A DNA stretch of 64,000 nucleotides from Ruminococcus sp. (GTDB lineage Bacteria; Bacillota; Clostridia; Oscillospirales; Ruminococcaceae): assembly GCF_016287535.1 (NCBI RefSeq), contig NZ_JAEFAJ010000009.1, positions 18,409 through 82,408 on the forward strand, in the 5' to 3' direction. Positions 1-64,000 of the stretch are shown piece after piece. The position numbers and the translations under genes are program-made. Within the stretch, counting starts at the first letter, position 1. Every line of letters starts with the position of its first letter. The notes beneath the pieces were generated by a model, which did no database searches, had not been told where the DNA came from, and saw nothing but the letters and a program-made list of their open reading frames with translations.

Positions 1-2
1 GC

Positions 3-1481
3 AGCGCGATCGAGCGGTGCAACAGAATGTATTCCATATGCGGTGACAACGATTACGTCAATGTGCTCGGAAAAAAGGTAATTCCGGACGATCAGACTGT
101 TTTTATAAAGACAAGGACAAGACTGACTGACCTTTACGGCGCTCATTCCATTATACCTCCGGGAACAAGGGAGGTTGACGCTCACTGGTGTGATTACCTC
201 TTTGATTTCAGCGCGAACAGATTCAACGATCAGACATCAGACGAGCAGCGTGAGCTGGCAAACTGCGCAAAGGCTGTAAGCATGAACGCGATGGAGATGC
301 CTCACGATGAGAGAGAGGACGTTTGCAGGACTCTTATGACGCTTGCCGAAAAATTCATAGGCGGTAATAATTCATCTGGCGGTCTTAACGGAGAAAAGGC
401 TGAGCTGGAAGAAAGCGTCGGATTTGTGACTAATCTTTGCGAGATAATCCGTCCGCTGACACTTCGCCTTACAAGCAAGATCAAAAATGATGTGATATAC
501 TCGCTTCTGGTAGTGCCTGCCGGAAACGGTGCGGATCCGAGCATGGGTTCGGCTCCTATGGATAAGAAGATAAAGTATATACTGTCCGATCCGGAAATAA
601 TGAAGCTATACTATCTTGGAGCCTCCGTAGCGCTGGAAAGCTTCGCGGAAAATGTGACGCAGGCAGGTTCGGCTTTGAGTCTGGGCGGCATTTCAGGCTT
701 CAGCTCGAAGATCGAAGAGCTTGTAAGCTCCTGCGATAACGCTGTAGATGCCGTCAGCTCGTCCTGCGAAAGCTCTGATAACGCGCTTTCAGGCTATATC
801 TCCGAATTCTTTTCAGTGAGAGACAGGTTCCTTAAACAGTCAGGCGGCAGCAACGGTGATATGGGTACGTCTTACAGTGAGTGGAAAAGCTATTTCACAT
901 ATCAGGACGCCGAGGGCAGGAAAGTCACAAGAGTAAGCGGCAATCAGAGATCGGTGCTTGGCAGTGACAATGATGATGTGATCCGCGGTTTCACGACAAA
1001 TGACACTATCCACGGCTACGGCGGAAATGATGTGCTTTACGGCGGCCCCGGCAACGACGCTGTCTACGGAGCAGGCGGGAATGACGTGATATACGGCGAA
1101 GAAGGTGACGACGACCTGTACGGCGGCAATGACTCTGATATTATATACGGCGGACCGGGCAATGATCTTATACGCGGCGGAGGCGGCAGTGACACTCTTT
1201 ACGGCGGACCGGGAGATGATATTTACCTCTTCAGCCCCGGCTGCGGAAGAGATGTTATAAGCGACAATGAGGGCTGCAATACCATTATGTTCAGCAAGGT
1301 GCAGCCTTCTCAGCTGAGGTCTTCGATAAACGGCAGCGGAGAGCTTGTAATAGAAATGCAGGGGACTTCCGACTGCATAAGGATACAGAATTATTCTTCC
1401 GGAAGATACAGATTCGTCTTCGACGATGATAGCTATATCCTTACGGGACAGGGAAGCGAGCTTGCTTTTACAAGACAGTAA
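3..1481 (+). CDS. RTX-type calcium-binding repeat protein, 5' end outside window
   Basis: The frame is open to the left edge and the first ATG (27) has no ribosome site, so I read this as the C-terminal 492 residues of a longer protein. The first ~300 residues are an alpha-helical region I cannot assign. About residues 310-405 hold roughly eight nonapeptide repeats of the GGxGNDxIYG type, which in the RTX family bind calcium in a parallel beta-roll. A ~70-residue tail resembling the haemolysin-type calcium-binding related domain follows. RTX proteins are usually exported by type I secretion in Gram-negative bacteria; no such exporter is visible here. The substrate and location are unknown. 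A perfect 28-nt palindrome follows as terminator. Confidence 0.8.
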   Translation, partial: SAIERCNRMYSICGDNDYVNVLGKKVIPDDQTVFIKTRTRLTDLYGAHSIIPPGTREVDAHWCDYLFDFSANRFNDQTSDEQRELANCAKAVSMNAMEMPHDEREDVCRTLMTLAEKFIGGNNSSGGLNGEKAELEESVGFVTNLCEIIRPLTLRLTSKIKNDVIYSLLVVPAGNGADPSMGSAPMDKKIKYILSDPEIMKLYYLGASVALESFAENVTQAGSALSLGGISGFSSKIEELVSSCDNAVDAVSSSCESSDNALSGYISEFFSVRDRFLKQSGGSNGDMGTSYSEWKSYFTYQDAEGRKVTRVSGNQRSVLGSDNDDVIRGFTTNDTIHGYGGNDVLYGGPGNDAVYGAGGNDVIYGEEGDDDLYGGNDSDIIYGGPGNDLIRGGGGSDTLYGGPGDDIYLFSPGCGRDVISDNEGCNTIMFSKVQPSQLRSSINGSGELVIEMQGTSDCIRIQNYSSGRYRFVFDDDSYILTGQGSELAFTRQ

Positions 1482-1485
1482 AATA

Positions 1486-1513
1486 ACGGCACAGCCGGTA
1501 CCGGCTGTGCCGT
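1486..1513. terminator. Bidirectional terminator, RTX gene and thiM
   Basis: A perfect 28-nt palindrome (arms ACGGCACAGCCGGT and its complement) lies between the convergent stop codons and is followed by a T-rich stretch on the plus strand. Confidence 0.8.
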
Positions 1514-1520
1514 TTGTGTT

Positions 1521-2333
1521 CTATAGTTTTTCTATTCTTGCAGCGGTATCCATCTTTTCGGTGCTGAGCCGGTATACCGAGTCTATCATACGGCTTCGGC
1601 AGCCGGCATTGCCCTCATAAGGCAGAAGATGTTCTGCTGCGGTCTCGCCGCATACGTCCATAGCGGCTACCGCTGCTGTGGCGGCTTTGAGCATATCCTC
1701 CGAAACAGCAGAGAAAGCTCCCATAAGTGCCGAGAGCATACAGCCGCAGCCTGTAATACTGCCCATTATAGGGTGTCCGTTTCTTATACAGTAAGCTGAG
1801 GAGCTGTCGGCAACGATATCTGTTTCGCCTGTAACAGCGATGACTGCGCCTGTTTGTGCGGAGAATTTCTCAGCAAGGGCAGCGCATGAGACTATTGAAC
1901 TGTCGCTGACGATATCGGCTGTATCAACGCCGTGGCTGTGGGAGGTCGTTCCCGCAATGCTCCTTATCTCTGAAAGATTTCCGCGTATGATACTGAGTTT
2001 AACTTCTTTCAGAAGCTTTTCGGCAAAGTCTGTGCGGAAGCGTGATGCGCCTGCGCCAACGGGATCAAATATCACCGGGAGTCCGATTTCATTTGCTTTT
2101 TTGCCTGATATCAGCATAGCTTCAAGTCTTTGCGGAGAAGGTGTGCCGAGATTTATCACAAGCGATTTGCAAATGGCGGTTATCTCTGCGCTTTCATCTG
2201 GGCAGTCAGCCATTATCGGTGAAGCTCCGCAGGCAAGAAGTATGTTTGCACAGTCATTGGCTGTGACGTAGTTGGTTATACAATGTACACGCGGCTTGCT
2301 GCGCCGCACTTCTTCAATGATATTGTCAAACAT
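1521..2333 (-). CDS. thiM: Hydroxyethylthiazole kinase
   Basis: This 270-residue protein phosphorylates 4-methyl-5-(2-hydroxyethyl)thiazole (EC 2.7.1.50), letting the cell salvage the thiazole half of thiamine. Family features are the N-terminal VHCITNYVTANDCANILLACG segment (shown in part), the GASPIMAD motif near residue 35, the DPVGAGASRFR segment near 95 and the GDxxxSGCGCMLSAL-like anion-hole region near 195 (here TGCGCMLSALMGAF). Length matches the family (about 265-270). It starts 2 nt after thiW stops, so the two are co-transcribed: the probable thiazole transporter first, the kinase second. The ribosome site is weak, suggesting translational coupling. Confidence 0.93.
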   Translation of the reverse strand: MFDNIIEEVRRSKPRVHCITNYVTANDCANILLACGASPIMADCPDESAEITAICKSLVINLGTPSPQRLEAMLISGKKANEIGLPVIFDPVGAGASRFRTDFAEKLLKEVKLSIIRGNLSEIRSIAGTTSHSHGVDTADIVSDSSIVSCAALAEKFSAQTGAVIAVTGETDIVADSSSAYCIRNGHPIMGSITGCGCMLSALMGAFSAVSEDMLKAATAAVAAMDVCGETAAEHLLPYEGNAGCRSRMIDSVYRLSTEKMDTAARIEKL

Positions 2334-2335
2334 GG

Positions 2336-2842
2336 TCAGTTATTTTCCGGCTTGAGGACTTTTGCCTTTTTGAGCCCTTCGATTATCACCGCTGACAGGA
2401 CCGCGCCTGCGGCAGTTGATATGAGAAATGGTATGACATAGGCGTAGAATGCCACGTCTGCGGCGCTTACGCCCATTAAAAGCACAGCTACAGGATATGC
2501 GCAGAGTCCGCCGAGTACGGCTGTGCCGAATACCTCTGCGATATATGTCAGCCACGTATTCTTCGTCCTGTGAAAAACTATGCCGCACAGGAGCGCTCCG
2601 AACATACTTCCCGGAAAAGCCATAAGGCTGCCGAGACCGAGAAGATTACGTATCAGACTTGTTGCAAAGGCAACTCCCACACCGTAAAACGGTCCGAGCA
2701 GAACTGCACAGATAATATTGACCATATGCTGTACAGGAGCGCATTTGCTGCCGAATACCGGAAATGAGAAAAAGCTGCCCACAACTCCCACGGCGCAAAG
2801 CAGACCTGCAAGCGCTAATTTTCGTGTACGGATGTTTTTCAT
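2336..2842 (-). CDS. thiW: ThiW-family thiazole uptake S component
   Basis: This 168-residue integral membrane protein has about five hydrophobic segments and the ThiW/ECF S-component signature (FPVFGSKCAPVQHMVNIIC near residue 27; GLGSLMAFPGSMFGA near 70). ThiW is thought to bind and import the thiamine precursor hydroxyethylthiazole together with a shared ECF energising module, which is not in this window. It is the first gene of a thiW-thiM operon with an AAGGAG ribosome site. A terminator-like hairpin lies in its leader, so attenuation is possible, but I could not recognise the conserved TPP riboswitch core there. Confidence 0.88.
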   Translation of the reverse strand: MKNIRTRKLALAGLLCAVGVVGSFFSFPVFGSKCAPVQHMVNIICAVLLGPFYGVGVAFATSLIRNLLGLGSLMAFPGSMFGALLCGIVFHRTKNTWLTYIAEVFGTAVLGGLCAYPVAVLLMGVSAADVAFYAYVIPFLISTAAGAVLSAVIIEGLKKAKVLKPENN

Positions 2843-2861
2843 AGTTTACACTCCTTCGGAA

Positions 2862-2892
2862 AATAAAAAGGGGCATTTCGGAGAATGTCCCT
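2862..2892 (-). terminator. Terminator-like hairpin in the thiW leader
   Basis: On the minus strand a GGGACATT / AATGCCCC stem is followed by TTTTTATTTT and then the thiW ribosome site. A TATAAT box (2907-2912) lies just upstream. It could be an attenuator or the last terminator of the upstream gene. No CTGAGA or other TPP riboswitch core is visible. Confidence 0.5.
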
Positions 2893-2991
2893 GCAAATTC
2901 AAAAGTATTATAATAAGAATAAGTGTTGGCATGATGATGATTTTGTGTCTGATATGTGATAAAAGTTCCCGTTCAGCCGTTAGCCCATAGT

Positions 2992-3019
2992 AAAAAGCCC
3001 CGGAGCAATGCTTCGGGGC
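2992..3019 (-). terminator. Terminator of the 3034-3498 gene
   Basis: GCCCCG-AAGCA stem pairing with TGCT-CGGGGC, followed by TTTTT on the minus strand. Confidence 0.85.
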
Positions 3020-3033
3020 AAAACTTATTTATA

Positions 3034-3498
3034 TCAGTTCTTTCTGAAAAGCTCTCTGAGCACGAGTCCTCCGCCGGCAGCCACAAGTCCGAACATTACT
3101 ATGAATACATATGCGTTGGTCGTGCGCCAATGGAGATGAGTGGTCATCATTACGCTGAGGAGTACGATCACTATTCCGATAGAGAGCACTACCCAGCCGA
3201 ATATCTTTCTGTCCATAAGGAAGAGCATTGCGATACCTATAACGATAGGAAGCATTATCAGTCCGTTTGGAAGGCCAAAGCCGCCTATCCTGAAGAAGTA
3301 ACCGCCGTAGCCCCATGAACTTGTGACCTCGATATTCTGGAATATCATGAATAAGCCGCCGCCCAGCATGAGCAGCCCCACAAAGAATTTCAGCAGACGA
3401 TTTCCTTCATCTTTTGAAGAAGCACGAGCGCCGTCCCTTGTTTCAAGGAGATCCTTGTACATTTTATCGAGCTCTTTGTCTTTTGTTGTTTTTGGCAT
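3034..3498 (-). CDS. Small integral membrane protein of unknown function
   Basis: This 154-residue protein has a charged cytoplasmic N-terminus of ~35 residues (many Lys, Asp and Arg) and then four predicted membrane segments rich in Gly, Leu, Ile and Val, ending in a short basic tail (LRELFRKN). I do not recognise a family. It is a single-gene unit: a textbook sigma-A promoter (TTGACA, 17 nt, TATAAT) precedes it, a GGGGGG-type ribosome site lies before the ATG, and a strong terminator follows. The good expression signals argue it is real. Confidence 0.8.
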   Translation of the reverse strand: MPKTTKDKELDKMYKDLLETRDGARASSKDEGNRLLKFFVGLLMLGGGLFMIFQNIEVTSSWGYGGYFFRIGGFGLPNGLIMLPIVIGIAMLFLMDRKIFGWVVLSIGIVIVLLSVMMTTHLHWRTTNAYVFIVMFGLVAAGGGLVLRELFRKN

Positions 3499-3531
3499 AA
3501 TACCGCCCCCCTATATCAAATTTACAAGGAT

Positions 3532-3560
3532 ATTATACATTAAAAGTAATATATTGTCAA
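3532..3560 (-). promoter_or_regulatory. Sigma-A promoter for the 3034-3498 gene
   Basis: TTGACA (3555-3560) and TATAAT (3532-3537) on the minus strand are separated by exactly 17 nt. Confidence 0.85.
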
Positions 3561-3644
3561 GTATACCACCGAAAAAATCATCATTTTTTCACCTTGCCAC
3601 TGCGGTCAGAGCAGTGAAATCTGCATGAAATTTACGGACAGCTA

Positions 3645-3673
3645 TTGACATACGAACTCAAATAAAGTATAAT
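3645..3673 (+). promoter_or_regulatory. Sigma-A promoter for the metal ABC transporter
   Basis: TTGACA (3645-3650), 17-nt spacer, TATAAT (3668-3673). The palindrome at 3677-3703 covers the expected start site. Confidence 0.85.
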
Positions 3674-3676
3674 ATG

Positions 3677-3703
3677 ATTTGAAATTGATTATCAAATTCA
3701 AAT
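3677..3703 (+). promoter_or_regulatory. Fur/Zur-like operator palindrome
   Basis: This is a 27-nt near-perfect palindrome (24 of 27 positions symmetrical) with core TTGATTATCAA flanked by ATTTGAA and TTCAAAT. It begins 3 nt after the -10 box, so a bound repressor would block transcription start. Position, AT-rich symmetry and the metal transporter downstream fit a Fur-family (Zur-like) site. The regulator identity is inference. Confidence 0.6.
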
Positions 3704-3750
3704 GCCGATAATACTTCAGGCACAGTCCGCCGATAATTTATATCTGATGC

Positions 3751-3775
3751 AGCAGCTGCGTTAATTGCAGCTGCT
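3751..3775 (+). other. Leader hairpin upstream of the metal transporter
   Basis: AGCAGCTGC and GCAGCTGCT form a perfect 9-bp stem with a 7-nt loop in the ~160-nt leader. There is no U-tract, so it is not an obvious terminator; its role is unknown. Apart from this and the two promoters and operator, the 3499-3845 gap holds nothing I recognise. Confidence 0.5.
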
Positions 3776-3845
3776 TCTCTTACGGTCTGTGCAAGCTGAA
3801 CAGTATACTATTATATATGATCCTGTAAAGAAGGTGCTTGACTGA

Positions 3846-4568
3846 ATGGGCGCATTACTGAAATGCGAAAACGTGGCTCTAGGCTATGAGGGCGACGTTA
3901 TCACAAAAGATCTTGATTTTACCGTGAGCAGCGGTGATTATCTTTGTATAGTCGGCGAGAACGGCTCCGGAAAGAGTACGCTTATCAAGGCTCTTCTGGG
4001 ACTGAAGCCGCCCCTCAGCGGAAAAATTGAGCTCTGCGGCGAAGTCGGAAAGAACGAGATAGGCTATCTCCCTCAGCAGACTCTTGTACAGCGTGATTTT
4101 CCTGCCTCGGTGCGTGAGATAGTGCTGTCAGGCTGCATGAACCGCTGCGGTCTCCGTCCTTTTTATAATAAGGAAGAGAAGAAGCTCGCTCATGACATGA
4201 TGAGGAGACTTGATATCGAGCCCCTGACAAAGCGCTGCTACCGCGAGCTGTCAGGCGGACAGCAGCAGCGTGTTCTCCTCGCGAGAGCGCTTTGCGCGGC
4301 GAGGAAAATGATACTTCTTGACGAGCCTGTAACTGGTCTTGACCCCAAGGCTACAAACGAGATGTACGAGCTTATAGACAGTCTCAACAAAAAGGACAAG
4401 ATCACCGTCATTATGGTATCCCACGACATGAACGCAGCCGTAAGATACGCCTCGCATATACTCCACATCGGCAGAAAGCAGATGTTTTTCGGTACTAAGG
4501 AGGACTACATGACCAGCAAGATAGGTCAGGCCTTCCTTTCAGTAATGGGAGGTGAGGAAAATGAGTGA
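3846..4568 (+). CDS. znuC: Metal (Zn/Mn-type) ABC transporter, ATP-binding protein
   Basis: This 240-residue ATPase powers import of a divalent metal ion, by family most likely zinc or manganese. Visible motifs are Walker A GENGSGKST (about residue 38), the Q-loop in GYLPQQ, the signature ELSGGQQQRVLLARAL (about 136), Walker B MILLDEP with VTGLDPKAT, and the switch histidine in MVSHDM. It is the first gene of the operon and overlaps the permease gene by 8 nt. No metal-binding lipoprotein (ZnuA type) accompanies it, so the substrate-binding subunit must be elsewhere. A Fur/Zur-like palindrome at the promoter points to zinc or another metal as the signal. The symbol is by family, not proof of substrate. 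Confidence 0.85.
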   Translation: MGALLKCENVALGYEGDVITKDLDFTVSSGDYLCIVGENGSGKSTLIKALLGLKPPLSGKIELCGEVGKNEIGYLPQQTLVQRDFPASVREIVLSGCMNRCGLRPFYNKEEKKLAHDMMRRLDIEPLTKRCYRELSGGQQQRVLLARALCAARKMILLDEPVTGLDPKATNEMYELIDSLNKKDKITVIMVSHDMNAAVRYASHILHIGRKQMFFGTKEDYMTSKIGQAFLSVMGGEENE

Positions 4569-5430
4569 GATGTTTGACAAGCTTCACAGTTACTTTCAGC
4601 TGCCGGCAGTAAGATACGCCCTTATAGTAGGACTTCTTATAGCTCTCTGCTCGTCTCTCCTCGGAGTTACCCTTGTAATGAAGCGCTTTTCCTTCATCGG
4701 TGACGGACTTTCACACGTTGCCTTCGGAGCGATGGCAGTCGCCACCATAACCGGCGTCACAAACAATATGCTCATAATCATGCCAGTCACTATCATTTCC
4801 GCGGTACTGCTCCTCAGGACAGGAAACAATACAAAGATAAAGGGCGACGCGGCAGTTGCAATGATATCCGTGGGAGCTCTGGCGCTTGGCTATATGATGA
4901 TGAATATAGCCGCTCAGAAAGGCAGCGGCAGGACCTCCAGCAACGTCACAGCCGACGTGTGCAGCACCCTTTTCGGCTCCACCGCGATACTTACTTTAAA
5001 GCCTGCCGATGTATGGATATGCATAGCGATGTCAATAATAGTAGTATCGGTATTCCTTGTATTCTACAACAAGATATTCGCAGTCACCTTTGACGAGAGC
5101 TTTGCAAAGGCAACAGGAGTACGTTCAGATGCGTACAATCTGCTCATAGCGGTAGTCATCGCAGTAATAATAGTGATAGCAATGAACTTCGTAGGCTCTC
5201 TGCTCATATCGGCACTGATAATATTCCCGGCTCTTTCGGCGATGAGGGTGTTCAAGAGCTTCCGCAGCGTAATAATATGCTCTGTGGTAATATCCCTTTT
5301 ATGTGCCTTTTTCGGCATAATAATCTCCATACTTGCGGGAACTCCCGTGGGTTCTACAATAGTTTCCGCGGATATCACGGTATTCTTTATTTTCTGCATT
5401 ATATCCTTTGTACTGAAGCGCGGGAAATAA
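4561..5430 (+). CDS. znuB: Metal ABC transporter permease (ZnuB/MntB family)
   Basis: This 289-residue membrane protein has eight or so hydrophobic segments. The ABC-3 family is recognisable from the VGLLIALCSSLLGVTLV segment near residue 20, the GDGLSHVAFGAMA motif near 45 and the FVGSLLISALIIFPALSAM region near 200. It forms the channel of the importer powered by the upstream ATPase. I chose ATG 4561 over GTG 4552 because GGGAGG sits 7-8 nt before 4561. The gene overlaps znuC by 8 nt and is followed by a strong terminator, so the unit is two genes only. Confidence 0.87.
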   Translation: MSEMFDKLHSYFQLPAVRYALIVGLLIALCSSLLGVTLVMKRFSFIGDGLSHVAFGAMAVATITGVTNNMLIIMPVTIISAVLLLRTGNNTKIKGDAAVAMISVGALALGYMMMNIAAQKGSGRTSSNVTADVCSTLFGSTAILTLKPADVWICIAMSIIVVSVFLVFYNKIFAVTFDESFAKATGVRSDAYNLLIAVVIAVIIVIAMNFVGSLLISALIIFPALSAMRVFKSFRSVIICSVVISLLCAFFGIIISILAGTPVGSTIVSADITVFFIFCIISFVLKRGK

Positions 5431-5450
5431 ATGAAATTGTAAAAAACGTC

Positions 5451-5490
5451 AAAACACTTTCACTTTTTAAAGTGAAAGTGTTTTCTTTAT
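5451..5490 (+). terminator. Terminator of the metal transporter operon
   Basis: A 16-bp AT-rich stem (AAAACACTTTCACTTT and its complement) is followed by a short T-rich tail. Confidence 0.8.
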
Positions 5491-5508
5491 CATAAATAGT
5501 CCTTTGTC

Positions 5509-5538
5509 TTGACAAAGCAGACATTTTTGTGATATCAT
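5509..5538 (+). promoter_or_regulatory. Promoter of the XRE-cupin / acyl-CoA synthetase unit
   Basis: TTGACA (5509-5514), 18-nt spacer, TATCAT (5533-5538). Confidence 0.7.
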
Positions 5539-5541
5539 TAT

Positions 5542-5555
5542 TAATGTATACATTA
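5542..5555 (+). promoter_or_regulatory. Palindromic operator candidate TAATGTATACATTA
   Basis: A perfect 14-nt palindrome lies at the expected transcription start, between the -10 box and the ribosome site of the HTH regulator. Autoregulation by that protein is the simplest reading, but this is inference. Confidence 0.5.
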
Positions 5556-5577
5556 TTTTCAAAAAGGAGGTTGCGCT

Positions 5578-6123
5578 ATGGAAGCCATTAACGAGATCGC
5601 AGCACGTATCCGCGAGCTGCGCGAGGTGTGCGACTACACACAGGAAAAGCTTGCACAGGAGCTCGGACTATCCGCAGAACAGTATGCAGGCTATGAAGAG
5701 AACGGTGATTTTCCCATAAGCGTCATCTATGAGATCGCAAACAAATTCGGAGTCGATTTTAACGAGCTGGTCACAGGAGAACCCAGCCGTATTGATACAT
5801 TTCAGGTCGTCCGCCGCGGCAAGGGCAGAAGCATAAGCCGTTTCCCCGGATACCGTTTCAAGGATCTTGCCTTCCGCTATGCGGATAAGGTCATGCAGCC
5901 CCTTTTGGTCACACTTGAGCCCTCTGACGAGCCGGCAAAGCTTGTAAGCCATTCCGGTCAGGAGTTCAACCTCGTCCTGAAAGGTACAATAGCCGTAGTA
6001 TTTGAGGATCAGGAGATAATCCTCAACGAAGGCGATTCTATATACTTCAACCCGACATACCTCCACGGACAGCGCTGCGTTGGTGATTCCAAGGCAAGGT
6101 TCCTCACAATGATCGCTGAATAA
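5578..6123 (+). CDS. XRE-family regulator with cupin sensor domain
   Basis: This 181-residue protein has an N-terminal helix-turn-helix of the XRE/Cro type (residues ~8-62, with YTQEKLAQELGLSAEQYAGYE) and a C-terminal cupin barrel (about 105-180; SGQEFNLVLKGTIAVVF and NPTYLHGQRCVG). Cupin-linked HTH proteins often sense a small metabolite. The gene lies 39 nt before an acyl-CoA synthetase and shares its promoter, so it probably tunes that enzyme. A 14-nt palindrome at the promoter could be its operator. The ribosome site AAAAAGGAGG is strong. The effector is unknown. Confidence 0.88.
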   Translation: MEAINEIAARIRELREVCDYTQEKLAQELGLSAEQYAGYEENGDFPISVIYEIANKFGVDFNELVTGEPSRIDTFQVVRRGKGRSISRFPGYRFKDLAFRYADKVMQPLLVTLEPSDEPAKLVSHSGQEFNLVLKGTIAVVFEDQEIILNEGDSIYFNPTYLHGQRCVGDSKARFLTMIAE

Positions 6124-6162
6124 TATGCCTGTTAAGGCTAAAACAAAGGAGTTCTTAATATC

Positions 6163-7839
6163 ATGCTTTTAGACCGATACCTTCCCCGTATAGATTTTGA
6201 TTCATACGAGGATTTCAAGGAAAATTACCGTGTTAATGTTCCTGATGATTTCAATTTCGGCTGGGATATAGTTGATGAATGGGCTAAACAGGAGCCCGAT
6301 AAAAAAGCGCTTGTATGGCTCAGTCACGACAAACAGGAAAAGACATTCACTTTTACGGATATATCCAGGCTCTCAAACCAGACCTGCCACTACTTCCGCA
6401 GTCTTGGTCTCAAAAAGGGCGACGTTGTGCTTCTTATACTCCGCCGCCGCTGGGAATACTGGGTAATAGCCACCGCTCTCCATAAGCTGGGCGTTATACT
6501 TATCCCCGGAAACCTTCTTTTCACGACCCACGACATCGCTTACCGCGGCAATATGGCTGAGATATCCGCCATCATCGCCTGCGACGACGAATACATAAGA
6601 GGACAGATAGACGCAGCCGCTCCGGAGATAAAGACTCTCCGCAAGAAGATAGCTGTAGCAGAGCCCCGTGAGGGCTGGGACTTCTTCGAGGACGAGATAG
6701 CAAAGTATCCCGATACCTTTGAGCGTCCCACCGGTGAAGAGGCTACAAAGGTCAATGATACCATGCTCATATACTTCACCTCAGGCTCTACAGGTATGCC
6801 AAAGATGGTATGTCATAACTTCGCACACCCGCTTGGTCATATCGTTACCGCCAAATACTGGCATCAGGTACAGGAAAACAAGCTCCATATGTCCATATCC
6901 GACTCAGGCTGGGCTAAGTTCGGCTGGGGCAAGATATACGGACAGTGGATATGCGGCGCTATACAGTTCGCATACGACTTCACGGGCAGATTCAACGCAA
7001 AGGATATCCTTGAGGTAATCAGCCATTACAAGCTGACCACCTTCTGCGCTCCGCCTACTATGTACAGATTCATGCTTCAGGAGGATATGACAAAGTACGA
7101 TCTCTCCTCCATACAGAACTTCTGCAACGCCGGCGAGCCCCTCAACCCTGAGGTATTCAACCGTATCTACGAGCTCACGGGCAAGAAGATGCGCGAGGGC
7201 TTCGGACAGACAGAGGGTACCGTACTTATCGCTAATTTCCCGTGGATAGACCCGAAGCCGGGCTCTACAGGAAAGCCTTCTCCGCTTTATAATATCCACC
7301 TTCTCCGCGCTGACGGAACAGAGGCTGACGACGGCGAAGAGGGAAGCATAATGGTATGCGGTATTGATAAGGAGCGTCCCACAGGTCTGTTCTGCAAATA
7401 CTACAAGAACCCTGAGCTGACAGAGGCTGTTCTCGGCGGCAAGAACTACGACACCGGCGACGTTGCATGGCGTGATTCAAAGGGCTATTACTGGTTCGTA
7501 GGCAGAAACGACGACGTTATCAAATGTTCCGGCTACCGTATAGGACCATTCGAGGTAGAGAGCGCTCTGCTCACTCACCCTGCTGTAGTCGAGTCCGCTA
7601 TAACAGGAGCTCCCGACCCAATAAGAGGTCAGGTCGTAAAGGCTACAGTCGTACTCGCAGAGGGCTATACTCCCTCGCCTGAGCTCACAAAGGAGCTGCA
7701 GGATCACGTAAAGCGTGAAACAGCGCCTTACAAGTACCCCCGCGTTATTGAATATGTAAAGGAGCTTCCCAAAACTCTCGGCGGCAAGATCAAGCGTGCC
7801 CAGATACGTCATCAGGACGAGGAAAACTCCGCAAAGTGA
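6163..7839 (+). CDS. AMP-forming acyl-CoA synthetase (acetyl-CoA synthetase-like)
   Basis: This 558-residue member of the ANL superfamily activates a carboxylic acid with ATP and transfers it to CoA. Motifs: the ATP-binding loop YFTSGSTGMPKM (about residue 205), GFGQTEG (about 345), YDTGDVAWRD (about 430), the hinge region GRNDDVIKCSGYRIGPFEVE (about 447) and the catalytic lysine in KTLGGKIKR near the C-terminus, a site often silenced by acetylation in this family. Similarity is to the acetyl/medium-chain group; the true acid cannot be told from sequence. It forms an operon with the XRE-cupin regulator and ends at a clear terminator. Confidence 0.9.
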   Translation: MLLDRYLPRIDFDSYEDFKENYRVNVPDDFNFGWDIVDEWAKQEPDKKALVWLSHDKQEKTFTFTDISRLSNQTCHYFRSLGLKKGDVVLLILRRRWEYWVIATALHKLGVILIPGNLLFTTHDIAYRGNMAEISAIIACDDEYIRGQIDAAAPEIKTLRKKIAVAEPREGWDFFEDEIAKYPDTFERPTGEEATKVNDTMLIYFTSGSTGMPKMVCHNFAHPLGHIVTAKYWHQVQENKLHMSISDSGWAKFGWGKIYGQWICGAIQFAYDFTGRFNAKDILEVISHYKLTTFCAPPTMYRFMLQEDMTKYDLSSIQNFCNAGEPLNPEVFNRIYELTGKKMREGFGQTEGTVLIANFPWIDPKPGSTGKPSPLYNIHLLRADGTEADDGEEGSIMVCGIDKERPTGLFCKYYKNPELTEAVLGGKNYDTGDVAWRDSKGYYWFVGRNDDVIKCSGYRIGPFEVESALLTHPAVVESAITGAPDPIRGQVVKATVVLAEGYTPSPELTKELQDHVKRETAPYKYPRVIEYVKELPKTLGGKIKRAQIRHQDEENSAK

Positions 7840-7847
7840 CACAATTT

Positions 7848-7877
7848 AAAGTCCGATCAGAATGGTCGGACTTTTTT
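7848..7877 (+). terminator. Terminator of the acyl-CoA synthetase unit
   Basis: AAGTCCGA and TCGGACTT stem with a 9-nt loop, followed by TTTTT. Confidence 0.88.
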
Positions 7878-7918
7878 GTAAACTAAAAAATTAATTTTTT
7901 ATAAAACTTTTTTGCATT

Positions 7919-7948
7919 ACCCCGTTTTGCATTCGGGGGGCTGCGTAT
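7919..7948 (+). promoter_or_regulatory. Candidate SigI-type promoter of sigI-rsgI
   Basis: ATTACCCCG (ACCCCG at 7919-7924) and CGTAT (7944-7948) are separated by 19 nt, just upstream of sigI. No TTGACA/TATAAT pair is better placed. SigI-dependent promoters of Bacillus and Clostridium have an ACCCCC-like -35 and CGAA-like -10, and sigI operons are usually autoregulated. The same elements occur at 10133-10161. Confidence 0.55.
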
Positions 7949-7976
7949 ACTATTATTAATATTGGGGGTGGCAAAT

Positions 7977-8699
7977 ATGACTTCTGATGTACATCAAATC
8001 ATATCCCAGGTCTATAAGGCTAAAAAGGACAGCCACGCAGCAGATGAACTCATATCTGCTTATATGCCCTTTATAAAGTCTGAAACTGCCAGGTTTCTTA
8101 ACCGTCCGCCCGATCAGAGCGATGATGAACTTAGCATTGCTATGTTTGCATTTTATGAAGCGATAAAGAATTATTCACGACTACGCGGTTCATTTCTGAA
8201 ATTTGCCGCATTACAGATAAAGAATCGCCTGATAGATAATTACCGAAAAGAGAAAAAGAATAAAGGTCAAATATCACTGGACGTTAATGACGATGACAAA
8301 ACCGACCTGAAAGAAACGATCCGAGATGAACACGACGATTACGCAGAAAACGAACTACGAGATGCAACAAAACAGGAGATCGAAGAGCTTTCGGCACAAA
8401 TGACAGAATTCGGCGTCACCATGAGCGACGTCGCGGAGAATTCGCCCCGTCAGAGGCGTACTCTCGAAATATGTCAGAAGGCCGTATCATACGCAAGAAA
8501 CAATCCTGAGATCCTCGATGACTTTCTCAGAACAAAGCGCGTTCCGCTGGCAAAGCTCGCAGAAGGCGCAAATGTGGAAAGAAAGTCTCTTGAAAGACAC
8601 CGACGCTATCTTGTCGCCGTACTGCTTATATGTACCAACGGTTACGAGATAATGCGGGGCCATATAATGCAAGTATTAAAAGGTGGTGAGAAAAAATGA
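7977..8699 (+). CDS. sigI: RNA polymerase sigma factor SigI
   Basis: This 240-residue protein has the SigI layout: a region 2 domain (residues ~10-90; ELISAYMPFIKSETARFL, SIAMFAFYEAIKNY, FAALQIKNRLIDNYRKEKK) and a distinctive C-terminal DNA-binding domain (about 140-225; RTLEICQKAVSYARNNPEI, VPLAKLAEGANVERKSLERH). ATG 7977 is chosen over TTG 7962 because GGGGGTG lies 6 nt before it. It overlaps rsgI by 4 nt (ATGA), the usual sigma/anti-sigma coupling. In Bacillus SigI serves heat and wall stress; in cellulosome-forming Clostridium multiple SigI/RsgI pairs sense polysaccharides and induce cellulosomal genes. Dockerin proteins in this window fit the second role. Confidence 0.92.
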   Translation: MTSDVHQIISQVYKAKKDSHAADELISAYMPFIKSETARFLNRPPDQSDDELSIAMFAFYEAIKNYSRLRGSFLKFAALQIKNRLIDNYRKEKKNKGQISLDVNDDDKTDLKETIRDEHDDYAENELRDATKQEIEELSAQMTEFGVTMSDVAENSPRQRRTLEICQKAVSYARNNPEILDDFLRTKRVPLAKLAEGANVERKSLERHRRYLVAVLLICTNGYEIMRGHIMQVLKGGEKK

Positions 8700-9982
8700 A
8701 ATATATCGTTATGGAATGTCACGAAGGATACGCTTTACTAATGGACGAAGAATCACGCGTCGTAAAAGCAGCAAACCTCAGATACGAAGTAGGACAGCAT
8801 ATCACCTCTCCGGTGCTGATGAAATGCGCTGATGAGGGTGAAAGAAAGATCAGCTTCTATGTCACAAGATTTGCCGCAGCCGCTGCTTGTCTTGCACTTG
8901 CGGTCTCAGCAGGTTCATTCTATTATTCACGAAATTTCAAAACTCACTCTACCGTCTTAATATCTGCCAAAGCAAATATCCGTATGGATCTTAACAAAAA
9001 GGGAGAAGTTCTCAGTCTCAGCGGCGGAGATTCCAAGGCCAATGAACTGCTCAAGGATTATGTACTTAGCAGGAAGGACAAGATCACCGTTGCAAAAGAG
9101 ATCATTGAGCTCGAAACCTCAAAGGGTTATTATTCCGAAGACGATGTACCCGATCTTTATATAAAAGCTGAAGATACCGAGGAATACAATTCGTTGAAGG
9201 AAGAATTTGAAACAGGTTTCAACGATACCCAGATAAATGTTTACGAATACGGTACTCCGCTGGCAAAGGTCCCGGAAGCTCCGGCACCTCCGGCAAGTCA
9301 ACCGGTCAAGGATGAACCCAAACCGGATGCTCCTCAGCCTCCGGGCAATGAGGCGGATTCACCGGCGCCTCCGAAACCGGCTGAAAACGGCGGTCCGGCT
9401 GCGCCTGCGGCGCCCGGAAATCCCGCGGCACCGGTTCCTCCAGGAGAATCATCTCCTCCGGCAGCGCCTTCCGTTCACGGAAATGATCCGGTAAAGCCGG
9501 CTGATGACGGAAAAAATACAGTCAAGCCAAATGACAAGGCTGATCCGCCAAAGCCCGCTGAGCCAAACGCTCCTCAGCCTCCGGCACCCAAAAAGACATC
9601 TTATATGTCTGCACCCTATGAGGCTGCAGATGCCAATACGCTTCTTACCGCGCCTGCCCCTCCTGCAGCGGCTGCGGATATAAATATAGAAGAACCCCGG
9701 GAGACACTTCCCGGACAGGGAGTAAACAGCTTATTGCCTGAACCGGAAGTTCCGAAAGCAGCAGCACCTGCTCCGGAACAGGAAAGCTATACTCTGAAAA
9801 TATCGACAACAGCTCCGGGTCCTGAAACAGCAGACGAAAAAACAGAACATCTGCAGGTACAGGAAGCGGCGTCGGTCAGAGTCAGGGTATTAGCTTTGCA
9901 ACCAAATAATACAGCACCAAAAACCGGAACAAAAGCCCCGGCACCAGAAGCTGCACCTAAGGTAAAAGCACCTGCCCCCTGA
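8696..9982 (+). CDS. rsgI: RsgI-type membrane anti-sigma factor with Pro-rich extracellular region
   Basis: This 428-residue protein starts with the RsgI anti-sigma domain (residues 1-50, expected to hold SigI in the cytoplasm), then one membrane segment (about 58-80) and a juxtamembrane domain (about 85-165; LISAKANIRMDLNKKGEVL). The rest, ~250 residues, is a Pro/Ala/Glu/Lys-rich low-complexity stretch with no carbohydrate-binding module. Clostridial RsgI proteins usually carry a folded sensor there and self-cleave at an Asn-Pro pair in the juxtamembrane domain; by my alignment that pair is absent here (AKANI replaces the DINPSI-type segment). The signal it senses is therefore unclear. A 16-bp terminator follows. 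Confidence 0.87.
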   Translation: MKYIVMECHEGYALLMDEESRVVKAANLRYEVGQHITSPVLMKCADEGERKISFYVTRFAAAAACLALAVSAGSFYYSRNFKTHSTVLISAKANIRMDLNKKGEVLSLSGGDSKANELLKDYVLSRKDKITVAKEIIELETSKGYYSEDDVPDLYIKAEDTEEYNSLKEEFETGFNDTQINVYEYGTPLAKVPEAPAPPASQPVKDEPKPDAPQPPGNEADSPAPPKPAENGGPAAPAAPGNPAAPVPPGESSPPAAPSVHGNDPVKPADDGKNTVKPNDKADPPKPAEPNAPQPPAPKKTSYMSAPYEAADANTLLTAPAPPAAAADINIEEPRETLPGQGVNSLLPEPEVPKAAAPAPEQESYTLKISTTAPGPETADEKTEHLQVQEAASVRVRVLALQPNNTAPKTGTKAPAPEAAPKVKAPAP

Positions 9983-10033
9983 GCAACCATCCCTTTAATC
10001 CCCCCCTTCCCTTAGAAAACATGAATTTCGATA

Positions 10034-10072
10034 AGAAGAAAGGCACTGCTCAGCAGTGCCTTTCTTCTGTTT
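10034..10072 (+). terminator. Terminator of sigI-rsgI
   Basis: A perfect 16-bp stem (AGAAGAAAGGCACTGC and complement) with a 3-nt loop, followed by GTTTT. Confidence 0.9.
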
Positions 10073-10132
10073 TAAGCCTTATACGGGCAATTCAAAAAAA
10101 TATCTCATTTTTTTCAAAAAAAATTCATAATT

Positions 10133-10161
10133 ACCCCGCTTTTTAAAATCCCTTTTCGTAT
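10133..10161 (+). promoter_or_regulatory. Candidate SigI-type promoter of the secreted Glu/Pro-rich protein
   Basis: ATTACCCCG (ACCCCG at 10133-10138) and CGTAT (10157-10161), 18 nt apart, match the element upstream of sigI (19 nt). A poly-A/T stretch precedes both. Shared sequence at two otherwise unrelated leaders supports common control. Confidence 0.5.
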
Positions 10162-10230
10162 CCTGTTTATGTAAAGCAAATAAAGCTTATATCTCCAAAA
10201 GGAGAAATATAATTTAAAGGAGTAATTCAA

Positions 10231-11268
10231 ATGAGAAACAAGAACCGTGTTCTCGCTGCAATCGCTGCAATGTCAGTTATGGCATCAGCAACAAGCATCA
10301 GCGCTTTCGCAGCTGAGGCAAACGAAGAAGCAACTACTGAATCTGTTGTATCAACAGCTATCGAAGAAGTTGCTGAAGAAGCTGAAGAACTCATCTTTAT
10401 CGCTACAAACGATGCTGCTGAAGAGACAGCAGAAGATGCTGCTGAAGAAGCAGTTGTTGAAGAAGAGACAACTGTTGCTGAAGAGACAGTAGCTGAGGAA
10501 GCAGTAGTTGAGGAAGCAGTTGTTGAAGAAGAAACAACAGATGCTGAAGAGGCTGTTGCTGAGGAAGAGGTTGAAGCTCCTACAGCTCCCGTTCCTCCTG
10601 TTATTGTTGATGTAACAGATATTCTTGAGCAGATCCGCAGCTTCATCGAGGCTACAGATTTAGAGATCCTCAACGATACAATCATCGAGAACTGGGATCA
10701 GATCGAGAAAGTTGATATTCACTTCCATGCAAATGAGAAGCCCGTTCCTCCTGTTCCTCCTGTAGCTGAGGAAGCTGAGGACGCAGAGGACGCTACAGAG
10801 GCATCTGAGGACGCTGAGTCTGAGGAAGCTGAGAAGCCCGCTAAGCCTCTCGGACCTGTTCACATTGATCTTACAGACCTCTTTGCTGAGATTCGTGGCA
10901 TGATCGATATGGACAAGATCGATTTCATAGATGACGAAGTTAAGGAGCAGATCCTTAATGCTAAGGATATCCACGCTGACGTACACTTCAAGCACGTTGC
11001 TCCGGAGCCTCCGACTCCTCCTGTTCCGCCTGTAGAGGACGAGAACGCTGAGAAGCCTGAGCCTCCTACACCTCCCGTTCCTCCTGTAGAGGACGAGAAT
11101 GCTGAGAAGCTTGAGCCGCCCGTTCCTCCTGTACACGAGGAGCTTGCTAAGCCTGAGCCGCCCAAGGGACCGACTCACATCAAGATAGGTCAGGACGAAC
11201 TCAGCGCAGCAATCGCAGCAGGTGCTTTCAATATACCTGGTGCTCAGACAGCTGAGGCTGCTGAATAA
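10231..11268 (+). CDS. Secreted Glu/Pro-rich protein with two copies of a novel ~45-residue repeat
   Basis: This 345-residue protein has a clear signal peptide (basic start, Ala-rich core, cleavage likely after SAFA near residue 27). Residues ~28-120 are a Glu/Ala/Val/Thr-rich acidic stretch. Two related segments follow: one begins VIVDVTDILEQIRSFI (about 127), the other VHIDLTDLFAEIRGMI (about 210); a degenerate third start (THIKIGQDELSAAI) lies near the C-terminus. They are joined by Pro-rich linkers, including an exact-register 18-residue repeat with core PPTPPVPPVEDE. No known domain, cell-wall anchor or dockerin is seen. It follows sigI-rsgI and shares their promoter-like element, so it may be a SigI output. 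AAAGGAG ribosome site. Confidence 0.82.
   Translation: MRNKNRVLAAIAAMSVMASATSISAFAAEANEEATTESVVSTAIEEVAEEAEELIFIATNDAAEETAEDAAEEAVVEEETTVAEETVAEEAVVEEAVVEEETTDAEEAVAEEEVEAPTAPVPPVIVDVTDILEQIRSFIEATDLEILNDTIIENWDQIEKVDIHFHANEKPVPPVPPVAEEAEDAEDATEASEDAESEEAEKPAKPLGPVHIDLTDLFAEIRGMIDMDKIDFIDDEVKEQILNAKDIHADVHFKHVAPEPPTPPVPPVEDENAEKPEPPTPPVPPVEDENAEKLEPPVPPVHEELAKPEPPKGPTHIKIGQDELSAAIAAGAFNIPGAQTAEAAE
11002..11109 (+). repeat. Tandem 54-bp coding repeat
   Basis: Two adjacent 54-bp units (11002-11055, 11056-11109) encode the same 18 residues, PEPPTPPVPPVEDENAEK. They differ only at third codon positions, so the protein repeat is conserved while the DNA has drifted. Confidence 0.85.
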
Positions 11269-11452
11269 TTAAATGAACAGTTGAAAAACTGATTCATATA
11301 TGATTTGCCCTTGCCTGCAAAGGTATTCCCCGAAGGGCAGGTCACTTCACAATCCAATCCCAATCCCCTTATCCTCTTTTACCCCTTTTACCCGCTTGAT
11401 ATCTGCACATCTCGGTAAAAGCGCGGATAATCAAGATCTAACATGATAAAAG

Positions 11453-11490
11453 GACACGCCGCAGAATTTATTTTTGCGGCGTCTTTTTTT
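11453..11490 (+). terminator. Terminator at the end of the 10231-11268 unit
   Basis: ACGCCGCA and TGCGGCGT stem with an 11-nt loop, then TTTTTTT. The rest of the 11269-11625 gap holds a weaker hairpin (TGCCCTT/AAGGGCA, about 11308-11341) and C/T-rich sequence, with no gene. Confidence 0.8.
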
Positions 11491-11541
11491 ATTTCAGGAG
11501 CTGTATACAACTAAAAAACGGCTGCTTTTTCTCCGCGTGCC

Positions 11542-11570
11542 TTGCTATTTCTGAAAAACTATGATATAAT
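11542..11570 (+). promoter_or_regulatory. Promoter of the U32-like gene
   Basis: TTGCTA (11542-11547), 17-nt spacer, TATAAT (11565-11570), with ATGA before the -10. Confidence 0.7.
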
Positions 11571-11625
11571 TAATATGCTTATTATTTCTGCCGTGATATA
11601 TGGCAAGTATTAAGGAGGACAACCA

Positions 11626-12588
11626 ATGAAAGTAAGGTTCCATCTGCCTGATTTTGCAAGGCTTTTTAAATTCAACGTCGTATTTCTCTCTATGCTCGAA
11701 AACAGCCCCGAACTCTTCCGCGAGGGAGTTGAGATAGCGTCAATATATGGCATATTCCCGCCTTCACTCTGGAACGGCGGACGGGTTATGCACGGTATGT
11801 GCCAGAAGGACTTTGTCAGGGGAGTTACCAAGCATTTCAACAGCAAGGGCATACCACTCCGCTTTACCTTCACCAACCCCATGCTCGAAAAGAAGCATCT
11901 CAGCGATGAATTCTGCAATATGGTAATGCACATCGCCGACAACGGAATGAATGAATGTATCGTGGTATCTCCCATACTTGAGGACTACATAAGAAAGAAC
12001 TATCCCGGCTTCAAGCTCACAAGCTCCACCTGCAAAAGAATAACCGACCCGGAAACTCTTTACAAGGAAGTCGAAAAGGATTACCATATAGTTGTCCTCG
12101 ATTACGACCTCAACAACAAGTTCGATATCCTCGAAAAGATACCCAACAAGGAAAAGTGCGAGATACTTGTAAACGCCTGCTGCAATCCCGGCTGCGTGAA
12201 CCGTTCTCTCCACTATCAGACAATAGGCACCGAGCAGATAGCCTATGCCAACCACGTAAGGAAATACCCCAATGCTCCCTTTGATTCTGACAGGTTCGCA
12301 AAGGAGCACCCGGAGGCAAAGGCTGTATTTGAATGTAAGTGTGAGCACAGGAGCCTTTATGACATACAGTCTCTCAGCACACACATAACTCCTGATGATA
12401 TATGGAACAAGTATGTTCCCATGGGCTTCAACCAGTTCAAGATAGAGGGCAGGACCTTTGATATGTTCAATCTTATGGAACACTACCTCTATTACATGGT
12501 GAAGCCGGAATGTATCGGTCAGGCAAGACTTATATTCCTGCGCAACCTCAGCCTCAACGGAGCTATTATCATACCGGATCAGGCTTGA
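11626..12588 (+). CDS. Peptidase U32-like protein of unknown function
   Basis: This 320-residue soluble protein has the sequence ILVNACCNPGCVNRSLHYQ near residue 188 and further cysteines in FECKCEHRS near 240. This spacing resembles the cysteine region of the U32 family, whose members are TIM-barrel proteins acting on peptides or in prephenate-dependent and RNA-hydroxylation chemistry, some with an Fe-S cluster. It is shorter than typical U32 proteins (about 400 or more), so I hold only a distant relationship. It is a single-gene unit with its own promoter, an AAGGAGG ribosome site and a terminator. Substrate and pathway are unknown. Confidence 0.5.
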   Translation: MKVRFHLPDFARLFKFNVVFLSMLENSPELFREGVEIASIYGIFPPSLWNGGRVMHGMCQKDFVRGVTKHFNSKGIPLRFTFTNPMLEKKHLSDEFCNMVMHIADNGMNECIVVSPILEDYIRKNYPGFKLTSSTCKRITDPETLYKEVEKDYHIVVLDYDLNNKFDILEKIPNKEKCEILVNACCNPGCVNRSLHYQTIGTEQIAYANHVRKYPNAPFDSDRFAKEHPEAKAVFECKCEHRSLYDIQSLSTHITPDDIWNKYVPMGFNQFKIEGRTFDMFNLMEHYLYYMVKPECIGQARLIFLRNLSLNGAIIIPDQA

Positions 12589-12606
12589 TAGACAGTATAT
12601 CACAAA

Positions 12607-12637
12607 AAAATGCCTCCCTTGCGGGAGGCATTTGTAT
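12607..12637 (+). terminator. Terminator of the U32-like gene
   Basis: ATGCCTCCC and GGGAGGCAT form a 9-bp stem with a 4-nt loop, followed by TTGTATT. Confidence 0.85.
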
Positions 12638-12703
12638 TAGTATATGAAATTTCAAAGCATATCCGAAAAACTCCTGCCCGTTAACATATTATTCATATTC
12701 TGC

Positions 12704-12712
12704 TGATATAAT
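12704..12712 (+). promoter_or_regulatory. Extended -10 promoter of panBCD
   Basis: TGATATAAT (TATAAT at 12707-12712). No -35 sits at 17 nt; TTAACA lies at 20 nt, so the extended TG motif probably compensates. Confidence 0.55.
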
Positions 12713-12771
12713 ATCAATGTATCTTATCTGAGCTTTCAGAAAGGTAACATCTTTTAAGGAGAAAACTGAAT

Positions 12772-13611
12772 ATGAAAAACACGGTCTCAACTCTGCTTGA
12801 GCAGAAGCAATCGGGCGACAGGATCACGATGCTTACTGCCTATGACTCGACCACAGCCGCTATCATGGACGAATGCGGCGTCAACGCCATACTCGTCGGG
12901 GATTCCCTCGGTATGGTGATGCTTGGCTATGAGAACACGCTTCCCGTCACTATGGAGGATATGATACATCATACCGCCGCAGTATCACGGGGAGCAAGAA
13001 ACGCCTTTATCGTAGCCGATATGCCATTCATGTCCTACCAGACAGACGTCCGGGACGCCGTCATCAACGCCGGCAGACTTGTAAAGGAGGGCGGCGCGAA
13101 CGCTGTAAAGCTGGAGGGCGGCGCTGAGGTATGTCAGCAGATACGGGCGATCGTAAACGCTTCAATACCTGTTGTTGCTCACCTCGGACTTACACCGCAG
13201 TCGGTAAACGCTTTCGGCGGCTTCAGGGTACAGGGCAGAAGCCTTGACAAAGCAAGGAAGCTCATAAACGACGCTCTGGAAATACAGGAGGCAGGCGCCT
13301 GCGCGGTTGTGCTTGAGGGTATCCCCTCAAAGCTTGCGGAGATAATCACACAAAAGCTTGTTATCCCGACTATCGGTATCGGCGCTGGCAGCGGCTGCGA
13401 CGGACAGGTGCTGGTATATCAGGATATGCTCGGACTGTCAACAGGTCACACGCCAAAATTCGTAAAGCGCTTTGCAGATGCGGGAGCCCTCATGCGCAAA
13501 GGCATTTCGGAATACATCTCTGAAACGAAGTCGGGAGCTTTTCCCTCGGAGGAGCATACCTACTCCGCGGAAGAAGATGTGATAGAACAGCTTATGAAGG
13601 AGTGTGGCTGA
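12772..13611 (+). CDS. panB: 3-methyl-2-oxobutanoate hydroxymethyltransferase
   Basis: This 279-residue enzyme adds a hydroxymethyl group from methylene-tetrahydrofolate to 2-oxoisovalerate, giving ketopantoate (EC 2.1.2.11), the first step to pantothenate and CoA. Motifs: [10 protein letters not shown] (residue ~20), [13 protein letters not shown] (about 41, metal ligand Asp), [10 protein letters not shown] (about 81), AVKLEGG (about 111) and [18 protein letters not shown] near 200. Length fits the family. It is the first gene of panB-panC-panD, all within about 2.1 kb and nearly contiguous. folD elsewhere in this window maintains the folate cofactor pool. AAGGAG ribosome site. Confidence 0.96.
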
Positions 13612-13612
13612 T

Positions 13613-14461
13613 ATGAGGATAGTAAAAACTATAGATGAAGTGCGCAGACAGGTAAAGGAATGGAGAGCTCAGGGACTTACCGTAGGGCTTGTCCCTACAA
13701 TGGGCTATCTCCACGAGGGACACGCAAGCCTTATCGATGCTTCACACAGGGACAATGACAGGACAGTGGTATCGGATTTCGTAAATCCCATGCAGTTCGG
13801 TCCGGCGGAGGATCTTGAAAGCTATCCACGTGATATTGAACATGACGCACAGCTCGTTGAAGCTCACGGCGGCGATATCATATTCGCTCCTGAGCCTGAG
13901 GAAATGTATCATAAAGGCTTCTCTTCCTTTGTTGATATGACTGTTCTCACAGAGGAGCTCTGCGGTCTTAGCCGTCCCGTACACTTCCGGGGAGTATGCA
14001 CCGTGGTATCGAAGCTGTTCAATATAGTACAGCCTGACCGTGCCTACTTCGGTAAAAAGGACGCACAGCAGCTTGCTGTTATCAGGCACCTGGCAGATGA
14101 CCTGAATATGGATATAGAGATAATCGGCTGTCCCATAGTCCGCGAAGCCGACGGACTTGCGAGGAGCTCAAGGAACACCTATCTCAGTGAAGCCGAAAGG
14201 AAGGCTGCTCCCGTGCTCTCACAGGCAATAGCTCTCGGAGCGGATATGGTCAGAAAAGGGGAGAAAAACTGCTCGGTCATAATCTCCGCCATGAAAAAGC
14301 ATATAGATGCCGAGCCCCTTGCCCGTACCGACTACGTAAAAATAGTTGACTGCGATACGATGCAGCAGATAAGCACTCTCGACCGTCCCGCGCTCTGCGC
14401 CATAGCGGTATATATCGGCAGTACACGCCTTATAGACAATTTCTTCACAGAGGACGTATGA
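13613..14461 (+). CDS. panC: Pantothenate synthetase
   Basis: This 282-residue enzyme ligates pantoate and beta-alanine with ATP to form pantothenate (EC 6.3.2.1). The nucleotide-binding HIGH-like segment is [14 protein letters not shown] (about residue 26); the KMSKS-equivalent region is [12 protein letters not shown] near 180; [12 protein letters not shown] near 143 is also typical. ATG 13613 is chosen over GTG 13604: AAGGAG (13597-13602) is 10 nt before the ATG and only 1 nt before the GTG. The gene starts 1 nt after the panB stop, so the two are coupled. Confidence 0.96.
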
Positions 14462-14471
14462 GGAGGCTGCA

Positions 14472-14855
14472 ATGGAAATATCAATACTCAAAAGCAAGAT
14501 ACACCGCGCTGTTATAACTCAGGCTGAACTGAATTACGTCGGCAGCGTCACTATAGACGAAGAGCTCATGGAAGCCGCAGGACTTTACGAATATGAACAC
14601 GTACATATAGTCAATGTAAACAACGGCAGCCGTATAGAGACCTACGTTATAGCAGGCAGGCGCGGCAGCGGAGTTATATGCCTCAACGGAGCGGCGGCAC
14701 GCTCCGGACAGAAGGGCGACCCGGTGATAATCATGTCCTACGCGGCGATTACACCGGCAGAAATAAAGGCTCACCGCCCGAAGGTAGTCTTTGTGGGCGA
14801 AAGAAACGAAATAATCAGAGTTGCCGATTATGAAAAGCATGGATTACTGATGTAA
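14472..14855 (+). CDS. panD: Aspartate 1-decarboxylase proenzyme
   Basis: This 127-residue protein makes beta-alanine from aspartate (EC 4.1.1.11), the second substrate of PanC. The proenzyme self-cleaves between Gly24 and Ser25 to create the pyruvoyl group, and YVGSVTID places Gly24-Ser25 exactly there. The LNGAAAR segment (about 73) matches the active-site region. It follows panC by 10 nt with a GGAGG ribosome site. The operon supplies every step from 2-oxoisovalerate and aspartate to pantothenate except ketopantoate reduction. Confidence 0.96.
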
Positions 14856-14863
14856 TGATACAG

Positions 14864-14912
14864 AAAAAGTCCGGGAGCGATAAAATGTCACCGCTTCCGG
14901 ACTTACTGTTAT
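14864..14912. terminator. Bidirectional terminator, panD and DUF2520 gene
   Basis: AAGTCCGG (14867-14874) pairs with CCGGACTT (14897-14904), with inner AGCG/CGCT pairs. It lies between convergent genes. Confidence 0.8.
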
Positions 14913-15754
14913 TTCAAAAGCTTTTTCATTTCAGAATAATCATTTTCAGGGTGCTTATACTGAGCTATTTCGACCAGCTTCCTTGAAACCGCCCGGTACA
15001 TTTCCCTGTCGGTATCATTATCCATGCACTGTATATGCCTTGCGACGGTCTCAATGTCGTTTCTTTCCACAGGGCCGGTCAGTGCCTCCTGCGGACCTAC
15101 TGCCAGTATACGCCTGATATTGCTCATTATCAGCGGCTCAAAGGCTTTGAGTGCCTCAGTCTCTGAAAATCCGCATTTTTTCATGAGTGAAAGGCTCTTT
15201 GCCGCAAGAGCGCATACCAGATTGCTTGATATGGCACAGGCTGCGTGGTATTCGCTCTTCATACTGCCCGGAATAATCCTGATATCGTTTCCGAGCCTTC
15301 CGAAAAGCTTTTCCCAGTCGCCGAGATGCTCTTCGCTTCCCTCTATGCAGAAGAAAGCGCTCTGCAGCTCCTTGAAGGACTCATACTTGCTGCTTATGGG
15401 GAACAGGGGATGTATGGAATAGCCGCTTGCGCCGTATTCGCTGATATCAGGAAATGTCTCTTCCGCGGACATTGCTCCGCTGCAGTGACAGATACATTTT
15501 CCCTCTATCCCCATTTCCTTTATGCTCTCATAGACCTCCGCCACAGAAGTGTCAGGCACCGTTATGAAGATAACGCCGCTGTCCCTGACTATATCTGCAA
15601 GCTCATAATATACCTCGCTGCCAGTGAATTTTGCAGCCTCGGCGGCAGACTGCACATGAAGGCTGTAATAACCGGACAGTGGTATCCCGTTTTCGGCAAA
15701 ATATCTGCCGAGGGAAAAGCCGACCTTTCCCGCGCCGATAAATCCTATGTTCAT
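14909..15754 (-). CDS. Rossmann-like/DUF2520 oxidoreductase, candidate ketopantoate reductase
   Basis: This 281-residue protein begins with an NAD(P)-binding Rossmann motif (MNIGFIGAGKVGFSLGRYF) and has IFITVPDTSV near 75, SIHPLFPISS near 130, and a C-terminal helical DUF2520 domain (AACAISSNLVCALAAKSL near 170). It sits tail-to-tail with panBCD, which lacks panE. A Rossmann/DUF2520-type enzyme, PanG, has been reported as an alternative ketopantoate reductase in Francisella and some Firmicutes. That role here is inference from neighbourhood plus family. It has its own promoter and a GGAGG ribosome site, so it is not in the same transcript. Confidence 0.75.
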   Translation of the reverse strand: MNIGFIGAGKVGFSLGRYFAENGIPLSGYYSLHVQSAAEAAKFTGSEVYYELADIVRDSGVIFITVPDTSVAEVYESIKEMGIEGKCICHCSGAMSAEETFPDISEYGASGYSIHPLFPISSKYESFKELQSAFFCIEGSEEHLGDWEKLFGRLGNDIRIIPGSMKSEYHAACAISSNLVCALAAKSLSLMKKCGFSETEALKAFEPLIMSNIRRILAVGPQEALTGPVERNDIETVARHIQCMDNDTDREMYRAVSRKLVEIAQYKHPENDYSEMKKLLK

Positions 15755-15793
15755 TTTAATATCCTCCTGTAAGCTGATTCATAATTCCTAAAA

Positions 15794-15822
15794 ATTATAG
15801 CACAACATTATTTATTATACAA
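15794..15822 (-). promoter_or_regulatory. Promoter of the DUF2520 gene
   Basis: TTGTAT (15817-15822), 17-nt spacer, TATAAT (15794-15799) on the minus strand. Confidence 0.7.
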
Positions 15823-15917
15823 GCAATTATATATGTTATATATCAAAAATCATACTATTTTCATAAAATGATACAGTCTTTCGTTTGCGCGGAAGATACG
15901 GCAGTATGTATTTATTC

Positions 15918-15946
15918 TTGAATTTGTCCGAAAAATATGCTATCAT
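15918..15946 (+). promoter_or_regulatory. Promoter of the ECF sigma operon
   Basis: TTGAAT (15918-15923), 17-nt spacer, TATCAT (15941-15946). The spacing is sigma-A-like rather than ECF-like (no AAC/CGTC pair). Confidence 0.6.
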
Positions 15947-16046
15947 AGTCACAGTTCCTATTTCACTTCCGAGTATATATAACAGAGCGTGACAAATGCA
16001 TTTGAATGCTTCGCAGCAGTGCTGCGCGGTATCATGGAGGAATAAA

Positions 16047-16613
16047 ATGACCGACCAGCAGGTAAGGGAGCTCCTGAAAAGCTCTCCGCAGACAGCCCAC
16101 AGGCTTGTTTTCAACGAATACTACAGCTATGTCTATACGATAGTCTTCAATCGCCTGAGAAGCTGCGCTTCAAGGGAGGATATCGACGAATGCGTCAGCG
16201 ACGTTTTCTCGGATGTATTTATAAAATACAACTCGAACAGCGCATACAGCGGCGATATAAAGGGCTTTATAGCATTTATCGCCAAACGGCGCAGTATAGA
16301 TATGTTCCGCAGGCTGTGCTCAAAGAAAGCCGATACTCTGTCTATCGACGGTGACGAGGCTATGCAGCTCTCCTCTGACGAAAGAGTTGACGAGCTTGCC
16401 GAAAGAGCGGAAACAGGTCATGCTCTCCTTGACGCGGTAAGGTCCCTCGGTGAACCCGACAGCACGATAATAATACAGAAATACTACTACGGAAGGAATT
16501 CCGCGGATATAGCCGGTATGGTGGGTATGAAGCCTGCCGCGGTGCGGAAAAGGACAAGCCGCGCAATGGACAAGCTGAAAAAGCTGCTCACGGATATCGG
16601 CGAAGGAAGGTGA
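16047..16613 (+). CDS. ECF-type RNA polymerase sigma factor
   Basis: This 188-residue protein has region 2 (residues ~22-90; LVFNEYYSYVYTIVFNRL, DIDECVSDVFSDVF, GFIAFIAKRRSIDMFRR) and region 4 (about 130-180; IIQKYYYGRNSADIAGMVGMKPAAVRKRTSRAMDKL shown in outline), the standard ECF layout. ATG 16047 is chosen because GGAGG lies 6 nt before it; an upstream in-frame ATG (15996) has no ribosome site. The next gene starts 4 nt after the stop and encodes a one-TM protein that is probably its anti-sigma partner. Target genes are unknown; the lipoprotein at 18248 is a candidate by domain sharing. Confidence 0.9.
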   Translation: MTDQQVRELLKSSPQTAHRLVFNEYYSYVYTIVFNRLRSCASREDIDECVSDVFSDVFIKYNSNSAYSGDIKGFIAFIAKRRSIDMFRRLCSKKADTLSIDGDEAMQLSSDERVDELAERAETGHALLDAVRSLGEPDSTIIIQKYYYGRNSADIAGMVGMKPAAVRKRTSRAMDKLKKLLTDIGEGR

Positions 16614-16617
16614 TGTC

Positions 16618-18117
16618 ATGAATTTAAAAAAAGAGTTCGATGTACTTGAAGATACCGGGCAGAGCGTAATTGACAGACTGGCTTCGGAATTTCCTCCCGC
16701 TGATGAAAGTGAAAAGGAGAGAATATTCAGTATGAGCGAAGGAAAGTTCAATAAGCATTTCAGCGAGCTCCCTGAGGATGGTGAGAATACCGTCAGTGGC
16801 GTTGAAGTATATAAAAGACCGGTATGGCAGAGGATAGTCAGCACAGCCGCCGCGGCAGTCCTGATAGCAGGCGGCATTACAGGCGGAGCCTTTGCAATGA
16901 AGCGTTTCAGGAGCGCAGCCAATGTTGCGTCAGACGCCGGAGCGGAGGACACAGCTCAGCAGGATCAGAAAAAGATCGCACCATTCGGCGATTTTGCCGA
17001 GCTGGAATATCAGCTCTGCGATCTCAGTGATGAAGGCAGGCAGGATATAATCAACAGGATACAGAATGACACTTTGTCTCAGGTACTCATCGACGAAACA
17101 GAAGAAATAAAGAGCTATTTCGGGCTTGTGGGCGGAAAGGAAATAAGCGCCGACAAGCGCGAAAAGCTTGCGGAGTTCTTCAATAATTATGATTACAGCG
17201 ATTCTCAGTTTGAGTTTAACGATGAAGACGGGACCCCCTATATCGGCTCAATAGCAACTGTAACATTTGAGCCGCAGGACAGTTTGTCAGCTGTTGACGA
17301 TTCAAAAATTACTCCTGAATCCTTGTCAAAATACTCGTCATTCAAATTCTTTAACGAAGAAGAAAGTGACTGTAAATACTGCTTCTGCTGGCAGAGCGAC
17401 GATGAGGTAAGGTATCTGGGCTTTTACACTCTGAAAGACGGAACAGGTATAATTAATTACACCCATTTCCATTACGCGGAAAAATACGGACAGCTCGTTA
17501 TGACGGATGATAAAATATCAGTTGAGGGCTGGAAGGTAGACTATGACCTCTTCACATCAACTATTGAGGATATTCTTGCAGATGACACAGAAGAGACCGA
17601 GGAGACGACAGCTTATACTCCTGCATCGGACATAAGCTTTACCGACGAACGCTTCTTCACCGAGAATAACTGGGGATATTGTGTAGATGGACAGAATCAG
17701 GATTATACACAAATGGATATAGCCGCGATCTGCACACGCCCTGACGGCAGCGAAGGCATGAGCAACATGGCGGAGATACTGTACAACAACAGTCTCTCAG
17801 ATGAACAGGCTAAGGAAATAGCAGCTATCCTCAGTGAATGTGAATGGAGACGCTGCGAGGAATCAGACAAATATCCCATGGTACCGAATGAAAACAGTGT
17901 TCAGTTCACCGCTAAGACCACCGACAGTTATCTCTCTATGATAATTGCCTATAACGAGCAGCCGTTCGCAATGTTCAGCTCGGTAAGATTTACCGAAAGT
18001 AACGGCAAATACTATGAGTCATACTCAGGAGTGCCTTATGCTTTCCTGGAAGAAAGCCTTATCTATTTTTGCAGCGATCCTGATATAGTACAGAAAATAT
18101 CAGCTGTCCTTTCATAA
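16618..18117 (+). CDS. Membrane-anchored probable anti-sigma factor with paired extracellular repeat domains
   Basis: This 499-residue protein has a ~60-residue cytoplasmic N-terminus, one membrane segment (about 65-85, IVSTAAAAVLIAGGITGGAF) and a large extracellular part. It is 4 nt downstream of an ECF sigma gene, the typical place for its anti-sigma factor, though no zinc anti-sigma HxxxCxxC motif is present. Outside the membrane two related segments occur: DKREKLAEFFNNYDY near 177 and DEQAKEIAAILSECEW near 400. The second kind also occurs in the lipoprotein at 18248 (DEKRIRLAEFFNRCEW), so the three proteins look like one system. An acidic linker (DDTEETEETTAY) separates the halves. Function is inferred. 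Confidence 0.7.
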   Translation: MNLKKEFDVLEDTGQSVIDRLASEFPPADESEKERIFSMSEGKFNKHFSELPEDGENTVSGVEVYKRPVWQRIVSTAAAAVLIAGGITGGAFAMKRFRSAANVASDAGAEDTAQQDQKKIAPFGDFAELEYQLCDLSDEGRQDIINRIQNDTLSQVLIDETEEIKSYFGLVGGKEISADKREKLAEFFNNYDYSDSQFEFNDEDGTPYIGSIATVTFEPQDSLSAVDDSKITPESLSKYSSFKFFNEEESDCKYCFCWQSDDEVRYLGFYTLKDGTGIINYTHFHYAEKYGQLVMTDDKISVEGWKVDYDLFTSTIEDILADDTEETEETTAYTPASDISFTDERFFTENNWGYCVDGQNQDYTQMDIAAICTRPDGSEGMSNMAEILYNNSLSDEQAKEIAAILSECEWRRCEESDKYPMVPNENSVQFTAKTTDSYLSMIIAYNEQPFAMFSSVRFTESNGKYYESYSGVPYAFLEESLIYFCSDPDIVQKISAVLS

Positions 18118-18131
18118 TAATTAAACTTCTT

Positions 18132-18165
18132 GCCGCCTTTTTCACAAAAGGCGGCGTTCTTTGTT
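18132..18165 (+). terminator. Terminator of the ECF sigma operon
   Basis: GCCGCCTTTT and AAAAGGCGGC form a 10-bp stem with a 4-nt loop, followed by GTTCTTTGTT. Confidence 0.8.
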
Positions 18166-18178
18166 AACAAAATATACC

Positions 18179-18207
18179 TTGAATTTCAACATAATATATG
18201 ATATAAT
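18179..18207 (+). promoter_or_regulatory. Promoter of the lipoprotein gene
   Basis: TTGAAT (18179-18184), 17-nt spacer, TATAAT (18202-18207). Confidence 0.75.
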
Positions 18208-18247
18208 TACTTTACAATAATACACTATGTTGGGATGGTGAAGTAAT

Positions 18248-19507
18248 ATGAAAAAAATTACTGCTTTGCTCCTTGCTGTTTTTACAGCAGTTTTCTGCTG
18301 CTCATCCTGCAGCGGATCATCAAATAACGGTACAGAAGGCACTACTGAACCAGCTGCCTCGGATACCGGAAATGAAGAGGTTACTTCCGAGGATACTACC
18401 GCTGACGAGGAAACTACGGAAGAGCCTGAAGAAACTACAACTGCCGAAGCTACTACAACAGAAGCTTCCACAACAGAAACCGCAACGACTGAAGATACAA
18501 CTGATGAAACTCGCGATAATGCAGCTCCCTTCGGAGATTTCTATGACGCCGGATATAACGGTGATTATTCCTATGGCGGCAGCGAAAGCGAATTGCTCAC
18601 ATTCTCCGCAGGAAGTCAGAACTACAGCTTCAGCTACGGAAAGAATTACAGCGATGAAAAGCGTATCAGACTTGCTGAATTCTTCAACAGATGCGAATGG
18701 AAGCCGAAAAACGTGTCCGGAGATGTTCCGCCATGGCTCGCAAACGATCAGTTTATCCAGTTCATGGCAAAGAAAGGCGATGAGATAGACTTCATCTCGC
18801 TTAGAAAGGATACATCGAGCCTCACTTATATCCACTCAGCATATGAGTACGAGCCGTCAGGCAGCTCGAACACGATCAAGCTCATATCTCCTGAAATAAC
18901 AAACTATGCGATCGACTATAACTATATGGAGTCAAATATTTCCGATATCCTCGGTATGGGAATGGTCGTAAGCGAGGACGATTTCTCGATCCTTGATGAT
19001 TCAGAGCTTTATTTCAATATGTCGCCGTATTATCATCCTGAAAACATGACGCTTTATCCGGAGGACGCAGGCGATTCCTTCGGCTCATTCGAGATACCGA
19101 ACTATGGAGCGTTCAAGGTAGAAAAGAACACAGCAGGCGCTATAAATCTTCTGAATTCACGCAAATATACCAAGATAACGAATGAGAGCGAGATACCCTC
19201 ACAGAAGACAGGCGCAGATATTGCCAAGTGCTACAAGCTCGGCGGAAATCCAAAGATAACTGCAAAGAGCGACAGGACATATGACCATGTCATCATTATG
19301 TGCAACAGCACAAGAGGCTACTATATCATAAATATCGTCAGCGGAAGCGATACAGTGGTTTCATGTGCGAAATACAGGTTCCGTACTGAGGGCGACAGAA
19401 AGATCTGTATCAATATGGACGAAGTAAAGAGCGGCCATAATATCGAATGGTTCAGATGTAGCGGCGACCTTGCAGGCGATATAAGGAACGCTGTAGAAAA
19501 GAAGTAA
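18248..19507 (+). CDS. Thr/Glu-rich lipoprotein sharing a domain with the upstream anti-sigma protein
   Basis: This 419-residue protein has a lipoprotein-type signal (MKKITALLLAVFTAVFCCSS, lipid-attachment cysteine near 18-22), then an ~70-residue Thr/Glu/Ala-rich linker typical of surface proteins. The body holds one copy of the DEKxxxLAEFFNxCEW segment (about residue 138), also found in the 16618 protein, followed in both by a Phe-rich strand (FIQFMAKKGDE versus VQFTAKTTDS). The C-terminal ~200 residues are unassigned. It has its own promoter, so it could be a separately controlled output or ligand of the ECF/anti-sigma pair. No enzyme motif is visible. Confidence 0.75.
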   Translation: MKKITALLLAVFTAVFCCSSCSGSSNNGTEGTTEPAASDTGNEEVTSEDTTADEETTEEPEETTTAEATTTEASTTETATTEDTTDETRDNAAPFGDFYDAGYNGDYSYGGSESELLTFSAGSQNYSFSYGKNYSDEKRIRLAEFFNRCEWKPKNVSGDVPPWLANDQFIQFMAKKGDEIDFISLRKDTSSLTYIHSAYEYEPSGSSNTIKLISPEITNYAIDYNYMESNISDILGMGMVVSEDDFSILDDSELYFNMSPYYHPENMTLYPEDAGDSFGSFEIPNYGAFKVEKNTAGAINLLNSRKYTKITNESEIPSQKTGADIAKCYKLGGNPKITAKSDRTYDHVIIMCNSTRGYYIINIVSGSDTVVSCAKYRFRTEGDRKICINMDEVKSGHNIEWFRCSGDLAGDIRNAVEKK

Positions 19508-19515
19508 ATCAAAAG

Positions 19516-19549
19516 ACAAGCCGGTTTCCATTAAGGAAGCCGGCTTTTT
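19516..19549 (+). terminator. Terminator of the lipoprotein gene
   Basis: AAGCCGG-TTTCC stem with GGAA-CCGGCTT, followed by TTTT. Confidence 0.85.
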
Positions 19550-19589
19550 GAATTGTGCGGCAAAATAAAAGCGAAAGACGGAACAGACC

Positions 19590-19614
19590 AAAAAATCCGG
19601 GGCTTTCGCCCCGG
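19590..19614 (-). terminator. Terminator of the small TM protein gene
   Basis: CCGGGGC/GCCCCGG stem with a GAAA tetraloop on the minus strand, then ATTTTTT. Confidence 0.88.
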
Positions 19615-19640
19615 CACAGAACAGATATCAAGACCGCTTA

Positions 19641-19844
19641 CTACTGTCTGCTTGCACGTTCACGCTGCATCATGCGCTTCTGGCGCTCCTGCTCGGCAAG
19701 CTGCTTCTGACGTTCCTCTCCTCTTCTTATCTGCTCCTGATAATAAGTGGCGTCAGCCTGCTGTTTATGCCTGGTGGTAAAAAAGACTATTGCAGCAACT
19801 GCGACCAGCAAAACGACGCCCATGACAATAAAAACCGGGTCCAT
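19641..19844 (-). CDS. Small single-pass membrane protein with coiled-coil tail
   Basis: This 67-residue protein has one N-terminal membrane segment (residues ~4-23, VFIVMGVVLLVAVAAIVFF) and a strongly charged helical tail rich in Gln, Glu, Arg and Lys (QQADATYYQEQIRRGEERQ...). I recognise no family. Evidence that it is real: AAGGAGG ribosome site at good spacing and its own GC-rich terminator. It may act as a membrane-tethered adaptor, but that is a guess. Confidence 0.72.
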   Translation of the reverse strand: MDPVFIVMGVVLLVAVAAIVFFTTRHKQQADATYYQEQIRRGEERQKQLAEQERQKRMMQRERASRQ

Positions 19845-20124
19845 AGAATTTCCCTCCTTTTTCTGAAATTTTCAACATAAATTCTACTCTAATTTTATCA
19901 CATCGGACGGAATGGTTCAATTTATTTTTATTACAAAATTTGAAACTGTTAATTGTGCATTTGTAATAAAGTTTTTATATTTTAATAAATATTTGCCTAA
20001 TATGATAAAATACAGGCAAGAATACAGAAAAATATATTAACATAAAATTGCAAATAAAATGCTCAAATGTGTTTTCCTCCCTTTCGGAAATCATTCATCT
20101 TTATTGCATTCACATAAAATTAAC
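19845..20124. other. AT-rich intergenic region without recognisable gene
   Basis: About 280 nt of AT-rich sequence between divergent genes. I see no ORF, RNA gene or riboswitch. The ribosome site of the minus-strand gene lies at its left end, and the GGDEF promoter begins at its right end. Confidence 0.6.
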
Positions 20125-20153
20125 TGGACATTTATATAAATTTATGATATAAT
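20125..20153 (+). promoter_or_regulatory. Promoter of the first GGDEF gene
   Basis: TGGACA (20125-20130), 17-nt spacer, TATAAT (20148-20153), preceded by ACATAAAATTAACTGGACAT. Nearly the same segment stands before the second GGDEF gene. Confidence 0.75.
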
Positions 20154-20204
20154 ATAACAGGAGTAAAGGCGTGTTAAAAACTCGTCTATGGAAGGAGTCT
20201 TTTT

Positions 20205-21632
20205 ATGGATTTTCAAGCATTTGTAGATACATTCTCAAATATGACGTGTATAATCTCAATAGAAAAATTACCTAACGGTCATTACGGAAACATCCGTCTT
20301 GTTGCGGGAAACAGAGCTTATGTTGCTTCTATTGAAGATACCAAGAATAACATGATCGCAAATCAGATGGTCAGCAATAAGTTCATTCCCGACTCACCCT
20401 ATGAAAACTATATCCCGAAAGATCTCAATTTTGAGGACAAATGCTACCGCTGTGCCGTCCTGAAAAAGCCTTCTCATGAGTATATCCATCCCGACAGATA
20501 TTCATTCTGGCTGGATATGTATTTTATGCCCCTTGAATCTGATGAACCTAACAAGTTTTACTGCTCATATTCGCAGCAGGTAACCATAAAGGCTGATTCG
20601 GGAATGATGTCCAATCTTTCCGCAGAGACTTCTTCTGCTGTCCTTGAGACCTGTATCAAGCTCAGAGGAACAAAGAATTTCAAGAATACCATGGAAGAGG
20701 TAATAGATGACATCCGTTCTATCTGCGGCGCAAAGCTCAGCTGTATACTGCTTACAGACGAGCAGGAGCGCAGATGCTCAGTGCTCTGTCAGTCTTCCGC
20801 TCCGGAGGTACACGTTATACCTATGGAAGATTATATCGAAAAATGCTTCGATAACTTCTATGATATAGTAGAAACCTGGAAGGGGACCATCGCGGGAAGT
20901 ACCTGCCTCATCATCAAGGATAAGTATGATATGGGCGTACTGCAGGAGCGCAATCCTGTATGGTTCGAGTCGATGCAGGGAGCGGACATAGACAGCCTCG
21001 TATTGTTCCCGCTGGAGTATAATGATATACTTCTCGGTTATATATGGGCAATAAACTTTGATGTCAACAATACCATGAAGATCAAGGAGATACTTGAGAT
21101 AACCTCCTTCTTCCTCGCTTCCGAGATATCGAACTATCAGCTCTTCAACAAGCTTGAGATAATGAGCTCGGTAGATCAGCTCACCGGCACCTATAACCGT
21201 AACGCCATGAATAACCGTATCATACGCTTCGTTTCCGAGCAGGATCCCAAGCCGAACTGCTACAGTGTTGTATTTGCCGATCTCAACGGTCTGAAGCAGG
21301 CAAACGATAACAACGGACATATCGCAGGTGATACTCTGCTGAAAAACGCAGCTCTGAAGCTCATGGAGGTATTCCCTGAATGTGAGATATACCGCGCAGG
21401 CGGAGACGAATTCATGATAATCGCTGTCGATATGCCTGAACAGCTCATCACAGACCGCGTGGAAAGGCTGAGAAAGGAATCGGAAGATCCGGACAGTATC
21501 AGCTTCGCCCTCGGAACATTCTTCGATGACAAGGGAGAGGATATCCGTGTAGCAATGCGTACCGCAGATGAAAGAATGTATGCGGACAAGGAGCGTTACT
21601 ATGCTAAATTCCCCGAACGCAAGCGCAAATAA
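20205..21632 (+). CDS. Diguanylate cyclase with Cys-containing N-terminal sensor and GAF-like region
   Basis: This 475-residue soluble protein makes cyclic di-GMP from GTP. The C-terminal GGDEF domain (residues ~310-470) has FADLNGLKQANDNNGH and an intact GGDEF active site (YRAGGDEFMII). The RxxD inhibitory site expected 5 residues before GGDEF is missing (FPEC there), so product inhibition by the I-site is unlikely. The N-terminal ~125 residues hold CYRCAVLKKP and further conserved Cys/Tyr residues, and residues ~140-300 look GAF-like. No membrane segment is seen. A paralog with the same layout and promoter follows 187 nt downstream. Confidence 0.88.
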   Translation: MDFQAFVDTFSNMTCIISIEKLPNGHYGNIRLVAGNRAYVASIEDTKNNMIANQMVSNKFIPDSPYENYIPKDLNFEDKCYRCAVLKKPSHEYIHPDRYSFWLDMYFMPLESDEPNKFYCSYSQQVTIKADSGMMSNLSAETSSAVLETCIKLRGTKNFKNTMEEVIDDIRSICGAKLSCILLTDEQERRCSVLCQSSAPEVHVIPMEDYIEKCFDNFYDIVETWKGTIAGSTCLIIKDKYDMGVLQERNPVWFESMQGADIDSLVLFPLEYNDILLGYIWAINFDVNNTMKIKEILEITSFFLASEISNYQLFNKLEIMSSVDQLTGTYNRNAMNNRIIRFVSEQDPKPNCYSVVFADLNGLKQANDNNGHIAGDTLLKNAALKLMEVFPECEIYRAGGDEFMIIAVDMPEQLITDRVERLRKESEDPDSISFALGTFFDDKGEDIRVAMRTADERMYADKERYYAKFPERKRK

Positions 21633-21648
21633 ATAAAATATATTATTT

Positions 21649-21678
21649 AAGCTCCCTCACAGACGAGGGAGCTTCTTG
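21649..21678 (+). terminator. Terminator between the GGDEF paralogs
   Basis: AAGCTCCCTC and GAGGGAGCTT form a 10-bp stem with a 6-nt loop. The T-tract is short (CTT). Confidence 0.65.
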
Positions 21679-21699
21679 CATTATTAACATAAAATTCAC

Positions 21700-21728
21700 T
21701 GGACATCGCAAAAATTATATGATATAAT
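21700..21728 (+). promoter_or_regulatory. Promoter of the second GGDEF gene
   Basis: TGGACA (21700-21705), 17-nt spacer, TATAAT (21723-21728). Identical layout to the promoter at 20125, including flanking ACATAAAATT and ATGATATAATATAA. Confidence 0.75.
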
Positions 21729-21818
21729 ATAAATGCAGAAATAATATGCCATATTTCAGTATGTGCCGTTCCGGTACATCTCTTCTGCGTTAATTCACTA
21801 TGGCTGAAAGGAGTTGCC

Positions 21819-23234
21819 ATGAACTATCAGGATTTTGTAAACGGCTTTGAACTTACCACTTGCATTATCTCCGTAGAAAAGTTCCCTAACGGCGGTTATG
21901 GAAATATACGTATCGTTGCAGGTAACAAGCCATATATCGACTCTATAGAGAATCCCTTCAACGGCGCTTCTGCTCATATGCTCAACAATAAATTTGTTCC
22001 GAATTCTCCTTATGAAAAGTATATCCCAAAGGATCTGAATTTTGAGCAGACCTGCTACCGCTGCGCTTTTGAAAAAAAGCCTATTCATACCTACCTCAGA
22101 CCGGAACGCTTTGCCTGCTGGCTCAATCAGTACATCATGCCGGTGGAGTCAGACGATCCCAATATAGGCTACTGTTCATATACTCTGGATATAACTATGG
22201 AAGCGGACACCGAGATAATGACACACGTTTCCGCGTCAACTGCTTCAAGCGTACTTGAGACCTGTATAAAGCTCCGCGGAAGCAATGATTTTAAACAGGC
22301 TATAAATGACGTTATTAAAGATATCTGCAAGCTCAGCGGCGCTCAGAAATGTGCATTGCTGCTCACCGATTTCAAGGAAGGCACCTGTTCGGTGCTTGCG
22401 GAATCCACTCCTGACGACGCAAGAAACTCTATAGACAATTATGAATCGGACAAATCTTTCTTTGAAGTAGTAAAAACATGGAACGATACTATCGCCGGCA
22501 GCAACTGTCTTATTCTTCAGGACAGTCAGGATATGGATATACTCAAATCACGCAATCCGCTGTGGCATCAGTCGCTCGCAGACGCAGACGTTACAAGTCT
22601 CGTGCTTTTCCCGCTGAATTATAACGGCGAAACACTCGGATATATCTGGGCGATCAATTTCGACGAGTCAAAAGCCTCAAAAATAAAGGAAACTCTTGAA
22701 CTCACCACATATTTCATCGCGTCTGAGATAGCCAACTATCAGCTCCTGAAACGTCTGGAGATAATGAGCTCCATAGACCTGCTGACAGGTATATATAACC
22801 GTAACGCTATGAACAACAGGGTAGACAGGTATATTGCAGGTACAGACCCTATGCCGAGGTCATACAGTGTTGTTTTCGCCGACCTGAACGGTCTGAAGAT
22901 AATGAACGATACGGAAGGTCACGGAGCAGGCGACAGGCTCCTGAAAAATGCGGCTTCAAAGCTCAGTGAGATGTTCTACGACAGTGATATCTACCGTGCA
23001 GGCGGCGACGAATTCATGATTATCGCCGTTAATGTACCGGAGGACGTCATAGAGGAACGTATTGAAAAGCTCAGAAAGGATTCGGAAGATCCTGACAATA
23101 TCAGCTTTGCCATAGGCGGCTATTATGATGACAAGGGCGGCGATATACGTTTTGCGATGCGTACTGCCGATGAAAGAATGTACGCCGACAAGGACCGCTA
23201 TTACAGTAAATTCCCGGAGCGTAAACGCAAGTGA
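21819..23234 (+). CDS. Diguanylate cyclase, paralog of the upstream gene
   Basis: This 471-residue protein has the same order as its neighbour: N-terminal sensor with CYRCAFEKKP, GAF-like middle, and a C-terminal GGDEF domain (FADLNGLKIMNDTEGH, YRAGGDEFMII) lacking the RxxD I-site (FYDS at that place). Similarity runs end to end, with the last ~150 residues best conserved. Differences concentrate in the middle region, suggesting the two answer different ligands. Both promoters are copied too, so the duplication included the control region. GGAG ribosome site 6-7 nt before the ATG. Confidence 0.88.
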   Translation: MNYQDFVNGFELTTCIISVEKFPNGGYGNIRIVAGNKPYIDSIENPFNGASAHMLNNKFVPNSPYEKYIPKDLNFEQTCYRCAFEKKPIHTYLRPERFACWLNQYIMPVESDDPNIGYCSYTLDITMEADTEIMTHVSASTASSVLETCIKLRGSNDFKQAINDVIKDICKLSGAQKCALLLTDFKEGTCSVLAESTPDDARNSIDNYESDKSFFEVVKTWNDTIAGSNCLILQDSQDMDILKSRNPLWHQSLADADVTSLVLFPLNYNGETLGYIWAINFDESKASKIKETLELTTYFIASEIANYQLLKRLEIMSSIDLLTGIYNRNAMNNRVDRYIAGTDPMPRSYSVVFADLNGLKIMNDTEGHGAGDRLLKNAASKLSEMFYDSDIYRAGGDEFMIIAVNVPEDVIEERIEKLRKDSEDPDNISFAIGGYYDDKGGDIRFAMRTADERMYADKDRYYSKFPERKRK

Positions 23235-23320
23235 CGTTCAGCCACCTTCGCAAAGTCAGCTTTTTATGTATCGTATAATAAAAGAGCCGGTGTACATGAC
23301 GGATATCCATACAGAAGTTT

Positions 23321-23362
23321 TGCCCCGAAGCGTTTTAATGCACTTCGGGGCATCGTATTTTT
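23321..23362 (+). terminator. Terminator of the second GGDEF gene
   Basis: TGCCCCGAAG and CTTCGGGGCA form a 10-bp stem with a 12-nt loop, followed by TCGTATTTTT. Confidence 0.8.
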
Positions 23363-23376
23363 CCTGTTCAGTTAAA

Positions 23377-23859
23377 TCAGAAGTTATTACGGCTATCAAT
23401 GATGTATTTCATGTCATGATATTTTGAAACGACATCTTCAAAGCCCAACGATCTGTAAAGGGGATATCCTGCGTCTGTCGCTTTCAGTTCCACATAGTCC
23501 AGACTATGATCCTGGGCTTCTGCAAGAAGTAATTTCATAAGCTCTCCCGCGATCCCTCGTTTCCGGAACTGCGGCTTGGTATATACATTCAGAACCGCAC
23601 CTGTTTTCCCGTTGATAAAAGTAGGATTGGAAGGCTTTTCTGATATATATAGAAAGCAGCAGCCTGCAATGGTATTTTCATTTCTGCATACAAATGCAAA
23701 CAGATCATGATCGAGGTGCTTTTGAAAATAGTCAGGGAGCTTATCCGCGATCAATGCTGTTTTGTCCTGTGGTATCTCACCGTAATCCTCTGATAAATAA
23801 GCGATTCTTAACGCAACTAAATCTGCTATATCCTCTGTATTTGCTTTTTCAAATATCAT
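23377..23859 (-). CDS. GNAT-family N-acetyltransferase
   Basis: This 160-residue enzyme has the GNAT fold: motif B-like start (ANTEDIADLVALRI), central strand IAGCCFLYISE, the acetyl-CoA-binding motif A in PQFRKRGIAGELMKLLL (about residue 95-115) and a C-terminal YPLYRSLGFEDV segment (about 130-142). The acceptor cannot be told from sequence; similar small enzymes acetylate amines, peptides or antibiotics. It has its own promoter and a modest AGAGGTG ribosome site. Confidence 0.88.
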   Translation of the reverse strand: MIFEKANTEDIADLVALRIAYLSEDYGEIPQDKTALIADKLPDYFQKHLDHDLFAFVCRNENTIAGCCFLYISEKPSNPTFINGKTGAVLNVYTKPQFRKRGIAGELMKLLLAEAQDHSLDYVELKATDAGYPLYRSLGFEDVVSKYHDMKYIIDSRNNF

Positions 23860-23899
23860 AATACACCTCTAAATTCTGATTTGGTTTATGTTAGTAATG

Positions 23900-23928
23900 A
23901 TTTTAGCACAACACCGCTGCATTGTCAA
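23900..23928 (-). promoter_or_regulatory. Promoter of the GNAT gene
   Basis: TTGACA (23923-23928), 17-nt spacer, TAAAAT (23900-23905) on the minus strand. It overlaps the terminator of the flavodoxin gene region closely. Confidence 0.78.
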
Positions 23929-23929
23929 T

Positions 23930-23976
23930 ATAAAAGCCATAGTACCTCTGACGATAGATCAGAAATACTATGGCTT
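23930..23976 (-). terminator. Terminator of the metY-flavodoxin unit
   Basis: AAGCCATAGTA and TACTATGGCTT with inner TCTGA/TCAGA pairs; T-rich tail on the minus strand. Confidence 0.78.
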
Positions 23977-24021
23977 AATATTTTTATTTAAGTAATGTCC
24001 TTAATTCGCCGGCTTTTGATT

Positions 24022-24552
24022 TTATCCGTTTATATATGCCACTATGGGCTTGATGTATTTGGGATCTGTGCTGTCAAAGGAGTGGGAGATATATTCAGCC
24101 CTTTCGGTCTCCTCTTTAGTATTGCCTTTCTTGTTTTTGAGCATTGCCACGTATGCCTTCATCAGCATTCTTGTGCCAAGTGACATTTTTTCATATGCAA
24201 ATCCGCCCTCGCAGTAAAATGCCTTTGCGTACTTTTTCTGCTCGGCGGTAAGAGATCTGTCCAAAAGTGCCTGTACGCCGGAATAACCCGCCGGACTTGA
24301 ACCCACTCCGAATATAGCGAGCTTCTTGTTCTTCCATGCAGCGATGTGCTTGGTGAACCAGTCAGCCTTGTGTATTTTTTCAACTGATACCCAGCCGCCG
24401 TAGATCACGGCGTCGTACTGATCAAAGAAGCTGTCGTCCTTCTTGAAAGCTTCCTTTATTGTCATTGTGTCTGCGTTGAGTTCTTTTGCGAGCCATTCGG
24501 CATATTTCTGAGTGAAACCTGTTTGTGAAGAATATACTACGATCGTTTTCAT
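24022..24552 (-). CDS. Flavodoxin-domain protein
   Basis: This 176-residue protein begins with the FMN-phosphate loop VYSSQTGFTQKYAEW (residues 5-19), then YDAVIYGGWVSVEKIH (about 46) and LAIFGVGSSPAGYSG (about 78), all typical of the flavodoxin/protoporphyrinogen-oxidase-like fold. It should bind FMN and carry electrons. It lies 36 nt after metY on the same strand and probably shares its transcript; the partner redox enzyme is not evident. The gene ends near a strong terminator. Confidence 0.85.
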   Translation of the reverse strand: MKTIVVYSSQTGFTQKYAEWLAKELNADTMTIKEAFKKDDSFFDQYDAVIYGGWVSVEKIHKADWFTKHIAAWKNKKLAIFGVGSSPAGYSGVQALLDRSLTAEQKKYAKAFYCEGGFAYEKMSLGTRMLMKAYVAMLKNKKGNTKEETERAEYISHSFDSTDPKYIKPIVAYING

Positions 24553-24588
24553 AATTGATACCTCAGTTTGTAAAGTTGTTTAGTGTAT

Positions 24589-25854
24589 TTAGATAGCTGC
24601 GAATGCCTGTTTGAGATCGTCGATTATGTCGTCAACATTTTCAAGACCTACTGAGAAACGGATAAGTCCTCCGTTTATTCCGCAGGCAACGAGCTGTTCG
24701 TCTGTGAGCTGACGGTGGGTCGCGCTTGCGGGGTGGAGTACACAGGTACGGATATCCGCAACGTGAACTTCGTTTGAAGCAAGCTTGAGAGAATCCATGA
24801 ATTTAATGGCTGTATTTCTGCCGCCTTTGATAATGAAGGATATAACTCCGCTTGTACCGTCGGGGAGATACTTCTTTGCGAGCTCGTGATACTTATTGCT
24901 TGCGAGTCCGGGGTAGTTTACGGATTCAACCTTTTCGCTGGATTCGAGATACTCGGCTACCTTCATTGCGTTCTCGCAGTACTGCTTCATACGGATATGG
25001 AGCGTTTCAAGACCGAGATTAAGGTAGAATGCGGACTGTGCTGAAGGATAGCAGCCGAAGTCTCTCATGAGCTGCATCCTTGCCTTTATGATATAGGCTG
25101 CCTTGCCGTATGTCTTTGTATATACCGTTCCGTGATAGCTCTCGTCGGGCTCTGTGAATTCCGGGAACTTGCCGTTTGTCCAGTCGAAATTGCCTGAGTC
25201 AACGATAACTCCGCCGCCCTGTACGGCATGGCCGTCCATATACTTTGTTGTGGAGTGAACGATTATATCAGCTCCGTGCTCGAAGGGTCTGCAGAGTATA
25301 GGGGTGGGGAAGGTGTTGTCGATGATGAGCGGAACACCGTTCTTGTGAGCGATATTTGCGAACTTCTCGATATCGAATACAGCCAGTGCGGGATTGGCGA
25401 GGGTCTCGCCGAAAACAGCCTTTGTATTGGGCTTGAAAGCTGCCTGTATCTCCTCTTCGGGAGCGTCTGCGTCAACGAATATGCACTCGATACCCAGCTT
25501 TTTGAGGGTATACGCAAAGAGGTTGACAGTGCCTCCGTAGATAGTAGCTGCGGAAATGAAGCTGTCTCCTGCCTTCAGGATATTCAGGAGAGAGAGAAGA
25601 GAAGCTGCCTGGCCGCTGGAAGTACACATGGCTCCGATACCGCCTTCGAGGGCGTTGATCTTTTCCTCAACCGCCATAACTGTGGGGTTCTCAAAGCGTG
25701 AATAGATAAGGCTCTTGGTAGGATCATCGAATACAGCCGCAACATCGTCTGTTGAATCATAGACGTAAGTAGTGCTCTGTACGATAGGGACTACTCTCGG
25801 CTCGGTATTCTTTGGGGTGTAGCCTGCGTGCAGGCATTTGGTTTCAATCTTCAT
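24589..25854 (-). CDS. metY: O-acetylhomoserine sulfhydrylase (homocysteine synthase)
   Basis: This 421-residue PLP enzyme of the Cys/Met metabolism family most likely makes homocysteine from O-acetylhomoserine and sulfide. Motifs: YSRFENPTVMAVEEKINALEG near 50, SSGQAASLLSLL near 80, the DNTFPTPILCRPFEHGAD segment near 178 and the PLP lysine in VHSTTKYMDGH near 207. Length (about 425) favours MetY over the shorter MetB/MetC. It is preceded at 27 nt by an HD-domain gene and followed by a flavodoxin gene. No SAM riboswitch is visible. GGAGG ribosome site. Confidence 0.92.
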   Translation of the reverse strand: MKIETKCLHAGYTPKNTEPRVVPIVQSTTYVYDSTDDVAAVFDDPTKSLIYSRFENPTVMAVEEKINALEGGIGAMCTSSGQAASLLSLLNILKAGDSFISAATIYGGTVNLFAYTLKKLGIECIFVDADAPEEEIQAAFKPNTKAVFGETLANPALAVFDIEKFANIAHKNGVPLIIDNTFPTPILCRPFEHGADIIVHSTTKYMDGHAVQGGGVIVDSGNFDWTNGKFPEFTEPDESYHGTVYTKTYGKAAYIIKARMQLMRDFGCYPSAQSAFYLNLGLETLHIRMKQYCENAMKVAEYLESSEKVESVNYPGLASNKYHELAKKYLPDGTSGVISFIIKGGRNTAIKFMDSLKLASNEVHVADIRTCVLHPASATHRQLTDEQLVACGINGGLIRFSVGLENVDDIIDDLKQAFAAI

Positions 25855-25881
25855 TGTTGGGGTACCTCCGTTAAATATATG

Positions 25882-26391
25882 TTACTGTGCTTTCCCTCGT
25901 ACTATCCTTTGTACCTTTGGCACGCAGAACTCAAGGACAGCGCAGTATTTGTCTATAATAGTGATTATGTATGTCTCCTTGTATTTCGGCATCGGTCTTG
26001 TGGCGGGCCACATATGCTTTTCTATCATGTCCCGTTCGAGCATTGTGATATCGGTCACCTCCGCAGCGTTCGCGCAGGCCTCCATTGAATGCTTCCTGCT
26101 GTGGGAAGCCTGCCCCCTGGACTTTGTGGAGTTGTACTCTCTGCGGTCATAGTAGAAAAGGTCGTGGAGAAGTCCGGCCCTTGCGGCTGAACGGGCGTTA
26201 AGGCTGAATCTTCTGCAGACTATGTAGCTGTAGTATGAAACATTGAGACAATGCTGAAAACGAGTGGTAGAGACATGGTGTGTGATGGCTTTGAGCTCCT
26301 GCAGCTGCTGACAGTCTATTATATCTTTTACGCAGTCATAGTAGCTGTTTCCTGTGAGCTCCTTTGATGAGCATATCGCTTTTAACATCAT
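25882..26391 (-). CDS. HD-domain phosphohydrolase-like protein
   Basis: This 169-residue protein has the HD superfamily order of metal ligands: FQHCLNVSYYSY (His near 47), the LLHDLFYYD pair near 73, HSRKHSMEAC near 97 and MIEKHMWP near 125. Such proteins hydrolyse phosphate esters, often of nucleotides. It leads the metY transcription unit, with an AAGGAG ribosome site. Substrate is unknown and no link to methionine synthesis is established. Confidence 0.85.
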   Translation of the reverse strand: MMLKAICSSKELTGNSYYDCVKDIIDCQQLQELKAITHHVSTTRFQHCLNVSYYSYIVCRRFSLNARSAARAGLLHDLFYYDRREYNSTKSRGQASHSRKHSMEACANAAEVTDITMLERDMIEKHMWPATRPMPKYKETYIITIIDKYCAVLEFCVPKVQRIVRGKAQ

Positions 26392-26642
26392 ACTGGTCTC
26401 CTTATATAATGATTCCCTCTCATTATACGGTTATGCCGTTATGAATATTATACAATACAATCAATAAAAAATCAATATAAATTCCAAAAAAACTGCTTGC
26501 ATTACCAAAAACAGTGTGGAACAGCCGGGACATGGAGGGGAGATTGTTGAAAAAAATATAGACAGTATGCACAAACTTATGCTTTAAATTTGTGCGTTGG
26601 GGATTAAAACGAAGAAATTTGCAAATTCACAGCAATAAAGTA
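26392..26642. other. Intergenic region between divergent HD and gdhA genes
   Basis: AT-rich sequence with minus-strand TATAAT-like boxes near 26434-26440 and 26451-26456 that may serve the HD-metY unit. No gene or known riboswitch seen. Confidence 0.5.
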
Positions 26643-28090
<1,448 letters not shown>

Positions 28091-28135
28091 TTGATACTGA
28101 TACGATCTGTCAGTAACAGCAGTAAAGTAAAGAAT

Positions 28136-28169
28136 GTCTCCCGTTGTAATATCCGACGGGAGACTTTTT
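28136..28169 (+). terminator. Terminator of gdhA
   Basis: GTCTCCCGT and ACGGGAGAC form a 9-bp stem with an 11-nt loop, followed by TTTTT. Confidence 0.9.
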
Positions 28170-28251
28170 ATATAATGCACAATTAATAATACTTTGAATT
28201 GGTGAAAACATAGAATTTTAACTATTTAAACAATTATTATCGTTGACGAGG

Positions 28252-28279
28252 TTGAAATATGTGCAAAATGTGATATAAT
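28252..28279 (+). promoter_or_regulatory. Promoter of the cytidylate kinase-like gene
   Basis: TTGAAA (28252-28257), 16-nt spacer, TATAAT (28274-28279). Confidence 0.6.
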
Positions 28280-28341
28280 GTAAAATATAGTTATTATATC
28301 AATATTTGTAATAAGAATTTTGCCATGGGGGTAATCAACTA

Positions 28342-28965
28342 ATGAAAAAAAACATAATTACTATCGAAAGACAATACGGAAGCGGCGGCAGTATAATCGG
28401 CAAGCTCGCTGCGGATAAACTCGGAATCAATTGCTATAACAGGCAGATACTTGAAATGACAGCCGAAAGATGCGGTATTGCTCCCGAATATCTTGAAAAC
28501 GCAGAGGAGAATGTCCCTACAAGCTTTCTCTATTCGCTGCTCCTGTCAGCAAACCCTGCAAGAACTATGGAGGAGAATCTTCCTCTTTCAGATAAGGTGT
28601 TCCTTATGGAAAGCCGTATCATCAATGAGATCGCCGAAAAAGAAAACAGCTTCGTTATCGTTGGAAGATGCGGCAGCTATATCCTTGAGGAAAAGGGCTG
28701 CTTCAATGTATATATCTATGCTGACCCTGCGTACCGTGTCAAGCGTGCGGTATCAGAATACGGTGTCGGTGAGAACAAGGCTGAGTCTATAATGAAGAAG
28801 GCTGACAAGCGGCGTGAGACATTCTATAATGTCAATACCGGCAGAGTCTGGCAGGACAAGGATCAGTATTCCCTCTGTCTTAACAGCGGAGTGCTCGGAG
28901 ACGAGCTCTGCGCCGAGATCATAGTAAAGGCTTATCGGGAGTACAATGAACGATTTAAGGACTGA
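28342..28965 (+). CDS. Cytidylate kinase-like family protein
   Basis: This 207-residue protein starts with a variant P-loop, TIERQYGSGGSIIGKLAA (residues ~6-23), in place of the classic GxxGxGKS, and continues with NRQILEMTAERCGI and SFVIVGRCGSYIL (about 110). These are marks of the cytidylate-kinase-like family, often found as an additional copy beside true Cmk. Residues KKADKRRETFYN near 152 resemble the lid. The natural substrate is not known. It starts a cluster with DUF421 and DUF4363 genes, joined by a hairpin that covers the next ribosome site. Confidence 0.85.
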   Translation: MKKNIITIERQYGSGGSIIGKLAADKLGINCYNRQILEMTAERCGIAPEYLENAEENVPTSFLYSLLLSANPARTMEENLPLSDKVFLMESRIINEIAEKENSFVIVGRCGSYILEEKGCFNVYIYADPAYRVKRAVSEYGVGENKAESIMKKADKRRETFYNVNTGRVWQDKDQYSLCLNSGVLGDELCAEIIVKAYREYNERFKD

Positions 28966-28978
28966 TAAAGTATAATAA

Positions 28979-29012
28979 AGCTCCTTTGCGGAAGAATAAC
29001 CGTAAAGGAGCT
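28979..29012 (+). promoter_or_regulatory. Hairpin that buries the ribosome site of the DUF421 gene
   Basis: AGCTCCTTTGCGG (28979-28991) pairs with CCGTAAAGGAGCT (29000-29012) over 13 bp with one G-U pair and an 8-nt loop. The 3' arm contains AAAGGAG, the only ribosome site for ATG 29019. Fold and location suggest translational control; it could also act as a leaky terminator because GTTTTC follows. Confidence 0.65.
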
Positions 29013-29018
29013 GTTTTC

Positions 29019-29726
29019 ATGTGCGTTGTTCTTATTCGTTCTTTAATGCTTTATTTACTGGTAATATTCGCTGTGAGACTAATGGGAAAGCGTCAGCTCG
29101 GAGAGCTTCAGCCCTCGGAACTGGTGATAACCATACTTGTATCAAATATAGCCACTCTTCCCATAGAAGATGTCAATATCCCCGTTATAGTCGGTGTTAC
29201 GCCGATACTGTCCCTTGTGTGCTTTGAGGTCATAGTTTCATGGGCTGACCTTCGCTTTCCCAGGCTCAGGCGACTTATTTCCGGAAGTCCGAAAATAATT
29301 ATCAGGGACGGCTGTATTGAACGTGATGTCATGCGGGAACTGCGCTTCTCTGTGGACGACCTGCTCATGGCTCTGAGAAGCAAGGATATATTTGACCTTG
29401 ATGAAGTGCAGTTCGCTATCGTCGAAACAACAGGCAGCGTTTCCGTAATGAAAAAGCAGACCGAGGATACCCCGACACGGAGCGATACCGGCATAGCTGC
29501 GGATATTGCCGATCCGCCGGTGCTTATAATCTCGGACGGGATTTTCGTGGGAAAGGCTATGCAGTCCTTGAAATTGAGCAGAAGTACCATTGAGATGCTT
29601 CTTGGAGCATACAATATAAAATTGAGGGACGTTTTTATAATGACCGTTGACAGCTCAGGAAAATGCTTTGTGGCGGACAAGCAGGGAAGTACGCCGCAAA
29701 TATTGTTTCTCGGAGGTAAAAAATGA
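29019..29726 (+). CDS. DUF421 family membrane protein (YetF-like)
   Basis: This 235-residue protein has two or three N-terminal membrane segments and the DUF421 signature: RLMGKRQLGELQPSELVITILVSN (in outline, residues ~20-44), then a soluble domain with PKIIIRDGCIERDVMRELRFSVDDL. ATG 29019 is chosen because AAAGGAG lies 8 nt before it; an upstream in-frame TTG would start inside the hairpin. In spore formers YetF-like proteins are membrane proteins of poorly known role, several linked to spores. The next gene (DUF4363) overlaps by 4 nt, a pairing often seen. Confidence 0.88.
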   Translation: MCVVLIRSLMLYLLVIFAVRLMGKRQLGELQPSELVITILVSNIATLPIEDVNIPVIVGVTPILSLVCFEVIVSWADLRFPRLRRLISGSPKIIIRDGCIERDVMRELRFSVDDLLMALRSKDIFDLDEVQFAIVETTGSVSVMKKQTEDTPTRSDTGIAADIADPPVLIISDGIFVGKAMQSLKLSRSTIEMLLGAYNIKLRDVFIMTVDSSGKCFVADKQGSTPQILFLGGKK

Positions 29727-30100
29727 CAAGGGTAAGGATCAGTGCAGGCGTGCTTTTACTTCTTGTGCTCGCAAGCGCTTTTATGAGTTCATGGGTGAAC
29801 CGCCGCTGTGATGAAATGCTTTTCGATATCAACAGACTGAGCATTGCTGCGGAAAATGGTGAGTGTGAGATACTTGCAGACGGAACAGATGAGCTTAACA
29901 GAAAGTGGGAGAGATTCCGTGACAAGGCTTCTGTGCTGCTGAAATACGACAAGCTGGTGGAAGCGGACAGGATAAGCGCAAGGATAGTCAGGCTTGCGGA
30001 TAATGACAGCGAAGAGCTGAAAGCCGGTCTCGCAGAGCTCAGGGAACTGCTTGAAATGCTGAAAAGCGGCGAAACGCCGAGCCTTACCAGTATCTTTTAG
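29723..30100 (+). CDS. DUF4363 family protein
   Basis: This 125-residue protein has an N-terminal membrane segment (about residues 5-23, VRISAGVLLLLVLASAFMSSW) and an extracytoplasmic helical domain rich in Glu, Arg and Leu (DELNRKWERFRDKASVLLKY...). It matches DUF4363, usually encoded right after DUF421 as here, with the start overlapping the DUF421 stop by 4 nt (ATGA). The two probably form a membrane complex. Function is unknown. Confidence 0.82.
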   Translation: MTRVRISAGVLLLLVLASAFMSSWVNRRCDEMLFDINRLSIAAENGECEILADGTDELNRKWERFRDKASVLLKYDKLVEADRISARIVRLADNDSEELKAGLAELRELLEMLKSGETPSLTSIF

Positions 30101-30142
30101 CTGAAAGCGCAGAGAGCCGAGTTGCCATTTACGGCAAGATAT

Positions 30143-30166
30143 AAAAAAGGGCGGAGTGTTCCGCCC
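30143..30166 (-). terminator. Terminator of prfB
   Basis: GGGCGGA/TCCGCCC stem with a 4-nt loop, followed by TTTTTT on the minus strand. It may also serve the plus-strand DUF421-DUF4363 unit weakly. Confidence 0.8.
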
Positions 30167-30229
30167 TGTAGTTTACTATGCATATTTAGTTTATGACTGT
30201 ACAGTCGAAAGTTCCCTTTGTTTTTAGGA

Positions 30230-30262
30230 AAAAACTCTCAACTCTCCACTCTTGACTCTCAG
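30230..30262. repeat. Short dispersed repeat, CTCTCAACTCTC family
   Basis: AACTCTCAACTCTCCACTCTTGACTCTCAGC-type sequence (shown in part) right after the prfB stop. It matches the arms of the inverted-repeat element at 31995-32115. Confidence 0.6.
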
Positions 30263-30263
30263 C

Positions 30264-31382
30264 TTACTTTTCAAGTGTTCCGTGTGAAAGAGACTTCAGG
30301 TAAGCATTTATAAAGCCGTCAAGGTCGCCGTCCATAACAGCCTGTATATTACCGTTTTCAAAGCCTGTACGGTGATCCTTTACAAGTGTGTACGGCATGA
30401 ATACATATGAGCGTATCTGCGAGCCCCATGCTATCTGGTTCTGAACGCCCTTGATATCCTCGATCTTTTCGAGGTGTTCACGCTCCTTGATCTCAATGAG
30501 CTTTGAACGGAGCATCTTCATTGCGTAGTCCTTGTTCTGGTACTGGCTTCGCTGTGTCTGACAGGAAACTACGATACCGGTGGGCTTATGGATAAGACGT
30601 ACGGCAGAGCTGGTCTTGTTTACCTTCTGACCGCCTGCGCCGCTTGAACGGTATACTTCCATTTCAATGTCCTCTGGACGGATATCCACCTCGATGGAGT
30701 CATCTATTTCGGGCATAACTTCAAGAGCGGCAAAAGAGGTGTGTCTTCTTCCGGAAGCGTCAAATGGAGAGATACGCACAAGTCTGTGAACTCCCGATTC
30801 AGACTTCATATAGCCGTAGGCGTTGTCACCCTCGATAAGTATGGAAGCTGACTTCATACCTGCGTCGTCGCCGTCGAGGTAGTCAAGGAGTTCCACCTTG
30901 AAGTCGTGGCGTTCAGCCCAGTGGTTGTACATACGGTAGAGCATTTCCGCCCAGTCCTGAGCCTCGGTGCCGCCTGCGCCTGCGTGGAAGGTGAGGATAG
31001 CGTTTGCGTTGTCATACTCGCCTGTGAGCAGGGTAGAGAGCTTTTCGTCCTCCAGCTTTGTCTTGAAGGACTCAGACTCGTTCTTTATCTCTTCGATATC
31101 GCTTTCGTCCTCGGCTTCTATGGAAAGCTCGATAAGAGTTATGATATCCTCAAGATTGTCGTTGAGCTTGTTGAACTTCTCGATCTTTCTTTCAAGGGAT
31201 TTCTGCTCTTTCAGAACCTTCTGGGAGTTTTCAAGGTCGTCCCAGAAGCCTTCCTTTGCGGTCTCGTCACCAAGCTCCGCAACTCTTTTCTTTGCGGCTT
31301 CTATATTCAGGACGTCTGCAAGCTCCGCCATTTCTTTGCGGTAGCCGGTCATTTCGACTCTGAGTTCGTCAAGTATTATCAT
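30264..31382 (-). CDS. prfB: Peptide chain release factor 2
   Basis: This 372-residue protein ends translation at UGA and UAA. Motifs: the tripeptide anticodon SPF in RISPFDASGRRHTSFA (about residue 195) and the catalytic GGQ in YRSSGAGGQKVNKTSSA (about 238). ATG 31382 is chosen because AAAGGA lies 9-10 nt before it; an upstream in-frame ATG (31412) has no ribosome site. In most bacteria prfB needs a programmed +1 frameshift (CUU UGA C) near codon 25. Here the region (ELADVLNIEAAKKR) is in one continuous frame, so that autoregulation is absent. Confidence 0.96.
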   Translation of the reverse strand: MIILDELRVEMTGYRKEMAELADVLNIEAAKKRVAELGDETAKEGFWDDLENSQKVLKEQKSLERKIEKFNKLNDNLEDIITLIELSIEAEDESDIEEIKNESESFKTKLEDEKLSTLLTGEYDNANAILTFHAGAGGTEAQDWAEMLYRMYNHWAERHDFKVELLDYLDGDDAGMKSASILIEGDNAYGYMKSESGVHRLVRISPFDASGRRHTSFAALEVMPEIDDSIEVDIRPEDIEMEVYRSSGAGGQKVNKTSSAVRLIHKPTGIVVSCQTQRSQYQNKDYAMKMLRSKLIEIKEREHLEKIEDIKGVQNQIAWGSQIRSYVFMPYTLVKDHRTGFENGNIQAVMDGDLDGFINAYLKSLSHGTLEK

Positions 31383-31414
31383 GGTTTCAAATCCTTTCAA
31401 ACATAGATACATAC

Positions 31415-31443
31415 ATTATATCATAGTTTTGGACTGAACGCAA
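31415..31443 (-). promoter_or_regulatory. Promoter of prfB
   Basis: TTGCGT (31438-31443), 17-nt spacer, TATAAT (31415-31420) on the minus strand, with ATGA before the -10. Confidence 0.7.
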
Positions 31444-31484
31444 GTGGAAATTCGATTTTTTTACGGGCATTTTTTAGCCTTTAG

Positions 31485-31540
31485 CTGTTAAGACTAAGAG
31501 CTAAGAACTAAGTAGGGAACGCCGCCCTCGGCGTTCCATT
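31485..31540. repeat. Dispersed repeat, TAAGAACTAAG ... GGGAACGCCGCC family
   Basis: GACTAAGAGCTAAGAACTAAG followed by TAGGGAACGCCGCCC and an inverted CGGCGTTCC. An inverted-orientation relative lies at 42265-42318. The rest of 31541-31682 carries GC-rich inverted segments such as GGCGGATAATATCCGCC and no gene. Confidence 0.65.
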
Positions 31541-31682
31541 TGTTACGTAATATGTTTCGCGGAACTGCGGGGGCGCCGTTCCCTACACATGGTTTCGGCA
31601 TACATAACGGTTACGGGACACGGGCGGATAATATCCGCCTCTACTACTCTCTACTTTCTGTTCACTACTAATTTTTTTGGTC

Positions 31683-31711
31683 TTGACAAACAGGATTTTA
31701 TCGTGTATAAT
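31683..31711 (+). promoter_or_regulatory. Promoter of the valS T-box transcript
   Basis: TTGACA (31683-31688), 17-nt spacer, TATAAT (31706-31711). Confidence 0.88.
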
Positions 31712-31990
31712 AGTAAAGTATTCAAAGGCGATGATGAAGAGGAGTACGCAGGACCCCCGATTTTCAGAGAGCTGCCGGGCGGTGAAAGGCAGTATGACGA
31801 ACCTGCGGAAGTAGCTTCGGAGCTTCGCGTGCCAACGGCTCAGGCTCAGTAGTATGCGGCGTGTTCCTCACGTTACAGGGGAAGAGGTTTTGCGACCTCG
31901 CAGAGTGCGGGAGCATATTCCCGAATTCAGGTGGTAACACGGACAATCGTTCGCCCTGAGCCGACAATGCGGCTTTGGCGGACTTTTTTT
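31712..31990 (+). promoter_or_regulatory. T-box riboswitch, valine specific, upstream of valS
   Basis: The leader starts with GATGAAGAGGAGTACGCAGG, followed by the AGAGAGCTGCCGG and GGTGAAAGGCAG Stem I elements. The specifier region reads GAA-GTA-GCTTCGGAG, placing the GTA (Val) specifier codon at 31810-31812. The T-box proper, AGGTGGTAACACGG, is at 31929-31942, slightly off the usual GGTACCGCG. A GTTCGCC...GGCGGAC terminator with TTTTTTT ends the leader. Uncharged tRNA-Val should stabilise the antiterminator and allow valS transcription. Confidence 0.92.
31947..31990 (+). terminator. Regulated terminator of the valS T-box
   Basis: GTTCGCC with inner GAGCCG pairs with CGGCTTT-GGCGGAC, then TTTTTTT. 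Competes with the antiterminator that contains the T-box sequence. Confidence 0.85.
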
Positions 31991-31994
31991 ATTG

Positions 31995-32115
31995 TAAGTT
32001 GAGAGTTCAGAGTTGAGAATTGAGAGTTATGGTGCCGTCAAAGACGGAATATTTAAATAGATCTGCGGAAACAGATACAATAACTTTCAACTCTCCGCTT
32101 TCAACTCTCAACTCA
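31995..32115. repeat. MITE-like inverted-repeat element between T-box and valS
   Basis: The ends are inverted: GTTGAGAGTTCAGAGTTGAGA at the left and TTTCAACTCTCAAC at the right, about 120 nt overall. The centre has small hairpins (GCCGTCAAAGACGG; ATCTGCGGAAACAGAT) and a TTATGGTG...CCG...CGGA segment also found near 41990. It has no ORF. It would form a long hairpin in the valS 5' UTR. Confidence 0.7.
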
Positions 32116-32152
32116 TGACCGAAAAATGATTTCTAAAGGAGAATTGATCACG

Positions 32153-34774
32153 ATGGCAAAGGAACTTGCAAAGGCTTATAATCCCAAGGACTTTGAGGAT
32201 CGTATCTATGCGGCATGGAACGACAAGGGCTGCTTCCGTGCAGAGGCTGATCCCAAGAAAACGCCCTACACTATAGTTATACCCCCTCCGAACATAACAG
32301 GACAGCTCCACATGGGACACGCTCTCGACGAGACGCTGCAGGATATCCTTATCCGCTGGAAGAGAATGAGCGGCTACAGCGCACTTTGGCTTCCCGGCAC
32401 CGACCACGCCGCTATCGCTACAGAGGCAAAGATAGTTGAGGCTATGCGCAAGGAAGGCGTTACCAAGGAGGACCTGGGACGTGAGGGCTTCATGAAGCGT
32501 GCATGGGAGTGGAAGAAGCAGTACGGCGGACGTATCGTTGAACAGCTCAAGAAGCTGGGCTCTTCCTGCGACTGGTCACGTGAGCGCTTTACTATGGACG
32601 AGGGCTGCTCAAAGGCTGTAAAGGAAGTATTCATAAAGTACTACGAAAAAGGTCTCATCTACAGAGGCGAGCGTATAATCAACTGGTGCCCCAAGTGCCG
32701 CACATCGCTTTCCGACGCTGAGGTAACATATGAGGATCAGGCTGGTCATTTCTGGCACCTCCGCTACAAGATAAAGGACAGCGACGGTTACCTTGAACTG
32801 GCTACAACACGTCCGGAAACTCTCCTCGGCGATACAGCTGTTGCAGTAAATCCAAAGGACGAGCGCTATACAGCTCTTGTTGGCAAGACAGTGATACTTC
32901 CTATCGTACATCGTGAGATACCGATAGTTGCAGATGACTACGTTGAAATGGATTTCGGTACCGGCGTAGTTAAGATAACTCCTGCTCACGACCCCAACGA
33001 CTTTGAGGTAGGTCTCCGTCATAATCTGCCCGTTATAAACGTAATGAACGACGACGCCACTATCAACGACGATTATCCCGCATACGCAGGCATGGACCGC
33101 TATGAGGCAAGAAAGAAGATAGTTGAGGATCTCGAAAAGGAAGGCGCTCTCGTAAAGATAGAGGAGTACAGCCATAACGTAGGTACCTGCTACCGCTGCG
33201 GAACTACCGTAGAGCCTAAGGTATCAACTCAGTGGTTCGTTAAGATGCAGCCCCTTGCAGAGCCGGCTATAAAGGCTGTAAAGAACGGCGATACAAAGTT
33301 CGTTCCGGAGCGCTTCGACAAGATATACTTCCACTGGCTGGAAAATATCAAGGACTGGTGTATCTCCCGTCAGATCTGGTGGGGACATCAGATACCCGCG
33401 TTCTACTGCGACGAGTGCGGCGAAATGGTAGTTACAAAGGAGAACAGCGCGGTTTGTTCCAAGTGCGGAAAGCCCATGAGACAGGATCCAGATACTCTCG
33501 ATACATGGTTCAGCTCGGCGCTGTGGCCATTCTCAACTCTCGGCTGGCCTGAGAATACAGAGGACCTTAAATACTTCTACCCCACAAATACCCTTGTAAC
33601 AGGTTATGATATCATATTCTTCTGGGTAATAAGAATGATGTTCAGCGGTCTGGAGAACATGGGCAAGGTTCCTTTTGATACAGTTCTTATCCACGGTCTC
33701 GTTCGTGACGCGCAGGGACGCAAGATGTCCAAGTCTCTCGGAAACGGTATCGACCCTCTTGAAGTCATCAACGAGTACGGCGCTGACGCTCTCCGCTTCA
33801 TGCTGGCTACAGGCAACTCTCCCGGAAACGATATGCGCTATATCGACGACAAGGTAAAGGCTGCCCGTAACTTCGCAAACAAGCTCTGGAACGCTTCACG
33901 TTTCATTATGATGAATCTCCCGGAGGACTTTGAGTTCACTGGACTTCCCGCAGAGCTTGAATTAGAGGACAAGTGGCTGGTCAACAAGTTCAATCAGCTT
34001 GCAAAGGAGGTAGGCGAGAACCTTGAAAGATATGAGCTGGGCGTTGCTTCACAGAAGATATACGACTTTATCTGGGACGTATTCTGCGACTGGTATATCG
34101 AGCTCACAAAGCCACGTATACAGGCAGGCGGCGAGACAATGGCAAAGGCTCAGGCTGTTCTTGTATGGGCTATGCAGGGTATGCTGAAGCTTCTTCACCC
34201 ATTCATGCCGTTCATCACTGAGGAGATATGGCAGGTACTCACAAACGAGAAGTCCATGATAATCCTCGAAACATATCCGACCTATGACGCTTCCATCGAC
34301 TTCAATGCCGAGGAGAAGGCATTCGAGAAGATAATCTCGGCTATCAAGGCTGTAAGAAATACACGTACAGAAATGAACGTACCTCCGTCTGTAAAGGCTA
34401 AGCTCTTCATCGAGACCGCCGACAAGGAGCTCTTCAACTCCTGCGCGGTATTTTTCGAGAAGCTCGCTTCCGCTTCCGCAGTTGAGACAGGTGATAAGTT
34501 CGATATCCCCGATTCCGCAAACGCTGTTACAGACTCGGCTCGTATATTCATTCCTATGGACGAGCTTGTTGACAGTGAAAAGGAGATAGCACGTCTTGAA
34601 AAGGAAAAGGCAAAGGTCCAGAAGGATATCGACTTCCTCAGCGGAAAGCTGAATAATCAGGGATTTATCGCAAAGGCTCCGGCTCAGCTCATAGACGCTG
34701 AAAAGGCAAAGCTTGCAAAGGCTGAAGAAAAAATGGCCAAGATAGAGCAGTCTATCGCAGCATTCAGAAAGTGA
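32153..34774 (+). CDS. valS: Valyl-tRNA synthetase
   Basis: This 873-residue class I enzyme charges tRNA-Val. The HIGH motif is in PPPNITGQLHMGHAL (about residue 42) and KMSKS in GRKMSKSLGNGIDP (about 523). The editing domain lies between, and Cys pairs (CPKC, CYRCG, CDECG, CSKCG) suggest zinc sites. The C-terminal coiled-coil arm (about 808-873, EKEIARLEKEKAKVQKDI...) is typical of ValS. ATG 32153 is chosen over 32126 because AAAGGAG precedes it and family alignment starts at MAKELAKAYNPKDFE. Expression is controlled by the upstream valine T-box. Confidence 0.97.
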   Translation: MAKELAKAYNPKDFEDRIYAAWNDKGCFRAEADPKKTPYTIVIPPPNITGQLHMGHALDETLQDILIRWKRMSGYSALWLPGTDHAAIATEAKIVEAMRKEGVTKEDLGREGFMKRAWEWKKQYGGRIVEQLKKLGSSCDWSRERFTMDEGCSKAVKEVFIKYYEKGLIYRGERIINWCPKCRTSLSDAEVTYEDQAGHFWHLRYKIKDSDGYLELATTRPETLLGDTAVAVNPKDERYTALVGKTVILPIVHREIPIVADDYVEMDFGTGVVKITPAHDPNDFEVGLRHNLPVINVMNDDATINDDYPAYAGMDRYEARKKIVEDLEKEGALVKIEEYSHNVGTCYRCGTTVEPKVSTQWFVKMQPLAEPAIKAVKNGDTKFVPERFDKIYFHWLENIKDWCISRQIWWGHQIPAFYCDECGEMVVTKENSAVCSKCGKPMRQDPDTLDTWFSSALWPFSTLGWPENTEDLKYFYPTNTLVTGYDIIFFWVIRMMFSGLENMGKVPFDTVLIHGLVRDAQGRKMSKSLGNGIDPLEVINEYGADALRFMLATGNSPGNDMRYIDDKVKAARNFANKLWNASRFIMMNLPEDFEFTGLPAELELEDKWLVNKFNQLAKEVGENLERYELGVASQKIYDFIWDVFCDWYIELTKPRIQAGGETMAKAQAVLVWAMQGMLKLLHPFMPFITEEIWQVLTNEKSMIILETYPTYDASIDFNAEEKAFEKIISAIKAVRNTRTEMNVPPSVKAKLFIETADKELFNSCAVFFEKLASASAVETGDKFDIPDSANAVTDSARIFIPMDELVDSEKEIARLEKEKAKVQKDIDFLSGKLNNQGFIAKAPAQLIDAEKAKLAKAEEKMAKIEQSIAAFRK

Positions 34775-34781
34775 TACAAAG

Positions 34782-34810
34782 AAAAAGCTCCCAGAACGGG
34801 AGCTTTTTCT
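34782..34810. terminator. Terminator between valS and htrA
   Basis: AAAAAGCTCCC and GGGAGCTTTTT form an 11-bp stem with a 5-nt loop; U-tracts on both strands serve the convergent genes. Confidence 0.9.
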
Positions 34811-34847
34811 TATTTTATTATTATAAAGGAGTTGAAAATGAAGATAC

Positions 34848-36317
34848 TTAGTTATCTGTTTCTGATCTGCGCTTTTTCTGAGTTGTTTCCTCTTCTTCGT
34901 CTGCCTCGGAATCGCTGTTTTTCTTTGACTTTTCCTGAGTCTTTTCTTCAAGTGTGATCTCCAAGGTCTTTTCATCACCGTTTCTTACGACTGTTACCTC
35001 TACCTTGTCGCCTGCGGATAAAGCGTTCAGTTCAGCAAGCAGGTCGGAATCCGACTTTATCTTCTGACCGTTGAAGGAAACGATTATATCGTTTTCCTTT
35101 ATACCTGCCTTTTCAGCTGCGCTGCCTTCATTGACCTTTGCTACGAATACTCCTACAGGGAGATTGTACATCTGTGAAGCTGTCTCAGTAACATTGCGGC
35201 AGGAGATTCCCAGCTGTGCCTTGCCTGTAACATAGCCGTATTTCATAAGATCATCAATGATGCTTGCCGTTGCATTTGAGGGGATAGCAAATCCGATACC
35301 CTCGATGGAAGCCTCAGACGAACCGTATGATGAGGACATCTTTGAAGAATTGATACCGATGACCTGACCGTACTTATTGATAAGAGGACCGCCGGAGTTT
35401 CCTGAATTTATTGCGGCGTCGGTCTGGATAAGGTTCATCGCCTTGTTGTTGATTGTAATGTGACGGCCGAGACCGGAGATCATACCGCCGGTTACTGTGT
35501 CCATCAGATCAAAGCCGAGAGGATTTCCGATAGCGATAACGGATTCTCCGAGCTTCAACTCGTCGCTGTTGCCGAATTCAGCGGCTGTAAGGCCTGTCTC
35601 GTCTATCTTTAATACTGCAAGGTCGCAGTCAACGTCGTATCCGATTACCTCAGCGTCATAGGTCTTTTCATTTTCAAGGAGAACAGAAACACTGTCTGCT
35701 TCGCCTGCACCGTATTCGCTGTCATAGATAACATGGGCGTTTGTTACGATATAGCCGTTTTCAGATATGATAACGCCTGTACCGGTACCCTTGTACTCCT
35801 GTGTTGAAGAACCGCTGTTTCCGTTTCTGCCGCTGCCGTAACCGAAGTCAAATCCGCCGAAGCCAAAGTCGTCGAAACCAAAGTCGGAGAAAGGATTTAC
35901 CGACTGCTGTACTTCCATGGAGAATGTGGACTCAACACCTACTACTGAGGGGATCATCTTTTCTACGATCTCTTCGGTGGAGAGTGCGCTGCCGCCGACC
36001 TCTTCGGGCTTTATGATGCTTACAGCCTGAGCGGCAAGCGTATCGTTCCTGTTTTCCTTTGTATCCTTGCCGTTATCATCCTCAGCTTCCTGAACGGTAG
36101 CTGTGCTGCGGAGAGAATTCTCACGTGAGAATATGCGGTAGCCCTCGATGGAGCCTGCGGAAACGATTCCCATTGCAACTACGAATGCAGCGATCTTGAG
36201 GAATGAATGCTTTTTTTCTTTCTTTGCAGCAACGGGAGTATCTGTACTGAAGCCGTTGTAGCTCTCACCGTTCTGCTGATCTTCGTTATTATTGAAATTG
36301 TAATTGTACTCACTCAT
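34848..36317 (-). CDS. htrA: HtrA-like trypsin-type serine protease with PDZ domain
   Basis: This 489-residue protein has a ~40-residue cytoplasmic N-terminus, one membrane segment (about 40-60), a Phe/Gly-rich insert (NPFSDFGFDDFGFGGFDFG, about 140-160), a protease domain and one PDZ domain (about 370-455), then an acidic tail with a few basic residues. The catalytic triad is His in IVTNAHVI, Asp in DCDLAVLKID and Ser in NSGNSGGPLIN. HtrA proteases degrade or refold damaged exported proteins. ATG 36317 is chosen over GTG 36326 because AAGGA is at a usable distance only for the ATG. The Phe/Gly-rich insert is unusual. Confidence 0.92.
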   Translation of the reverse strand: MSEYNYNFNNNEDQQNGESYNGFSTDTPVAAKKEKKHSFLKIAAFVVAMGIVSAGSIEGYRIFSRENSLRSTATVQEAEDDNGKDTKENRNDTLAAQAVSIIKPEEVGGSALSTEEIVEKMIPSVVGVESTFSMEVQQSVNPFSDFGFDDFGFGGFDFGYGSGRNGNSGSSTQEYKGTGTGVIISENGYIVTNAHVIYDSEYGAGEADSVSVLLENEKTYDAEVIGYDVDCDLAVLKIDETGLTAAEFGNSDELKLGESVIAIGNPLGFDLMDTVTGGMISGLGRHITINNKAMNLIQTDAAINSGNSGGPLINKYGQVIGINSSKMSSSYGSSEASIEGIGFAIPSNATASIIDDLMKYGYVTGKAQLGISCRNVTETASQMYNLPVGVFVAKVNEGSAAEKAGIKENDIIVSFNGQKIKSDSDLLAELNALSAGDKVEVTVVRNGDEKTLEITLEEKTQEKSKKNSDSEADEEEETTQKKRRSETDN

Positions 36318-36654
36318 ATTATCCACTTTCCTTTTCGTTTTTTTCTGAGGTCCTCCCTCAGCCTGTGATTATATTATATTCAGCCATTGTGATACTGATT
36401 TGCGGTAATTGTATAGCTTTTGAGAAGTTTTTGTGTAATTTTTTTCACATTTCTGCGGTCAATGTGAAAAATGTGAAAAGGAGATAACAGAAAACAGCGC
36501 GGTATATCACGTTTTTCAGCGCTTTTTATCCACGCGGCGGAAATCTGAGCGGAAATTCACGCTGTGACGGTATCATCACATTTCTCACATATTCGCAGTT
36601 ACGGGAGTTATAACCTATGCAATAAAAAGGTATGCAAGTTTTTCTGAACTTGTC
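36318..36654. other. Intergenic region with TTTTTCACATT inverted repeat
   Basis: Between the divergent htrA and CNNM genes an 11-bp inverted repeat, TTTTTCACATT (36441-36451) and AATGTGAAAAA (36461-36471), is followed by a third ATGTGAAAA copy. It may be a regulator site for either gene. A minus-strand TATAAT near 36370 may belong to htrA. No gene is seen. Confidence 0.45.
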
Positions 36655-36683
36655 TTGCTATTTTCGGTAATGTATGGTATAAT
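36655..36683 (+). promoter_or_regulatory. Promoter of the CNNM/CorC gene
   Basis: TTGCTA (36655-36660), 17-nt spacer, TATAAT (36678-36683). Confidence 0.75.
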
Positions 36684-36715
36684 AAAAAATATTATTATAT
36701 AAGGAAAGGAAATTT

Positions 36716-37987
36716 ATGGACAATTCAGATATATGGAAGATAGTTCTCGTCATTGCGATGATGATATTTTCAGCCCTGTTTTCAGGTACTGAGACCGCTT
36801 TTTCCAGTGTAAACAAGCTCCGCCTCAAAAATTATGAGGCTCAGGGCAGCAAAAAGGCTAAAAAGGCTCTGAAGCTCGCCAACCGCTTCGATGAGGTGCT
36901 GACGGCAGTGCTTATAGGCAACAATATCGTAAATATCGCTACATCATCAGTGAGCACACTGTTGTTCATAAAATTGGTGGGAAGCAAGGGACCGGCTGTT
37001 TCTACTATAGTCGTTACTGTGCTTGTGCTGATATTCTGTGAGGTGCTGCCAAAGTCCTACGCCAAGAAGAACGCGGAGAAGCTTGCCCTTGCTTTTGCGC
37101 CGCCGCTGACCTTCCTTGTTACGGTGTTCAAGCCCTTTGTATGGCTGCTCAACAAGCTTTCATCTGTTATATCCAAGGGCGATGAAGCTCCGAGCGTAAC
37201 TGAGGACGAGCTGAAGTATATGATCGACGAGATCGAGGAGCAGGGCGTTATCGAGGAGCAGGAGAGCGAGCTGGTCAAGAGCGCTCTTGAATTTGACGAG
37301 ATTACCGTAAATGAGATACTTATTCCGAGAGTCAAGGTCATAGGCGTTGAGCTGGGCTCGACTATCGACGAGATAAAGGAGCTTTTCAGCAGGGAGATGT
37401 ACTCCCGTCTGCCGGTATATGAGAAGAGCCTCGATGATATCAAGGGTATCATTACCAACAAGGCGTTCTTCAAGATGCTTATTGAGGGCGGCAGCGATAT
37501 CACTCCTATAATACAGGAGGTACCGCATATTGCCGATACCAAGCTCATAAGCGAGGCTATGCGCGATATGCAGCGCTCAAAGGTACACCTTGCCGTGGTC
37601 ATCGACCAGTACGGCGGCACAAAGGGCATAGTTACCCTTGAAGACATAATCGAGGAGCTCGTTGGCGAGATTTACGACGAGGACGACGAGATAGAGACCA
37701 ATATAATGATGCTTGCTCCCGACAAATACGAGGTGGCAGGAGATATGAGCATAAGCGATATGCTGGAAATGCTCGACCTCGACGAGAATATGATAACTAC
37801 GGATTATACCTCGGTCGGAGGCTGGGTGACCGACGTTATGGAGCATATCCCGGAGGCAGGCGAAACTGCCGAGTGCGGCATCTTCCGTATCACAGTCGCA
37901 GAAGTTAATGAGCAGACTGTGGAAAAGGTCATAATAGAGGTTCTCCCTGTTGATGACAATGAGGAAGAGGACGAGGATGAAGAATGA
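36716..37987 (+). CDS. CNNM/CorC-type (HlyC family) membrane protein with CBS domains
   Basis: This 423-residue protein has an N-terminal DUF21/CNNM membrane domain (about residues 1-170; SALFSGTETAFSSVNKLRLKNYE and AVLIGNNIVNIATSSVSTLL in part), two CBS domains (about 200-325; IPRVKVIGVELGSTIDEI..., VAVVIDQYGGTKGIVTLEDIIEELVGEIYDE) and a CorC_HlyC domain (about 335-415). Family members are implicated in magnesium, cobalt or sodium transport; 'haemolysin' in older names is misleading. The acidic C-terminus (DDNEEEDEDEE) is typical. Single-gene unit with AAGGAAAGGA ribosome site. Confidence 0.92.
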   Translation: MDNSDIWKIVLVIAMMIFSALFSGTETAFSSVNKLRLKNYEAQGSKKAKKALKLANRFDEVLTAVLIGNNIVNIATSSVSTLLFIKLVGSKGPAVSTIVVTVLVLIFCEVLPKSYAKKNAEKLALAFAPPLTFLVTVFKPFVWLLNKLSSVISKGDEAPSVTEDELKYMIDEIEEQGVIEEQESELVKSALEFDEITVNEILIPRVKVIGVELGSTIDEIKELFSREMYSRLPVYEKSLDDIKGIITNKAFFKMLIEGGSDITPIIQEVPHIADTKLISEAMRDMQRSKVHLAVVIDQYGGTKGIVTLEDIIEELVGEIYDEDDEIETNIMMLAPDKYEVAGDMSISDMLEMLDLDENMITTDYTSVGGWVTDVMEHIPEAGETAECGIFRITVAEVNEQTVEKVIIEVLPVDDNEEEDEDEE

Positions 37988-38014
37988 AAAAGGGACTGTA
38001 TACAGTCCCTTTTT
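37987..38014. terminator. Bidirectional terminator, CNNM gene and kinase operon
   Basis: AAAAAGGGACTGTA and TACAGTCCCTTTTT make a perfect 28-nt palindrome between convergent stops. Confidence 0.9.
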
Positions 38015-38016
38015 AT

Positions 38017-39333
38017 TTATTCTACTGTTCCTTCGCTTCTGCCGATAGTGAGGACAAAGTCCTTGTTTATAGGCATAATGCCGTTAGGATCAACTGTTTT
38101 TACTGTATTGTCAGGAAGCTTTACGTTCCATGTCTGCTGTGTGAGATTGCGGAGAGCGTGTTTGCTGGGGTCCTTCTTGTTGCGGACTACCTCGCCGATG
38201 ATCTTGTGGAAGTCGCCCTCGGTATCGCTTGCCATACCCTCGTACAGCTTGGCTCCGCCGAATGCAGGGAGCTCAAAGCGCTTGAACTTTATACTCTCGG
38301 TGCAGGTCAGCTGACCGCCGCAGTACATACAGCTTACCGAGTATTTGGGAGTTATGAATGTCTCCTTGCCGCAGTGAGGGCAGGGAACTGTCTCGCTCCT
38401 GAGCTTTACGAAAGCGTCGAGCCATGTCATTTCGATAACACGGTCATAGGGAGGCTGTACCGACTTCTTTCCGAAGGACTCTATGAACAGGTCACGGATA
38501 TAGTCGGGATATATCTTCCAGAAGCGGAGAGTATTTGTATTCAGCTGATTGTTTGCAGCGTTGCGGTCGTCCTCAGGGTCGAGAACGAATACAGGGTCGG
38601 AGCCGTAGAATTTCTTTTCAAGCTCCGGCGTCATACATGGCGGAGTGGAATATTTTCCCTCCAGCGGGTGCTCTATGAATAGCATACGGAAGAGTATTAC
38701 AGCCAGTGAGAAGCGGTCCGAGCGCTTGTCGGGAGAGCCGCCGAGGACTACCTCCGGAGCCATATAGCGCTGCTTGCCGGCAATGCCGAAGTTCACGCCG
38801 CGCTCAGAGACATTGTCGTTGTCGCATATAAGCACATCGCCGTTCTTAGGGTCGATGAAGAAGTTTCCGTTATTGAGGTCCTGATAGCTGTAACCGTCGT
38901 TATGCAGGGCGCGGAAGCCTTCTATTATATTTATAGCTGCGTTGCAGCGAGCGGTTATATTTGCGAAGCTTGCCTTCATGCGGCGTGTTTTAGGGTCCCA
39001 CAGGAGAAAGCGTGTGAGCTCCTCGTATCCTGCAGGACGAAGAGGCATGATATAACCGAAGGAACCGTCTATCCAGTCTGAAAGCTCCTCTGGCCAGAGG
39101 AAAGCCTTGGTGGGAGCGCCTTTTTTTATGTTTGCCTTGAGGTTCTCATAGAATTCCTGAGGATTCTTCATCTTGTCAACGGTGGACTTGTGATACCATT
39201 TGAGCGCCATTTGTTTACCGTTGCACTCGACTCTGTATACGTTTCCCTGTCCGCCTCCGCCGAGGAATTCAAGGATAGTGAATGTGGAATTATATATAGT
39301 TCTGCCTGTGTAGCCTACTTTGAGTTCTGCCAT
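38017..39333 (-). CDS. Divergent eukaryote-like protein kinase with C-terminal zinc ribbon
   Basis: This 438-residue cytoplasmic protein has a kinase fold: Gly loop LGGGGQGNVYRV (about 25), ATP lysine in MALKWYHK (about 48), catalytic loop YSYQDLNNGNFFID (about 155, in place of HRDLKPxN) and DND in ICDNDNV (about 172, replacing DFG), then YMAPEVVLGG and DRFSLAVILFRM. After the kinase domain there is a CPHCGKET...CMYCGGQL zinc ribbon (about 335-355) and a ~70-residue tail that could be FHA-like. Related kinases occur in TerY/vWA-phosphatase cassettes, absent here. Instead it is the third gene of an operon with SGNH and MBOAT acylation genes (gap 24 nt). Target unknown. Confidence 0.8.
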   Translation of the reverse strand: MAELKVGYTGRTIYNSTFTILEFLGGGGQGNVYRVECNGKQMALKWYHKSTVDKMKNPQEFYENLKANIKKGAPTKAFLWPEELSDWIDGSFGYIMPLRPAGYEELTRFLLWDPKTRRMKASFANITARCNAAINIIEGFRALHNDGYSYQDLNNGNFFIDPKNGDVLICDNDNVSERGVNFGIAGKQRYMAPEVVLGGSPDKRSDRFSLAVILFRMLFIEHPLEGKYSTPPCMTPELEKKFYGSDPVFVLDPEDDRNAANNQLNTNTLRFWKIYPDYIRDLFIESFGKKSVQPPYDRVIEMTWLDAFVKLRSETVPCPHCGKETFITPKYSVSCMYCGGQLTCTESIKFKRFELPAFGGAKLYEGMASDTEGDFHKIIGEVVRNKKDPSKHALRNLTQQTWNVKLPDNTVKTVDPNGIMPINKDFVLTIGRSEGTVE

Positions 39334-39357
39334 GATATGCTCCTTTCGCTTTTAAGA

Positions 39358-40302
39358 TCAAAGGTTGGAAAATTCTTCGTTCTGCGGTTTTTTGTTGGAA
39401 GTGGTGGTCTCGGCTGCTTCGGAAGTATATTCAGTCTGAGACTTATTATCTGCTGCCGGGGCAGTTGCCGCAGCCGGGCTGACAGCGACCGTATTCTGAC
39501 AGAGCCAGTCGCACCAGTCGGTGTAGTACCTTGCTAAAACGTGTAAGCCGTCACTTGTGATGTCCGCCTGAAGAGCGCCGTTTTCATCATCGAATACCGG
39601 GTTTACATCTATATAGTATATCCTGCTGTTGTCAGCCATTGCCTGAAGATTGCCGTTGAGGGTGTTTATCCTCTCGTTGTTTATGACAGAATCCTCCTTG
39701 TATGAAGCAACGTGGAGATTTGCCTGTAAATAGATGACAGCGTTTGGCTGCGCCTCCTTGATGCCGTCGATGAAGCGTCTGTACTTTGCCGTAGTGCCCT
39801 CGATGTCGTTTCCGATCTCGTTTACGCCGAGCATTACGTATATTTTAGCATACTGCTTCTTGCGGAGCTTGTCCCATGCCGTCATATTGTCCACAGTCGA
39901 ATCATCTATGCGTGATACCATAAGACCCTTGTCGCAGAAATAATCCGCGTTTTTCAGCGTGCCGTAGAGCTTTATGCCGACTGTACGCGAGTCTCCTATG
40001 AACAGAGCGTCATCGAAGTATTCCGGACCGCTTGCTGTGAAAATGTTATGCGAAGTATCAGGTTCAGTAGACGGTTCTGTTGGAGCAGTTTCACCATCGG
40101 AGGAGGGCTGCGCTTCGGTAGTTCCCTCCTGAGGAGCGGTTGAAGCTTCAGATGGCTGAGTTGCGGCAACGGTCTCCTTTGCCGCTGCCTTCTGCTTTTT
40201 TATTTCACTGTTGTTCCATATCTGCTTATATATGAAAGGTGAAGCGACAAAGCAGGTGATAAGAAGTATCACTGTATATATGCATTGTTTTAACTTGCTC
40301 AA
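39358..40302 (-). CDS. SGNH/GDSL-type hydrolase or acyltransferase, membrane-anchored
   Basis: This 314-residue protein has an N-terminal membrane anchor (about 8-28), a Thr/Pro/Ala/Glu-rich linker and an SGNH domain: block I FIGDSRTVG (about 102, catalytic Ser), block III MLGVNEIG (about 158), block V SDGLHV (about 250). It lies 12 nt downstream of an MBOAT gene. Such pairs move acyl (usually acetyl) groups across the membrane and place them on exported polysaccharide, as with AlgI/AlgX or PatA/PatB. TTG 40302 is the start because AAGGAG lies 8 nt before it. The polymer is unknown. Confidence 0.85.
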   Translation of the reverse strand: MSKLKQCIYTVILLITCFVASPFIYKQIWNNSEIKKQKAAAKETVAATQPSEASTAPQEGTTEAQPSSDGETAPTEPSTEPDTSHNIFTASGPEYFDDALFIGDSRTVGIKLYGTLKNADYFCDKGLMVSRIDDSTVDNMTAWDKLRKKQYAKIYVMLGVNEIGNDIEGTTAKYRRFIDGIKEAQPNAVIYLQANLHVASYKEDSVINNERINTLNGNLQAMADNSRIYYIDVNPVFDDENGALQADITSDGLHVLARYYTDWCDWLCQNTVAVSPAAATAPAADNKSQTEYTSEAAETTTSNKKPQNEEFSNL

Positions 40303-40314
40303 TTTTTTCTCTCC

Positions 40315-41706
40315 TTAAAATCTGAAATACATGAAAGGATCGTCAAGTCCCTTGTACATACAGTATACGGAAGCCCAGAATACCGCAAGCAGGGCGATGT
40401 CGGTGATAAAGGAATTCTTTATTTTCTTGTAAAGTGCTTCCGGCAGCCTTGTTGAGAATACCAGTGCCGCCGCGAAATATTTCCAGTAATCCTTCCAGTA
40501 CTGTATATAGTCTCCCTCCATTATCGCGTATGTCTTCTGCGGCAGGAAGGGGAGAAGTCTTTTGAAGTAGATGCCCAGCTCATGGAAGTCGGTTATTGCG
40601 AATATCAGCCACGTAAGCGGTATGATAAGCAGCATATACGCATGACCGAGGGGCTTTATTTTATTGAGGGTCTTGCCCGTCCAGAACTTCTCGCTCATTA
40701 TTATGAGGAACAGGACCATTCCCCACAGTACGAAATTCCAGCTGGCGCCGTGCCACAAACCGGTGAACAGCCATACTATAAAGGTATTGAACACCATTCG
40801 TCCGCTGCCCTTGCGGTTTCCGCCGAGGGGGATATATATGTAGTCCCTGAACCATGAGCCCAGAGTGATATGCCAGCGTCTCCAGAATTCAGTCATTGTC
40901 AGCGACATATAGGGGTGGTCGAAGTTCCTGGGGATATCAAATCCCATTACTCTTCCGAGACCTATCGCCATGAGGGAGTAGCCGCAGAAGTCGAAGTAAA
41001 GCTGGAATGAGTAGGCGAATATGCCCAGCCACGCAAGACGGGAGGACACGCTTTCATATCCTATCATAGCGATATCGCTCCACAGACCGCCTATCTGGTT
41101 GGCGATAAGCACCTTGTAGCCGAGACCTATGGTAAAGGTCTTGAGACCGTCCTCAACTCTCTGAATGGTGTGTGTCCTGCTTTTCAGCTCCTTTGCAACG
41201 TGGTCGTAGGTCACGATAGGACCTGCTATGAGCTGAGGGAACATGGTTATATAGGCTCCGTAGTTTATCAGGTTCTTTTCGGCTTTAGCCTTGCCTCTGA
41301 AAACGTCTATTATGTATGAGACGTTCTGGAAGGTGTAGAAGCTGATACCTATTGGGAGGATAATATCCTTTACGGTGAAGCTCTGGTGGAAGAAATGATT
41401 GATATTCTCAGTGCCGAAGGTCCAGTATTTGAAGAATATCAGCCACCAGAAGTTGAATAGTATGCCGAAGGTAAGCCAAAGCTTTTTAGTATGCCGGCTG
41501 TGCTCTATGAACTGCCCGACTATGAAGTTGAGCAGTACCGTCAGCAGGAAAAGAAGTATATAGACCGGCTTTTTTACGCCAAAGCTGTAGAATACAACGC
41601 TTCCGGTGAATAACACGAAATTCTTGTACTCTTTTCGTACAGCCGCGTAAGCTATCATAAAAACAGGCAGGAATATAAAAATAAATTCCAAGCTGCTGAA
41701 TACCAA
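40315..41706 (-). CDS. MBOAT-family O-acyltransferase
   Basis: This 463-residue polytopic protein moves activated acyl groups through the membrane for O-acylation of an exported polymer. AlgI/DltB-like features are MVFSSLEFIFIFLPVFM at the start, FPQLIAGPIVTYDHV near 155, MTEFWRRWHITLGSWFRDY near 275 and the catalytic histidine in FTGLWHGASWNFVLWG near 315. I chose TTG 41706 over GTG 41715: AAAGGG is 8 nt before the TTG but abuts the GTG, and MVFSS is the canonical MBOAT start. It heads an operon with the SGNH gene and the kinase. A sigma-A promoter is at 41805. Confidence 0.92.
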   Translation of the reverse strand: MVFSSLEFIFIFLPVFMIAYAAVRKEYKNFVLFTGSVVFYSFGVKKPVYILLFLLTVLLNFIVGQFIEHSRHTKKLWLTFGILFNFWWLIFFKYWTFGTENINHFFHQSFTVKDIILPIGISFYTFQNVSYIIDVFRGKAKAEKNLINYGAYITMFPQLIAGPIVTYDHVAKELKSRTHTIQRVEDGLKTFTIGLGYKVLIANQIGGLWSDIAMIGYESVSSRLAWLGIFAYSFQLYFDFCGYSLMAIGLGRVMGFDIPRNFDHPYMSLTMTEFWRRWHITLGSWFRDYIYIPLGGNRKGSGRMVFNTFIVWLFTGLWHGASWNFVLWGMVLFLIIMSEKFWTGKTLNKIKPLGHAYMLLIIPLTWLIFAITDFHELGIYFKRLLPFLPQKTYAIMEGDYIQYWKDYWKYFAAALVFSTRLPEALYKKIKNSFITDIALLAVFWASVYCMYKGLDDPFMYFRF

Positions 41707-41804
41707 ATATATCACCCTTTAGTTAATTCATTTGTTAGAGCTTCTGCAATTTTATTGTTTCTGCAATCAGCGAAAAATAGCATTATAAAAACTCATACAT
41801 TATT

Positions 41805-41833
41805 ATTTTACACGTTTGACGATAAATTGTCAA
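41805..41833 (-). promoter_or_regulatory. Promoter of the MBOAT-SGNH-kinase operon
   Basis: TTGACA (41828-41833), 17-nt spacer, TAAAAT (41805-41810) on the minus strand; leader of about 95 nt. Confidence 0.78.
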
Positions 41834-41877
41834 TAGCTTTGGGATAATGTAGCAATTTGCAGTAAATCGCCGCTTTT

Positions 41878-42040
41878 TAGTAATCAGTTATTAGTGATTA
41901 GTATGGGCGCACAGAGTGCGCCGAGCCGTTAGCCGTTAGCTTTGCAGGGGCGCTTGACCAGCGCCCGTCAATGCGGAATTCGGAATTATGGTGTCCGCTT
42001 ACACGGACGAATTGAGAATATCCACTGATACACACAATCT
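41878..42040. repeat. Cluster of short dispersed repeats
   Basis: Modules in order: TAATCAGTTATTAGTGATTAGT; GGGCGCAC-AGA-GTGCGCC hairpin; GCCGTTAGCCGTTAGC; AGGGGCGCTTGACCAGCGCCC (41946-41966), which matches 52335-52355; AATGCGGAATTCGGAATTA, matching 52310; and TTATGGTGTCCG...ACGGA, matching the valS leader element. The stretch from 42041 to 42264 holds an oligo-CT/GA inverted pair and no supported gene. Confidence 0.65.
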
Positions 42041-42264
42041 GCCTTCCTTCCTTTTATCCATGCAATATACTTTCATGATTTAAACTGTTCAAGAAGGAAA
42101 GGAAGAAAGATGGAAACTTTTTATTGTTCCCATAAAAAACAAACCCCAGCAGAGCTGCTGAGGTCTGTGTCATATTCACGGGCGGAAAATTATTCCGAAT
42201 TAACAGGACGCCGAGTGACTTCATGTAGTACAGGGAGATGTCCGCAGGACAGAAAGTCGCGGCG

Positions 42265-42318
42265 CCTGTTGGCGGTGTTCCCTACTAAGTTCTTAGTTCT
42301 TAGCTCTTAGTTCTTAAC
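42265..42318. repeat. Dispersed repeat, inverted copy of the 31485-31540 family
   Basis: On the minus strand: TTAAGAACTAAGAGCTAAGA followed by ACTAAG and TAGTAGGGAACACCGCC, as at 31485-31540. It ends 4 nt from the folD stop codon. Confidence 0.65.
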
Positions 42319-42321
42319 GGC

Positions 42322-43179
42322 TCACTCGATACCTGCCTGCTGTTTAGCGGCTGTGAGGGTGTTCTTCATGAGCATGGCGATAGTCATGGGACCAACGCCG
42401 CCGGGTACGGGAGTAATGAAGGAAGCCTTCTTCTCCGCTGACTCGAAATCAACGTCGCCGCAGAGCTTGCCGTTGTCGAGACGGTTCATGCCTACGTCGA
42501 TAACAACAGCGCCCTCCTTTATCATGTCGCCGGTAACGAAGTTAGCTTTTCCTATTGCAACTACAAGGATATCAGCGCCGAGGCATACTTCCTTGAGGTT
42601 CTTTGTCTTGGAGTGGCAGATAGTAACTGTTCCGTTCTTCTGGAGGAGCAGCATTGCCTGCGGCTTGCCGACGATATTGCTTCTGCCGATGACTACGCAC
42701 TGCTTGCCTGTGATATCAGTTCCCGTGCTCTCGATAAGGCGCATAACTCCGGCAGGAGTGCAGGGGAGGAAGGAATAATCGCCGATCATTATCTTTCCTA
42801 CATTTATGGGGTGGAAGGCGTCAACGTCCTTTTCGGGTGAGATAGCGTTGATTATAGCCTTCTCGTCGATATGCTTGGGGAGCGGGAGCTGTACCAGTAT
42901 GCCGTTTACTCTTGTATCACGGTTGAGCACGTTCACAAGGTCGAGGAGCTGTTCCTGCGTTGTGGACTCCTCCAGTGCGTACTCGTAAGACTGGAAGCCT
43001 ACAGCCTCGCAGGCTTTCTTTTTGTTGTTGACGTATACCCTTGAAGCGGGATTGTTTCCCACGATAACTACTGCAAGACCAACTCTGAGTCCTTTTTCTT
43101 CCCTGAGCTTTGCAGCTTCATCGGCTACCTCCTGCTTTACTGCTGCGGATACTGCCTTTCCGTCGATAATCTGTGCCAT
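42322..43179 (-). CDS. folD: Bifunctional methylenetetrahydrofolate dehydrogenase/cyclohydrolase
   Basis: This 285-residue enzyme interconverts methylene-, methenyl- and formyl-tetrahydrofolate with NADP (EC 1.5.1.5, 3.5.4.9). Motifs: the catalytic region [14 protein letters not shown] (about 50, active-site Lys), [13 protein letters not shown] near 93 and [17 protein letters not shown] near the end (here [11 protein letters not shown]), plus [12 protein letters not shown] near 160 in the NADP domain. ATG 43179 has AAGGAGG upstream and matches the family start; a longer in-frame reading is an artefact inside lgt. It follows lgt by 1 nt and ends the ymfF-ymfH-lgt-folD operon. Confidence 0.96.
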
Positions 43180-43180
43180 G

Positions 43181-44329
43181 TTATTTATCCTCCTTGTTAT
43201 CCCCGGAATTTTCATCCGGGCTGCCGGCTTCTTCAGTTTTGTCGTCACTGCTGTCATTTTCGTCGTCGCCATCATCGCCGAGTATGCTTAGTTCGGACAT
43301 ATCGAAGTCGTCATCATCATCGTTAAGTATATCAGGATCGCTGTCGCTTCCGTCGATCTTAGCGTCCTCCTTGGAAAGTCCCATGCGCTTCCTGCGGGAT
43401 TCCTCTATGAGCTGGTGGGATTCCTCGGTATTTACATATAGCTTCATGCTTTCGGGATCACGTTTCCTCCTTACGAGCAGAAGTATCTGAAGTATCACGG
43501 AAAGTATGAAGAGTACCGCCGAAAGAGCCTGTGATATACGGATATTTCCGAGCATAAGACTGTCTGTGCGGAGTCCTTCGACTATAAAGCGCTCAATGCC
43601 GTACCATGAGAGGTACATAAGGAATATCTGTCCGTCGTACTTCCTGCGCTTTGACCAGAAAGCAAGTATCGCAAAGCCCAGCAGACACCAGAGCGATTCG
43701 TAAAGGAAGCAGGGATGTACCGGCTTTTCCCAGAGCACCTTGACATCATTGAAGTACATATTGCCGCCTATCTGCATATCGTAGCTGATAGAACGCTGTA
43801 TGGTCCCGCCGGTCATGCCGAGGAAATTCTCCGTGTTTATGCCGAATGCCTCCTGATTGACGAAGTTGCCCCAGCGGCCTATGCCCTGACCGATAAGGAA
43901 GCCGAGGGATACGATATCCAGCATGGGCAGTGCTCTGACCTTGCGGATACGGGCGATAACATAACCAACGATGATAGCGCCGATAAGACCGCCGTAAATT
44001 GCGAGACCGCCGTTCCTTGTATTGATTATGGCTTTCCAGTCCCATTTGTATTCATCCCAGCGCATAAGTACATAATATGCGCGGGCACCGATTATTCCGC
44101 CTATGACTCCGCCGATTATAACGTCGATCGCTCTGTCGGAGTCAAGTCCGAAGCGTTTCATTTTCGGGAGCACATATATAAGTGCGAGTATCAGTCCGAA
44201 TGTAATGATAATTCCGTACCACTGGATATTAAAGCCGAAAATGGTGAAGGCGGTGGGATCAATATTGAAGGACCAGCCCAGCTTCGGGAATTGTATTACG
44301 TGTTCGTCTAAGAATGTTTCGGTTGTCAT
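43181..44329 (-). CDS. lgt: Prolipoprotein diacylglyceryl transferase
   Basis: This 382-residue membrane enzyme transfers diacylglycerol to the lipobox cysteine of prolipoproteins (EC 2.5.1.145). It is recognised by about seven membrane segments, [16 protein letters not shown] near 35, [11 protein letters not shown] near 80, [14 protein letters not shown] near 104 and the signature [17 protein letters not shown] near 146. The core ends near residue 300; a ~80-residue acidic tail ([16 protein letters not shown]...) is longer than usual. Substrates include the lipoprotein at 18248. It starts 3 nt after ymfH, whose end contains its AAGGAGG site. Confidence 0.96.
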
Positions 44330-44332
44330 TGA

Positions 44333-45610
44333 TTATGCCTCCTTTTCTATTACAGACAGAACGCATCTGTCAGTATGCATTTCATTCCGCAGGAAATCAG
44401 TAACATCGCTGCTGGTAAGTTCATACAGTACGTCTATTGCGTCATAGGGGCCGACGTTATCCATATAGGCGTTTAGCATGAGATTTGATACAGCTTCCAC
44501 GTTGTTCAGCTCACGTATCATCATACCATAGGCTGATTTTTTGATACGCTGGAAGTCCTTTTCGCTTATCCCTTCGGATATGAGCCTTGCCGTTTCGGCG
44601 TTTATCGAGTCCATTACCCGTTCGGGATCATCTGATTCCCCGGAGAATATAAGTGAGAAATAGCCGTTTCCGTAGAATACCTCGCCGCAGAAGGTGGAGT
44701 TTATCACTCCTTCTTTGAGCAGGCGGTCATACATGGGCATGGCGGGATCGGTTATAAGTGAAAGTGCTATACAGGCGGCGGAGGTCCTCTTCAGTCTCTC
44801 TATGCCGTCACCGGGAGCGCATTTGTATCCTATGTGGAATATCGAAGCTCCGACAGGCATGGTCTCGCATATCCGGGGAGAAACGATCTCCGCCGGTTCT
44901 TCGGGAAATACTGTTTCAAGGCCGTTGTCCTCGCAGGGCTTCAGGCATTTGTCGCATATTTCAAGCACCTTGCCGGCATTTATGTTTCCTGCTATTGAAA
45001 GCACCATATTGTTCAGATTGTAGAAAGTATCATAGCATTTGTAGAGCAGAGGAGCGTCGATATTCTGTATGCTTCTGACAGTTCCGGTGATATCGGTCTT
45101 TACCGGGTGGCTGTGGTACATATTCTCCATCATGTTGAAGAATACACGCCATTCCGGGTTATCGTTGGTCATCAGTATCTCCTGGCTGATTATGCCCATT
45201 TCCTTTTCCACGTTTTCCTCGGTGAAAAAGGGCTTCTGGACAAAATCAAGGAGTATCTCCAGGTTTTCCTCATAATTCTTTGAGCAGCTGAACAGGTAGC
45301 AGGTCTTGTCGAATGATGTGAAAGCGTTGCACATGGCTCCTGTCTTTGCAAACAGCTCAAAAACGCCGCATTCCTCGTTCTCGAACAGCTTGTGTTCAAG
45401 AAAATGGGCGATACCCTCCGGAACGGTGGTATATCCGCTGTCCGCAGACGTTCTGAACATGGTGTTCACAGAACCGTACTTCGTTCCGAAAAGCGCGTCT
45501 ACTCCGCTGAAGCCGGGCATCTCACAGATGTATATTGTCAGCCCGCTGCTGTGCTTTACCTGTATGCAGCTGTCACCTGTGTGCCGGCTGGTGAGTATCT
45601 TCTTTTCCAT
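44333..45610 (-). CDS. M16-family metallopeptidase (YmfH-like)
   Basis: This 425-residue protein has an intact inverted zinc motif HxxEH in GIAHFLEHKLFE (about residue 72) with the downstream glutamate in EKEMGIISQEILM. It matches the Bacillus YmfH group, annotated by analogy as EF-P 5-aminopentanol modification-associated. Its start overlaps the stop of the YmfF-like gene by 1 nt; M16 enzymes of this kind commonly pair one subunit with the zinc site and one without. Followed closely by lgt and folD. Confidence 0.87.
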   Translation of the reverse strand: MEKKILTSRHTGDSCIQVKHSSGLTIYICEMPGFSGVDALFGTKYGSVNTMFRTSADSGYTTVPEGIAHFLEHKLFENEECGVFELFAKTGAMCNAFTSFDKTCYLFSCSKNYEENLEILLDFVQKPFFTEENVEKEMGIISQEILMTNDNPEWRVFFNMMENMYHSHPVKTDITGTVRSIQNIDAPLLYKCYDTFYNLNNMVLSIAGNINAGKVLEICDKCLKPCEDNGLETVFPEEPAEIVSPRICETMPVGASIFHIGYKCAPGDGIERLKRTSAACIALSLITDPAMPMYDRLLKEGVINSTFCGEVFYGNGYFSLIFSGESDDPERVMDSINAETARLISEGISEKDFQRIKKSAYGMMIRELNNVEAVSNLMLNAYMDNVGPYDAIDVLYELTSSDVTDFLRNEMHTDRCVLSVIEKEA

Positions 45611-46875
45611 CAGTCATGCACCTCCTTGTTCAGCATGATATATATGCTGTCAAGTTTCAGTGATCTTGCGGCTGCGATTATGCGCTCCCTTGTCACGGAG
45701 CGGAAACGCGCGAAATGTTCTTCCGGCGTTATGAAGTCGTTATCGCAGAAGCAGTCAAAGTACCATGATATATATGAGGACGGCGTATCTCCGCACTGCT
45801 GTACAGCGTTGTCCAGCGCCATTATCGCACCGTCTGTCTCCTCGTCGGTGATATTTCCGTTCTTTATTTCCTCAAGCTGGGCAAGTATCTCAGCCTTTGC
45901 CCTTTCGATATTGCAGCGGTCAACGCCTATATCCACGGACAGAGTGCCCTTTACGAATGAAGAATTGCTGCTGCAGTAGTAGCAGAGGCTCATTTTTTCA
46001 CGGACATTTGCAAAAAGCTTTGATATGGGCAGCTCGCCGTAGATGATGCTTGCCATTTTCAGCGCGTATTTGTCCTGTGTATCCGTTTTGAAGGACATTA
46101 CCATCTTGCACTGGTTCACGTCGAATTCCTCTGAGATTGTCTCAGGCTCTGGTTTCAGAGGGCTCGGACAGTAAAAATGAAGGTCTATCGGCGCTCTTTC
46201 AACACCTGCGAAGCATTCGCGGAACATATCCGCAAAGGAGTCGTCCTTTTCGGGGGATACGTAGTATATCTCTATCCTGGCGGTTTTCAGCAGCTCCTGA
46301 TAAGCACGGAAGGTGCTGCGCGGGTCGGCGGCAAGAGCAGTTTCCCTGTTGCCGTAGCTTGCGGTCGCGGCAGGTTCGCCCCTGAATGCCAGCTTTGAAG
46401 CCTGCATAAGCGCATATGAATGCTTGTCGTTGAGTTCGCAGTCGATACGGTCGAGGAGCTCTTTTTTTGATATGGCAAATGATTCGTCGCTGAATGCGCC
46501 GTCATCAGCGTCGGGAGAAAAAATGCAGTTCTTTATGATTCCACGCATCTCTCCGCTTATATCCTCGCCGTCTATGGCATACTTGTTGTCCAGCCAGCTT
46601 GCACGTACTCCCAGTATCTGTGAATCGCTTTTTTTCCTTGTTGTCGAACTGAGCATGGCTCCGTACAGCTCTGACAGCTTTTCGGAGAATGCAGCGTATG
46701 ACCTGTATCTGCTGTTCGAGTTCGTAAGCACGCTGACCGCCAGATTGTTCACTGCTGCAGTTTCCGGGCGCAGTTCCGTAAGGAAGAATACGGAAAGGGA
46801 ACGGCTCTTGAATTTTCCGTCTGTGACAGAAGTAAAGCCTACGCCGTTTCCTATGCAGGATCTCTGATATATCAT
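45610..46875 (-). CDS. M16-family inactive-subunit peptidase homologue (YmfF-like)
   Basis: This 421-residue protein has the M16 fold (LSVFFLTELRPETAAVNNLAV near 25, KELLDRIDCELNDKHSYAL near 135, FANVREKMSLCYYCSSNSSF near 295) but no HxxEH motif, as expected for the partner subunit of YmfH. I choose ATG 46875 because GGAG lies 10 nt before it and the Bacillus homologue aligns from there; ATG 46908 has no ribosome site. It heads the four-gene operon. A minus-strand TATAAT near 46986 may be its promoter. Confidence 0.82.
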   Translation of the reverse strand: MIYQRSCIGNGVGFTSVTDGKFKSRSLSVFFLTELRPETAAVNNLAVSVLTNSNSRYRSYAAFSEKLSELYGAMLSSTTRKKSDSQILGVRASWLDNKYAIDGEDISGEMRGIIKNCIFSPDADDGAFSDESFAISKKELLDRIDCELNDKHSYALMQASKLAFRGEPAATASYGNRETALAADPRSTFRAYQELLKTARIEIYYVSPEKDDSFADMFRECFAGVERAPIDLHFYCPSPLKPEPETISEEFDVNQCKMVMSFKTDTQDKYALKMASIIYGELPISKLFANVREKMSLCYYCSSNSSFVKGTLSVDIGVDRCNIERAKAEILAQLEEIKNGNITDEETDGAIMALDNAVQQCGDTPSSYISWYFDCFCDNDFITPEEHFARFRSVTRERIIAAARSLKLDSIYIMLNKEVHD

Positions 46876-47073
46876 AATATCCGTACTCCAATCGTTAAAG
46901 CTCTGCATTGCATGAGCGTTATTTCATAAAAGCTGCCTGATGACAGTGGATTTCCAATATCCGGCAGTCAACAGGTTTACACTCTATTATAACACAATCA
47001 AAAAGAAATTACCATAGTATTTTTAATTTTTTTTTATTTTTATTAACGTAAAGTTTATATTATATCGAAAAGC

Positions 47074-47103
47074 TTGATTTTTATACGTCAGAAGTGGTAT
47101 AAT
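47074..47103 (+). promoter_or_regulatory. Promoter of the RING-like membrane protein gene
   Basis: TTGATT (47074-47079), 18-nt spacer, TATAAT (47098-47103). Confidence 0.65.
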
Positions 47104-47146
47104 ATAATGAAGAGTTTTTGAGCAGTTTGAGAAAGGAGGCATGAAC

Positions 47147-48091
47147 ATGAGATACACAGGCGAAAAGTGTCCTGTATGCGATAAGGAATTCACAGCTGAC
47201 GATGATATAGTGGTTTGTCCGGAATGCGGTACTCCTCATCACAGGGAATGCTACATGATCGGCAACAGGTGCGCTAATGAAGAACTTCATGCCAAAGGGG
47301 AGAAGTGGGAGAAAAGAACAAGGAAACAGAGCTTCAGGACCTGTCCTTCATGCCATTTCCCGAACAAATACACAGATACATCCTGCAGCCGCTGCGGTGC
47401 GGAGCTTTCGGACTATACCGCGGACAGCGCAGACAACAGCACTGAGAACGGTCAGCAGATAAGAGATCCTTTTTCAGCACATGAAGCTGAAGAGCTGATG
47501 AATCCGATAAAATTCCTCGGACTGGATCCGGAGGAGGATATGGGCGGAGCTACAATGAAGGAGGTCACCGATTTTGTCGGTACCAGCGCTATATACTATA
47601 TCCCCAAGTTCAAGCAGATGAAGGAAAACGGTGTAAAGCCTACCTTTAACCTGTTCAGCTTTTTCTTTCCGTCGTTTTTCTTTGCGAACAGAAAAATGTG
47701 GGGCTGGGCTGTACTTGCCGCTGTTCTCGGAGTATTATTCAACCTTCCCGAAAACCTTCTCGTGGGTATCGGGAGCCTTCCTAAAGATATAGCGGCGTTT
47801 GTGAGCAACAACAAGCCAGCTGTGGAAAAGTTCCGGGATATAATGGTCGTTGTGGATCTTGGCTTGCGGGCTTTATCATGCTTCTTTGCGAACTGGCTGT
47901 ATTACCGCTTTTCTATGAATTCGCTGAGAAGATTCAAGAAGGATCACAGGACCGCGGCTGACATAAAGGCTGCCGGAGGCGTAAAGCCGATAAATATGGT
48001 TCTGGTAATGCTTATAAAATACGGCGTGATAGTCGTTCTTTATATGGGCTATGAGATGATAACTGCCATGCAGGATTTCAGTACGCTGTAA
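47147..48091 (+). CDS. Membrane protein with N-terminal RING-like zinc domain and zinc ribbon
   Basis: This 314-residue protein starts with CPVCDKEF...CPECGTPHHRECY (residues ~8-38), a prokaryotic RING-like cross-brace, then CPSCHFPNKYTDTSCSRCG (about 66-84), a zinc ribbon. After a linker come several membrane segments (FFFPSFFFANRKMWGWAVLAA near 175, MVLVMLIKYGVIVVLYMGY near 285). It fits the 'RING finger protein' group of clostridial membrane proteins, related to DUF2628-type proteins. Ubiquitin-ligase activity should not be assumed. ATG 47147 is chosen since AAAGGAGG is 8 nt away (47141 is too close). Confidence 0.8.
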   Translation: MRYTGEKCPVCDKEFTADDDIVVCPECGTPHHRECYMIGNRCANEELHAKGEKWEKRTRKQSFRTCPSCHFPNKYTDTSCSRCGAELSDYTADSADNSTENGQQIRDPFSAHEAEELMNPIKFLGLDPEEDMGGATMKEVTDFVGTSAIYYIPKFKQMKENGVKPTFNLFSFFFPSFFFANRKMWGWAVLAAVLGVLFNLPENLLVGIGSLPKDIAAFVSNNKPAVEKFRDIMVVVDLGLRALSCFFANWLYYRFSMNSLRRFKKDHRTAADIKAAGGVKPINMVLVMLIKYGVIVVLYMGYEMITAMQDFSTL

Positions 48092-48133
48092 CGCGCTGAT
48101 ATGTTTTTGGCACGGAAAAATGATGTAATGTAT

Positions 48134-48180
48134 AAAAAAGCTCCTCTGCAGGCTTTGCGCTTTTGCAGCAGGAGCTTTAA
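48134..48180 (+). terminator. Terminator of the RING-like gene
   Basis: AAAGCTCCT with TGCA pairs with TGCA and AGGAGCTTT; A-rich before, TTTAAT after. Confidence 0.7.
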
Positions 48181-48186
48181 TAATGC

Positions 48187-48224
48187 AATAAAAAGGTCAT
48201 GTATGCATTGCATACATGACCTTT
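48187..48224 (-). terminator. Terminator of the pilin gene
   Basis: AAAGGTCATGTATGCA and its complement form a 16-bp near-continuous palindrome (1-nt centre), followed on the minus strand by TTTTTATT. Confidence 0.88.
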
Positions 48225-48234
48225 ATGACGTTAA

Positions 48235-48798
48235 TCATACGTACCTGCTGTCCCTGTCAGGGTACATTCTGTACTTAGGTTCGTTGGATTTTCCGTCACC
48301 GACCCAGATCTCAATCTGCGAAGGATCATCTTCATGATAGCAGATGAACCAGCGGTTGAGTAATTTGCCTTCCTCAGACTTTGTGTACTTTACCGGCGTT
48401 TTGGTCTTGCCGACCACGGTATTGAGTTCCTCCTGAAATGGTTCGGTCTTAGTAGCCGCACCGTTCCAGAGTGAAGCATCACCGCCGCCGTTTTTTACGC
48501 CATCCTTGGCACAGGCAACAGAGAGAGTGTACTTTTCTTCCGCACCGCCATATTTTACGGTAACGGGAATGTCCTTCTCGCTCTGCATCGATAATGACTC
48601 TTCTGCCTCGTCATTATCGGCGATGGTTGCCATTACAGAGTCATAGATTGTTTTTGCGCTTGAGATGTCGGAAGATCTTCTTGACTTCTTGATATAGCCC
48701 ATCATTGCAGGCACCAAAATAGCCGCAAGAACCCCGATAATAGCTATAACAACTATCAACTCAATAAGTGTAAAACCATTCTTTTTAGAATTTGCCAT
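48235..48798 (-). CDS. Type IV pilin-like protein
   Basis: This 187-residue protein has a class III (prepilin) signal: short basic leader MANSKKNG, cleavage before Phe in GFTLIELIVVIAIIGVLAAI with Glu5 of the mature form. The membrane helix (residues ~9-32) is followed by a polar globular domain with one Cys pair (VACAKD; FICYHE). It is a lone pilin: no peptidase, ATPase or other pilus gene is nearby. In Ruminococcus albus a Pil-type protein (CbpC) takes part in binding cellulose, so adhesion is a fair hypothesis. Own promoter and terminator. Confidence 0.88.
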   Translation of the reverse strand: MANSKKNGFTLIELIVVIAIIGVLAAILVPAMMGYIKKSRRSSDISSAKTIYDSVMATIADNDEAEESLSMQSEKDIPVTVKYGGAEEKYTLSVACAKDGVKNGGGDASLWNGAATKTEPFQEELNTVVGKTKTPVKYTKSEEGKLLNRWFICYHEDDPSQIEIWVGDGKSNEPKYRMYPDRDSRYV

Positions 48799-48854
48799 TA
48801 TTAATCCCCCCAGATCATAGTATGCAAATTGAAAAAATAATAATTTCCGATATT

Positions 48855-48883
48855 ATTATAATTCCTTTTGATGTGTTTGTCAA
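48855..48883 (-). promoter_or_regulatory. Promoter of the pilin gene
   Basis: TTGACA (48878-48883), 17-nt spacer, TATAAT (48855-48860) on the minus strand. Confidence 0.88.
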
Positions 48884-48949
48884 GAGGTATTTACAAAAAA
48901 TTCATAAAAAATGGCAATTGTAGCTATTCTGTAATATTTAAATTTGTTA

Positions 48950-50167
48950 TTATTTAACAATAACTTTTTTAAATGCTTTCTTACCTTTGCGGACTATTAT
49001 ATCACCCTCAAGGCGGATCATTTCCTTGGGATCGGACTTCTTTTCGTCGTTTACAGTGATGCCGCCCTGCTGTACGAGACGTCTTGCCTCGGATACTGAC
49101 GGAGCAAGCTCTGCCTTGACGAGAAGATTGAGAAGTCCTATGGAACCGTCGGTAAGGTCGGCTGGATCTATTTCTGCCACAGGCATATTCTCATCTGAAC
49201 CGCTTCCGCCGAAGAGTGCCTTTGCGGCAGCCTTTGCCTTTTCAGCTTCCTCTTCACCGTGAACGAGCTTTGTGAGCTCATAAGCGAGAAGCTCCTTTGC
49301 CGCGTTGAACTGAGCTCCTTCCATAGTCTTTTCCATTTCCTCTATCTGCTCTACAGGTACGAAGGTGAGCATTTTCAGGCACTTGATAACGTCGGCGTCG
49401 TCAACATTTCTCCAGTACTGGAAGAACTCGTAAGGAGTGGTCTTTTCGGGATCGAGCCATACTGCGCCCTTTTCGGTCTTGCCCATCTTCTTGCCCTCGG
49501 AGTTGAGGAGAAGTGTGATGGTCATAGCGTAAGCGTCCTTGCCAAGCTTTCTTCTTATGAGTTCCGTACCGCCAAGCATATTGCTCCACTGGTCGTCGCC
49601 GCCGAACTGCATATTGCAGCCGTATTTCTGGAATAGCTGGTAGAAGTCGTAGCTCTGCATTATCATGTAGTTGAATTCAAGGAAGGAAAGACCGCGCTCA
49701 AGTCTCTGCTTGTAGCACTCTGCTGTGAGCATACGGTTTACGCTGAAATGTGCGCCGACTTCACGGAGAACTTCTATGTAGTTGAGGTTCATGAGCCAGT
49801 CCGCATTGTTGACAACGATAGCCTTGTCCTCGGAGAAGTCGATAAAGCGGCTCATCTGCTTCTTGAAGCAGTCAACATTGTGCTGTATGGTCTCAGGGGT
49901 CATCATCTTGCGCATATCGGTCTTGCCGGAGGGGTCGCCTATCATGGCTGTGCCGCCGCCGATAAGAACTATAGGCTTGTTGCCTGCCATCTGGAGTCTC
50001 TTCATAAGGCAGAGCGCCATGAAGTGACCTACATGGAGGGAGTCCGCTGTGGGGTCGAAACCGATGTAAAAGGTAGCCTTGCCTGCGTTGACAAGCTCCT
50101 CTATTTCATTTTCGTCTGTGAGCTGCGCGAGGAGACCTCTGCGCTTGAGTTCTTCAAAAGTAGTCAT
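48950..50167 (-). CDS. tyrS: Tyrosyl-tRNA synthetase
   Basis: This 405-residue class I enzyme charges tRNA-Tyr. The HIGH-like motif is [13 protein letters not shown] (about 43), with [17 protein letters not shown] following; the KMSKS-like loop is [14 protein letters not shown] (about 225); an S4 RNA-binding domain ends the protein ([17 protein letters not shown]). It is the last gene after a tyrosine T-box, 14 nt behind a GIY-YIG gene whose stop codon overlaps the AAAGGAG site used by tyrS. No own promoter is visible, so it appears to depend on the T-box transcript ~1.8 kb upstream. Confidence 0.97.
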
Positions 50168-50181
50168 GATTTATTTCTCCT

Positions 50182-51471
50182 TTATAATAATTTGTGTAAG
50201 TTTTTCTTTGTAGCCTCAAGTTGTGTTTTAGATTCTTCACATAATTCGTGACCTTGTAACGAGGCTACAGCGTTTTCCATGGACCTTCCGCCTCCATGGC
50301 AACGATTGCATAAGTATTTTTGTGAAAACGCATTTTTTATTAATTTGAATTCTTTTGATGCTAAGTATTCATCCGCATTTCGCACATTACAAGAGATACC
50401 TAAGAAATTTCTTTTTTTAGGTGTACCGTTTTCATTCAAAACCATTTCCCCAAACTCGGGATGAGGTTCAACAAGTATCCTTGTTGTATCATAAGCGCGA
50501 AAAGAATCAATACTTAGAATAGAGTATTCTGGACTGCCCCATATTAGTTTATCTAAAGGCTTTATGCTTTGCCAATGTGCTTGTATTCTGCCTTTTATAC
50601 CTTGTTTGCATCGAGATATTCCAATATAGAGCTGTTTATACTCATCGAGTATCATTACATATACGCCTGAAATATTTGCATATTTCTTTAAATCATCAAC
50701 AACTTCAAATGTTGGATAGTTAATTAGAAAATTATTTATTTCAGTGTTAAAATCTTTAGAATTTAAGGAATTAAAATATTTTATATTGTTATCAAAGTTT
50801 TTAAGGGCGCGTTCTTGCATTATTTTACATTCTGTATTTGTATAATAAGGTGCTTTCTTTAAAAAATATTCTTTTAACCAATCATCAGGGATATCGAATG
50901 AACTATTTTGTTTAGGGTTTAATTTATACCATTTTTTTAATATATGAGGCATTCTTATCCAAAGTAAATTGTTTTTGTCATAATATTTGATTTTCTCTTT
51001 ATCAAGTTTGAACTGCATGAATTTTTCCTTGATTAGGTCATCACAATTATCGTCGATATTGTCCCTTTTTAATACTTCTTCATATTTTTTTCCGAACAAT
51101 TGCTTCTCAGGATCTTGTGATTCAATGTAAAACATTCTGTTGCTCTCGAATTCTTGGTTAATTCTTTTGATAGTCTCTGTTCTGATGAAACTTTTTAATA
51201 AAGCTTCCTTTTGAGTAGAATCATTTAATTCTTTAATTAGATTTATGTATGAAAGCTTTTCTTTTTTGTATTCATTGAGTTTTATGTTTTTTATTGTATT
51301 CCAATATTTTTCGTTTGCTTCGTCAACACTTAATCCTTTAAAATAAGATTTATTTGAAAAAAATGAATTCTTTCGTGTCACATCATTTATTTCTGCATAA
51401 TTTTCACGAGTAAGCTTAGCATTTTCGGGATTCATGATTCGACAACCAAAGTGTAATTTATATTTTGACAA
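50182..51471 (-). CDS. AT-rich protein with GIY-YIG nuclease-like domain
   Basis: This 429-residue protein has a ~270-residue Lys/Asn/Glu-rich helical N-terminal part without recognisable domain, then a GIY-YIG-like domain (about 275-345): SGVYVMI (GIY), LYIGISRCKQGIKGRIQAHW (YIG with the conserved Arg). A short Cys/His cluster (CNRCHGGG) follows. Base composition is clearly more AT-rich than in its neighbours, suggesting recent transfer. It lies inside the tyrosine T-box unit, 73 nt after a membrane protein gene and 14 nt before tyrS. TTG 51471 is supported by AAGGGAG 8 nt upstream. Role unknown; nuclease activity is inference. Confidence 0.75.
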   Translation of the reverse strand: MSKYKLHFGCRIMNPENAKLTRENYAEINDVTRKNSFFSNKSYFKGLSVDEANEKYWNTIKNIKLNEYKKEKLSYINLIKELNDSTQKEALLKSFIRTETIKRINQEFESNRMFYIESQDPEKQLFGKKYEEVLKRDNIDDNCDDLIKEKFMQFKLDKEKIKYYDKNNLLWIRMPHILKKWYKLNPKQNSSFDIPDDWLKEYFLKKAPYYTNTECKIMQERALKNFDNNIKYFNSLNSKDFNTEINNFLINYPTFEVVDDLKKYANISGVYVMILDEYKQLYIGISRCKQGIKGRIQAHWQSIKPLDKLIWGSPEYSILSIDSFRAYDTTRILVEPHPEFGEMVLNENGTPKKRNFLGISCNVRNADEYLASKEFKLIKNAFSQKYLCNRCHGGGRSMENAVASLQGHELCEESKTQLEATKKNLHKLL

Positions 51472-51544
51472 TCAAATCACTCCCTTATAAGCAATGAAAA
51501 CGTCGGGCGTTTTCATGTATATCACGACCTTTCGGTAATACTGT

Positions 51545-52006
51545 TCAGTCCGCGTGCTTCATTATGGCTTTCAGCAGACCGAGGAAAGCGGAGTGTATAA
51601 AGGTGCGGACGGCAATGAGAGCGTGTCCGCCCATAAAAAAGTATTTAACGTAACCGTAGAAGGTTTCGCCCGGAGCTCCGGCGCTTTTTTCAGAAAGGGC
51701 TGACAGATAGGGCTCAACGGTGCTGTTCCCGAAGGTGACGAACTGCACGAAAAGCGATAGCAGAAGCGCTGTCGTAAAGCAGAGATTGAGCCATGCGCTG
51801 TCAAGACCGGCAAGTCCGGAGACAGGGTGTATATATCTTGTGAACAGGGCTATACCTACTACGGACAGGACTGTACAGACGGTCATGCGTATAAAAGGGG
51901 AGCTGCTGCCTGACTTGGCAGGGCTGATAAAGCCGATGTACAGCATGAGCAGTGAGAACAGAAAGACCGCAAGTCCGAGACTGAGGTAACCTATAGTTCT
52001 TTTCAT
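51545..52006 (-). CDS. Small membrane protein under tyrosine T-box control
   Basis: This 153-residue protein has four predicted membrane segments (YLSLGLAVFLFSLLMLYIGF near 6; MTVCTVLSVVGIALF near 40; LNLCFTTALLLSLFVQF near 72; the last near 120-145). I recognise no family. It begins 16 nt after the terminator of a tyrosine T-box and has an AAAGGA ribosome site; ATG 52006 is the only start outside the leader RNA. Its place as the first gene of a Tyr-regulated unit suggests a link to tyrosine supply or use, but nothing in the sequence shows it. Confidence 0.78.
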   Translation of the reverse strand: MKRTIGYLSLGLAVFLFSLLMLYIGFISPAKSGSSSPFIRMTVCTVLSVVGIALFTRYIHPVSGLAGLDSAWLNLCFTTALLLSLFVQFVTFGNSTVEPYLSALSEKSAGAPGETFYGYVKYFFMGGHALIAVRTFIHSAFLGLLKAIMKHAD

Positions 52007-52021
52007 TGTCCGTCGTCCTTT

Positions 52022-52066
52022 CCAAAATAATAAAAGCCCCCGAACAGCGGAAAACTGTCCGGGGGC
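52022..52066 (-). terminator. Regulated terminator of the tyrosine T-box
   Basis: 12-bp stem GCCCCCGGACAG / CTGTTCGGGGGC (one G-U) followed by TTTTATTATTTT on the minus strand. Confidence 0.9.
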
Positions 52067-52266
52067 GAAGTTACTCGCGGTACCACCCCGATTTGCCGGG
52101 CTGAGCCGACCTTTTGAAGCTGTAACGGGCGCACCCGACCGCACCTACTTCCTTTCAATGCGGCAACTCCCGAATGTAGGTCACTGTACGCCGTCATTCC
52201 CTCACACCTTACGGGAACTCTCTGTATCGGGCACTGCACAGGTTTTATTCGTTCACAGTATTTGTA
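52022..52266 (-). promoter_or_regulatory. T-box riboswitch, tyrosine specific
   Basis: On the minus strand: the Stem I elements ATACAGAGAGTTCCCG and GGTGTGAGGGAA, then GACC-TAC-ATTCGGGAG, where TAC (Tyr) is the specifier codon (52176-52178). The T-box core GGGGTGGTACCGCG is at 52076-52089, near consensus. A GCCCCCGGACAG...CTGTTCGGGGGC terminator with a T-rich tail (52022-52066) follows. Genes downstream: membrane protein (51545), GIY-YIG (50182) and tyrS. Confidence 0.95.
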
Positions 52267-52272
52267 CACTTA

Positions 52273-52301
52273 ATAATAGCATATCTTTTTTTTCTTGTCA
52301 A
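52273..52301 (-). promoter_or_regulatory. Promoter of the tyrosine T-box unit
   Basis: TTGACA (52296-52301), 17-nt spacer, TATTAT (52273-52278) on the minus strand. Confidence 0.85.
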
Positions 52302-52305
52302 GAGT

Positions 52306-52358
52306 TTCGTTAATGCGTAATTCGTAATTATTGTAGGGGCGCTTTACGAGCGCCCGTG
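52306..52358. repeat. Dispersed repeat modules
   Basis: TTAATGCGTAATTCGTAATTA followed by AGGGGCGCTTTACGAGCGCCC (52335-52355). The same two modules, in the opposite order, occur at 41946-41987. The remaining sequence to 52585 has no supported gene. Confidence 0.65.
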
Positions 52359-52585
52359 ATAATATATAGGATAGTTTTGTGAAAATGCAGAAGTCAGCAA
52401 TAAATAAAGAGTTAAGCTGATAGCCGCAATAATTGCACAATAACTGAGCCCCGTTTTTTTGCAATATGCAGTCCCTCAAAAAATAATCCAATGGCTTCCC
52501 GTGGGATTTTTTCCCGTTCCGGACTGCGTATACAAGGGAATATATAAAAGAAAGAACTTTAAATGATTTATTTTTTGCCTGACAC

Positions 52586-52614
52586 TTGAAATTTGACATG
52601 GTTTGGTATATAAT
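52586..52614 (+). promoter_or_regulatory. Promoter of the DUF1846 gene
   Basis: TTGAAA (52586-52591), 17-nt spacer, TATAAT (52609-52614). Confidence 0.75.
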
Positions 52615-52646
52615 AAATTATTATAGTTTATCGGGAGGAAGAAATA

Positions 52647-54116
52647 ATGAGTTCCAAAATCGGATTTGACAATGAAAAGTATCTCAAGACCCAGTCAGAG
52701 CATATCAGGCAGCGTATCTCGCAGTTCGGCGACAAGCTTTACCTTGAATTCGGCGGAAAGCTCTTCGACGACTTTCACGCTTCAAGAGTGCTTCCCGGCT
52801 TCAAGCCTGACAGTAAGCTGCAAATGCTCTTACAGCTGAAAGACGACGCAGAGATAGTCATTGTCATCAATTCTGATGATATCGAGAAAAACAAGGTAAG
52901 AGGAGACCTCGGCATAACCTATGATATAGATGTTATCCGTCTTTTCAACGTCTTCACGAAGATAGGACTTTACGTCAGCAGCGTAGTTCTTACCCGCTAT
53001 GACGGTCAGCCCACGGCAGACGCCTTCCAGAAGCGCCTTGAAGCTCTCGGCGTAAGAGTTTACCACCACTACAGCATAAAGGGCTATCCTTCCAATTTAC
53101 AGTACATAATCAGCGACGAGGGCTATGGCAGGAACGAGTACATAGAGACCTCCCGCAAGCTCGTTGTCATTACCGCTCCCGGTCCCGGAAGCGGAAAAAT
53201 GGCTACCTGCCTTTCCCAGCTCTACCATGAGCACAAGAGGGGCATTAATGCCGGTTACGCCAAGTTCGAGACCTTCCCCATATGGAACCTTCCTCTCCGC
53301 CACCCTGTAAATATCGCTTACGAGGCGGCTACTGCCGACCTCAACGACGTTAATATGATAGACCCCTTCCACCTTGAAGCCTACGGACAGACTACCGTAA
53401 ACTATAACCGTGATGTGGAGATATTCCCTGTACTTAACGCTATGTTCGAAAAGATACTGGGAGAGTCTCCCTACAAGTCGCCTACGGATATGGGCGTAAA
53501 TATGGCAGGCAACTGCATAGATGACGACGAGGCTGTTTCCGAAGCCGCAAGACAGGAGATAATCCGCCGCTATTATACAGGTATGTGCGAGTACCGAAAG
53601 GGTCTTATTTCCGAGGACGAGGTAATGAAGCTGGAGCTTCTCATGAAGCAGGCTAATGTCACAGTCGAGGACAGAAAGGTAGTATCCGCGGCACTTGACA
53701 AGGAAAAGGCTACGGACGGTCCTGCGGCTGCTATGGAGCTTCCGGACGGTACGATACTTACGGGACGCACATCGAACCTCCTCGGAGCGGTATCGGCTCT
53801 GCTCATAAATGCACTGAAGCATTTTGCGGATATAGATGATGATATACCGCTTATGTCGCCCCATGTTATCGAGCCTATCATGGCTTTGAAGGTGAACCAC
53901 CTCGGCAACAGCAATCCGAGAATGCACACCGACGAAACTCTTATCGCACTTTCCATATGTGCAAATACCGACGGCAACGCAAAGAAGGCTATGGAGCAGA
54001 TATCGAAGCTCCGCGGCTGTGAGGTGCATTCAACTGTTATACTCTCTCAGGTGGACGAGCGTATCTTCAAGAGACTGGGTATAAACCTCACCTGCGAGCC
54101 AAAGTACGAGGCATAA
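52647..54116 (+). CDS. DUF1846 family protein
   Basis: This 489-residue soluble protein matches DUF1846 over its full length (family about 490-500): start IGFDNEKYLKTQSEHIRQRI, central VVITAPGPGSGKMATCLSQLYHE (about 178, a P-loop-like GPGSGKM), FPIWNLPLRHPVNIAYEAAT near 213 and the C-terminal NHLGNSNPRMHTDETLIAL. Members are common in Firmicutes and have crystal structures, but no function is firmly established. The P-loop-like segment suggests nucleotide binding. Single-gene unit with GGGAGGAAG ribosome site, own promoter and terminator. Confidence 0.9.
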   Translation: MSSKIGFDNEKYLKTQSEHIRQRISQFGDKLYLEFGGKLFDDFHASRVLPGFKPDSKLQMLLQLKDDAEIVIVINSDDIEKNKVRGDLGITYDIDVIRLFNVFTKIGLYVSSVVLTRYDGQPTADAFQKRLEALGVRVYHHYSIKGYPSNLQYIISDEGYGRNEYIETSRKLVVITAPGPGSGKMATCLSQLYHEHKRGINAGYAKFETFPIWNLPLRHPVNIAYEAATADLNDVNMIDPFHLEAYGQTTVNYNRDVEIFPVLNAMFEKILGESPYKSPTDMGVNMAGNCIDDDEAVSEAARQEIIRRYYTGMCEYRKGLISEDEVMKLELLMKQANVTVEDRKVVSAALDKEKATDGPAAAMELPDGTILTGRTSNLLGAVSALLINALKHFADIDDDIPLMSPHVIEPIMALKVNHLGNSNPRMHTDETLIALSICANTDGNAKKAMEQISKLRGCEVHSTVILSQVDERIFKRLGINLTCEPKYEA

Positions 54117-54122
54117 ACAATT

Positions 54123-54160
54123 AAAGCTCCCATACTTTATAAAGCATGGGAGCTTTTTTA
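54123..54160. terminator. Terminator between DUF1846 and rubredoxin genes
   Basis: AAAGCTCCCAT and ATGGGAGCTTT form an 11-bp stem with a 12-nt loop; TTTT after it on the plus strand and an A-rich/T-rich flank on the other. Confidence 0.85.
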
Positions 54161-54181
54161 TTTACTGTCTGTCAGGCTATG

Positions 54182-54337
54182 TCACTGTGCAGAGAAGGAA
54201 TCCTTTCCTGCTGCGCAGAGAGGACATTCAAAATCATCAGGAAGATCCTCGAACTTTGTTCCGGGAGCTATTCCCTGATCCGGAGCGCCGAGCTCTTCGT
54301 CGTATTCCCATCCGCAGATATCGCAAACGAACTTCAT
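54182..54337 (-). CDS. Rubredoxin
   Basis: A 51-residue iron protein: [20 protein letters not shown] at the start and [18 protein letters not shown] at the end. The two CxxC pairs (Cys5/Cys8 and Cys38/Cys41) and the [16 protein letters not shown] pattern are those of rubredoxin; the Gly after Cys41 is Ala here. It carries one electron, often to superoxide reductase or rubrerythrin in anaerobes. It has a perfect sigma-A promoter (54369-54397) and a GGGGGTG ribosome site, so it is clearly expressed. The gene is short and easy to miss. Confidence 0.92.
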
Positions 54338-54368
54338 TTCCACACCCCCTTTTGGTGGCTTTTCAAAA

Positions 54369-54397
54369 ATTATAACATTTCACACGGGGTATGTCAA
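54369..54397 (-). promoter_or_regulatory. Promoter of the rubredoxin gene
   Basis: TTGACA (54392-54397), 17-nt spacer, TATAAT (54369-54374) on the minus strand; 32 nt from the start codon. Confidence 0.9.
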
Positions 54398-54407
54398 GAA
54401 GCTTTTG

Positions 54408-54950
54408 TCAGCCCTCTATCTGCTTTGACAGGAACTGGGCTGCCGCATTTATCAGACTCTTGTGAATGTCGGCTGCCTCCTTTGACTTTTCGCAGGTAAG
54501 AAATACCACCGCTCCCGAAACATCGCCTGCGGTGATTATCGGGACGGCTGCTATAGCGGTCCTGTCAACTCCTTCAGCCGGAAAGAAACTGTTGGTGTTC
54601 CCGTCCGGACAGAAGAACTGTCCGCGGTTTTCCATCAGCTCTTCAAGCTGTCCTGTGACCCGCCGCTCAGAGAACTCTCTCCGCGCTGCTCCTGCTGTTG
54701 CGACAACATGGTCTTTATCAAAGATCAGTACGGGACAGCCCGATATCTTATGCATTATATCCGCTACATATCCGGCGTTTTCACTCATTTCACTGATGGC
54801 GGAGTACTTCTTGAAGATAACTTCGCCTTCGCTGTTTGTATAAATTTCAAGCGGATCGCCCTCACGTATACGCATTGTCCTGCGTATTTCCTTGGGGATC
54901 ACTACTCTTCCGAGATCGTCGATTCGTCTGACGATGCCTGTTGCTTTCAT
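54408..54950 (-). CDS. spoVT: Stage V sporulation protein T-like regulator
   Basis: This 180-residue protein has an N-terminal AbrB-type swapped-hairpin DNA-binding domain (residues 1-50; TGIVRRIDDLGRVVIPKEIR, GDPLEIYTNSEGEVIFKKY) and a C-terminal GAF-like domain (about 56-178). That order and length define SpoVT, which in Bacillus controls late forespore genes. It is often kept in clostridia that have never been seen to sporulate. GGAGG ribosome site. It lies just upstream of the rubredoxin gene, with a promoter in between. Confidence 0.92.
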   Translation of the reverse strand: MKATGIVRRIDDLGRVVIPKEIRRTMRIREGDPLEIYTNSEGEVIFKKYSAISEMSENAGYVADIMHKISGCPVLIFDKDHVVATAGAARREFSERRVTGQLEELMENRGQFFCPDGNTNSFFPAEGVDRTAIAAVPIITAGDVSGAVVFLTCEKSKEAADIHKSLINAAAQFLSKQIEG

Positions 54951-55045
54951 TTTGTATTACCTCCACAAATAATAGGTTGCGGTAATATTATCTGCGGAAA
55001 GAGCTGGATTATACGGAGAATAAAGCGGAGCCGGTTCAATAATTT

Positions 55046-55074
55046 CAGCTGTATCTGATATCAGCTGTTTTTTT
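55046..55074 (+). terminator. Orphan terminator-like hairpin
   Basis: CAGCTG (55046-55051) and CAGCTG (55062-55067) with inner ATC/GAT pairs, then TTTTTTT. No plus-strand gene ends here, so it may guard the downstream promoter or end a small unseen transcript. The rest of 54951-55216 shows no gene. Confidence 0.55.
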
Positions 55075-55216
55075 GTCCGTGGAGCTACGGTTAAATTGAT
55101 TGTTTATTGATATGGCATATTACTTGTAGCGTTGGCATTTGGTTGAATAATAGTCAGTGGTATTATGTGCAATTTGTGAACACATACAAAAACGGGCAGC
55201 ATTTTTTGGTTCTGGC

Positions 55217-55246
55217 TTGACATTATTATCATATTTGTATTATAAT
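55217..55246 (+). promoter_or_regulatory. Promoter of the BY-kinase/phosphatase operon
   Basis: TTGACA (55217-55222), 18-nt spacer, TATAAT (55241-55246). Confidence 0.78.
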
Positions 55247-55256
55247 AATAATCGGT

Positions 55257-55307
55257 AAAGTTTATGTATTACTGTGCGTATATTGTATACAAAGTAATAC
55301 GAACTTT
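55257..55307 (+). other. Structured 5' leader of the BY-kinase operon
   Basis: Nested complementary segments AAAGTT/AACTTT, ATTACT/AGTAAT and GTATA/TATAC can form one long interrupted stem right after the promoter. No U-tract follows. A regulatory RNA role is possible. Confidence 0.45.
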
Positions 55308-55355
55308 ATAAAAGGGCTCTATGAGATAATATGAAAGAATGCGAGGATCTTAAAA

Positions 55356-56945
55356 GTGCATAAGGACGAAATGGAAAATTATATCGACTTGAAATCTCTG
55401 TTTTCACTCATAATAAACAAGTGGTGGATAATCATACTTGCTGCGCTGGTGGGCGGCGGTGCGGCTTTCGGCTTTTCAAAGCTGTGTATGCCGCTGAAGT
55501 ATTCTTCAGAGCTTGCAATGTATGTACAGAGCTATACTACTTTCAATGAGAATCCGGAGCACAATTACAATAATATCAACAATTCCAAGCAGCTTATAAA
55601 TACATATGAAAAAGTGCTCGTTGACAATGCGGTGCTTAATGATATCGGCGAGAAGCTTACCGAGACATTTGACGAAGGCGTTATCGCAGACAGCTTTGCC
55701 GTTTCAGACGGCAGGATCTCTCCTGCTTCACTTCGCAGTTGTATAACCATCACTTCTCCGACGGATACCAGTGTGCTGAATATGACCGCGGTGACAAAGA
55801 ATCCTGAGCTTTCCGCTGCAATATGCAACAATATGGCGCTTGTTGCTCCTGACTATATTCAGAGAGCTGTCGGCGTAGGTGAGATCAATGCCATAGATAC
55901 GGCGAAGGTGCAGTACAATCCTGTTTCGCCGAATGTAAAGAAGAATACCGCTCTCGGCGCGTTTGCGGCTGCTTTTCTTGCTGTCGTTATCATAATACTC
56001 ATCGACTTTTTTGACAATACCGTTAAAGAGACGGAATGGCTCAGCGAAAAGTATAAAAAAGCTATCATCGGTGAGATACAGCAGTTCGAGCAGGAAAAGA
56101 AAAACGACAAGGCTGACAAGCACATAAGGCTCACCGACAAGGACGTTCCGTTCGCTGTCGTTGAGAGCTACAAATCCATAAGGACAAATGTAAACTTTGC
56201 GCTTTCTCCTTTTGAGAAGAAGGTCTTTACAGTGTCGTCTACAAGTCCGGCGGAAGGTAAATCCACGACCTCCGCGAATATTGCTATCGCACTCGCACAG
56301 GGCGGAAGCAAGGTCCTTCTTATAGACGGAGACCTCAGAAAGAGCGTTCAGCATAAAATATTCGGTGTAAGAAACAGAAAAGGTCTGTCAACGGCTATAG
56401 GCAAGATGGCTGACATTGACGAATGTATAGCCAAGGACGTCATGGAAAACCTTGATGTTATGCCGGCAGGTCCGATACCGCCGAACCCTTCGGAGCTTCT
56501 CGCTTCAGAGAATATGACCTCTATACTTGAAAAGCTCAGCGAGAGATATTCGATAATCATTATTGATACTCCTCCTGTAAATGTGGTCACAGATTCCATG
56601 GAGCTTGCAAGGAATGTCTCTGGTACGATCATGGTAATACGCTACGGTGATACCACTACTGACGATGTTGATGAAGCGATGAAGAAGATAGAGTTCTCAA
56701 AGATGAATATGCTCGGATTCATTCTGAACGGCGTAAAGACAAAGCACAAAGGCAAGTATTATTCAAAGTACAAGTACAAGTATTATAAGTATGACAAGGG
56801 CTACGGCTACGGTTACGGAAGCAAGCCCGATGAGACCGACGATGAGGAGGGCGATTCTCAGGAAATAAAAAAAGAAAACAGGAAAACAAATACAAATAAA
56901 GGAAACCAAAACAATAAAAGCAAAAAGAAAAAAGGCGGAAAATAA
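55356..56945 (+). CDS. Wzz-BY-kinase fusion with Tyr-rich tail
   Basis: This 529-residue protein joins a Wzz-type membrane domain (about residues 15-225, two membrane segments and an extracytoplasmic loop) to a cytoplasmic bacterial tyrosine kinase: Walker A SPAEGKSTTSANIA (about 297), Walker A' VLLIDGDLRKS (about 322), Walker B IIIIDTPPV (about 395). The tail has about a dozen tyrosines in ~25 residues (KYKYKYYKYDKGYGYGYG), the usual autophosphorylation cluster, then a Lys/Asn-rich end. It governs capsule or exopolysaccharide chain length; no polysaccharide genes follow. GTG start supported by GAGGA 8 nt before. Confidence 0.9.
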   Translation: MHKDEMENYIDLKSLFSLIINKWWIIILAALVGGGAAFGFSKLCMPLKYSSELAMYVQSYTTFNENPEHNYNNINNSKQLINTYEKVLVDNAVLNDIGEKLTETFDEGVIADSFAVSDGRISPASLRSCITITSPTDTSVLNMTAVTKNPELSAAICNNMALVAPDYIQRAVGVGEINAIDTAKVQYNPVSPNVKKNTALGAFAAAFLAVVIIILIDFFDNTVKETEWLSEKYKKAIIGEIQQFEQEKKNDKADKHIRLTDKDVPFAVVESYKSIRTNVNFALSPFEKKVFTVSSTSPAEGKSTTSANIAIALAQGGSKVLLIDGDLRKSVQHKIFGVRNRKGLSTAIGKMADIDECIAKDVMENLDVMPAGPIPPNPSELLASENMTSILEKLSERYSIIIIDTPPVNVVTDSMELARNVSGTIMVIRYGDTTTDDVDEAMKKIEFSKMNMLGFILNGVKTKHKGKYYSKYKYKYYKYDKGYGYGYGSKPDETDDEEGDSQEIKKENRKTNTNKGNQNNKSKKKKGGK

Positions 56946-57634
56946 TGCTAACTGAATATCATTGTCATGTACTTCCCGGTCTTGACGACGGTTCCCAGAA
57001 TCTGGGAACATCACTTGCTATGCTCGAAATGATGAAGGATCAGGGAGTCAAAAGAGTTGTCTTTACTCCACATTTCTACTGTCACAGGGAAGAATCGGTA
57101 GAGAGCTTTCTCGAAAAAAGACAGGCTGCTTTTGAACTGCTCAAAGAAAAGTCACCTATAAAGAATATGCTGCTCGGAGCTGAGGTGGCTGTCGAGAACG
57201 GCATATCAGATGTAAAGGATATCGAGAAGCTGGCTATAGAGGGCACAAGCATCATGCTTATGGAGCTCCCTTATCGTAAATACGAACAGTGGATGTCTGA
57301 GGAGATGTACAATATCTCCGTTGAGTACGGTATAGATATAATGCTTGCTCACATTCATCGCTACGTTGATTACTGTAACGATGATGAAATTGAATCCCTT
57401 ATCTTTTCAAATGCTATAATGCAGGTGAATAACGACGCTTTTTCACATATAAAAGAGAAAAAGCTTGCCAAACGCATAATCGACGAGTGCGACAGCTTCG
57501 TTTTCGGAAGCGACTGTCACAACATCGACGACAGAATGCCTAACTGGGACGTACTGAAAAGAAAAGTCAGCGAATCAGAGCTTGAATTATCTGACGGTAT
57601 CATAGAGAACTATTCCTGTGTACTCCATCGCTGA
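56945..57634 (+). CDS. CpsB/CapC-type PHP tyrosine phosphatase
   Basis: This 229-residue enzyme removes phosphate from the BY-kinase tail. It has the PHP metal site residues: TEYHCHVLPGLDDGSQN (residues 3-19), FTPHFYCH near 41, GAEVAVENGI near 80, LAHIHRY near 138 and FGSDCHN near 195. The start overlaps the kinase stop by 1 nt, so the pair is translationally coupled; kinase plus phosphatase set the phosphorylation cycle that steers polysaccharide export. Terminator follows at 57685. Confidence 0.92.
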   Translation: MLTEYHCHVLPGLDDGSQNLGTSLAMLEMMKDQGVKRVVFTPHFYCHREESVESFLEKRQAAFELLKEKSPIKNMLLGAEVAVENGISDVKDIEKLAIEGTSIMLMELPYRKYEQWMSEEMYNISVEYGIDIMLAHIHRYVDYCNDDEIESLIFSNAIMQVNNDAFSHIKEKKLAKRIIDECDSFVFGSDCHNIDDRMPNWDVLKRKVSESELELSDGIIENYSCVLHR

Positions 57635-57684
57635 TACAGAGAAAAGCGCTGCCTGCAAGGGCGGCGGAAAAACATGAAGAATAG

Positions 57685-57722
57685 ATATCCTCTGCGGGAG
57701 CTCCTGCGGAGGATATTTTTTT
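57685..57722 (+). terminator. Terminator of the BY-kinase operon
   Basis: ATATCCTC-TGC-GGGAGCTCC-TGC-GGAGGATAT-type palindrome (about 32 nt), followed by TTTTTT. Confidence 0.88.
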
Positions 57723-57831
57723 CGGCAGCGGTTATTGAGTACACATTATGTATTACTTTTATCAAAATGGTAATTCGTTGATGTGGGTGGACTTTCTTAT
57801 GGAAGTATAGTGCTGAAAGATGTTTTGATAT

Positions 57832-57851
57832 CCACAATCTTCACATTGTGG
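57832..57851 (+). promoter_or_regulatory. Inverted repeat operator candidate upstream of the dockerin esterase
   Basis: CCACAAT (57832-57838) and ATTGTGG (57845-57851) with a 6-nt spacer end 1 nt before the -35 box of the esterase gene. Position suits an activator or repressor of plant-fibre genes; regulator unknown. Confidence 0.5.
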
Positions 57852-57852
57852 G

Positions 57853-57881
57853 TTGACATATCACAAAATTTATGGTAAAAA
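57853..57881 (+). promoter_or_regulatory. Promoter of the dockerin esterase gene
   Basis: TTGACA (57853-57858), 17-nt spacer, TAAAAA (57876-57881). The -10 is weak, suggesting that an activator helps. Confidence 0.6.
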
Positions 57882-57927
57882 TTAAACATGAGATTGTTTT
57901 TTATTTTTTTTAAAGGAGGAAAAGAGA

Positions 57928-60477
57928 ATGAGAAAAAGGATTTCTATTCTTACGGCAGTGATAACCGCGCTGTCAGCGCTGGGAGCTATGCCTTCCGTTG
58001 CTGCCGACAATGACTATCTGCTTCACAGCACTTTTGAAGATGGAAGTGAACAGTGGAGCGGCAGAGGCTCTGCTTCTGTAAAGGTAGTCACAGGCATTTC
58101 ACGCTCGGGAGAATGTTCGCTTAAAGCAAGCGGCAGAGCGAGTGCCTGGAACGGTGCTACTGTTGGACTTGGTTCTGACTTCAAGGCTGGTCAGGATTAT
58201 GCCTTCAGCGCCTATGTAATGAATGAGGAGGAAGCTTCGGAGAATTTCTACCTGACACTGCAGTACAGTGACGGAAGCAGTACAAAATATCCTAAGATCG
58301 CAGAAGTTACCGCTGAAAAGGGGCAGTGGGCTCATCTTGAGAACAAAAGCTTTACGATCCCGGATGGAGCTTCTGACATTCAGCTCTATATCGAGTCTGA
58401 GTCAAGCAGGTGCGACTTCTACGTTGATGAAGTAGTGGGTGCGAACAGCGGTACAGAAATAGGGGAGCCGTCAGCACCTGTTGCAATGCACAAGGGCGAT
58501 ATCAACTATGACGGACAGATAGACTGCTATGATGTCGTGCTGGCGAGAAAAGGTCTTATCAGCGGTATTGAGGACAAAAAGACCCTCAAGGCTGCCGACG
58601 CCGACAGCAACGGCGTTTTTGAGCTCAATGACGCTCTGTTAATTACTAAGTTCATACTCGGTACTATCAGTGAATTCCCTGTGATCGAACCGGAGATCGT
58701 TCCCGGTCAGCAGAAATACACCATGGAGGAGCTCACTCAGATGGTTCAGGATTCACTTGTAAACAACGAGCCGAATGATTCACACATGGAAAAGAACGGA
58801 GTGAAGTACGGCACTATAAAGAAAGAGACCTACTTCTCCAAGAAGGCTAACAAGAACAAGCCCTACAATATCCTTCTTCCCGCAAACTATGACGAGAGCA
58901 AGCAGTATCCTGTACTCTACGTTCTCCACGGTTTCTTTGAGAATGAGGACCGTATGATAACTACCGGAAACGGACAGATGTATACTCAGCAGATCATAGG
59001 CAATGCTATCGCTTCCGGCGAGGCAAAGGATATGATCGTAGTCGTACCGTTCGTATTCACAAGCGCTACTATGAATGACGCTACAGGTTTCGCGGATCAG
59101 GGCTCGAACGAGGGCTACGACAACTTCGTAGACGATATAGTTGACAGCCTTATGCCTCATATCGAGAGCAAGTACAGCGTAGCCACAGGCAGAGAGAATA
59201 CGGCTGTTACAGGCTTCTCAATGGGCGGACGCGAGTCTCTCCAGATCGGTATGAAGTACGGCAGCAAGTTCGGTTACGTGGGAGCAATATGTCCCGCACC
59301 GGGCACACAGGGCTCATTCAAGTGGAACAGCGCCGATGAGACACCGTATCTTATCATGATAACCGGCGGTACACAGGACGATGTTGTCGGACTGAATACT
59401 CCTGAGGGATATCATAACAACTTTAAACAGAACAACATACCTCATGTATGGCACGTTGTACAGAACGGTCACCACGGTGACGACTCTATCCATTCACATC
59501 TCTACAGCTTCGTAAGAGGCATATTCCAGGCAACTGAGGGAACTGTAGCTCAGTCGTCAACGGTAACTACCGCTAAAACAAATACGGAAAAAACCACAAC
59601 GACCACAACTACAACGACCCAAAAGACCGGTACTTCAAGCGGTCAGCTGAGATACACTATGGAGGAGCTTACCAAGATAGTGCAGAATTCGCTGGTAAAC
59701 AACGAACCGAATGATTCTCATAACAAGAAACAGGGAGTTCAGTACGGTACTATCAAGAAGGAGACCTACTTCTCAAAGAAGGCAAACAAGAACAAGCCCT
59801 ACAATATCCTCCTGCCCGCAAACTATGATTCAAGCAAGAAGTACCCCGTGCTTTACCTGCTTCACGGCTTCTTCGAGAACGAGAACCGTATGATTACACA
59901 GGGCAACGGTCAGATGTATACTCAGCAGATCATCGGAAACGCTATAACTTCGGGTGAGGCTAAGGATATGATAGTAGTCATACCCTTCGTATTCACAAGC
60001 GCTACGATGAATGACGCTACAGGCTTTGCGGATCAGGGCTCTAATGAGGGCTATGACAACTTCGTTGACGATATCGTTGACAGCCTCATGCCTCATATCG
60101 AAAGCAAGTACAGCGTTGCTACAGGCAGAGAGAACACAGCTGTAACAGGCTTCTCAATGGGCGGACGCGAGTCTCTCCAGATCGGAATGAAGTATGGTGA
60201 CAAGTTTGGTTATGTAGGAGCTATATGCCCCGCACCGGGCGCTTCGGGCTCATGGAAGTGGAGCAATCCTGATGAGACACCTTATCTCGTTATGATAACG
60301 GGCGGTACTCAGGACGATGTTGTAGGACTGAACACACCTGAAGGCTATCATAACAACTTCACAAAGAACAATGTACCTCATGTATGGCACGTTGTAAACA
60401 ATGGACACCACGGTGACGACTCTATCCATTCACACATCTATTGCTTCGTAAGAGGAATCTTCCAGGCAACTGAGTGA
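57928..60477 (+). CDS. Cellulosomal double esterase (probable feruloyl/acetyl xylan esterase) with CBM and dockerin
   Basis: This 849-residue secreted protein has a signal peptide (cleavage near AVAA, about 26), a carbohydrate-binding module of CBM4/9/22 type (about 30-175), a type I dockerin (about 188-250: KGDINYDGQIDCYDVVLARKG and ADADSNGVFELNDALLITKF) and two esterase D-like domains (codons at 58717-59538 and 59653-60474) joined by a Thr-rich linker. Each has GFSMGGRES with the nucleophile Ser and a late GHHGDD His. The domains are 274 residues each and differ at about 28 positions by my count. The esterases likely cut ferulate or acetate from xylan on the cellulosome. AAAGGAGG ribosome site. 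Confidence 0.9.
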   Translation: MRKRISILTAVITALSALGAMPSVAADNDYLLHSTFEDGSEQWSGRGSASVKVVTGISRSGECSLKASGRASAWNGATVGLGSDFKAGQDYAFSAYVMNEEEASENFYLTLQYSDGSSTKYPKIAEVTAEKGQWAHLENKSFTIPDGASDIQLYIESESSRCDFYVDEVVGANSGTEIGEPSAPVAMHKGDINYDGQIDCYDVVLARKGLISGIEDKKTLKAADADSNGVFELNDALLITKFILGTISEFPVIEPEIVPGQQKYTMEELTQMVQDSLVNNEPNDSHMEKNGVKYGTIKKETYFSKKANKNKPYNILLPANYDESKQYPVLYVLHGFFENEDRMITTGNGQMYTQQIIGNAIASGEAKDMIVVVPFVFTSATMNDATGFADQGSNEGYDNFVDDIVDSLMPHIESKYSVATGRENTAVTGFSMGGRESLQIGMKYGSKFGYVGAICPAPGTQGSFKWNSADETPYLIMITGGTQDDVVGLNTPEGYHNNFKQNNIPHVWHVVQNGHHGDDSIHSHLYSFVRGIFQATEGTVAQSSTVTTAKTNTEKTTTTTTTTTQKTGTSSGQLRYTMEELTKIVQNSLVNNEPNDSHNKKQGVQYGTIKKETYFSKKANKNKPYNILLPANYDSSKKYPVLYLLHGFFENENRMITQGNGQMYTQQIIGNAITSGEAKDMIVVIPFVFTSATMNDATGFADQGSNEGYDNFVDDIVDSLMPHIESKYSVATGRENTAVTGFSMGGRESLQIGMKYGDKFGYVGAICPAPGASGSWKWSNPDETPYLVMITGGTQDDVVGLNTPEGYHNNFTKNNVPHVWHVVNNGHHGDDSIHSHIYCFVRGIFQATE
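58717..60474 (+). repeat. Tandem duplication of an 822-bp esterase domain
   Basis: Copies at 58717-59538 and 59653-60474 have identical length and about 90 percent identical protein sequence; a Thr-rich linker of ~38 codons separates them. Long stretches are identical at protein level, with mainly third-base drift in DNA. Confidence 0.9.
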
Positions 60478-60539
60478 TAGTGCAAAAGCCGGCAGTTTGG
60501 CTTTGCGATAACTCAAACGCACATAATTTACGGCAAAAT

Positions 60540-60592
60540 AAACACAGCAGATCTGAGACAGTAATATTACTCAGAACTGCTGTGTTTTTATT
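60540..60592 (+). terminator. Terminator of the dockerin esterase gene
   Basis: AACACAGCAG with TCTGAG pairs with CTCAGA and CTGCTGTGTT, then TTTATTT. Confidence 0.88.
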
Positions 60593-60623
60593 TATTAATA
60601 GAATGTAAAATCGCGGAATCTTC

Positions 60624-60652
60624 TTGTATTTATTTCAAAAGTATTATATAAT
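60624..60652 (+). promoter_or_regulatory. Promoter of the second dockerin gene
   Basis: TTGTAT (60624-60629), 17-nt spacer, TATAAT (60647-60652). Confidence 0.7.
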
Positions 60653-60682
60653 ATCCTTATCATGATATAAGGAGGGATCACT

Positions 60683-63127
60683 ATGATGATCAGAAAAATG
60701 ATAGCTGCAATATCAGCTGTCGCAATTATGGGTACCTCAGCGGCTTACAGCGGAGCTCCGTACAGCTTTTTCAGCTCTTATGCCGCAGAGACAGAGGAAC
60801 AAATCTCAGAGGGCTGTGCGATGATATCTATCATCGCGCCGCATGACAAGCTTCCTGAGGGACTGACCGCGAAACTCGTGGAAATTAAGGGGGAAGAAAG
60901 AAAGGTACTGGCTGAATGGGATCCTGCAAAATCCGATATACAGACCTTCTCAAAGCTCAGCCTGAGCGATGATACCAGCTACAAGCTGATGATCGAAAAC
61001 ATTCCGGAAATCTACTATCTCCCTGAGGAGTCGGATATTATACTTGAAAACAACGAGCATACTGATAAATTAGTGATATGCGGCTACGATCTTTCAGAAT
61101 ATTACAGATCAAGTTACTCAAAAAACAATGAACCCCGGTTTTCAAGACGTATTGTCATTTCCGGGAGCAATTCTTCATCCGGCATATTCAATGCTGAAAA
61201 AGATGAGATCGAAGAAGCGTATGTAAAAGACGATCAGGGCTTCAGATACATAAACGCCATTTCTGACACCTCTTCTTTCCTGACGCTGCCTGACGGTCAT
61301 TATACCGCTTATGTAAAGCCTGCGGAGAAATACCGTTTTGTGAAGAATAATTCCGAGACTGAAGCACGCATTGTATCACTCTCTTCATTTACATCTGACT
61401 GGTACAGGGATCATGCCCGTGATTACTTTGACTATGATTTTTCCAAGGGAATAGAATTCAATGTAAAGAATAGTGAGGCAGACAGAAAAGCCGAATTCTA
61501 CATTGAGGAAGCTCCGACTGCCGAAAACAGCTGTTCAGCAAAGATATCTGTCATTGACGAGGATACGGGAAAGCCCCTTGAAGGCTGCGTTCTTCAGTTA
61601 AAGATCAAATCCATTTCGTCCGATCCCATAAAATGGTTATCAGGAGAGCAGCCGATGGAATTCGACGATCTCCGTACCCTGAACTCAGACTATGAGCTGT
61701 CAGTGAAATACCTCCCCGCATACTATACAGCCGAGACCGATCACTCCTTCCGTTTCACTGAATCCGGAGAACACGAGGATATCGTTATAAAGGCAAAGCG
61801 TACGGTTTCCGAGGAAGAAGCGGCAACACTTAAAAAGGTGGAGCTTCCCATGGAAGACCCGGTGCCCGTTGACAGCGAACACTGCGCAGTTACGATAGCA
61901 GCTTATGACATCAATACCTTTCTGCCTCCGGAAAAACTCACCGCATTGATCGTAAAACGTGCAAATGACGAAAAAAATACCGAGACCGAGCTTGCAAGCT
62001 GGGATATGAGCGAAGAGCCCGTAAAGACTTTCACTGACATAGAATACGATCCCGGCACCGCATATTATTTAAGGTTCCCGTCAACAATGAACTCGTATAA
62101 TAATGACGGCAGGATAGAGCTTGATTTCAAAAAGGGCGGAGATACCGACAAAATAGCTGTACCTCTCTATGGTCCATATATGTACGGCAATGTAAATGTT
62201 GACTGCTTTATCTGCACTCAGAAGAATAACGTCACAAGCTACGAAAGCGTATACAACTACGGCTTGAAGAACTTCCCTCTTGAATCCTACGGTATTTATG
62301 ACGATAACGGCTACAGATACTGCTACGCTTCAGGATTATCATCATTTCAGCTGGGCAACGGCGCTCTGCCGGACGGCGAGTACACCTTCAGGATAACTCC
62401 AAAGGAAGGCTACAGGATCCTGCAGACAGGCAGTGAGTATATGTGCGTAACATCTTTGCGTGAAAGATTCTCACTCGAAGAGCTTGAGCAGAATTATGAA
62501 AAAGGCAGCAACGGTATCAGATTCAAGGTCGAGAACGGCTTGCTGCGTAAAAAAGTCATTATCCTTATCGAAGAAGCTCCTACAGCTGAAACTGCCTGCT
62601 CTGCCGATATATCAGTAGTTGACGAAGCGACCGGCAAACCATTAAACGATGTTCAGCTCAAATTTGTATGCGCAAAAAACAACAGCTACTCCTATTCGTG
62701 GAACACGACAGATATACCCGTGATGAAATACGACAATCTTCTGTATACAAACAGCGCTTACAAGGTCGTTGTAAATAACGCTCCCAAGGGCTATGAATAC
62801 TCTTCACAGAGCTATCCGTTCTCGTTCACGGAATACGGACAGCATGAGGATATTGTAATAAAGCTGAAAAAGGTACTTTCACTCGGAGATGTGAACGGAG
62901 ACGGTATCACAGACGCCGTTGACGCTTCAAATATCCTTAGATACTATGCGCTCATATCCACAGAGCAGGACGGAGAATTCACAGATGTACAGAAAGAGGT
63001 CGCTGACGTAAATAATGACGGCGAGGTAAATGCCGTGGATTCTTCAAATATACTTGCATATTATGCTTACGCTTCAACTTCGGACGAAACCATAAAAACT
63101 ATGGAAGAATTTATAAATAAAAAGTAA
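60683..63127 (+). CDS. Secreted multi-domain protein with C-terminal dockerin
   Basis: This 814-residue protein has a signal peptide (about residues 1-36, AAYSGAPYSFFSSYAAE) and a C-terminal type I dockerin (about 735-800: LGDVNGDGITDAVDASNILRYY and VADVNNDGEVNAVDSSNILAYY). The ~690 residues between consist of two ~330-residue halves of like design, each with a first part of the type LPEGLTAKLVEIKGEE... / LPPEKLTALIVKRAND... and a second part (CSAKISVIDEDTGKPLEGC / CSADISVVDEATGKPLNDV) resembling Cna-B/SpaA-like beta domains. No catalytic motif is seen. It is probably a structural or adhesive cellulosome component. AAGGAGG ribosome site. Confidence 0.85.
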   Translation: MMIRKMIAAISAVAIMGTSAAYSGAPYSFFSSYAAETEEQISEGCAMISIIAPHDKLPEGLTAKLVEIKGEERKVLAEWDPAKSDIQTFSKLSLSDDTSYKLMIENIPEIYYLPEESDIILENNEHTDKLVICGYDLSEYYRSSYSKNNEPRFSRRIVISGSNSSSGIFNAEKDEIEEAYVKDDQGFRYINAISDTSSFLTLPDGHYTAYVKPAEKYRFVKNNSETEARIVSLSSFTSDWYRDHARDYFDYDFSKGIEFNVKNSEADRKAEFYIEEAPTAENSCSAKISVIDEDTGKPLEGCVLQLKIKSISSDPIKWLSGEQPMEFDDLRTLNSDYELSVKYLPAYYTAETDHSFRFTESGEHEDIVIKAKRTVSEEEAATLKKVELPMEDPVPVDSEHCAVTIAAYDINTFLPPEKLTALIVKRANDEKNTETELASWDMSEEPVKTFTDIEYDPGTAYYLRFPSTMNSYNNDGRIELDFKKGGDTDKIAVPLYGPYMYGNVNVDCFICTQKNNVTSYESVYNYGLKNFPLESYGIYDDNGYRYCYASGLSSFQLGNGALPDGEYTFRITPKEGYRILQTGSEYMCVTSLRERFSLEELEQNYEKGSNGIRFKVENGLLRKKVIILIEEAPTAETACSADISVVDEATGKPLNDVQLKFVCAKNNSYSYSWNTTDIPVMKYDNLLYTNSAYKVVVNNAPKGYEYSSQSYPFSFTEYGQHEDIVIKLKKVLSLGDVNGDGITDAVDASNILRYYALISTEQDGEFTDVQKEVADVNNDGEVNAVDSSNILAYYAYASTSDETIKTMEEFINKK

Positions 63128-63180
63128 ATTAAACGTACAAAACGTGACATTTACCTGCACCAGTAAAAACGTAATATGAC

Positions 63181-63222
63181 AAAAAGCCTCCTATGGTATA
63201 ACAGAAACCATAGGAGGTTTTT
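63181..63222 (+). terminator. Terminator of the second dockerin gene
   Basis: CCTCCTATGGT and ACCATAGGAGG form an 11-bp stem with a 9-nt loop, followed by TTTTTCT. Confidence 0.9.
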
Positions 63223-63293
63223 CTGTGGAAAGAAGTTACAGACACATATGAAAAAAAGGCTTTCTCCACGAGTTGTTGCATATTTTACACCAA

Positions 63294-63334
63294 ATGAAAA
63301 CAGCCCCCATCCAAACTTAGGATAGGAGCTGTTG
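63294..63334 (-). terminator. Terminator of the 63352-63687 gene
   Basis: AACAGCTCCTATCC pairs with GGATGGGGGCTGTT (with G-U/mismatch), then TTCATTT on the minus strand. Confidence 0.65.
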
Positions 63335-63351
63335 TAACATTATAGACTTTT

Positions 63352-63687
63352 TTATAAAACTTCAGCTTTCAGATAAATTCTGCTCCGACTCTTTTGTTTC
63401 GCTGTTATCATTTTTTCAGAGGCCTTGTCTGCAACAGCTCCTAAAACAGTCGGCAGAACATTGGATATGATAGTTATCATCGCTGCGATCTGTTTTGCTT
63501 TTATAATTCCCAATGCATTGTTGATGAACGTATTGCTTATTACAGAAGAACTCGATCCGCAGCTTTCAGCTGCAAGCATTACAGCAAACATCAGCCTCTG
63601 ATTTTTATTCACTGATTTTTCATCAAAGCACTTGACTTCTGCGGGATTATCTGCCACAACTATTGCTGTTGATATAAGTTATTGCAT
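63352..63687 (-). pseudogene. Small hydrophobic-protein gene with in-frame stop at codon 3
   Basis: A GGGGAG ribosome site precedes ATG 63687, but the frame reads ATG CAA TAA before continuing open for about 108 codons (to 63352). The next start in frame, GTG 63657, has no ribosome site. The product (from 63657, 101 residues) has two hydrophobic stretches (RLMFAVMLAAES; IAAMITIISNVLPTVLGAVA) and a basic tail. Either the gene is broken by a nonsense change or it starts weakly at GTG. I do not recognise the family. A terminator follows. Confidence 0.5.
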
Positions 63688-63812
63688 TATTTACTCCCCT
63701 GCAAAACATTAATGATCATAATCCAAAGATACTTCTGACAATGGATAATGATCATCCCGTATCATATATTGGGATCAGACAGAAATATGTCCCTGAATGG
63801 TTACTGGACAAA

Positions 63813-63850
63813 TAAAAAATGCCGGCCACTGGATTAGTGACCGGCACTTA
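63813..63850 (-). terminator. Terminator of the deacetylase gene
   Basis: GTGCCGGTCACT pairs with AGTGGCCGGCAT, then TTTTTT on the minus strand. Confidence 0.85.
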
Positions 63851-63869
63851 AATTATATTCTCACTGAGA

Positions 63870-64000
63870 TCAAACGCGTGTATGGATCTGACCGCCTGCA
63901 AGAGTCTTGCCCTTTGCAGCTGCCATATCAGAGATATTTACATTCTGATAACCATTCTGAGCGAGCCATGGGAGAACTTCCTCCATAGCTGCTGCTGTTG
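63870..64000 (-). CDS. C-terminus of a NodB-type polysaccharide deacetylase (partial)
   Basis: The last 43 codons, open to the right edge, end EVLPWLAQNGYQNVNISDMA and AAKGKTLAGGQIHTRV. The pattern 'P-L--GY--V-(V/I)S-MA--KG--L--G--Y-' closes many CE4 (NodB) deacetylases, including acetylxylan esterases. The catalytic part lies outside the window, so the call rests on tail similarity. It fits the xylan theme of the dockerin genes nearby. A strong terminator follows. Confidence 0.55.
   Translation of the reverse strand, partial: TAAAMEEVLPWLAQNGYQNVNISDMAAAKGKTLAGGQIHTRV

Follow-up and report, generated by a model that had tools for sequence, protein, structure and literature searches.

Why should two genes stand between a tyrosine-sensing leader and the essential gene that it serves, and do they share its control? 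In the window (the whole 64,000-nucleotide stretch of Ruminococcus DNA analysed here), tyrS lies 1.87 kb downstream of a tyrosine T-box, with two intervening genes on the tyrS strand. An earlier note, made from the sequence alone, had described a membrane-protein gene and an AT-rich GIY-YIG gene between this distant T-box and tyrS, which was confirmed by the RF00230 match, the TAC specifier and the 1.87-kb distance; the overlap it reported between the stop codon of the AT-rich gene and the tyrS ribosome site (AAAGGAG) was also borne out. The order is promoter, T-box, terminator, membrane gene, micro-ORF element, uzuA and tyrS, as follows.

52273..52301, minus strand: promoter of the unit, TTGACA / 17 nt / TATTAT with a TG extension (consensus scan, 11/12)
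52058..52265, minus strand: tyrosine T-box leader, specifier codon TAC (Rfam RF00230, 101.5 bits; specifier from an alignment of 72 T-boxes)
52036..52066, minus strand: intrinsic terminator of the T-box, a 13-pair stem followed by TTTTATTATT
51545..52006, minus strand: small membrane-protein gene, 153 aa, cargo family F1 (open reading frame with three hydrophobic segments)
51487..51533, minus strand: conserved landmark element with a hairpin, a Tyr codon and what we read as an extended Shine-Dalgarno sequence
51494..51516, minus strand: hairpin ATGAAAACG-CCCGA-CGTTTTCAT, enclosing the micro-ORF start codon
51472..51516, minus strand: micro-ORF MKTPDVFIAYKGVI, codon 10 Tyr, stop TGA abutting the uzuA start (translation and position)
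50182..51471, minus strand: uzuA-like GIY-YIG gene, 429 aa, TTG start, 29% GC (PADLOC match, conserved residues and GC content)
50177..50183, minus strand: tyrS Shine-Dalgarno sequence AAAGGAG, overlapping the uzuA stop codon (sequence)
48950..50167, minus strand: tyrS, tyrosyl-tRNA synthetase (TIGR00234, 429.5 bits; PF00579)

The T-box, whose score of 101.5 bits compares with an Rfam gathering score of 93, carries the antiterminator core GGGTGGTACCGCG and is predicted to sense uncharged tyrosine tRNA. Antitermination at this leader would be expected to place all genes of the unit on one mRNA, and a weak promoter may also lie inside the unit. Because they are located between a tyrosine T-box and tyrS, the passenger genes are predicted to switch with tyrosine supply, and we infer that tyrosine starvation induces the GIY-YIG nuclease. 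Of 120 same-genus genomes, 21 had a match to the F1 membrane gene, its own genome counted; one of these was a 38%-identical piece carrying stops.

The AT-rich gene (29% GC, against 50% in tyrS) resembles UzuA of the Uzume system, which reportedly originates from Millman et al. 2022. It matched the PADLOC model PDLC03975 (UzuA) with an E value of 1.2e-57 and 193.6 bits, over model positions 88-264 of 277 only; the best stretch starts at 88, and positions 1-87 lie outside it. The copy found in a second genome, G054, matched the same model with an E value of 2.2e-59. GIY-YIG nucleases are recognized by a G-x-Y ... Y-x-G motif plus a conserved Arg, Glu and Asn, and among 29 aligned sequences G269, Y271, Y282, G284 and N389 were invariant and R295 and E374 were conserved in at least 90%, in keeping with membership of the superfamily. 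About 200 aa, predicted to be mostly helix, separate an N-terminal HFGC/LTRENYA motif from the nuclease domain; short relatives of about 237 aa are without this stretch, and a Foldseek search that barely covered the helical insert gave no match at an E value of 0.001 or better. Four plasmid records matched the GIY-YIG part only (26-29% of the query, 45-47% identity). The UzuA-like protein is likely an anti-phage nuclease, with protection against phage predicted from its family. The mechanism of Uzume is given as unknown (PMC10482375, PMC12926258) and most Uzume systems of the Bacillus cereus group are placed on plasmids (PMC11811056).

We next compared rumen bacteria of the genus, which is likely Ruminococcus. 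tyrS was matched in 107 same-genus genomes and 98 were used; in the other nine, tyrS was split over contigs or was cut off from its upstream part by a contig edge. A T-box match was present at 72 of the 98 loci, the remaining 26 comprising 8 with less than 500 bp upstream and 18 with more, several of which also end at a contig edge. At the 72 loci the T-box-tyrS interval ranged from 87 to 3940 bp; nine intervals were empty and 63 held cargo on the sense strand, and tblastn detected no antisense cargo at any of the 72. When cargo families of at least 100 aa were scored by tblastn, 23 families occurred in 34 different orders. The tyrS tree, built from the 69 T-box loci with enough tyrS sequence, gave 33 orders, with a minimum of 43 changes. 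Among other species, the slot held a zeta-toxin-like kinase, uvrA, a dCTP deaminase, a DMP19-like gene and many unknown genes; Pfam-labelled cargo families were unrelated to tyrosine, and at many loci the cargo ended close to the tyrS start. As some clades in which no T-box was detected keep cargo (loci L128, L129 and L131), cargo does not need the T-box. We found no earlier report of variable cargo in the T-box-tyrS interval in the open-licence literature.

The comparison of related genomes that the earlier note had called for revealed a present/absent pattern for the AT-rich gene and an order that was not conserved in all relatives. uzuA occupies the slot twice, in non-sister genomes (its own and G054), which amounts to two changes on the tyrS tree. 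One order and one base composition shared by all relatives does not account for the locus, because the nearest genome on the tree is without the gene and a non-sister genome has it; a conserved ancestral order is likewise ruled out by the tyrS tree and the cargo scoring. The note's suggestion that the AT-rich gene had been captured into the unit holds as a lineage-specific insertion, but not as the isolated capture of a single odd gene, which is ruled out by an interval that is variable throughout the genus.

Other aminoacyl-tRNA synthetase genes served as controls, with 1500 bp upstream taken from the 30 best-matching loci of 120 genomes (valS) or 40 genomes (thrS, cysS and alaS). An ORF of at least 55 aa was present in the T-box interval at 1/29 valS, 2/26 alaS, 24/28 thrS and 20/24 cysS loci; the two alaS ORFs, of 66 and 79 aa, are both doubtful. 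Under the same 1500-bp, 30-locus limit, 16 of the 30 tyrS loci had a T-box and 13 of these had cargo. By eye, a single family of about 125 aa recurs in much of the thrS cargo, which makes thrS less variable than tyrS. Elsewhere in the family (28 loci from other genera, out of 52 genomes with a match), 20 of 24 T-box-tyrS intervals were without an ORF of at least 55 aa. Since the valS and alaS intervals are nearly always empty and most other genera keep the T-box close to tyrS, the slot is not a general by-product.

The interval also carries the hairpin micro-ORF element, which a profile search recovered in 42 of 98 same-genus tyrS intervals; the other 56 showed none, some of them being cut by contig edges. 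Its own genome has the element at one place only, with up to 3 mismatches allowed. Tyrosine occupied codon 10 in all 42 complete elements (40 TAT, 2 TAC; the partial second copy at locus L119 is left out), a constancy that is partly selected because the profile seed sequence included the Tyr codon. A Shine-Dalgarno-like sequence upstream of the micro-ORF was kept as well. In these respects the micro-ORF resembles a leader peptide, being a short ORF that is preceded by a ribosome site and has a fixed codon for the amino acid to be sensed. A scan of 84,980 species (one genome each), with a pattern free of tyrS, returned 39 stretches; tyrS lay downstream within 34 of them, and another 3 came from contigs whose lengths match ones observed to carry tyrS. 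In a structural scan, the element was found in 37/72 tyrS intervals, as compared with 0/29 for valS, 1/26 for alaS, 0/28 for thrS and 1/24 for cysS, and with 2.6 hits in shuffled tyrS intervals. No earlier report of this hairpin micro-ORF was found in the open-licence literature, and the element matched no Rfam family, the T-box being the only meaningful match.

Covariation supported the hairpin in part. Of its cells, 95.4% were paired, and 23 showed double changes compared with 8.8 in shuffles that ignore the relatedness of loci; two of five measures (pairs with a double change and further pair types) did not exceed the shuffles. In the window, the predicted RNA fold around the element did not outdo shuffles (z of -0.28 and -1.27; one empty locus gave -2.0), and folding yielded no convincing alternative, mutually exclusive fold downstream. 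A fold of the empty locus L056, in which the micro-ORF Shine-Dalgarno sequence pairs with the tyrS start region, was rejected by eye at loci with GGAC for GGTC.

We also assessed whether the micro-ORF runs into the gene behind it. An exact 4-nt overlap of the micro-ORF stop with the next cargo start occurred at 8-11 of 21 loci depending on the start-choice rule (8-9 with neutral rules), against 3/42 in other frames; four cargo types account for these overlaps, at loci that are related to one another. The stop lay within 8 nt of the next cargo start at 14/21 loci when the start rule broke ties toward closeness, and at 11-12/21 with neutral rules against 13-15/42 in other frames. Where tyrS directly followed the element, coupling was rare (2/21). 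Coupling of micro-ORF to cargo across loci is suggestive only.

Taken together, we lean, with somewhat better than even confidence, towards a T-box-tyrS interval that is an exchangeable slot under tyrosine control, which here holds a likely anti-phage UzuA-like gene predicted to be co-transcribed with tyrS when uncharged tRNA builds up and likely coupled to the hairpin micro-ORF with its Tyr codon. Accumulated uncharged tyrosine tRNA would cause antitermination and a single mRNA of cargo and tyrS. Cargo would be tolerated because tyrS has its own ribosome site, and only sense-strand cargo would survive because other insertions would cut off the essential gene. Ribosomes loading at the micro-ORF Shine-Dalgarno sequence would open the start-codon hairpin and continue into uzuA. 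The uzuA ribosome site, AAGGGAG, directly follows the Tyr codon of the micro-ORF. Under a true shortage of charged Tyr-tRNA, a ribosome that stalls at codon 10 would cover this site and repress uzuA while tyrS continues to be made, and in this way the micro-ORF just before uzuA could oppose starvation induction at the level of translation. The slot would thereby supply its cargo, for free, with a tyrosine-gated promoter damped at translation.

A bolder version, which we put forward tentatively and think could well be wrong, makes the Ruminococcus tyrS leader a two-layer tyrosine gate acting as a plug-in slot, with the T-box controlling transcription and the start-codon hairpin micro-ORF, with its single constant Tyr codon, controlling translation. 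UzuA or a zeta-toxin-like kinase placed behind the micro-ORF would gain tyrosine control and be chained to an essential gene; such defence or toxin genes would be swappable yet, because of that chaining, hard to lose by deletion.

The same cargo could be explained by chance: genes would land behind a strong promoter and ahead of an essential gene, only those in sense that leave the tyrS ribosome site intact would survive, and the T-box and Tyr codon would be irrelevant to the cargo. This would accommodate the lack of antisense cargo, the Pfam-labelled families unrelated to tyrosine, the cargo ends close to tyrS, the persistence of cargo where no T-box was detected and the merely suggestive coupling. 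We nevertheless consider it rather unlikely, given the empty valS and alaS intervals of the same genus, the T-box near tyrS in most other genera of the family, and a hairpin micro-ORF with compensatory change that is specific to tyrS intervals. It is unlikely, too, that the GIY-YIG gene, instead of serving defence, encodes a selfish, free-standing endonuclease of the homing type that has lodged next to conserved housekeeping genes: among curated families it matches UzuA, a defence family, best, unrelated genes fill the same slot, and no record of the phage collection matched the UzuA-like protein. Its sparse distribution (any match in 6 of 120 same-genus genomes, its own counted) does point that way, as do further copies of this AT-rich family, which lie in sense between rplT and trmH (two genomes), close a spermidine operon or stand by themselves.

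Cargo lies on either side of the hairpin element, and locus L119 has a full and a half copy, the latter supplying the start of cargo F22, as might be seen if the element were a recombination site for cassette entry and not a leader peptide. This seems improbable to us, as there is one full copy per interval, the element is present in 6/9 empty loci, the Shine-Dalgarno-like sequence persists, as does the Tyr codon, whose changes are all synonymous, and a Pfam scan of 20 cargo representatives found no recombinase. An assembly chimera or contamination, to which the estimated 6.4% contamination of the genome bin and the AT-rich gene might point, is very improbable: the element recurs before tyrS in records titled R. 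flavefaciens FD-1, 007c, ATCC 19208, Y1, YAD2003 and others, and in G054 the second uzuA copy follows the same element. If the tyrosine-controlled slot is real, then a riboswitch-controlled essential operon serves rumen bacteria as an expression slot for exchangeable genes, a defence-type nuclease is linked to a signal of tRNA charging, and the leader of a gene that has been studied very thoroughly gains a new conserved element in the form of a hairpin micro-ORF that includes a Tyr codon.

As in T-box operons (RF00230, for example Bacillus subtilis tyrS), there is a TAC specifier, an antiterminator core, a terminator and a leader upstream of tyrS; unlike them, highly variable, unrelated genes and an extra hairpin micro-ORF lie between leader and tyrS. 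Genes of unknown function behind T-boxes are already on record (PMC2494555). The C-terminal GIY-YIG domain fits the PADLOC UzuA model of Uzume, whereas here model positions 1-87 are unmatched, about 200 aa of predicted mostly helical structure precede the nuclease domain, and protection is predicted from the family. In ribosome-mediated attenuation, leader peptides carry regulatory codons (the trp, his and erm leaders); the micro-ORF is likewise short, with a separate ribosome site and an unvarying codon for the amino acid concerned, but it has a single constant Tyr codon, a hairpin over the start codon instead of a terminator, and a T-box already upstream. Integrons and defence islands hold exchangeable cargo at a fixed chromosomal place, and the tyrS slot resembles them in its swappable cargo at a fixed site; it differs in the lack of a recombinase among the 20 scanned cargo representatives and in being embedded in the transcription unit that serves an essential gene.

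The interval between T-box and tyrS in the window contains two genes and a small conserved element, all on the minus strand. The score and specifier of the T-box bear out the earlier note's claim of a tyrosine T-box, and the gene order agrees with its placing of a membrane-protein gene and an AT-rich GIY-YIG gene (uzuA) before tyrS.

Features of the tyrS unit in the window
52301-52273, minus: promoter, 11/12 consensus positions plus a TG extension
52265-52058, minus: tyrosine T-box, score 101.5 bits, specifier TAC
52066-52036, minus: T-box terminator
52006-51545, minus: membrane-protein gene, 153 aa
51516-51472, minus: hairpin micro-ORF
51471-50182, minus: GIY-YIG gene (uzuA), 429 aa, 29% GC
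50167-48950, minus: tyrS, 50% GC

The coding strand was scanned from the T-box terminator to tyrS. No promoter-like site scored above 9/12, and the one terminator-like site was a weak, 5-pair structure. As other strong signals are absent, we infer that the cargo would be transcribed along with tyrS when tRNA-Tyr is uncharged.

We matched tyrS in 107 same-genus genomes and examined 98 loci, of which 72 had a Tyr T-box upstream. The gap to tyrS had a median of 1210 bp (range 87-3940); it was empty (≤220 bp) at nine of these 72 loci and cargo-bearing at 63, with locus L112 scored as cargo-bearing. Re-scoring of the 72 loci by tblastn gave 23 cargo families of ≥100 aa in 34 different orders, and no match to antisense cargo. 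A quick tyrS tree took in 69 usable loci, whose 33 cargo orders required at least 43 changes. Cargo included unknown membrane proteins, an epimerase-like protein, a radical SAM protein, a DMP19-like protein, a zeta-toxin-like kinase (24.9 bits, cut-off 22.3), dCTP deaminase, GNAT enzymes, a methyltransferase and full-length UvrA, the last at loci L052, L054 and L055. The uzuA gene occupied the slot in the window and in genome G054, which are not sisters on the tree; the genome nearest to the window's, G006 (L040), had a broken gene of family F0 in its place. At L128, L129 and L131 the T-box was not found before the cargo genes, and cargo-tyrS linkage was kept. We read the unit as a T-box operon with an internal slot that takes exchangeable genes.

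The 47-nt element was present in 42 of the 98 tyrS intervals, and at a single place in the window's own genome (≤3 mismatches). A degenerate-pattern scan of one genome per species (84,980 species) matched 39 stretches; 34 carried Ruminococcus in their title. tyrS lay downstream in 34 of the 39, and three more were on contigs that, judged by length, are ones already seen carrying it; the last two were L329, ending at a contig edge, and L316. The element comprises a 9-bp hairpin enclosing a start codon, then a short ORF, and we read its head as a putative extended Shine-Dalgarno sequence. Codon 10 was Tyr in 42/42 elements (40 TAT, 2 TAC), a constancy partly selected because the search seed contained this codon. 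A structural scan omitting the codon found the element in 37/72 tyrS intervals, compared with 0/29 for valS, 1/26 for alaS, 0/28 for thrS and 1/24 for cysS. The stem carries compensatory changes: among 29 distinct sequences 95.4% of cells were paired, with 23 double-change cells (8.8 in shuffles) and a covariation of 0.328 (0.184 in shuffles), and two other covariation measures were not above shuffles. At L119 (genome G032) a zeta-like gene came after a full element, and then a half copy, which supplied the start of cargo F22. L349, from another genus, had a 258-aa ORF upstream of tyrS whose start, VVSVRSAFDFITY, resembles the micro-ORF peptide.

The window's micro-ORF ends in a TGA that directly adjoins, in frame, the TTG with which uzuA begins (51469-51474, minus); in G054 stop and start are 4 nt apart. 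Among 21 elements with a cargo ORF next, 8-11 showed an exact 4-nt stop/start overlap, compared with 3/42 in the other two frames, and 11-14 had the stop within 8 nt of the cargo start, compared with 13-15/42, ranges reflecting the start-choice rule. These counts make it likely, though not proven, that several kinds of cargo (zeta-like kinase, F0, DMP19-like, small ORFs) are coupled to the micro-ORF. Coupling was rare (2/21) where tyrS came next. Since the Tyr codon directly precedes the uzuA ribosome site, the arrangement suggests that under severe tyrosine shortage stalled ribosomes would hold uzuA back; the predicted nuclease may therefore be made best while charging recovers.

The main rival to an exchangeable slot is neutral, sense genes merely piling up behind a strong promoter. 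The hairpin of the element argues against this as the whole story, and so do the nearly always empty valS and alaS intervals. When 1500 bp upstream of other synthetase genes were searched, ORFs of ≥55 aa were found in 1/29 valS and 2/26 alaS intervals (both alaS ORFs tiny), whereas thrS (24/28, mostly one recurrent family) and cysS (20/24) often held them; the cargo habit is therefore a property of some synthetase units in the genus. A second rival, that the GIY-YIG gene leads a homing-type life, is raised by its scattered places. Other UzuA-like genes in the genus (L061:6217-7506; L060 with L065; L062:665-1351; L064:6803-7918) were all AT-rich, and stood either alone or, in sense orientation, next to housekeeping genes of rplT-trmH or a spermidine operon.

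In other genera of the family, a T-box lay within 1500 bp of tyrS at 24/28 loci, and 20 of these 24 intervals lacked an ORF of ≥55 aa. Within the window, valS has a second T-box directly upstream (31722-31961, plus, 121.3 bits) without cargo between. Elsewhere in the same genome, the cysS and thrS T-box units (L180 on contig C3 and L181 on C24) have small cargo genes ahead of the synthetase; the first of those in the cysS unit belongs to family F8, also tyrS cargo in other species. By eye, the thrS intervals L216, L228, L233, L239 and L240 encode proteins with an NGAYFVT-type motif, which we take to resemble REP-associated transposases.
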